IMG/VR virus record: IMGVR_UViG_3300030329_004072
Coordinates: 1-26,934 of that record
Strand: one strand, 5' to 3'
Length of the DNA: 26,934 bases
DNA from: a virus
How positions within the stretch are numbered: position 1 is the first letter of the stretch; each line of letters opens with the position of its first letter. Below, piece by piece: positions 1-26,934 of this stretch. The translations under genes were made by a program, and so were the position numbers. The notes under the pieces are model-generated. The model saw only the letters and a program-made list of their open reading frames with translations, had not been told where the DNA came from and did not search any database.

Positions 1-1
1 A

Positions 2-889
2 GAAAATCAAGCCTCTGAAATAGTCAGAGAATATAACAATGAAATTAGAAAACTTTTTATTGCAGGAGAAAATTATGTTTTTATTGACAGTGACTACGAG
101 TCTCTTGAGCCTCACGTCTTTGCTCACGTTTCAGGAGACGAACGACTTAAGGATATTTTTCGTTCCGGTCGTGATTTCTATTCTACAATCGCTATTGCTA
201 CTGAAAAGCTCAATGGAGTTTCGGCAGTTAAAAGCGATAAGAATTACCTCGGAAGAGTCAACAAACAACTTAGACAAAAGGCAAAAGCCTATAGCCTCGG
301 CATCCCCTATGGGCTTGAAGCCTACGGACTCTCAAAACAGTTAGACATACAACAGTCAGATGCTAAGATTCTAATATCAAATTACTTAGAGGCATATCCC
401 GATCTTAAGGCGTGGATGAAACGCACCGATGATATGGTCAAGAAAGTAGGTCAGGTAGCTTCAGAGGCAGGTAGGGTCAGACATATGCCTAAGGCTCCTA
501 AGATTTGGAAAGGACATCATGACTATATTCTAGATTCTTTGGCGATATGGAAAGAGTATAATGATGACCCTAAGAAGTATAACCAAATTAAATTTCTTAG
601 AAAGGAAATGGTTAACTACCTTAACAATGGTAAAAATTTTCAGATACAGAGTTTAGCAGCTTCGATTACGAACAGAGCTTGTATAGCAATTGCAAGAGAA
701 TTAAAACGTAAAGGAGTTGATGGACATGTCTGTGCTCAAATTCATGATCAGATTATTGTCAGAGTTCCAAAGTCAGAGGCTAAGCAATGGCAAAAGACTG
801 TGCAGTTCTTGATGGAGAATGTTTATAAGCTATCACTACCACTTAAGGCTCCGGCTGAAATCTCAGGAGATTTTTATGAAGGTCATTAG
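2..889 (+). CDS. Family A DNA polymerase, C-terminal half (5' truncated by window edge)
   Basis: The reading frame is open from base 2 to the TAA at 887-889, so this is the end of a longer gene. It encodes the palm and fingers of a DNA polymerase I-type replicative enzyme. Motif A is visible as DYESLEPH (partial residues 31-38). Motif B is RQKAKAYSLGIPYG (91-104), which places Leu at the position of E. coli Phe762. Motif C is IHDQIIV (247-253), with Gln replacing the usual Glu of HDE. The internal ATG at 416 is not the start, because motifs A and B lie upstream in the same frame. The Leu762 form is known from marine virus surveys; by analogy it would replicate the phage genome in the cytoplasm. 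The family call is secure. The 3'-5' exonuclease domain, if present, lies outside the window. Confidence 0.95.
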   Translation, partial: ENQASEIVREYNNEIRKLFIAGENYVFIDSDYESLEPHVFAHVSGDERLKDIFRSGRDFYSTIAIATEKLNGVSAVKSDKNYLGRVNKQLRQKAKAYSLGIPYGLEAYGLSKQLDIQQSDAKILISNYLEAYPDLKAWMKRTDDMVKKVGQVASEAGRVRHMPKAPKIWKGHHDYILDSLAIWKEYNDDPKKYNQIKFLRKEMVNYLNNGKNFQIQSLAASITNRACIAIARELKRKGVDGHVCAQIHDQIIVRVPKSEAKQWQKTVQFLMENVYKLSLPLKAPAEISGDFYEGH

Positions 890-1556
890 AAAACCATCAG
901 GTTATTGGGACATAAAAGAAAACGTACTAGAGGATGCTCTAAAACACGACACTAAAGAATCATGGTATAAATCAAAAGGTGGTGCTAGAAGTGCAGCACA
1001 AAAAAACGGGTGGTATGAAGAAGCTACGGCTCATATGAAAACACTGAGGAAGTCAAGGGGTGACTACCTAGCTATACAAATGGAAAAAATTGAAAAGGCA
1101 GGTATTCCAAAAGATAGTCCTGTTGGAAAAAGGTTTTCTGGAATTTGTTCAAGTTTTTGGTCAAAATATAACATGAGTGTAACTGCCGAGGATTTCTTAG
1201 CTTTAATAAAAATAACGAAACCAAATGGAAAAGGGGCAGTAGCTTTTGACCCTATAGGTAAAGTATGGCTTGATATTTTAGAAACAAGTGTACATGCTCA
1301 TCATTGTATAAGTGGAAAAGTTATTTTATTTTTTGCCCATAAAGATAGAAATGCTGCAATGGGACATCTAGGAGACACACCTTTTAGTTTTATTGAACTA
1401 ACTCACACTCTTGTTTCCGCAGGAGCAAAAATACCAAAAAACAAACTTGATGAAACAAAAGAACTTTTAAGGAAATTAAATGAAGCAGTTAATAAAATGG
1501 ATAGTGGACTTTGTGATATCGTTCCTAAAAGATTTTCTTTCAAAAACCAAAATTAA
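876..1556 (+). CDS. Hypothetical protein with N-terminal DNA-binding-like module
   Basis: The start is set at ATG 876 rather than an earlier in-frame ATG at 819, because AGGAGA at 864-869 sits six bases upstream of it and it overlaps the polymerase by only 14 bases. The product has 226 residues. Residues about 15-50 show a pattern of Thr, Trp, Lys, GGA, AAxKNGW and HM, for example SAAQKNGWYEEATAHM. This resembles a short module found at the N-terminus of many phage homing-endonuclease and hypothetical proteins, where it is thought to bind DNA. No HNH or GIY-YIG catalytic motif is visible in the remaining roughly 175 residues, which I do not recognise. Position directly behind the polymerase fits a DNA-related or intron-like parasite role, but that is inference. 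Confidence 0.75.
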   Translation: MKVIRKPSGYWDIKENVLEDALKHDTKESWYKSKGGARSAAQKNGWYEEATAHMKTLRKSRGDYLAIQMEKIEKAGIPKDSPVGKRFSGICSSFWSKYNMSVTAEDFLALIKITKPNGKGAVAFDPIGKVWLDILETSVHAHHCISGKVILFFAHKDRNAAMGHLGDTPFSFIELTHTLVSAGAKIPKNKLDETKELLRKLNEAVNKMDSGLCDIVPKRFSFKNQN

Positions 1557-1797
1557 AGAATTGGAGGAGGAAGTGAAAGATGCAACCCAAAAAGCAGATG
1601 AGGATGTCAAACGTGCTAATAAAGGCTATGATGATTTCATGGCTGATTATAATGCCTATCAGTCAGACCTTAAGCGCAGAGGAATGTCAACCGTGCAACG
1701 AACTTCTGGAAAACTGCGTGAAGGTGGTAAAAGATCAGAAGAAGGCGATAGAAAGCCAGAAAGTAGTGATAAAGAAACAAAAGAGCTTGATAAATGA
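1480..1797 (+). CDS. Small membrane/coiled-coil protein, candidate inner-membrane spanin (i-spanin-like)
   Basis: The product has 105 residues. The start at ATG 1480 is supported by AAGGA at 1469-1473, six bases upstream, although it lies inside the 3' end of the previous gene (77-base overlap). Residues 4-20 are hydrophobic with a few charges (IKWIVDFVISFLKDFL) and could form an N-terminal membrane anchor. Residues 22-65 are charged and likely coiled coil. The C-terminus is rich in Lys, Glu, Arg and Ser. An N-terminal anchor followed by a periplasmic coiled coil is the layout of Rz-type i-spanins. From base 1580 onward it is overlapped in another frame by the next gene, like Rz/Rz1. The role is inferred from architecture; no sequence signature proves it. 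Confidence 0.6.
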   Translation: MKQLIKWIVDFVISFLKDFLSKTKIKELEEEVKDATQKADEDVKRANKGYDDFMADYNAYQSDLKRRGMSTVQRTSGKLREGGKRSEEGDRKPESSDKETKELDK

Positions 1798-1894
1798 GCA
1801 AAAAAAGTATATAGTAAAAAAGGAAGCAGACGCATCATTTAGTAAAATACTCAATGGAATACTAGCTGTACTAGCAATATTGGTTATGTTATGA
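1580..1894 (+). CDS. Exported coiled-coil protein with C-terminal membrane segment, spanin-like partner
   Basis: The product has 104 residues, with a strong GGAGGAGG at 1563-1570, nine bases before ATG 1580. Residues about 12-33 form a signal peptide ending TLSA, followed by Glu-Glu-Cys. Residues 37-47 hold three cysteines (CQPCNELLENC). Residues about 48-85 form a Lys/Gln-rich coiled coil, and the last 15 residues are hydrophobic (ILNGILAVLAILVML). It overlaps the previous gene by 218 bases in the +1 frame and the next by ATGA (1891-1894), so it is translationally coupled on both sides. The layout resembles phage envelope-disruption proteins. It is not a canonical Rz1, because no Cys follows directly in a lipobox and there is a C-terminal membrane segment, so its topology differs from a standard outer-membrane spanin. 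Confidence 0.75.
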   Translation: MQPKKQMRMSNVLIKAMMISWLIIMPISQTLSAEECQPCNELLENCVKVVKDQKKAIESQKVVIKKQKSLINEQKKYIVKKEADASFSKILNGILAVLAILVML

Positions 1895-2409
1895 TAATAA
1901 AACTTTCAAAATATCACCTTAAAAAGTGTGAACAGTTTGCAGACGATCAACTTAAAGGCTCTGCAAAGCTTTACGCTTATAGAGGAGAGTCCTCTAAGCT
2001 AAAGATGAGAGAGGATATTGTCATAGGTAAACTAGCTGAAGTTGGAGCTTGTAAATTTTTCAAGTCTAAGAAACCAGACTTTACGATCTATGAGAGAAGT
2101 AAGAAGTCATATAGTGCAGACTTGAAGTTAGGTAATATGAGGATTCACGTTAAGAGTCAATCTAAGTTATCAGTTCAAAAGTATGGTCACTCCTGGTTAT
2201 TCCAGAGGTCAGACCAGATAGTTAGAAATGCTACACCTTTTGACTTCTTAGTATTGACTTGTGTTGACCTTGATAAACTAGAGGTTACAATACTAAAAAT
2301 AATAAGAGCTAGAGAGATTAACAAATGGGGTGAGTGTCGAGTTCCAAGATACAGACATTCAAAAGTAGCCCTATACTTAAAGGAGATACAAGATGGTTAC
2401 GATCATTAA
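1891..2409 (+). CDS. PD-(D/E)XK-type nuclease (predicted)
   Basis: The product has 172 residues, with a start coupled to the preceding stop through ATGA. Residues 46-57 read GKLAEVGACKFF, the helix with a conserved Glu that precedes the active site in many phage PD-(D/E)XK nucleases. Asp63 and Asp77 follow, and the strand MRIHVKSQ supplies the x-K element with Lys88. This Glu, Asp, (His)-x-Lys spacing fits the restriction-endonuclease-like fold. Phage members cut host DNA for nucleotide salvage or resolve branched DNA. No specificity domain is visible. Neighbouring polymerase and regulator genes support a DNA-metabolism role. The exact substrate cannot be told from the sequence. Confidence 0.65.
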   Translation: MIIKLSKYHLKKCEQFADDQLKGSAKLYAYRGESSKLKMREDIVIGKLAEVGACKFFKSKKPDFTIYERSKKSYSADLKLGNMRIHVKSQSKLSVQKYGHSWLFQRSDQIVRNATPFDFLVLTCVDLDKLEVTILKIIRAREINKWGECRVPRYRHSKVALYLKEIQDGYDH

Positions 2410-2701
2410 ACAATCAGGAAACCCAGTAGACGAAGGAGACGCTAAAAAATTCTTAGATGAATGGAAAGAAGGATTTGATAGACTCTTTGAAGCAGGTGGA
2501 GACATGGCAGATGTTACAGAAAAAGCTAAGGCATATGAAGAAGAGTTGATAAAAAAATACAAAATAGAAACAAGTGTAGAGTTACCTAAAAGTATGAAAG
2601 CTTGGAAAAAGCTTTTAGAGGAACATCATAGTGGTATAATGGTTGATGTTCATCACAAGACAGGTGAATTGATGTTTGTTATTTTAGATCAGGGGTTGTA
2701 A
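2393..2701 (+). CDS. Hypothetical acidic protein
   Basis: The product has 102 residues. ATG 2393 has AAGGAG seven bases upstream, and the gene overlaps the nuclease gene by 17 bases. It is acidic and probably helical through residue 60. A more beta-like tail contains several histidines (HHSGIMVDVHHKTGELMFV). I do not recognise the family, and no catalytic motif or membrane segment is visible. Tight coupling with the nuclease upstream and the HTH regulator downstream shows only co-expression. Confidence 0.7.
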   Translation: MVTIIKQSGNPVDEGDAKKFLDEWKEGFDRLFEAGGDMADVTEKAKAYEEELIKKYKIETSVELPKSMKAWKKLLEEHHSGIMVDVHHKTGELMFVILDQGL

Positions 2702-2752
2702 TGTTAAATTGGTTTTATTATAATATTATGAAAAAAATACAAGGAGCTAGGA

Positions 2753-2989
2753 ATGGCAATGAAAAAACTATCACCAAGGGAGTCCCAAGTTTTACTAAAG
2801 ATGAAAGATGGTCTAATGGTGAAACAAATTGCATACGACATGAATTTAAGTCCCAAGACAATAAGCACATACAAGCGAAGAATCTTAGAGAAACTGAAAA
2901 TAGAGAGTGAATGGGATTTAGCTGTTTACGTTTCTAACTTAGAGGGAATAAAACCCAGGAGGACAAAATCCAAGTGGTTGAAATATTAA
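2753..2989 (+). CDS. LuxR-type helix-turn-helix transcriptional regulator
   Basis: The product has 78 residues and consists almost entirely of a GerE/LuxR DNA-binding domain. LSPRESQVLLKMKDG (residues 6-20) is the start of the four-helix fold, VKQIAYDMNLSPKTISTYK is the scaffold and recognition helix, and RRILEKLKI follows. AAGGAG at 2741-2746 lies six bases before ATG 2753. No receiver or ligand-binding domain is attached, so it would act as a constitutive or protein-partner-controlled DNA-binding factor. It could switch early to late transcription or act on host promoters; the target is unknown. It is the last sizeable gene of the plus-strand operon. The fold assignment is strong. Confidence 0.88.
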   Translation: MAMKKLSPRESQVLLKMKDGLMVKQIAYDMNLSPKTISTYKRRILEKLKIESEWDLAVYVSNLEGIKPRRTKSKWLKY

Positions 2990-3036
2990 TATGTTTTGCA
3001 TTAGGGTATTATCTAGGGTACTTATTTTTTAGGTAA
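2974..3036 (+). CDS. 20-residue membrane peptide
   Basis: A GTG at 2974 is preceded by AGGAGGA at 2957-2963, the best Shine-Dalgarno match in this operon, with a ten-base spacer. The frame runs 20 codons to TAA at 3034-3036 and reads MVEILICFALGYYLGYLFFR, a nearly complete single membrane span with one terminal Arg. It overlaps the regulator gene by 16 bases in another frame and the convergent RusA-like gene by 15 bases. Tiny membrane peptides of this kind in phages can act as holin-like or host-modulating factors; no function can be assigned here. The ribosome binding site is the main reason to believe it. Confidence 0.5.
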   Translation: MVEILICFALGYYLGYLFFR

Positions 3037-3480
3037 CTCCTTTATGTTTAGAGTAACCCTTATTCTAAAGTCTTTACCGACTCTTTTCCTTGACCTTAAG
3101 TCTGTTATGTACTTATCGTCTATGTTAAGATTCTTAGCACCATAAGGGCTGGGTCGGTCATAGAACATAGGTAAAAATACTAAATCTATAAGGGGTTTCT
3201 CGACATTAGATAAATCATGCGCTCTGGCAGACACTCCACCATCCTTTCTATACAAAACGTGTTGAGGGTAGAAAAAGGTAAGGTCTACTTTATAGACATG
3301 CTTCTGTGGGTCAAAGTATTGACGAAGCTCTTTTAACTTTTTCTTATTCTCTTTTAAAGCTAGTGCCACTAATACGGAACATGACCATTCCTGTGCCTCT
3401 ATTGTTTTGTGCCTTTTATCACGGCAAAACATGGCATTTATAGAAAATGGCTTTAGCTTAAGAGTTATTACACGCCTCAC
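3022..3480 (-). CDS. RusA-like Holliday junction resolvase
   Basis: The product has 152 residues. The N-terminus (VITLKLKPFSINAMF) matches the first strand of RusA-family enzymes. The acidic active-site pattern follows: Asp89, Asn92, Lys95 and Asp99 in DLSNVEKPLIDL, then Asp121-Asp122 in NLNIDDKYITDL with a basic stretch RSRKR. RusA enzymes bind four-way DNA junctions as dimers and cut them symmetrically, here probably to resolve recombination or replication intermediates before packaging. The start is GTG 3480 and no clear ribosome binding site precedes it. Starting at the internal ATG would remove the first strand, so GTG is preferred. It is the last gene of the late operon, behind holin-like genes. 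Family call good, function inferred. Confidence 0.8.
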   Translation of the reverse strand: MRRVITLKLKPFSINAMFCRDKRHKTIEAQEWSCSVLVALALKENKKKLKELRQYFDPQKHVYKVDLTFFYPQHVLYRKDGGVSARAHDLSNVEKPLIDLVFLPMFYDRPSPYGAKNLNIDDKYITDLRSRKRVGKDFRIRVTLNIKELPKK

Positions 3481-3488
3481 AGGACAGT

Positions 3489-3686
3489 TTACACACTGTC
3501 AGGTGATTTTTCTTTCTTTTCTACTATCATAGCCTCTTTAATCTTAGCAACAATTTCATCATCAATCTTGTTGTCAGATTTTTTAGCTAACTTTTCGAGT
3601 AAATAGAGAATAATCTCTTTTACGAATTTCTCAGTTAGTAGGGATGAAATTAAGGCTTTACCGATAGATTTTAATACTTCAATCAT
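3489..3686 (-). CDS. Small amphipathic protein, possible membrane-active/lysis role
   Basis: The product has 65 residues with AAAGGAG upstream of ATG 3686. Residues 1-33 form one or two amphipathic or hydrophobic helices (VLKSIGKALISSLL and VKEIILYLLEKLA). The C-terminal half is charged. It follows a coiled-coil protein with a membrane segment, which makes a shared membrane or lysis role plausible. I do not recognise the family. The stop codon lies in the loop of a six-base-pair hairpin (3483-3500). Confidence 0.65.
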   Translation of the reverse strand: MIEVLKSIGKALISSLLTEKFVKEIILYLLEKLAKKSDNKIDDEIVAKIKEAMIVEKKEKSPDSV

Positions 3687-3700
3687 TTATTACTCCTTTA

Positions 3701-3958
3701 CTATTGTATTTTTATTATATTAACTATAGAGACTCCCACAGCTACAAGACTGGACAAAACGCCTATAAATACCAAAATCCCCTGCGCCTTAAGAACATGA
3801 CCTTTCAGTGGTTTAACTTCTTCTTCCAACATGTCTGTTCTTTTTATGTGATACTCTAACAAAGTATTGTTTACAGCAAGATTTTTATCAATGTTGTCAA
3901 TTCTTTCGTCTATTTTGTCCAGTTTTTCTTCTATTCTGTCCATATGAGCACCAATCAT
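3701..3958 (-). CDS. XhlA-like coiled-coil protein with C-terminal membrane segment
   Basis: The product has up to 85 residues from ATG 3958; ATG 3943 (MDRIEEKLDKID) is an alternative, and neither has a strong ribosome binding site. Residues 6-50 form heptads with repeated Ile, Leu and Asp (LDKIDERIDNIDKNLA), then HIKRTDMLEEEVKPLKGHV, then a membrane segment (ILVFIGVLSSLVAVGVSIV). This layout matches small phage proteins related to haemolysin XhlA, which help holins or anchor to the membrane. A role in lysis or membrane attachment is inferred from this layout and the neighbouring membrane-active gene. Confidence 0.7.
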   Translation of the reverse strand: MIGAHMDRIEEKLDKIDERIDNIDKNLAVNNTLLEYHIKRTDMLEEEVKPLKGHVLKAQGILVFIGVLSSLVAVGVSIVNIIKIQ

Positions 3959-4006
3959 TGTTACAAGGGTTTTTACAAAAAAGGCATTTCTCCACTATTA
4001 GCTCCA

Positions 4007-4252
4007 TTAACTCATTAGTTCTTCTAATTTCTCCATAAATCTTTTCTTATTTTTCTTTGATCTTTCTTGTTGTTCTTTTATTTTTTTTGTATCTGGCTTT
4101 GTTTGCCATTCTGGGACATACTTCTTTTTCTTTTTAACAATATCCTTAGCTATGTCTTTTTTCTTTTTTTTAAGGTCAAAACCTTTTTGTTTCATAATAG
4201 AAGCTAGTCCACCCATTCCACCTGCTAAAGCTAATAATGCTAAAGGACCCAT
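4007..4252 (-). CDS. Small lysine-rich protein
   Basis: The product has 81 residues. A short hydrophobic Gly/Ala/Leu head (LALLALAGGMGGLASIM) is followed by a strongly basic tail with runs of four or five lysines. AAGGGG precedes ATG 4252, and the gene starts one base after the previous stop. The charge suggests contact with packaged DNA or membrane. No family is recognised. It is probably a minor virion component because of its place in the late operon. Confidence 0.65.
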   Translation of the reverse strand: MGPLALLALAGGMGGLASIMKQKGFDLKKKKKDIAKDIVKKKKKYVPEWQTKPDTKKIKEQQERSKKNKKRFMEKLEELMS

Positions 4253-4253
4253 T

Positions 4254-4670
4254 TTAATACCCCTTTACGTTTACTCTAGCATTAGAAATAACTCCACCAG
4301 TAGAGCCTCCACTATGCGCCCAGTAAAGCCTTCCCCATCTTGCACCTATGTCAGACATAGTAATTCTACACACATCGTCTGTACTGCCTATAGATACGCT
4401 AGAGTGAGTTACCCAGTTAGTTATTACATTGTTATCATTAACTCTTGCCACACCCTCATCATCAAAAGCTCCAACATCATTTGAATACTGCATATAAAAA
4501 GTTCCAGTTCTTCCTGCTGAAAAGAATACGTGAATCTCTCCCATGAATGATCTTTCTAATGGAATAATCTCACTCCAAGCACTAGCAGACATAGCTGTAG
4601 TAGCTGTTCCTGTAGAAGGATTAATATTATCTTTAAATATAATAGGATAGTTTTTAACTATAGCACTCAT
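4254..4670 (-). CDS. Beta-rich virion/appendage protein (hypothetical)
   Basis: The product has 138 residues and is coupled to the upstream gene by an ATGA overlap (4667-4670). It is rich in Ser, Thr, Gly and aromatic residues. The pattern FYMQYSND mid-protein and a C-terminal GRLYWAHSGGSTGG ... ARVNVKG resembles small beta-sandwich proteins encoded with phage tail fibres. The 127-residue protein at 11040-11423 has the same layout, with weak similarity at the C-terminus (RL-x-Y ... G-x-[VI]-S ... K-x-x-G). Function is not known; a fibre-associated or receptor-contact role is inferred. Confidence 0.6.
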   Translation of the reverse strand: MSAIVKNYPIIFKDNINPSTGTATTAMSASAWSEIIPLERSFMGEIHVFFSAGRTGTFYMQYSNDVGAFDDEGVARVNDNNVITNWVTHSSVSIGSTDDVCRITMSDIGARWGRLYWAHSGGSTGGVISNARVNVKGY

Positions 4671-5305
4671 GATTTCCTCATTTTAGCAAAAGTTTCAGCT
4701 AAGTTCACCCTTTGAGCTAATTTTTTATCTTTCTTTTTCTTTGCTTGAGCAGCTAATTTTTTAAGATCAACACCGGAAAGTTTTTCATCACCTTTTATGA
4801 GACCTTCTTTTTTAGCTACGGCTCTTAAAGCTCCAGGTTTTTTAACAGCACCTTGAATCCAATCTTTATCTTTAGAATGTTCTACTGGTCCACCCATTCC
4901 ACTGCTTTTCTTTGTTCTAAGAACATCTTTAGGTTCAGCTTTAACTGGATGATGAACAGCTCCACCCTTGGCATAACCTTCTTCTGAGAAAGCCATTTTT
5001 TCTCCAATGGTTTCTTCTTCTCCGTCAAGTTCTTCTCTGACTTTTTTAAAAGGGTCATCAAGACCAAGAAGTTTTTTTAATTCTTCTCTTCCTTCTTCAG
5101 ACATTCCGTCAAGTTCTTTGTCGAGGTCTTCTTTAAATTCATCTTTTAATTCACCCTCGTACTTTTTACCTTGAAGTTTGTCCTTTAAGTATCTTTTTCC
5201 TTCAGGACCCATGCCTTCAACTTCTTTCATAAGGTCAGATTTATACTCTTCAACCTTACCACCTTCTTTGTATTTTTTTAAAATGTGTTTTGCGTATCCA
5301 GGCAT
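4667..5305 (-). CDS. Hypothetical charged protein with conserved basic C-terminal segment
   Basis: The product has 212 residues, with GGAGGA seven bases before ATG 5305. The N-terminal half is helical and rich in Lys and Glu with repeated EGMGPEG, DGMSEEG and EELKKLLG segments. The middle carries the recurring short motif GG-x-V (KEGGKV, YAKGGAV, GMGGPV). The C-terminus (about residue 145 on) begins DKDWIQGAVKKPGALR and ends in a Lys-rich helix. A similar DxDWI...KKPGAL segment occurs in many phage proteins of unknown role. It is probably a virion-associated or DNA-contacting protein. No enzyme motif is visible. Confidence 0.65.
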   Translation of the reverse strand: MPGYAKHILKKYKEGGKVEEYKSDLMKEVEGMGPEGKRYLKDKLQGKKYEGELKDEFKEDLDKELDGMSEEGREELKKLLGLDDPFKKVREELDGEEETIGEKMAFSEEGYAKGGAVHHPVKAEPKDVLRTKKSSGMGGPVEHSKDKDWIQGAVKKPGALRAVAKKEGLIKGDEKLSGVDLKKLAAQAKKKKDKKLAQRVNLAETFAKMRKS

Positions 5306-5306
5306 T

Positions 5307-6257
5307 TTAGTCCTCCAGTGGATGTTTATCTTTTATTTCTTTTCTAAGTTTTAAATACTCTTCCATTTTTTCTGGTCTACCTTCTTCAAGTTTTTCAACT
5401 AGAGCCTCTAGTAATAAACCATCTACTTCTTTATAGGCAGATTGTCTTGCAAAAAGTTTTTTATCTTTTTTATCTTTTTCATCTACCTTGACCTTAGCCT
5501 CTTCTAATGCTTTAACTTTTTCTTCAAAGAATATAAGGTCATCTTTGTCCCATTTTTCTATTATATGCCCATGATGTTTTACAATGTTGTCTCCATTAAT
5601 AACTTCAAATTCTACACCAAAAGCTTCGTTCCAATAACCTGAACCAGGGCATTCCCTAAGTCTTTTCTCTAACTCACTCTTCTTTTTATTATGCTTATAA
5701 GCTTTAACTCTACGAACTAAATCATTAGCCTTATCAAGGTCCAACTTAAGCTTTAAATCTTTAAGAATAGCATCTTTTTCCCAAGGTATGTGTTTTACTT
5801 CTATAACCTTATCCTCTTCGTCTTTTATTTCGATGCAGTCACAAAAATCAAAATCGTGTAAAAATCTTTTAATTAAAGGTTCTTTATATTCTACCTCTTC
5901 TTCTTTTTCTCTATCCCATTTTTTTAAAACTTCTTCTTCTTCAAAGTCTAAATCTTTAAGAGCATTATCAATTTGCAATCTAACTTCTTCTCTATGCTTG
6001 ACTTCTTCATCCATTTCCTTGATTTTATCTTCTCGTTCTTTTATTTCTTTTTCAAGCAATAGAACCTCAGACTTAGAGTCCTCTAGTTTCTTTTTTTCTT
6101 CTTCACTAAGAGGAATAAGTTTTTTATCCTCATCCTCTAGCTTTTCTTTGAGTTCAAGTTCTTCAATAATTTTTTTAGCAGGGTCAACAAACTTTTGGAG
6201 ATTTTTAATTTCTACCTCAAGCAATAATTTTGACTCTTTTAATTCTTCATCTTTCAT
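5307..6257 (-). CDS. Coiled-coil protein with tail-fibre-chaperone-like C-terminus
   Basis: The product has 316 residues, with GTAGGAG before ATG 6257 and its start just below the big fibre gene. Residues 1-120 are a long acidic coiled coil of Glu and Lys. A middle part (about 125-240) contains FDFCDCIEIKD and CPGSGYWNEAFGVEFEV. The last 49 residues, around RQSAYKEVDGLLLEALVE, then RPEKMEEYLKLRKEIKDKHP, follow the pattern R-x-x-x-Y-x-x-x-x-x-x-x-E-A-L ... R-x-x-[VI]-K-x-x-[YH]-P. Short phage tail-fibre assembly and XkdW-like proteins share this pattern. Together with its position next to fibre genes this suggests a fibre assembly chaperone or minor tail protein. Confidence in that role is low to moderate. 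Confidence 0.6.
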   Translation of the reverse strand: MKDEELKESKLLLEVEIKNLQKFVDPAKKIIEELELKEKLEDEDKKLIPLSEEEKKKLEDSKSEVLLLEKEIKEREDKIKEMDEEVKHREEVRLQIDNALKDLDFEEEEVLKKWDREKEEEVEYKEPLIKRFLHDFDFCDCIEIKDEEDKVIEVKHIPWEKDAILKDLKLKLDLDKANDLVRRVKAYKHNKKKSELEKRLRECPGSGYWNEAFGVEFEVINGDNIVKHHGHIIEKWDKDDLIFFEEKVKALEEAKVKVDEKDKKDKKLFARQSAYKEVDGLLLEALVEKLEEGRPEKMEEYLKLRKEIKDKHPLED

Positions 6258-6266
6258 TATAATCTC

Positions 6267-9257
6267 CTACTTAAGTTTTTCTATAGTTAGTTGTAAGTAA
6301 ACTGAATTAAGCTCAGTATTTGCTACACCAAAAGCGTTAGTAGCTGTAACCGTACTGTTGGCTTGGACTCTAAATGATGTGGTAGACGTTAAAGTAAGAA
6401 CACCACTCATTTGTGAAAAAACCTGAGTATTGTAACTATTATCACTATAACCAGTTTGTCCTATAAGATAAGTATCACCAAAGGTTGAACCTCCTACTAA
6501 CCTATTAGCACTATTTCCACAATTATATTGAGGGTTAGAGCTTACAATTTTATAAGTTCCAGGCTCAAGAGTAAAGTCTGTATTAGTTCCTCCTACTCCT
6601 AATGTTCCTGTACCTGGAGTTAAGAACCAAGTCTCTCCTTCAAAAGTATTAAGAGGTAAATTCACAAAACCAGTTGATGAACTTCCTACAGGGTTTACTG
6701 TAGTAGAACTAAAAATAGCTTTAGCAACAGCCACCGCTGGTTTTATAATATGAGCCATGTTGGTATTAGCCCTAATTCTCTGAAAGGTAAAGTTAATTAG
6801 ACCACTATAACCACTATAATGTGCTCCGCCGGAAGAACCTCCTGCGATAATCATATGTTCTCCGGCTTTTAATATAAACCCACATGCAGCGTTTTCTACC
6901 TCTCCAGTAGTACTAAACATACTACTGGTCTTTCTCATTCCACCATCAAAGTCACTGTTTCCAAATGATTTTGTTGAATCTAATATAGCTGTACCTGTTC
7001 CTGCAACAATACCAAAATCTTCTGTTGAAACTGTACTAGACCCCCATGAGAAGTTTCCAGAAACAAAAACATCAACCGATGCTGTGATTCTAAAAGCCGC
7101 AGTAGAACTTCCTTGGGTTATCGTTGCAAGTCCACTGTTAGTTAAAGTGTCTATACTAACACTAGAGACATATCTGTGGTAGTTGACTGAAGTGCTTCCA
7201 AGTTGCCCATTGTACGTTGCATAATCAGTTCCAATATTAACCAACGGCATAGACAACAATGGATTAAAATTTGCGTTCCATCCTTTAATTGGAACTGACC
7301 AAACTCTAACTGAAGCAGCCTCACTCGTTCCCATCCAACTATTACCGTTTACTGCTGTAAAATAACTTCCTCCTGACTGAGCATTAAAATAAATTCTATC
7401 TAAATTAGCGCCACCTGCTTTAACAAAAAGGTTAGCAGTGTTTCCTTTTTCATATCCATAAATACTTGTGCCTTCTCTACTCCCAACTCCTACTGCTGTT
7501 CTATCACCTGCATAAAAAATTGACTGGTCTACTTCATATCCACTCGGTAAGGTAAAATAAAGCTCGGAAGCCGCTACAGTAGCAGAGTAAAATGAACCTG
7601 CAATTTCCATAGAGTCACCAACTCTTCTCCATGCAAATTTAGTGTTTGCAGCAGTTGATGTTACTCCGTTTAGAGTTGGGGTATACTCAACCCAAGAGGT
7701 AAAAATCTCGTCCTGACTTTCCAAAACTACTGCTGAACTGTCGATTGGAGTAGCTACTATACTATGCCAACCTGAGTTATAACTACCACCTGACATATAA
7801 CCGTAAACATAATCATCTACGTCTAGAACTACATCAGCACTAGCTTCGATTGAAGTATCGTTATCTCCTCTTTGTTGTGTAATACCTACTACAACTCCTG
7901 TTGCTCCACCTCTGGATAAGTAAATACGAACTGTTTGGTTATCAGCCGAATCGTTTCCAACGGTCCAGCTTAACTTTACTTTTTTCTTAGCGCAGATTGC
8001 ACTAACAGTATCAGTTCCATTAACCTTAGTTGTAAAATCTAGGTATTTACTTTGGTCATAAGTAGGAGTATCAGGTCCAGGAAGGTTAGAAATAGTTCCA
8101 CCACTCCAGTCAATACGATAAGAAGCACCTGAAGACCATGCAGTTCCAGTTGAACTTAACCAATATCCAGCACCTTTACCACGAGTATAACTTTCAGGTT
8201 TAACAGACTGACTAACTTGTAAAAATTTATTACCAGACAATAGGACATTATCAAAAAATAATTCATGTTTTACTGTACTAGTTCCTTTTACAAAGAACCA
8301 TAAACTTATTTGTTGAGTATCTGCATCAGTTTTAAATGCTAGTTTTTTAGTAGTTCCATCTTTATTTGTATCAGAGGCAAAAGCATCTATTTGCCCTCCA
8401 GTATCATATCCTGTTAACCACCCAGTTACGAATTTACCATCTTGAACGGCTACAATATCCTTTGATAAGGTGACATTGTTATCCGTACTAGAAACCGATG
8501 TGATATAGCAATCTACAATATCGTTAGTCTGAGAACCTGCTGCTCCTGTTCCAGATTCTACAAAAACTCTATCACCTACGGCAACAGTTAAAGTTGTACC
8601 AGTAACAGGGTTTGAATAAGTTTTTCCATCTAATAAAACATTAGAACCTGCTGCAATAGGTCCTGCTGATATAGTTGAATCTTGAGTCTGTAAAATCATA
8701 GCCGATCGGTCTTGAATAGCTATGTTAAAGTACCCATTGTCCATCGTGCCTGTAGCAATTTCTGTTCTATACTTAAATTCTAAAACTAAGTTCCCACCTC
8801 TAAAGGCTCTAGGAACTGTGAGTGGAATACCCCAAAAGTCATTATCTGCACTATTAGTAGCCTGAGTAGTATAATGGAATACAAGATCATCACTATCATC
8901 TGTTAATAGAGCGTCTCCTGTACTAGAGTTAGTAAAAGCTGCTGTACCGTCAAAATCTCCAGTAGAAGATTCAAACGGAACTGCATTGTTACCACCTACA
9001 GTAGTAGAAGTTACTGATAAACTAAAGTCTATTGCAGGAATATCAGCAGCTTTAAGTAGCTGCATTGTTTCTGCATCCCCCAATTGTTTATCAATAGCAA
9101 CAAATTGAGAGTTTTTATAAACTTTCATCCCTTTTGATATTGAACCTGTTCCGGTATTAAAATAAACCTGACCGTCTACCGATGTTCCACTAGGCTCTGT
9201 AGCTGAACCTTTAAGCTTGATACTATCAGCTTCGGGGTTTTTTCCTATATAAGACAT
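6267..9257 (-). CDS. Large tail fibre / receptor-binding protein
   Basis: The product has about 996 residues. The start is ATG 9257, with GGAGAG four bases upstream; a GTG four codons earlier overlaps that site and is rejected. The N-terminus has a phage-fibre pattern (SVDGQVYFNTGTG, then KGMKVYKNSQFVAID) that probably attaches to the tail. The rest is Ser/Thr/Gly-rich beta structure. A carbohydrate-binding-like segment ends in FFDNVLLSG. A unit around VEYTPTLNGV ... FAWRRVGDSMEIAGSF ... LPSGY is common in marine phage fibres. The C-terminus ends with strands LNSVYLQLTIEKLK. No enzymatic motif is recognised. It would recognise host surface structures. It heads a string of fibre and assembly genes. 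Confidence 0.75.
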   Translation of the reverse strand: MSYIGKNPEADSIKLKGSATEPSGTSVDGQVYFNTGTGSISKGMKVYKNSQFVAIDKQLGDAETMQLLKAADIPAIDFSLSVTSTTVGGNNAVPFESSTGDFDGTAAFTNSSTGDALLTDDSDDLVFHYTTQATNSADNDFWGIPLTVPRAFRGGNLVLEFKYRTEIATGTMDNGYFNIAIQDRSAMILQTQDSTISAGPIAAGSNVLLDGKTYSNPVTGTTLTVAVGDRVFVESGTGAAGSQTNDIVDCYITSVSSTDNNVTLSKDIVAVQDGKFVTGWLTGYDTGGQIDAFASDTNKDGTTKKLAFKTDADTQQISLWFFVKGTSTVKHELFFDNVLLSGNKFLQVSQSVKPESYTRGKGAGYWLSSTGTAWSSGASYRIDWSGGTISNLPGPDTPTYDQSKYLDFTTKVNGTDTVSAICAKKKVKLSWTVGNDSADNQTVRIYLSRGGATGVVVGITQQRGDNDTSIEASADVVLDVDDYVYGYMSGGSYNSGWHSIVATPIDSSAVVLESQDEIFTSWVEYTPTLNGVTSTAANTKFAWRRVGDSMEIAGSFYSATVAASELYFTLPSGYEVDQSIFYAGDRTAVGVGSREGTSIYGYEKGNTANLFVKAGGANLDRIYFNAQSGGSYFTAVNGNSWMGTSEAASVRVWSVPIKGWNANFNPLLSMPLVNIGTDYATYNGQLGSTSVNYHRYVSSVSIDTLTNSGLATITQGSSTAAFRITASVDVFVSGNFSWGSSTVSTEDFGIVAGTGTAILDSTKSFGNSDFDGGMRKTSSMFSTTGEVENAACGFILKAGEHMIIAGGSSGGAHYSGYSGLINFTFQRIRANTNMAHIIKPAVAVAKAIFSSTTVNPVGSSSTGFVNLPLNTFEGETWFLTPGTGTLGVGGTNTDFTLEPGTYKIVSSNPQYNCGNSANRLVGGSTFGDTYLIGQTGYSDNSYNTQVFSQMSGVLTLTSTTSFRVQANSTVTATNAFGVANTELNSVYLQLTIEKLK

Positions 9258-9325
9258 TTTTCTCTCCACTCCCTAGATAAAGTTTAAAAGCCGGAGCTAA
9301 TAAAGTAGGGGTTATAATATTGTAA

Positions 9326-9682
9326 TTATGTTATAAACCAGTTTGTTCCGTCTGATATCAGCTTCATAGAGCCATAGTTAGATGATATGGTCTGACTAGT
9401 AGCCCCATCTATCGTAGCTGAATCAGCTCGGTTTATTGTTATATTATTAGTAGCCGCTGTACCTGCAGAGTCTTTAATGACTATAGCTGCATTTGTCACT
9501 GCAGAGGGTAAAGTTATAGTTACGGCTGTTCCAGTGTTAACTAAATACGTAAAACCTACGGCTGCTGTAAAAGCTGTAGATTTTGCACTTACGTAGACCT
9601 TATCAAAAAGTCCACCTGATTTTGACTTTATCTCGTCCTTTAGGACTTTTACATAGCTTCCGTTAAAAATCGCTGCTGGCAT
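9326..9682 (-). CDS. Small fibre-tip-like beta protein
   Basis: The product has 118 residues; CAGGAG lies six bases before ATG 9682. After an N-terminal stretch (YVSAKSTAFTAAVGFTYLV) it carries a beta module: VTITLPSA, IKDSAGTAATNNITI, TIDGATSQ, ISSNYGS. The same module closes the 244-residue protein at 24192-24926. Phage tail fibres often carry this module at the end. It may be a fibre cap or a detached domain of a fibre. Role inferred from module and position among fibre genes. Confidence 0.65.
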   Translation of the reverse strand: MPAAIFNGSYVKVLKDEIKSKSGGLFDKVYVSAKSTAFTAAVGFTYLVNTGTAVTITLPSAVTNAAIVIKDSAGTAATNNITINRADSATIDGATSQTISSNYGSMKLISDGTNWFIT

Positions 9683-9706
9683 TGTAGTCTCCTGACTAGT
9701 AGGCTA

Positions 9707-11038
9707 TTAGCCTAGAAAGTTAATTGCAATCTTACCATTAGAGATTGCTGTTCCAGTTTCGCTATATAATTGTACTGCGTCTGTAGCTGCTAGACTGACC
9801 TTAACTCTACCACCACCTAGAGGTAGATAAGCTTTAACTGTACCTCCAACACGCATGGACATAAATTCACCAATGTCCTCTTGTATTTCTATTTCCGTAC
9901 AAGCTGCTGCTAAGCTGGAAACGACAGTAGTTCCTGTTGCTGCAATGTTAGCTGTACTTGTATCCACTAGCCCTGAATCTAAAAAGTCTACAGGAGCTAT
10001 GGCGTTTACATCTACTTTACCGATTGTGTTTGAACCTGCAGGTAAGGCAGGTAGAGATGTAACATCTACATCACCAATGTCAACTCCAGAGTTTGCACTT
10101 AGTTTACCTATGGCTGCTGTACCAGCCCCAAGTATGACTGTACCAATAGAGTTTGTACCTGCTGGAAGTGCAGAAGCAATATCAACATCACCAATATTAT
10201 TTGAACCTGCTGGTAGTGAAGCTACAACATCAACTTGCATTTCCGTACCACTTACGGCTCCTGCTATCGTATCTGCATCGGTTTCAATAGCTGTTAGTGT
10301 AGTTTCTATAGTATCTTGTTTAGCTTCCGTAGCTGCTCCAGAAGGTAGAGCAGAAGTTTTTACTTCAACATAAAGAGCACCTGAAGCATTTACTTGTAAT
10401 GGAGCATAATCTCCATCGGCTCCAGATAAGTCTGCTAAGGTATCATTTCTAACAACTAAAGCTGGAACACCTGTATCTGTAGTTCCTTGCGCACTTTGTA
10501 TAGCTTTACCTAAGTTAGTAGCCCCTGTACCAGGTACAATACTAGTTACATCAACATCTCCAATGTCTACACCGGAGTTTGCTACTAATTTACCAATTGC
10601 ATTTGTACCAGCAGGTAGAGAAGGTAACGAGGTAACATCGACATCCCCTATATCAACTCCAGAGTTAGCTGAAAGTTTACCAATTGCGGCTGTTCCTGCA
10701 CCTAGAATTACAGTTCCAATTGAATTTGTACCAGCAGGAATAGAAGGTAATGAGGTTACGTCTACATCACCAATATCAACACCGGAGTTCGCAGCTAACT
10801 TACCGATAGCATTTGTACCAGCAGGGAGAGCTGTACCAATACTTACTGTACCAGTTACCGTAACTGTACCAATACTTGAAACGTCTACAGCTACTTCACC
10901 TGTTGAATCTGTCTTTATGGCTCTAATATTAGCACCATCATAACCTGCTACAACTAAGACTGAACTAGGTAGAGAACCACCATTAGTTCCTTCAGAGTTA
11001 AGGTTTGCCGTAAGAGGTGGAAATACAAACTGCGACAT
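9707..11038 (-). CDS. Repeat-containing fibre-like virion protein
   Basis: The product has 443 residues, with GGAG four bases... within the leader GGAGCCTAAG before ATG 11038, and starts one base after the upstream stop. Residues 71-168 and 290-345 hold tandem units built on LPAGTNxIGKL, xANSGVDIGDVDVTSLP and GTVILGAGTAAIGK. The middle contains VPALVVRNDTLADLSGADGD ... LQVNASGALYVEV, a module frequent in phage structural proteins. The C-terminus (about 360-443) has a compact beta-rich domain. The repeats suggest an elongated beta-structured stalk. It ends in a double stop TAA TAG inside a small hairpin. The virion role is inferred from these features and its location. Confidence 0.7.
   Translation of the reverse strand: MSQFVFPPLTANLNSEGTNGGSLPSSVLVVAGYDGANIRAIKTDSTGEVAVDVSSIGTVTVTGTVSIGTALPAGTNAIGKLAANSGVDIGDVDVTSLPSIPAGTNSIGTVILGAGTAAIGKLSANSGVDIGDVDVTSLPSLPAGTNAIGKLVANSGVDIGDVDVTSIVPGTGATNLGKAIQSAQGTTDTGVPALVVRNDTLADLSGADGDYAPLQVNASGALYVEVKTSALPSGAATEAKQDTIETTLTAIETDADTIAGAVSGTEMQVDVVASLPAGSNNIGDVDIASALPAGTNSIGTVILGAGTAAIGKLSANSGVDIGDVDVTSLPALPAGSNTIGKVDVNAIAPVDFLDSGLVDTSTANIAATGTTVVSSLAAACTEIEIQEDIGEFMSMRVGGTVKAYLPLGGGRVKVSLAATDAVQLYSETGTAISNGKIAINFLG
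10004..10171 (-). repeat. Fibre repeat units, second array
   Basis: Residues 290-345 of the same protein repeat the ALPAGTNSIGTVILGAGTAA segment and what follows in the first array with an identical amino-acid sequence, although the DNA differs at many third positions. Confidence 0.85.
10535..10828 (-). repeat. Tandem fibre repeat units, first array
   Basis: Residues 71-168 of the 443-residue protein. Units combine PAGTNxIGKL, ANSGVDIGDVDVTS and an inserted GTVILGAGTAAIGK segment. GVDIGDVDVTS occurs three times here and once more in the second array. Confidence 0.85.
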
Positions 11039-11039
11039 C

Positions 11040-11423
11040 TTAGGCTCCTATGGTCTTAGCAGACATAATAGCACTAACTGTACCTGCTGCATGAGTTGAA
11101 TTAGTATAAGCAAGCCTTATGGCTCTAAATGGTATCTTATCAAAAATAATAATATGTTCACCTGAAGCACCTGTGAGACTTACAGTTCCTCCAGAAAGTT
11201 CTAAATCAAAATAATCTGCTGCTACAAAATCAGAGGCATCTGGGTCTTTGTTTGTACCCTGTACCACTATTGAACCAGTATTTGTACCAGTAGAGCCAGA
11301 CCATACAATATTGATTGACATGTGGTCTACAGTTGTAGTAACTGTAGCTGTACTATTGGCACTTGTATCTAGATCAATACCGTCTAGCATGTTATAAGTA
11401 TAAATTATATTTTTTCTGCCCAC
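11040..11423 (-). CDS. Small beta-sandwich-like virion protein
   Basis: The product has 127 residues, beginning MGRKNIIYTYNMLDGID. Core strands are MSINIVWSGSTG, GSIVVQGTNKDP and IIIFDKIPFRAIRLAYTNS, and the C-terminus AGTVSAIMSAKTIGA ends like many small phage appendage proteins (RL-x-Y ... G-x-[VI]-x-A-x-x-x-K-x-[IL]-G). It directly precedes the repeat fibre gene in transcription order. It probably sits with the fibres on the virion surface. Function is otherwise unknown. Confidence 0.65.
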   Translation of the reverse strand: MGRKNIIYTYNMLDGIDLDTSANSTATVTTTVDHMSINIVWSGSTGTNTGSIVVQGTNKDPDASDFVAADYFDLELSGGTVSLTGASGEHIIIFDKIPFRAIRLAYTNSTHAAGTVSAIMSAKTIGA

Positions 11424-11485
11424 CGAAAACTCCTTATGAGTACAGGGTTGTAGCCCTTAGTTTCTACCCTTGTAGTTATATTATA

Positions 11486-13933
11486 TTAAGCTCTGTTTAA
11501 GTCTTTACGATTACTTACTTTTTCTAGTTCAGTAGCTTGAGATTCAGCTAAATCTAATTTATTTGCTGCTGCTGCTGTAATAGCTCCTCCTGCTTGAGAA
11601 GTTTGAGCTTCTTTATATAAAGCTTGAAGTCCTTTAATAGCTTGAGGAAGTAACGCCATATCAGTTGGCATACCCATTAAAACACCTAATTGTAATCTTT
11701 GAGGATACTCTACTTTATTTTCGTCTCCAGTTTTCTCTAACTGGTTGAAAACTTGTGACTGAACCTCGGAATATAATTCAGGATAGACAAATTGCATAAC
11801 TTCTACCCCTTCTGTGCTTAAGGCTCCTCTTTCTAGGTCATCTATTATAGACATAGGATTTTGCACCGCATGAAGGTATTTCTTAAATTTATAAATTTCC
11901 TGGTCTGAAGATGGAAATGTTTTCCTAAAAAAAGGATTAACATTCAACTCTTTAGACGCACTACGAGGCATTTTTCTATCTAAAAATAATAAAGCTCTAC
12001 CTGCTAGTTCTTTTGATTTAGCATAAGTCTTAGGTGCTGCTGATTGAAGGTTAGGGTCTAGCATTATTCTGTCAAAATTCTGAGGATTCTCTCTTAAGTA
12101 GTCTAAGTTAGACATAATATTTTTCAAAGCTTCTTGTTCAGTCTTAGGTTTTCCTACTACAACACCATCCTTTCTCTCTTTAGCTAAGGGACTTTTTGTA
12201 AGAATTGTAGCAGAGAGAGGAACTGCTGCCCTCTTAATTCCACTTACAAAAAACTTTTTAACGCCTCTTTGTATTTTTTTACCTACAAGTTGATTACTAC
12301 GTTCTATTCTACTAAGTACAAATAATTTGTTTTTTAAATCAGACTTAACAAAAGCAGAAGCGGCTCCGGCTATACCTGCTGCTGTAAAAGGGTCTACACC
12401 CATTCCTAAAGCAGACAACCCAAGAAAGATGTCTCTTTTGGTTGGAAAATTAGTTTGACCTTTTATTCTTTTCTTAAACCCACTTACAAATGTAGCTAAA
12501 CTGTTATAATCTAATAACTCTTGCCTTAATTTTTTTCCTAAAGGTGTGCTTAGTTTATAAGAAAAATCTTGTAAAGAATCTCTTGTAGCTTTAGCATAAG
12601 CTCTACTTATTTCGTCTTCTATAGTCAGGTCTACTTTTTTATGATAATTAGACTTTTCATGAAATTGTTTTTTTAAATTGTGTAAGTCTTTAGCAGTATA
12701 ATGAGTTTCATCTAGTAACTTATCATCTAATCCTTTGTGTTTAGTAAACCTATCTTTCATAGTAGGCTCTGGACCAGCTACATATTCTTTTTCAATTCTT
12801 CTTACTTTTTTTGCAGCGTCTACGTCAATAGGGTTACCATTTTTATCTACATACTTTTGTTTTAATTTTTCTAATTCTTTACGTTGTTTACTAGCAACGT
12901 CTTTGACTTTAGGAAAATCTCTAGGAGTTAGAACTGCATCATCTATCTCGTTTACAGTTTTACCAATCCCTTCACCTAAATCGTCTAGATAATTTTCTGA
13001 AGCTTCAAGTAGACTACGATTAGAAGCTAAAGATTTAACTGCTCCATTTTTTCTCATTACCTTACCTAAAACTTCAGGAAGGTTTTCAACCATTTGTGGG
13101 TTACGTTGTATTAACCTTTCTATGGTCTCATCTTTAAATCCGCCAAGTTTAAAAGAGTTATAAACAGGATTAGTCATTTTATCAGAAAAATCGTCTATCT
13201 TTTTTATAGATGTTCCAACTACTTTATTTCCTTTCATTTTAGGAACTACTATAGATACAGTTTTTCCTAAACCACCAAGTCCACCACCTACAAGACCACC
13301 CCATAAAGCTCCTTTTCCACCGTAAGCCATGAGATTTTCTGCATTAAACTCTGCATTACCAAGAGCGTTTTCTTCTACTAACTGACCTACACCATAAAAA
13401 GTACCCTCTACTGCTGAACCTGCTCCTTTAGCTATACTTTTTGATAAAACGTCTCTAGCAAATTTCTTTTTCCCTGTTTCTGCTAGTAATTTATTAATAC
13501 CTTTAGCAGTTAATTTTTCTACAACTTGACCAGCTTTAGCTGCGGTAGCTACACCTTTTCCTGCGGCTTGAGCACCTTTAGCTAATAAGGAACTTCCTCC
13601 TGAGAGTAATAAAGGAGCTACTATACCTGTAACTTCTCCTAGACCTGCTGCTAATTCATGCCTTTGCCTTCTTTCTCTTAATGCTTCTCCAAAACCTAAA
13701 GCTTTACCTACTTGATCAGAAAGACCAAAACTAGCAGAAGATACAGCCGATTCTGCAAAAGCTTGCCAAGGAGAGTCGCCGTACTTTTTTTCAAGACGGT
13801 CTTGGTTATCCATCCATTCTTCATCAGCTTCAGAAAATATTTCTTGTTCAGCTACTTCAGCTCCTTGAGCTTTTTTAGCCTGATACTCTTCGTCTATTTT
13901 CTGATATGCTGCTAATTCATTTTCATCTATCAT
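11486..13933 (-). CDS. Large internal-virion (ejection) protein candidate
   Basis: The product has 815 residues. ATG 13933 overlaps the upstream TGA by one base (TGATG); a TTG one codon earlier is less likely. Residues about 45-230 contain alternating Ala/Gly/Ser-rich and hydrophobic segments (AFAESAVSSASFGL, IVAPLLLSGGSSLLAKGAQA, GALWGGLVGGGLGGLG), able to insert into or cross membranes. The middle is a long Lys/Glu helical region. A second Ala/Gly segment (LGMGVDPFTAAGIAGAASAF) lies near 520-540. The C-terminus is helical. Such helix-rich proteins with internal hydrophobic stretches, next to other giant late proteins, fit podovirus ejection proteins that form a DNA channel through the host envelope. 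No enzymatic motif is seen. Confidence 0.6.
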   Translation of the reverse strand: MIDENELAAYQKIDEEYQAKKAQGAEVAEQEIFSEADEEWMDNQDRLEKKYGDSPWQAFAESAVSSASFGLSDQVGKALGFGEALRERRQRHELAAGLGEVTGIVAPLLLSGGSSLLAKGAQAAGKGVATAAKAGQVVEKLTAKGINKLLAETGKKKFARDVLSKSIAKGAGSAVEGTFYGVGQLVEENALGNAEFNAENLMAYGGKGALWGGLVGGGLGGLGKTVSIVVPKMKGNKVVGTSIKKIDDFSDKMTNPVYNSFKLGGFKDETIERLIQRNPQMVENLPEVLGKVMRKNGAVKSLASNRSLLEASENYLDDLGEGIGKTVNEIDDAVLTPRDFPKVKDVASKQRKELEKLKQKYVDKNGNPIDVDAAKKVRRIEKEYVAGPEPTMKDRFTKHKGLDDKLLDETHYTAKDLHNLKKQFHEKSNYHKKVDLTIEDEISRAYAKATRDSLQDFSYKLSTPLGKKLRQELLDYNSLATFVSGFKKRIKGQTNFPTKRDIFLGLSALGMGVDPFTAAGIAGAASAFVKSDLKNKLFVLSRIERSNQLVGKKIQRGVKKFFVSGIKRAAVPLSATILTKSPLAKERKDGVVVGKPKTEQEALKNIMSNLDYLRENPQNFDRIMLDPNLQSAAPKTYAKSKELAGRALLFLDRKMPRSASKELNVNPFFRKTFPSSDQEIYKFKKYLHAVQNPMSIIDDLERGALSTEGVEVMQFVYPELYSEVQSQVFNQLEKTGDENKVEYPQRLQLGVLMGMPTDMALLPQAIKGLQALYKEAQTSQAGGAITAAAANKLDLAESQATELEKVSNRKDLNRA

Positions 13934-16900
13934 CAAAACTGACCTTGTTCATCTTTGTCCCAAAATTTACCTTTATACCAACCTTTAGGTGGGTTTCCTG
14001 CTGCTGCTGCTGCCATGGCTTCCTTTTCTCGTTTAATTAAATAATCCATAGCTTCTCTTTTTTGACCAGGACCAGCCTTCATAAACGAAGGATGACCCAT
14101 TCTTTTAAGTCTATGCTCTACTTTTAAATCATTAGGAGTCATGCCAATTTGAACACCATTTCTTCTTAATCTTTCTCTTTCAGCATACCTTAACTTCCAT
14201 CTTATGTTTTGAAGTGCAGCTAGTTTAGGGGCATCCATTTCAAATAAAGCCCCAGGATCACCAATAATCTTTTTAGCTTGTTCTCTTTCAGTATCAGTCA
14301 TAACACCTGGACCAAAAAGTTCAAGTCTTAGTTTACCAACTAGGGCATCTCTTGTAGCATCAGCTATTCTTCTATTAACAGAAACTTTTCCTGCACCTGG
14401 GAGTCTTTTCCAAAAATCTAATTTAGGAGTCATTACAATTAATTGATCTATAGCTTGAATAGCTCCTGTGTTGTTTTCAATTTGTTCTTCTAATTTCTTT
14501 TTAGCATCAACATTATCGACTATATAAACTTTGCCGTCTCTACCTGTTAAAGCTCTATCTCTAAGTTTCATGTCTTTATACTTACGGTCAAATTTAATAA
14601 ATTCTGCTCTAGATAAAGGTCTGCCAATTTTTTGATATTCTTGAGCTTCTATTACACTTTTAGCAGCTTTTACTCTATTTGCATTTATTTTTTGATCTAA
14701 CCTTTTTTGTAACATGTCTAGTTTTTTTCTCTGAAAGTCATCTTGTGAAGCCATTTTGTATCTTTCAGTTAATTGTTGTATTTTTTTATAAGCAGCGTTT
14801 TGTTTAGCTACTTCATCTTCTCTATCAAGTTTTTGCTGACCTATATCCTCTTTTACTGCCTTGTCTATAAGATTAAGGTAAACATTAGGTCCACCATATC
14901 GTCCTGAAGCATAACCACCAAAACCTGCTGCAACAAGACTAATAATTTTATTTAAAGTTCCACCTTGATTAAAAAATCTTTTATTATCTATAGCCTCATA
15001 CTTAGATTCCATTTTTTGGTAATCTTTAATTTTCGCATCTATTTCTTCTCTTTGTCTCTGAAGGGAATCTTTTTTCTTTTCTGCATCACTAACTATTTTA
15101 ACATCAGGTTCTCTTTTAGAGACATCACCTTTAGGAACTTTAGGTGCTTTAGTTTGCTTAGTCTTTTCTATTCTAATTATGTCTTTTATTTTAGGTGGTC
15201 TTTTAAGACCTGCTTGTTTTTGAATAAGTTTTTTTCTTCTAGCTATTTCTCTTTCTATGACAGAAGGCTTAAATTTTTTCGAGTCTCTAGCCCTTATCAG
15301 ACCTTCCATATCACCTGCCATAATATAACCAGGAATACCGTCTTTTGTTCTAGTTAAAGCTGTTTCTGAAAGAAAAGGGTCTCTTCCTATTTTTTCTTGT
15401 TCAGTTTTTTCTACTTGTTCTTCCATCCAAGAATCTTGAGGAGTAGATTGTTCCTTAAAACTTTCAGCTTCTCCAGACCTAAATGCTGCCATGTCTGTGT
15501 CTTCTTCCTCAAAACTTTCAGCTTCTCCAGACCTAAATGCAGACCACTCGTCTCCAACATCTTCTTGAATTATTTCATCAGCTTTTTGTAATTCTTCTTG
15601 TCCTGCCTGAGCAGATACTTCATCTAGACCACTAACTAAATCTGATATCCCATCATCTTTTTGTTTCATCCAAGAATCTTGAGGAACAGATTGAAGGTCT
15701 TGAGGAACAGCATCAGATACTTGTTCTTTCATCCAAGAATCTTCATAGACTTCTCCACCTTCTTGAAATCTTTGAGTTTCTGGTTCTTCCTGTGGAGGAG
15801 AAACTAACGGAAGCCATTCAGAAGGAGACACTACAACTCTTTTAACTTTTCCACTTTTTTTGTCTTTTACCCAAACGTACCCTCTCATGTCTAAATGTGA
15901 AGGATAAGCATTGTCGTTTCTTTTCCCTGTTCCTCCAACTTTACCTATTACTTGTCCTACACCTAAGTCTTGTCCTACTTTAAGATTTTTGTAAGAGTCT
16001 GGAGTAGCGTGTCCATAATGAACATAAAGAGGATATTTTTCTCCACCTATAGTTATAAATTTATTAGTTCTAACTTCCATTAATCTTCCCCATCCAGTAG
16101 GGTAAGCTCCATTCTTTTTTTCATCTATCCTAGTTATAGTTCCTTCTATCATACTTGGGATTTCTTGATATTTTTTACCATTATGTAATTTAAATGTTCC
16201 ATCATCGTTTTTAGCATATCGCTTAGAACCGTCTGAGTGATTTATAGGGTTTATGTCTACCCCATGATTATACCTATCTCCTACGTGCTCAACTATTTTA
16301 CCATTTAATAAAACCCAAGATCGTTTATGTCCATGATCTGGTTGTCCACGTAAGCTAACATTTCTAGGTTTTTTTGCTAGATGGTTTTCTGTTACTTTCC
16401 ATTGTTTTCCATTTAAAAAAACATTAACATGCTCTGCTTGACCTCTAAGGTATCTTCCATCTTTAAGTCTACTTGCTCCACTTGCTATTGCACCTTGATT
16501 ATATCCTTTATCACTTTTCCATAGATTAGGAGGGTCATTCTCCCCATACGTACCTTTTTGTACTACTTTATCACCTGTCCAACCTTCATCACCCTCGTTT
16601 CTATTATGGTCGGTGTTAAACATACGTTGATGGTCTTGATCAGGGTCATCAGGGTTATAACCTTCAGGTTGTCCTTTTCCCTGTTCTAACTGTTTAAATT
16701 GTTTTATCATTCTTTTTTGTTCAGCATCCATCCATATTCTTTCTCCATCTATCATCACTTCATCGTCATCAAGAGGAGCTTGATCAGACTCAGGTTGAGG
16801 TTGTGGAGCAGGTTGGTCTTGAGTTGAAGGTTTCCAACTTCTACCTTGACTAAGATAATCTCTATAATCTCCTAGGTCGGAACTTTTTCTAGTTACTGAA

Positions 16901-17415
16901 GCCTTATTAGAAAACTTTTTTCTTAACCCTTTTAAGTAAGCTGTATCTTTTCCCTCATAAGCATCTAAGGCTTCAATAACATCAGCATAAGCATCAGCTT
17001 TTTTAGCACCTTTTGCTTTAGAAGCTAAACCCATTAATTTTCTTATTTCTTTTTGAGAAGCTACATCAGGTTCTCCTGCTTTTTCTACTTCTACTTCTTC
17101 TTTTTCAACTATGTCTCCACCTTCAGGGTCTTCATAACCTCCAGGTGATTTTAACTTAGCCATTTTCAAAGCTTCATCAGGAATTTTATCATCTATTTCT
17201 TGATATTGAGTTAGTTCTTCGTCACTAATACCATAAATGTCACCACCTTCAGGGTCCTCGTACCCTCCAGGTTCTCTAAGCTTGGAATATTCTAAAGCTT
17301 CTTCTGATACAACATCTTCTTCTACTGGAGGTTGAGCCATATAGCCTGGTCTCTCTGTATCAGCATAAGTGTAGCCAAACTTATCCTCTTCTTCCCACCA
17401 TTTATTTTTTGCCAT
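13933..17415 (-). CDS. Giant internal-virion protein with degenerate M23/LytM peptidase domain
   Basis: The product has 1160 residues, with GGGAG before ATG 17415. Residues 1-250 are acidic and low complexity with two copies of PGGYEDPEGGDI (49-60, 91-102). Residues about 380-535 look like an M23/LytM peptidoglycan endopeptidase: HGVDIN at 384-389, YVHYGHATP at 464-472, the lipoyl-like turn VGQDLGVGQVIGKVGGTG, and SHLDMRGYV at 506-514. The usual HxGxD is shifted (Asn383, His384) and the second His of HLH is Asp509, so zinc binding may be altered or lost. Residues 555-670 carry repeats of QDSWM and AFRSGEAESF. The remainder is helical, with a short Gly-rich hydrophobic segment (IISLVAAGFGGYASGRYGG). 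It may open the cell wall during DNA entry. Confidence 0.7.
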   Translation of the reverse strand: MAKNKWWEEEDKFGYTYADTERPGYMAQPPVEEDVVSEEALEYSKLREPGGYEDPEGGDIYGISDEELTQYQEIDDKIPDEALKMAKLKSPGGYEDPEGGDIVEKEEVEVEKAGEPDVASQKEIRKLMGLASKAKGAKKADAYADVIEALDAYEGKDTAYLKGLRKKFSNKASVTRKSSDLGDYRDYLSQGRSWKPSTQDQPAPQPQPESDQAPLDDDEVMIDGERIWMDAEQKRMIKQFKQLEQGKGQPEGYNPDDPDQDHQRMFNTDHNRNEGDEGWTGDKVVQKGTYGENDPPNLWKSDKGYNQGAIASGASRLKDGRYLRGQAEHVNVFLNGKQWKVTENHLAKKPRNVSLRGQPDHGHKRSWVLLNGKIVEHVGDRYNHGVDINPINHSDGSKRYAKNDDGTFKLHNGKKYQEIPSMIEGTITRIDEKKNGAYPTGWGRLMEVRTNKFITIGGEKYPLYVHYGHATPDSYKNLKVGQDLGVGQVIGKVGGTGKRNDNAYPSHLDMRGYVWVKDKKSGKVKRVVVSPSEWLPLVSPPQEEPETQRFQEGGEVYEDSWMKEQVSDAVPQDLQSVPQDSWMKQKDDGISDLVSGLDEVSAQAGQEELQKADEIIQEDVGDEWSAFRSGEAESFEEEDTDMAAFRSGEAESFKEQSTPQDSWMEEQVEKTEQEKIGRDPFLSETALTRTKDGIPGYIMAGDMEGLIRARDSKKFKPSVIEREIARRKKLIQKQAGLKRPPKIKDIIRIEKTKQTKAPKVPKGDVSKREPDVKIVSDAEKKKDSLQRQREEIDAKIKDYQKMESKYEAIDNKRFFNQGGTLNKIISLVAAGFGGYASGRYGGPNVYLNLIDKAVKEDIGQQKLDREDEVAKQNAAYKKIQQLTERYKMASQDDFQRKKLDMLQKRLDQKINANRVKAAKSVIEAQEYQKIGRPLSRAEFIKFDRKYKDMKLRDRALTGRDGKVYIVDNVDAKKKLEEQIENNTGAIQAIDQLIVMTPKLDFWKRLPGAGKVSVNRRIADATRDALVGKLRLELFGPGVMTDTEREQAKKIIGDPGALFEMDAPKLAALQNIRWKLRYAERERLRRNGVQIGMTPNDLKVEHRLKRMGHPSFMKAGPGQKREAMDYLIKREKEAMAAAAAGNPPKGWYKGKFWDKDEQGQF
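15457..15540 (-). repeat. 30-base direct repeat encoding AFRSGEAESF
   Basis: Bases 15457-15486 and 15511-15540 are identical over 30 positions, 54 bases apart and in frame. They lie in the linker region after the M23-like domain of the 1160-residue protein. Confidence 0.85.
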
Positions 17416-17417
17416 TT

Positions 17418-20400
17418 TTATCTCCCTAACTGTCTTTCTAATTCTTGAAGTCTACGGTCCAAGTCTTTTTGTGCTGCGACAACAGAGCCATAGCCTTGAG
17501 ACTGAGGAATATTAAACTGTGGTTTCATACCTTTAACATCTAAAGATACTGGACCACCTTGTTGAAAGTGTCTAAACTTACGTCTAGCCCCTCCATGTTT
17601 TGCATCTTTTGCGGCTTTGTCATGAAACCTTGATTCTGCCTCATAACCGATAGCTTCTCTAAATGCTTTCTTAGGACGGACATAAGCTTCTCCACCTTTG
17701 GCAAACTTTTCAGCCTTATCCATTTTATCCTGTAATTTATATAAAAAGTCAACACCTTTTTTTCGTTGTTCTTTTTTTCCTTTTCCACCCATAACTTTAC
17801 CAAGACCTCTAACTGCTGAAGATTTCACTACAAATTCTCCATCAGAAAGTCTAGCAGGAATAGAATCTGAGGTCTCTGTACCTGGTCCAGATACAAACCC
17901 ACCTTCTGCTTTCCAAATGTCACCTATAAAATCTCCTACTCCTCCTAAGGCTCCTTTAACAATTTTCTTACCACCTTCCCAAACAGGACTAAGAACATTG
18001 TCTCCTATAAAACCTCCAGCAGCTTTAATTTGATCAGGAAATAATTTTTGACCCATGGCAATTACAGTTAGCCATTTATTAAATTCACCTCTTTTGATAG
18101 CATCTTCTCTATTCATTTTCATGAGTCTTTGTCTATCATCTCTATCTATTTTTCTCCATCTTTCTCTCATTTCGTCATCAGACATTTTATTTAACTGTGC
18201 TCTTAATTGGTCTTGAGCACTTCTACGTTCTTTCATTCCAGCTATTTCAATCTGACCTTCAGCTTCTCTTCTAGCTTTATCACTAGCCTTAGAAAAAGAC
18301 CTTAATTTTGTACCAGAATCTTGACCACGCATAGATTTTAAAGCCGCTAATCTTTGAGCCAGACTTCTATCCTGTGTTCTTCTTATTTGTTTTTCTGCTA
18401 AACTTTCTTCACCTGAGGCTTGTTTCTTTAAATCCTCTAGCAGCTTTGACTTTTCTCCCTCAACATCAGTAGGTTCGCCTTTAGCTGGTTCAGGTGCAGG
18501 TGCAGGTGCAGCAGGTTCTTTGGCTTTAGGTTGTAATGCTTTAGCTGCTAATGCTCCTGCTCCAAGTGCTGCGAGTGCTCCAGCTCCTGAACTTCTATCT
18601 CCTCCAGGTTTTGGTGCAGGTTTTTCTACCCCTTCTGCTTCTGCTGCTCTAGCCTCTATAGCTTCTTGAAATGAAGTAGGCTCTGCATCGCCTGGAGTAA
18701 CAGCATCTACTGCACCTGAAACACCACTTTTTATAGCGCCTTCTACGCCTGTTTTTTGTAGGGCTTTTTTTACAAGATCAGGACCACCTACTGCTTTAGA
18801 TAGTGTGTTAACAAGCCCTACCCCTGGAATCATTTCTATTAAATTTCCTGCTGTATCTAAAAGTGTTCCTTCAGCAGTTTCTACTACTTTTTTCTTAACT
18901 CCATCTACAATTTTAGTTTTAAGCCCTGGTCCATCACCTACGTCAAGTCCTTTTGCTCTATCCATTTCTTCTTGTTTAGCTCTTACTTTATTTTCCCAGT
19001 CTGCCATTAGTTTACTACCAGCATCCATTTGTTTTTTTTCTAAAGCTTGTTTTTCTTGTGCAGCTTTAAAAGCTTTAAATTCTTCTTCACTTCCAAATCT
19101 AGGGTCTGCTGCCATTTGTTCTTTAAGTGCTTCCTCTCTTTCTCTTTGCTTAAAAAAGTCTCTTATTCCTTCTTGGTCTGGAGAGTCGGCTTCTATTAAT
19201 CTTTTTCTTTCTTGTTCCTCTTTTTTTGCTCTATCCTTTAAAAAATCTCTTACTCCTTCTTGGTCTGGAGAGTCAGCTTCTATTAATCTTCTTTGTTCTA
19301 AAGCCTGTAGTATTCCAGTTTGATCTGGAGCATCAGCTTCTATTAATCTTTTTCTTTCTTGTTGTTCTTTTATTTCATCTAAAGCTTGACGTATTCCAGG
19401 GGAAGTTGTTTCATCAGCAATTCTTCCCCTTTCGTCCAACTCACTTAACTCTCTTAACTCTTTTTGATCTTTAATAAAATCTCTTTCTTTTTGTACTGCT
19501 TCTTGCGTCCTTTTTTGAGCTTCTGGGGTATCAATACCAGAGTCTTTCCAGTATTCTTTAAAACCTATATCATCCTCAGTAAGTTGATATTTTTCTTCCA
19601 TTCTATCCTGCATATCAGGGTCGGACCTAACAGCTTGAAATGCTGGTTTTCTTCCAATAAGCTTATCAAAAAAAGACATTCGTTTTTCTTGAGCTTTTTT
19701 CAATTTATCTGACATTTCTTTTCGGATATCTTCCTGCATCAACTTTCGTCTTTCTTCTATTGGGGTTTGCCTCATCTTTCCAGCAAACTCAGCTTTTTCT
19801 AAGTCTACCCCTGCTAATTGTTTAGTAAAAGGACTTACCTCTTCTTCAACTCTTTTAGCTTCTAACTCTCTAGCTTTTTCTAAGTCAGCAGCAGCTTTTT
19901 CTTCTGCTTCTAATCTTTCTACTTCAGCTTGATCAGTATAAGTAAAATCAGTAACTCCTTCTCTTGTGGCTTGCTCTTTTTGTCCTTTCCATTTTGATGG
20001 TTGCGGTTTGTCAAATAAACTCATATGTGCTGTATCTTTTTCATACTCTTCTAATTCTCTTGGAGTAAGACCAGCACCATATCCTTTTTTAATTACTCTA
20101 TCTTTGTATCTTTCTTTTGCTTCACCTACTGCAGTTACATCAGTTTCTCCAGTTTCTAAAAAGTCTCCAACTTTACTAAAAAAACCTCTTTCATCTTTTT
20201 CTTTAGCTTTACCTTTTTGTTTTCCAGTTTCAGGGTCACGTGTAATATCACTAAAGTCCATTCCAGATAACTGACCGCCCATGCTTAGTTCTTTGTTTTT
20301 TTCAGCTTGTTGTTTTTCTTTTTCAGCAGCAGCTTCTTCAGCTTGTTTTTTCTTCATAGCATCAGTTTGAAGTTGAGCTTCTCTTTGCTGAGCAGACTGT

Positions 20401-20573
20401 TCTCCAGTTCCACCTTTAGAGCTTGAGCCTGAACTTGAGCCTCCACCACCTTTACCTCCGCCACGACTTCCTCCACCGCTAGAGCCACCGGAACTACCGC
20501 CGCCTTTGAAGCATTTCAGAGGTCCTACTGCTATGAGTTTTGGTCCTAATAATACAGGTTTAATAATTTTCAT
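17418..20573 (-). CDS. Giant coiled-coil internal-virion/tail protein
   Basis: The product has 1051 residues and overlaps the GNAT gene by ATGA (20570-20573). A Gly/Ser linker at residues 24-55 is followed by long Lys/Glu/Gln coiled coil. Units of RLIEADxPDQxGIRDF repeat at about residues 405-475. A Pro/Ala linker (APAPAPEPAKGEP) lies near 690. Near residue 890-920 is GPGTETSDSIPARLSDGEFV, followed by an AVRGLG segment. This motif is common at the end of phage tape-measure and internal virion proteins. The C-terminus shows GG-x-V motifs and a terminal coiled coil (LDRRLQELERQLG). The size and neighbours fit an ejection protein or a tail-core protein of a short-tailed phage. No catalytic site is seen. 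Confidence 0.65.
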   Translation of the reverse strand: MKIIKPVLLGPKLIAVGPLKCFKGGGSSGGSSGGGSRGGGKGGGGSSSGSSSKGGTGEQSAQQREAQLQTDAMKKKQAEEAAAEKEKQQAEKNKELSMGGQLSGMDFSDITRDPETGKQKGKAKEKDERGFFSKVGDFLETGETDVTAVGEAKERYKDRVIKKGYGAGLTPRELEEYEKDTAHMSLFDKPQPSKWKGQKEQATREGVTDFTYTDQAEVERLEAEEKAAADLEKARELEAKRVEEEVSPFTKQLAGVDLEKAEFAGKMRQTPIEERRKLMQEDIRKEMSDKLKKAQEKRMSFFDKLIGRKPAFQAVRSDPDMQDRMEEKYQLTEDDIGFKEYWKDSGIDTPEAQKRTQEAVQKERDFIKDQKELRELSELDERGRIADETTSPGIRQALDEIKEQQERKRLIEADAPDQTGILQALEQRRLIEADSPDQEGVRDFLKDRAKKEEQERKRLIEADSPDQEGIRDFFKQREREEALKEQMAADPRFGSEEEFKAFKAAQEKQALEKKQMDAGSKLMADWENKVRAKQEEMDRAKGLDVGDGPGLKTKIVDGVKKKVVETAEGTLLDTAGNLIEMIPGVGLVNTLSKAVGGPDLVKKALQKTGVEGAIKSGVSGAVDAVTPGDAEPTSFQEAIEARAAEAEGVEKPAPKPGGDRSSGAGALAALGAGALAAKALQPKAKEPAAPAPAPEPAKGEPTDVEGEKSKLLEDLKKQASGEESLAEKQIRRTQDRSLAQRLAALKSMRGQDSGTKLRSFSKASDKARREAEGQIEIAGMKERRSAQDQLRAQLNKMSDDEMRERWRKIDRDDRQRLMKMNREDAIKRGEFNKWLTVIAMGQKLFPDQIKAAGGFIGDNVLSPVWEGGKKIVKGALGGVGDFIGDIWKAEGGFVSGPGTETSDSIPARLSDGEFVVKSSAVRGLGKVMGGKGKKEQRKKGVDFLYKLQDKMDKAEKFAKGGEAYVRPKKAFREAIGYEAESRFHDKAAKDAKHGGARRKFRHFQQGGPVSLDVKGMKPQFNIPQSQGYGSVVAAQKDLDRRLQELERQLGR
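19150..19440 (-). repeat. RLIEAD-PDQ repeats in the 1051-residue protein
   Basis: Three clear units of RLIEADxPDQxGI, spaced 20 and 29 residues apart, and one degenerate unit (RIADETTSPGIRQAL) before them. The DNA copies are nearly identical, so the expansion looks recent. Confidence 0.8.
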
Positions 20574-20905
20574 ATTACATCCTTACTGAGCACAATATAA
20601 TCGCCATTGTTCCAAGCTAGTTTCCATTTGTTGTGTAAAAATTTAGCTAAAGTTTCGTTTGCATGTTTGTTATGAACATAAACGGAACATGTAACTTTTT
20701 CGTATCCATTTTCTTTAGCATAATTAAATACTTTAGCTTGATATTCTTGTCCTATTTTTTTATCTCTAAATTCTGGTTTTACCCACATATCCTCTATATG
20801 CAACCTTTTGTCGTCATCAAATGCCTTACAAGCAAAAAGTCCATGTTCATCTTCAAAACTATGGATATTATAACATTCTAATCTGTAATCTGCATAATGT
20901 GACAT
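20570..20905 (-). CDS. GNAT-family N-acetyltransferase
   Basis: The product has 111 residues, with TAGGAG (which includes the stop of the upstream gene) before ATG 20905. The strand and loop HIEDMWVKPEFRDKKIGQEY give the acetyl-CoA-binding signature: a Val-x-Pro strand, then R-x-x-x-[IG]-G-x-x. They are followed by the helix QAKVFNYAKENG, the strand KVTCSVYVHN, and the helix KHANETLAKFLHNKWKL typical of the fold. It would transfer acetyl groups to an amine on a protein or small molecule. It lies inside the virion gene block and is coupled to the neighbouring 1051-residue gene, so it may modify virion or host proteins. The substrate is unknown. Confidence 0.8.
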   Translation of the reverse strand: MSHYADYRLECYNIHSFEDEHGLFACKAFDDDKRLHIEDMWVKPEFRDKKIGQEYQAKVFNYAKENGYEKVTCSVYVHNKHANETLAKFLHNKWKLAWNNGDYIVLSKDVI

Positions 20906-20913
20906 AATTGCTC

Positions 20914-23900
20914 CTAGACACTAAAAACTCTACTTTGTTTAATTTTATAGTCTGTACCCTTTGAACCAAGTACAAACATGATTTGAGAAAGATTTATACC
21001 TCTACCCAACTCTCCTGCGCCTTGCACAGTTTCTATCTTTATCTTAAAAGATTCGCATTTTTGTTTAACAAAATCAAGTCTATATTGATATTGCATAACG
21101 TCTTTTCCACCATATGCAATAGCTGTAGTGTAATCTCCAGTAGTTCCACCTGGGTCTCCATAATAGCCTTTTTTAAGACCAGTTGATTCTAAGCGTCTGC
21201 CAGGGTCTCCATACCTAAAAATCTCAGTTTGGTCAGCAACATCAACTATTTTTGTTTGAGAATAAGTATCATCATAGTTGTAAGCTACACTGACTTTAAG
21301 TCTATGTGGGCTAAAATAATCTCCAAGTATTAACATTCTATAAATTCTTAAAGCTGATTGTGCTCCAGCAGGGTTTATCCAACCTGTTTCTACTGACATA
21401 TTAACAGGAACACCTGCATCGTCAAATTCTGAACTTTGTTTATAAAGCTTATTACCTTCTGGACCTACGTGAACATAGTAATAATCGTCCCCAACTACTA
21501 CTGAACTTACTCCCTTATGATTGTCATAAAGAGACCAAAATCCTCTAAAGTAGTTGTAAACTAAACAAAATCCATCAGAAGTTAAAAATCTTACCTCGTT
21601 GTCTTTTGCAAAAATATCAGCTTTTGTAATGTTTAAATTATTAAAATCATCTACTGGAAAGCCAATGTACTTAAGCACTAATGATCTTTCTAAGAGATAA
21701 ATACCTTTATTTGATTTAAAAAATAAACCTTGAGGAGTTAAGACCACACTATTAGCTTCTACACAACCTATATCAGAAGATACTAGTTGAGGTTCAATAA
21801 ACGTATTTTGTTCACCAATATTGTTAGGACCATCCCCAGATAAAAAGAATATGGCATTTCTTTTGAATATAATTAGTTTATCATCCATACCTTTTAGGGC
21901 TGTTATGTCCCCACCTAGACCAGTCATTACTATTCTAAAGGTATCATTAAAACCTATACCTGTGTTTTCTTCAACTATTTTTGAGTATTTTAATTCTAGT
22001 TTGTTTTCTAATCCTGCTAAAAATAATCTGTTTTTAAAAGTAGCTATTAGTGAATTAGAAGGAGGACTTACATTTTCTACTTCTCCACCTTCAGTATAAA
22101 TTAATTCGTTTGCAATAAGTTTTGCGTCTGAAGTCTTGTCAGTAAATAAAAGATAATCAACTCCATCGGTTGTATTTACTATAGGTTTAGATGTCTGGTC
22201 TAAAAGATCAGTATTGTCTCCCATAGTTTTATAAAAAACTGTACCATTACCTTCCGTTCTATATAATTCAACATAGACATCACTTTTTTGTGTTAAATCT
22301 AAAGGAGGAATGTTAACTGAAACTGAGGTAACATTAGCAGTACAAGTGACTGAAGCTTGAGGAGATACAGCAGATTTAAAAACATTTCCTTGAATATCAG
22401 TCCAACTATAAACTGCTACATAATTATAAACTTTAGTAGACTCAAAAGGACCAGTAGACCCTGTTCCTTCTGCAACAACTACAGTATTAGGAGGATAGTT
22501 AAAACCTTGTTCTACAAGAACATTACCGTCATAACATTTAAGTTGACCTCCAGCTATGTTCAAATTGTTTTGCATATCAACAGTTTGGTTAACAACTTTG
22601 TTATCAAAATCTAATACTGAAGAGTTAACTCCGTAAAGAGTAAAATAACTTGTAACTCCTTGAGTTCCACTTATAATTTTACCTTGAACCTTACTTGTAA
22701 ATAAAAATTTAGTAGCCGATATTGATGGAACATCTGATAAACTTGGTATAGTATAAACAGCATTTGCATTAGTGGCAGAATGGTTATAAAATCCTGTACT
22801 ATCATCGGCTCTCTTTCTAGTAGTGTTTAAAATACTACCACCTTGACCTTGACTAATTTTAGCTTGTACTGACCCATCAGATTTCATAGTATAATAAGTA
22901 GCGTGTAATTCTGTTTCTCTTATAACATTTACATAAACAGTTTCATCTTGAACAAATGCCTTAGAAGCTAATCCTACACCTCTAGCCATTACTGAAGTTG
23001 TTCCTACTGTACCTGTACTAAATTGATAAGTAGCTGTAGCTATATAAACCAAGTTCCAAGTGTATTTTAAAGCAGCTCCACCATTAGTATTAGTTCCAGT
23101 GGATATAGTATAAAGTCTAGGAGAAGTTTGATAGACTTGCATAAACACTGTAATAGTATCATTATCTGCTGTAGAAGAAGTTACTGCTCTACAGGAGTGA
23201 CCACCTGTTATTGTAGTTACATCTTTAATAGTAGTTGGACCTGCTGCTAATGAACCATCAGACCCTAAGACTGATATTTTTACAACACCACTACCATTAG
23301 AAGTTATTAATATAAACTTACCTTCTCCGTCTACATGAAAGTCAATAGCATCATGTGGAGTAACTGCTGTACTTCCCCATGGGTCTAGGTTAGTAGAAAT
23401 TACGTTAAGAATATCCCATCTAGCTAGTCTTAGTTCAGAAGCACTACTATCATAATAGGCTAACATCATAGAGTTATTACCTGCTGCTACATCAAATCTT
23501 TGATCAGTAGCTAAAGTAGCTAATGTAGACTCTGAAGTAAAAGCCTTAGCTGTACCTGCTTCAAAAGGTAATTCTCTAGTTAAATAACTACCTAAATTAA
23601 AGTTATTATATTTTAAAACTCTAGAACCATCAGTCCAAAAAAACCAAACTAATCCGTTGTAGACTTGCATCCTTATATAAGCTACTGAGCCTGAAGCAGT
23701 AATACCAGGAACTTCCGTATCACTTACTACATAAGAACCAGTTTCTTCATCTACTATGGATATTTTATATTTACCAGACTCTAGCCAGCCTAGTATTCTA
23801 TAACCATTTAGGTAAGAAATCTGAAGTTGAGTTTGTTCTTTTCCGTTAGATAAAATTGTCTGAGACATAGGAACTACAGCATCATAACTACCTTCATTCT

Positions 23901-24183
23901 GCCAAACGTCTGAGCTTTTACTGTAGCTATAAATTTGATCTCTAGATAACCATAGTAGCTGATCTTTAAATTGAGAAACTCCAATAATCGGTTGATTATT
24001 AGTAGTACCAATACCTACACCTTTTATTTCAGTGTAACCATTTCTTTTGTTATATTCACCCTCTTTATCAAACTTAACATTTTCAATATGACTAAATTGA
24101 CCAAACGGAAGTTGTTTTGGGTCAATCTTAGTGTTAATACCTTGATTAAGAGATAATGGCAGATTGTTCTTTTTTAAACTCAC
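20914..24183 (-). CDS. Large beta-rich tail protein, nozzle-like
   Basis: The product has 1089 residues. The start is GTG 24183 with AGGAGGG four bases upstream. The N-terminus LPLSLNQGINTKIDPKQLP, then SHIENVKFDKEGEYNKRNGY, matches the opening seen in large tail proteins of many podovirus-like marine phages. The body is all-beta with propeller-like repeats, for example LLWLSRDQIYSYSKSSDVW and TALKGMDDKLIIFKRNAIFFLSG. LIATFKNRLFLAGLENKLELKYS and later segments also fit. Comparable proteins form the tail nozzle (gp12-like) below the adaptor. Its place among adaptor and fibre genes supports that. The assignment is by pattern and context rather than a diagnostic motif. Confidence 0.6.
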   Translation of the reverse strand: MSLKKNNLPLSLNQGINTKIDPKQLPFGQFSHIENVKFDKEGEYNKRNGYTEIKGVGIGTTNNQPIIGVSQFKDQLLWLSRDQIYSYSKSSDVWQNEGSYDAVVPMSQTILSNGKEQTQLQISYLNGYRILGWLESGKYKISIVDEETGSYVVSDTEVPGITASGSVAYIRMQVYNGLVWFFWTDGSRVLKYNNFNLGSYLTRELPFEAGTAKAFTSESTLATLATDQRFDVAAGNNSMMLAYYDSSASELRLARWDILNVISTNLDPWGSTAVTPHDAIDFHVDGEGKFILITSNGSGVVKISVLGSDGSLAAGPTTIKDVTTITGGHSCRAVTSSTADNDTITVFMQVYQTSPRLYTISTGTNTNGGAALKYTWNLVYIATATYQFSTGTVGTTSVMARGVGLASKAFVQDETVYVNVIRETELHATYYTMKSDGSVQAKISQGQGGSILNTTRKRADDSTGFYNHSATNANAVYTIPSLSDVPSISATKFLFTSKVQGKIISGTQGVTSYFTLYGVNSSVLDFDNKVVNQTVDMQNNLNIAGGQLKCYDGNVLVEQGFNYPPNTVVVAEGTGSTGPFESTKVYNYVAVYSWTDIQGNVFKSAVSPQASVTCTANVTSVSVNIPPLDLTQKSDVYVELYRTEGNGTVFYKTMGDNTDLLDQTSKPIVNTTDGVDYLLFTDKTSDAKLIANELIYTEGGEVENVSPPSNSLIATFKNRLFLAGLENKLELKYSKIVEENTGIGFNDTFRIVMTGLGGDITALKGMDDKLIIFKRNAIFFLSGDGPNNIGEQNTFIEPQLVSSDIGCVEANSVVLTPQGLFFKSNKGIYLLERSLVLKYIGFPVDDFNNLNITKADIFAKDNEVRFLTSDGFCLVYNYFRGFWSLYDNHKGVSSVVVGDDYYYVHVGPEGNKLYKQSSEFDDAGVPVNMSVETGWINPAGAQSALRIYRMLILGDYFSPHRLKVSVAYNYDDTYSQTKIVDVADQTEIFRYGDPGRRLESTGLKKGYYGDPGGTTGDYTTAIAYGGKDVMQYQYRLDFVKQKCESFKIKIETVQGAGELGRGINLSQIMFVLGSKGTDYKIKQSRVFSV

Positions 24184-24191
24184 AATCCCTC

Positions 24192-24926
24192 CTATATAAC
24201 ATCAAAGTCTAATGAGTTACCTCTTGATATAACTGTAGCTGAACCATAATTAGAGTTTATAACATAACCCCCTGGAGTGTCAGTAGATTTTTTTCCGTCT
24301 ACCATTTGACTTGTTCCAGAAGCTCTAATAAGAATGTTTTTAGTAGCAGCGTTTCCTGAAATATCCTTGAATATAAAAAATCTTCCTCCACTAGGAGCAG
24401 AAGGTAAAGTTATAGTTATACTACCTGTTCCACTAGCATCTACTGGATAGTAAGAAAGATCATCACTAACTGAAATTGTAGTATCAGTTGATATGTTAGT
24501 AGATGATGCAGAAAAACTAATAGCCGAGACTCCTGAAGCATTTAAGGCTCCACCTGAAGTTAGTTGAATCTGCGTATTACTTCCATCGTTAAAATATAAA
24601 TCTCCCGATGAACCACCTGTAAATAAAATATTAGGATAAGATGCAGCAGGTAAAGCCGTAGAAGGGCTTGTATTTAAAGACATTCCTAAAAATTTCATAT
24701 TAGTAGCAGCATAAGCTGTTGTACTAGTACCACTTACTACTGTAAAACTTAAATCTGCATCAATGTTTAAGGCTGCGGCTCCTAATTTTCTACCTACCGA
24801 AACGTGGTCATGAGAGTCAATTGAAGTCAAGGCAGTATTTAAATCACTAGCCCACGTAGGACCTAGCCGTTCCCCAGGTGTAGGAAGGGTTAAACTCATA
24901 TAGGTTGTTGTACTTGTTTCAGCCAT
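24192..24926 (-). CDS. Tail fibre/appendage protein
   Basis: The product has 244 residues; TAGGAAA precedes ATG 24926. The N-terminus MSLTLPTPGERLGPTWASDL, then NTALTSIDSHDH, is a typical phage fibre opening thought to bind the tail. The middle is Ser/Thr/Gly-rich. The last 75 residues carry ITITLPSAP, FKDISGNAATKNILI, VDGK and VINSNYGS, the same module as the 118-residue protein at 9326-9682. It lies between the adaptor and nozzle genes, so it is likely the first of two sets of fibre genes. Confidence 0.7.
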   Translation of the reverse strand: MAETSTTTYMSLTLPTPGERLGPTWASDLNTALTSIDSHDHVSVGRKLGAAALNIDADLSFTVVSGTSTTAYAATNMKFLGMSLNTSPSTALPAASYPNILFTGGSSGDLYFNDGSNTQIQLTSGGALNASGVSAISFSASSTNISTDTTISVSDDLSYYPVDASGTGSITITLPSAPSGGRFFIFKDISGNAATKNILIRASGTSQMVDGKKSTDTPGGYVINSNYGSATVISRGNSLDFDVI

Positions 24927-24935
24927 AGTTATTTC

Positions 24936-25298
24936 CTAAAATACCCAAAAATGGACATTAGACATATTAGTAGTTCCTGGTATTAAAAAATTAATAAATT
25001 TTTTTCTATCATATTTTTGACTTGAGCCTCCTATTGTAGCCGTAAGAGATTCATAGATGTCTATAGAATTAAACTTTCTTACAACTATCCAACCTAAAGG
25101 CTCTCTACCTAACTTATGTTCTATTAAGTTATCACTGCTATGGGATAAGTCTATTGATTTTAATAAAACTCCATCCACAACTTGTGATTTAGTTATAGGA
25201 GTTAAAACTTCCTCTAACTGACTTTGAGAGCTATTAAACTCTGCTCGTCCTGCATAAGGACCAAGTGCAAAAACTTTTTTATAGTTTCTTATACTCAC
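24936..25298 (-). CDS. Small virion protein, fibre/needle-associated
   Basis: The product has 120 residues. The start is placed at GTG 25298, which overlaps the adaptor stop as GTGA and has AAGG about eight bases upstream; a TTG seven codons earlier is in frame but less likely. The core pattern VVDGVLLKSIDLSHSSDNLI, then EHKLGREPLGWIVVRK, then ...VHFWVF at the C-terminus is shared by many small phage proteins encoded beside tail genes. Their exact role is unclear; fibre attachment or tail-tip roles have been suggested. No enzymatic motif. Confidence 0.7.
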   Translation of the reverse strand: MSIRNYKKVFALGPYAGRAEFNSSQSQLEEVLTPITKSQVVDGVLLKSIDLSHSSDNLIEHKLGREPLGWIVVRKFNSIDIYESLTATIGGSSQKYDRKKFINFLIPGTTNMSNVHFWVF

Positions 25299-26023
25299 GA
25301 TGTAGACCTTGTAAACCAAAATTCATCATTAGCAACATAAATATCCGTTACTGATAAAGGAGAACCTGCATCTCTATTATTAGCAGCTTCTTCTATTCTA
25401 CGTTTCATTAACATTTTTTGTTGCATAAGAATAGTGACATCACTTTCTTCTTTTTGTAAACATTTTATAGCTGCATCTATAACTACATATTCTGCATAAC
25501 CGTTTATGTCTGCAAAAGTAGTAGTAGACGTAGCTGGAGCTGTACTGTCAAATTGTTGAGCAGTTGGTATGTACCAAACTTTAACTTCAGTAGCACCATC
25601 TGGTTTTGGAGTAAAAACTATATTATCTCCAACCATTCTGTATCTTATGTTTGTCAAACCTAGAAGACTCCACGTTCCCCAGTTTTGATATAAATTTCTT
25701 TCATTAAAATTAAACGGTCTTAGCGTAAAATAATCTGAACCATTTATCTTAGCATCAATACCTCTAAGTTTATAAAAATCAGAAATATTAGGTCCAGAAG
25801 TAGAGCTGTTAATTGGGTACGAGTCTGTACCTGCTACAGTATTAAACGTAGCACTACTTACATAGTAATCTTGTCCATACGTCTGAATAAGAATATCATG
25901 TAATTCTGATATTCCTGCATTTATATAGGTCTGGACTTCGGTATCTGATACAAAATCATTAGACTCCATATCAGCTCTTTGTCTAACCCTAGCTACTAAT
26001 TTAGCTTCGGTTATAGCCGCCAT
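25295..26023 (-). CDS. Head-tail adaptor-like protein
   Basis: The product has 242 residues. Its N-terminal helices (LVARVRQRADMESNDFVSDTE, shortened here) are followed by VQTYINAGISELHDIL and TYGQDYYV. This is the typical beginning of podovirus adaptor proteins that dock the portal to the tail, and I recall similar proteins in SU10-like phages. A beta part (FTLRPFNFNERN, VWYIPTAQQ) and a C-terminal helix (MLMKRRIEEAANNRDAG) follow. Immediately upstream lies a terminator-like hairpin, and the start ATG 26023 has only a GGGGG stretch in front. Its position between head and nozzle genes supports the role. Family call moderate. Confidence 0.65.
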   Translation of the reverse strand: MAAITEAKLVARVRQRADMESNDFVSDTEVQTYINAGISELHDILIQTYGQDYYVSSATFNTVAGTDSYPINSSTSGPNISDFYKLRGIDAKINGSDYFTLRPFNFNERNLYQNWGTWSLLGLTNIRYRMVGDNIVFTPKPDGATEVKVWYIPTAQQFDSTAPATSTTTFADINGYAEYVVIDAAIKCLQKEESDVTILMQQKMLMKRRIEEAANNRDAGSPLSVTDIYVANDEFWFTRSTS

Positions 26024-26032
26024 AAAACCCCC

Positions 26033-26057
26033 AAAAAGAGGAGGGCTTGCGCCCCCC
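26033..26057 (-). terminator. Terminator or attenuator hairpin before the adaptor gene
   Basis: On the minus strand GGGGGGC (26057-26051) pairs with GCCCTCC (26046-26040), one pair being G-U, around a GCAA tetraloop (26050-26047). UC and five U follow (to 26033). The stem begins directly after the stop codon of the gene at 26060, and the U-run ends only ten bases before ATG 26023. It looks like a partial terminator that separates head genes from tail genes. It may also affect translation start of the adaptor. Confidence 0.7.
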
Positions 26058-26059
26058 GA

Positions 26060-26317
26060 CTATTCTTTAACACATTTTTTGATAAACATTTTTAAAGATT
26101 CAGCTAGTAGTTCTTTGTCTTTTTCTTCAAGACCTTTAAAGATACCATCTACTTCTTCTCTATAATGTTCATAGACTTCATGATCTTTTTCTTCGTCGTG
26201 CTTACCTTCTACAAAATCCTCGTTAGATTCCTTTCCATTGCCGTAGTGATCTTTCATCTTTTCTATGATGATTGAAACCATTCCACCTTTATCTTTTTTA
26301 GGACCCATCATAATCAT
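26060..26317 (-). CDS. Small acidic/charged protein
   Basis: The product has 85 residues, with AAGGAG before ATG 26317. It is helical and rich in Glu, Asp and Lys (KHDEEKDHEVYEHYREEVDG). The N-terminus contains the KGGMVSII motif, a GG-x-V element shared with other proteins of this operon. No family is recognised. It could be a minor head protein or assembly factor because it lies just after the capsid gene. Confidence 0.65.
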   Translation of the reverse strand: MIMMGPKKDKGGMVSIIIEKMKDHYGNGKESNEDFVEGKHDEEKDHEVYEHYREEVDGIFKGLEEKDKELLAESLKMFIKKCVKE

Positions 26318-26327
26318 GATTTACTCC

Positions 26328-26750
26328 TTAGCTAACGCCTACACCAGGTTGATTAGAGTTCTTAACAACTATCATTACTTGAAGAACATCACCACTTCTA
26401 ATTTCAGCTATAGCACCGTCTTTATCTAGAGCAAAAAGTTTAATTACTCCATCACTAGATACAGTTTCAGCTTCTATTTGAAAACTTACCCCTCCACCAG
26501 TTGATATAGCAGCAGAGTCAGTAAGAAAACACTGAACAAACAGTAGAGAAGGATATTTATCAGCAGACCCACCTGGAGTTCCTAAAGTAATATCATATTC
26601 TCCTACAGCCGTATCACTGATAGACTTGATACCAACACTTTTACTAGTATCTAATGTGGGGTCTCCACCTGAACCAATTGTAGCAGTTAAGAATAAAAAC
26701 TTAACCTCTTTATCTAAAGCTTGTACTCTGTTAAAATTTCTATTAGCCAT
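26328..26750 (-). CDS. Conserved-type small virion protein
   Basis: The product has 140 residues, with AAAGGAG before ATG 26750. It begins MANRNFNRVQALDKEVKFLF, a pattern I recall from many marine phage proteins of unknown function that follow the capsid gene. The rest is beta-rich (GEYDITLGTPGG, SLLFVQCFLTD, VLQVMIVVKNSN). A decoration, head-fibre or head-completion role is plausible from size and position, but cannot be shown from the sequence. Confidence 0.7.
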   Translation of the reverse strand: MANRNFNRVQALDKEVKFLFLTATIGSGGDPTLDTSKSVGIKSISDTAVGEYDITLGTPGGSADKYPSLLFVQCFLTDSAAISTGGGVSFQIEAETVSSDGVIKLFALDKDGAIAEIRSGDVLQVMIVVKNSNQPGVGVS

Positions 26751-26795
26751 TTTATTTCTCCTTTAATCTGAGTGTAATACAACACGCAGCGTGAC

Positions 26796-26822
26796 AAAAA
26801 AAGAGAAGCCCCGAAAGGCTTC
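26796..26822 (-). terminator. Rho-independent terminator after the capsid gene
   Basis: On the minus strand a stem of GAAGCC (26822-26817) pairs with GGCTTC (26810-26805) around a six-base loop. A run of seven U follows in the transcript (26802-26796). It lies 14 bases after the capsid stop, ahead of the next late genes. It would reduce read-through so that capsid mRNA exceeds downstream mRNA. Confidence 0.85.
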
Positions 26823-26835
26823 CCTAGTAATTAAA

Positions 26836-26934
26836 TTATGATAATGCAACCCTTACGTTGAAACCAGGAGCACGACACCCTAACTGAGCGTAGTATCCAA
26901 TTCTAGCTTCAACAGCATCAGCTGTAGACTCTCT
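26836..26934 (-). CDS. Probable major capsid protein, C-terminal end only
   Basis: Only the last 32 codons are in the window, reading to a TAA at 26836-26838; the end includes ARIGYYAQLGCRAPGFNVRV. The start lies outside. The closing strand resembles the end of phage major capsid proteins, and the gene is followed at once by a strong terminator, as is common for highly expressed capsid genes. The call is by context and short pattern only. Confidence 0.45.
   Translation of the reverse strand, partial: RESTADAVEARIGYYAQLGCRAPGFNVRVALS

Follow-up and report, generated by a model that had tools for sequence, protein, structure and literature searches.

Overlapping small genes under divided constraint in an uncultured phage lineage, and a tentative comparison of their products with spanins

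Two-component spanins are encoded by pairs of overlapping, embedded or adjacent genes. In those of the overlapped architecture, e.g., Rz/Rz1 of lambda and LysB/LysC of phage P2, the second of the two small genes is in the +1 frame, and the proteins have a helical coiled coil and a periplasmic cysteine. The i-spanin is a type II protein with an N-terminal transmembrane domain (TMD) and a periplasmic domain, and the o-spanin is an outer-membrane lipoprotein with a lipobox and an acylated cysteine. Unimolecular spanins (u-spanins) like gp11 of T1 combine a lipobox with a C-terminal TMD. The periplasmic cysteine is nearly always present in two-component spanins, usually near the interaction end, and it was found in none of the 58 surveyed u-spanins (PMC6139136). 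About 13% of the surveyed Gram-negative phage genomes were without a recognisable spanin, and an i-spanin of type I topology in the inner membrane was considered possible, an arrangement outside the survey criteria (Kongari et al., 2018; PMC6139136). Here a gene pair is described that shares the overlapping +1 arrangement, the coiled coil and the periplasmic cysteine with two-component spanins. In contrast to them, the second protein (P2) is not a lipoprotein and has a terminal membrane helix, while the first (P1) lacks an N-terminal TMD and is probably cytoplasmic according to prediction.

The window, i.e., the whole stretch of viral DNA that was analysed, has a length of 26,934 nucleotides. 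The gene for P1 (105 aa) is located at 1480–1797 and the gene for P2 (104 aa) at 1580–1894, both on the plus strand. They share 218 nt, which are read in different frames, and the first codon position of P2 lies on the second codon position of P1 (+1 frame). P1 is preceded by the Shine-Dalgarno sequence AAGGA (1469–1473, plus strand), 6 nt upstream of its ATG at 1480, which is poor or ambiguous in several relatives. The Shine-Dalgarno sequence of P2, GGAGGAGG (1563–1570, plus strand), lies within P1, 9 nt upstream of the ATG at 1580. These coordinates, the overlap and both ribosome binding sites had been reported in a preliminary description of the DNA, and all of them were found again in the sequence.

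The same description had placed the pair with replication genes, and it is indeed part of the polA gene string. The polA gene ends at 889 and is followed by a variable cargo ORF (879–1556, plus strand), which is situated between polA and P1, extends 77 nt into P1 and is outside the conserved pair. Downstream, the ATG of a gene for a PD-(D/E)xK-like protein (assigned by motif; 172 aa, 1891–2409, plus strand) shares the sequence ATGA with the P2 stop codon; this gene directly follows the pair in the window clade and is found farther downstream in two of the deep relatives, G006 and G008. In three cargo-free relatives one base is shared by the polA stop and the P1 start. Because of these overlaps from polA via P1 and P2 to the next gene, P1 and P2 are probably translated from the transcript of polA. 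A promoter scan yielded no more matches than expected by chance. The late genes are oriented in the opposite direction and end, within about 2.5 kb, with RusA-like, phrog_402 and XhlA-like genes. The XhlA-like protein (3701–3958, minus strand) is a holin by weak similarity, and in the window clade as well as in G006 its gene is conserved at a distance of up to about 2 kb.

Several further features of the surroundings were observed. The junction of polA and P1 (889–1480 in the window) is a cargo slot, which is empty in L008, L017 and L018 (1-nt overlap) as well as in L006/L020 (17-nt overlap). Filled slots contain single-ORF inserts of 476–641 bp from unrelated families (endonuclease VII, DUF5843, 2OG-Fe(II) oxygenase), and the insert of the window is an unassigned ORF. 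A small gene with a LuxR/GerE-type helix-turn-helix (2753–2989, plus strand; PF00196, 8e-19) closes the replication string before the convergent late genes. A 1160-aa protein of the virion cluster (13933–17415, minus strand) has no PHROG match and, as judged by eye, appears to contain an M23-type peptidase stretch. The terminase of G001 is remotely related to that of HTVC010P-type pelagiphages (26–27% identity).

Relatives were collected by scans of the IMG/VR collection, which were later widened via neighbouring genes. The complete pair was present in 16 contigs of one uncultured phage lineage with four deep branches, and P2 was always in the +1 frame relative to P1. Thirteen of the contigs belong to the window clade (the window, L001, L002, L004, L005, L006, L007, L008, L009, L014, L017, L018, and L019), and the remaining three are the deep relatives G006 (L037, 52,740 bp), L053, and G008 (L054, 49,334 bp). 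L018 and L019 encode an identical pair, and some other window-clade contigs are near-identical. In other contigs parts of the pair are cut off at the contig ends. Relatives with only one open frame, which had been named beforehand as evidence against the pair, were looked for, and no contig with one frame open and the other lost was present among those found in IMG/VR. The distance between the two starts is exactly 100 nt in ten distinct window-clade pairs, and it is 121, 109, and 118 nt in G006, L053, and G008, respectively, each of which is 1 modulo 3 and thus conforms to the +1 frame. The respective overlaps comprise 92, 293, and 95 nt, and in G006 P1 has 70 aa and P2 101 aa. The proteins of the deep branches were recognised in profile comparisons, with E-values, on the scale of pairwise alignments and not of database searches, of 3e-9 (G006), 3.7e-10 (L053), and 3.3e-8 (G008) for P2, and of 1.1e-11, 1.6e-7, and 9e-5 (the weakest match) for P1. 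Seven controls, all of them helical or membrane proteins and lambda Rz among them, yielded values of 0.02 or worse, and neither P1 matched the P2 profile nor P2 the P1 profile. G009 (L067, 55,003 bp) has related neighbour genes, but another membrane protein is found at the site of the pair. Near this site, a repeat run on the reverse strand of L067 (about 2698–3077) is open in three frames (GSGYGSGDGYG / ATAPAPATA / RLRLRRRLRL).

Outside of this lineage the searches remained negative. Direct searches among isolated phages revealed no credible relative, and a scan of bacterial and archaeal genomes revealed none either. In PHROGs and Pfam there was no significant match, only weak hits of the coiled-coil type, a sequence search of the PDB gave nothing meaningful, and the P2 of G006 used as query matched only itself. 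The spanin families yielded no significant match, and P1 and P2 show no sequence similarity to two-component spanins. A recurrent hit to phrog_739 ("Rz-like spanin") was rejected, as its E-values were 0.006–0.017 and the matching protein was P1 in one genome but P2 in other genomes. P1 and P2 are two new protein families, and the pair is a variant of the overlapping arrangement of small envelope genes.

For P2, the preliminary description had listed a signal peptide, three cysteines and a coiled coil, together with a C-terminal membrane segment, and the sequence features support this outline. The signal peptide (residues 1–33, 1580–1678) has a basic n-region and a hydrophobic core and ends with a signal peptidase I-like site after A33 (LSA|E); the aligned sites of the relatives are LSA, LNA, and TYA. 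A lipobox is present neither in P2 nor in P1. C36, C39, and C46 were all found again, but the number of three is lineage-specific, and C46 (1715–1717) is the sole invariant cysteine in the alignments. In most branches, including L053 and G008, C39 forms a CX6C motif with C46. A basic heptad coiled coil (Q-K-x-x-I-x-x; residues 52–81, 1733–1822) is seen in the sequence and is a helix in the model. The C-terminal membrane helix (residues 88–104, 1841–1891) runs up to the stop codon and has an estimated insertion energy of -1.0, and the values ranged from -2.5 to +0.4 in four relatives. Most simply, P2 would be a type I inner-membrane protein with the N-terminus outside and the C-terminus inside. 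The basic residues in front of the last helix and the lack of a tail behind it are unusual and fit poorly to the positive-inside rule.

P1 likewise begins with a helix, as had been described, yet this helix is amphipathic and not transmembrane. The helix (residues 2–19, 1483–1536; KQLIKWIVDFVISFLKDF) has its charged residues confined to one face, its hydrophobic moment is 0.60 compared to 0.14 for lambda Rz, and its estimated insertion energy is +4.3 kcal/mol compared to -3.2 for lambda Rz. All insertion energies, including that of lambda Rz, were calculated with a simplified home-made biological hydrophobicity scale and are indicative only. In one branch (G008) the value of +1.1 is borderline for insertion. 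No export signal or signal peptide was seen in the P1 sequence. An amphipathic helix without a signal peptide is best read as that of a cytoplasmic, membrane-surface protein, so that P1 is probably a peripheral protein of the inner membrane, attached from the cytoplasmic side, and the label "envelope protein" is doubtful for it. The idea that P1 is a membrane-spanning, i-spanin-like partner is not supported: it has neither a TMD nor an export signal, and its tail is unconstrained and absent from two branches. AlphaFold2 predicted single low-confidence helices, with a mean pLDDT of 67 and 60 for the two proteins. Overall, the topology of the pair is moderately supported.

Measured against the known classes, the pair agrees with spanins in its overlapping genes, which are in the +1 frame in all relatives, and in the periplasmic cysteine for a homotypic disulfide, represented by C46 of P2, with the disulfide itself being a prediction. 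The comparison with spanins in the preliminary description is therefore reasonable, but P1 does not have the architecture of an i-spanin, P2 has the opposite, type I orientation, and neither of them is an o-spanin. P2 resembles T1 gp11 in that it would be exported and has a C-terminal membrane helix; unlike u-spanins of this type it has no lipobox, is helical instead of beta-rich, and contains one or more periplasmic cysteines. As anticipated in the preliminary description, the layout thus differs from that of Rz/Rz1, as P2 has no lipobox and ends in a membrane helix. With its inverted polarity P2 fits the hypothetical type I i-spanin, which was only proposed by Kongari et al. (2018; PMC6139136) and for which P2 is a candidate.

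It is therefore tempting to speculate that P1 and P2 are a non-canonical, envelope-disrupting pair associated with lysis, and this reading, the most probable of those considered, is put forward tentatively. The two proteins would form a co-inherited membrane module that is made together with the DNA polymerase gene string of the phage. P2 would be exported and cut by signal peptidase I, with its C-terminus remaining as the anchor in the inner membrane. Its cysteine, which lies where the coiled coil is farthest from the membrane, may join it into disulfide-linked dimers. P1 would be attached to this membrane at the cytoplasmic leaflet. P2 could then act like an i-spanin of inverted (type I) topology, and P1 might act on or regulate the membrane from the inside. 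As a cytoplasmic protein P1 cannot be the outer-membrane partner. A separate partner is conceivable, because genes for an SLT transglycosylase and lipoproteins were found in three long relatives (G006, G008, and G009). However, these genes are away from the pair, the lipoproteins are unlinked to it and also occur in G009, which lacks the pair, and the pair itself is part of the polA string, outside any recognisable lysis cassette. No ORF with a canonical lipobox was found in any frame of the window, and no SLT gene in five window-clade records including the window. In G006 a TMD gene (46819–47025) and a lipoprotein gene (47027) after the SLT gene resemble a spanin cassette; this candidate was rejected, because in G009 a lipoprotein gene likewise follows the SLT gene but this TMD gene is absent, and the lipoproteins of G006 and G009 share an IDPCGD region. 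The lipoproteins at 9027–9575 of L044 (G006) and at 8598–9128 of G009, downstream of the SLT gene, have IDPCGD...DEV in common after a variable coiled-coil part. G008 encodes a collagen-like (GXY) lipoprotein (282–1214), with the SLT gene at the opposite contig end, so that the two would be neighbours only in a circular genome.

Two models that assign one task to each face of the inner membrane fit the anatomy of the pair better than the spanin-like reading, with less direct support. In the first, P2 on the periplasmic and P1 on the cytoplasmic face would bar competing phages, i.e., confer superinfection exclusion or early protection of the envelope. Both proteins are placed at the inner membrane, and the position in the polA string together with the probable translational coupling points to expression in the early or middle phase. 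However, neither protein is homologous to a known exclusion protein, and the pair is kept in all examined branches but one, which is above the expectation for a typical, fast-changing exclusion gene. The probability of this explanation is low, though not far below that of the spanin-like reading.

In the second model the pair would be a two-faced holin regulator like RI and RIII of T4, possibly directed at the XhlA-like protein. To our knowledge, the genes for RI and RIII are separate and do not overlap, and RI has no C-terminal TMD, unlike P2. The likeness, drawn from descriptions of the two proteins, consists in one periplasmic-side protein with a cleavable signal peptide (RI) and one cytoplasmic protein (RIII), one on each face of the inner membrane (PMC8385771). 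The conservation of the XhlA-like gene near the pair in the window clade and G006 agrees with the model, but its product is assigned as a holin by weak similarity only, and lysis control of this kind has a low probability. Lower still is that of a replication tether, in which P1 would link the machinery of the polA region to the membrane, with P2 as its anchor: the neighbouring polA, nuclease, and resolvase genes as well as the amphipathic helix and the long helix of P1 are compatible with it, but P2 has no cytoplasmic residues to contact P1, and its conserved part is periplasmic.

The reality of both genes was examined as well. When the amino acids of P2 were fixed and its synonymous codons redrawn, the P1 frame was open in 0 of 20,000 trials. 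With the roles of the two proteins exchanged, the P2 frame remained open in 1.1% (codon usage of the genome) to 2.8% (permutation of the own codons) of the trials, so that the open overlap is more than chance. Selection was analysed in ten pairs with a hand-written, OLGenie-like count (dNN, dSN, dNS) and a codon-block bootstrap, the intervals of which are approximate because the sequences are related. For the whole overlap dN/dS was 0.37 (0.22–0.59) for P2 and 0.68 (0.44–1.12) for P1. The overlap was then split at the end of the signal peptide, a point that was chosen after the domain layout was known but was not fitted. In the first half dN/dS was 0.47 (0.28–0.85) for P1 and 1.03 (0.58–2.33) for P2, and in the second half it was 1.15 (0.60–3.57) for P1 and 0.16 (0.07–0.31) for the mature part of P2. 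The signal peptide is variable in sequence and evolves freely. The charged P1 tail (residues 67–105, 1678–1794) is predicted to be disordered, as the pLDDT stays below 50 from residue 71 onwards. This tail is absent from G006 and G008 and looks like a passive by-product of the overlap. Outside the overlap the P2-only part had a dN/dS of 0.13 (0.06–0.23), and the P1-only part had a bootstrap range of 0.03–0.10, with an undefined point estimate because synonymous sites were saturated. That only one frame is real and the other spurious is highly improbable, despite the unconstrained P1 tail and a dN/dS near 1 in the P2 signal peptide, since the parts of P1 upstream and of P2 downstream of the overlap are under strong purifying selection, all relatives keep both frames, and each protein is recognisable in deep branches. 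P1 residues 1–66, its conserved core, and mature P2 are functional and under purifying selection, although in different halves of the overlap and not in both frames throughout. P1 and P2 are both genuine genes that are co-inherited in at least four distant branches.

The existence of the pair, its conservation and the divided constraint are thus well supported, while its function is a guess. It is doubtful, but would be of consequence, that P2 is the first natural inverted spanin-like protein for envelope disruption (type I, C-terminally anchored, not a lipoprotein), obligately paired by overlap with a cytoplasmic membrane-binding protein. If true, outer-membrane disruption or lysis control would be possible outside all surveyed spanin topologies. 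The survey of Kongari et al. omitted type I membrane proteins, and the pair offers a specific candidate that is conserved and whose domain boundaries are clear. Irrespective of its function, it is a clean natural case of DNA sharing by divided constraint, in which the P1 core is encoded opposite the P2 signal peptide and the mature P2 domain opposite a dispensable P1 tail.
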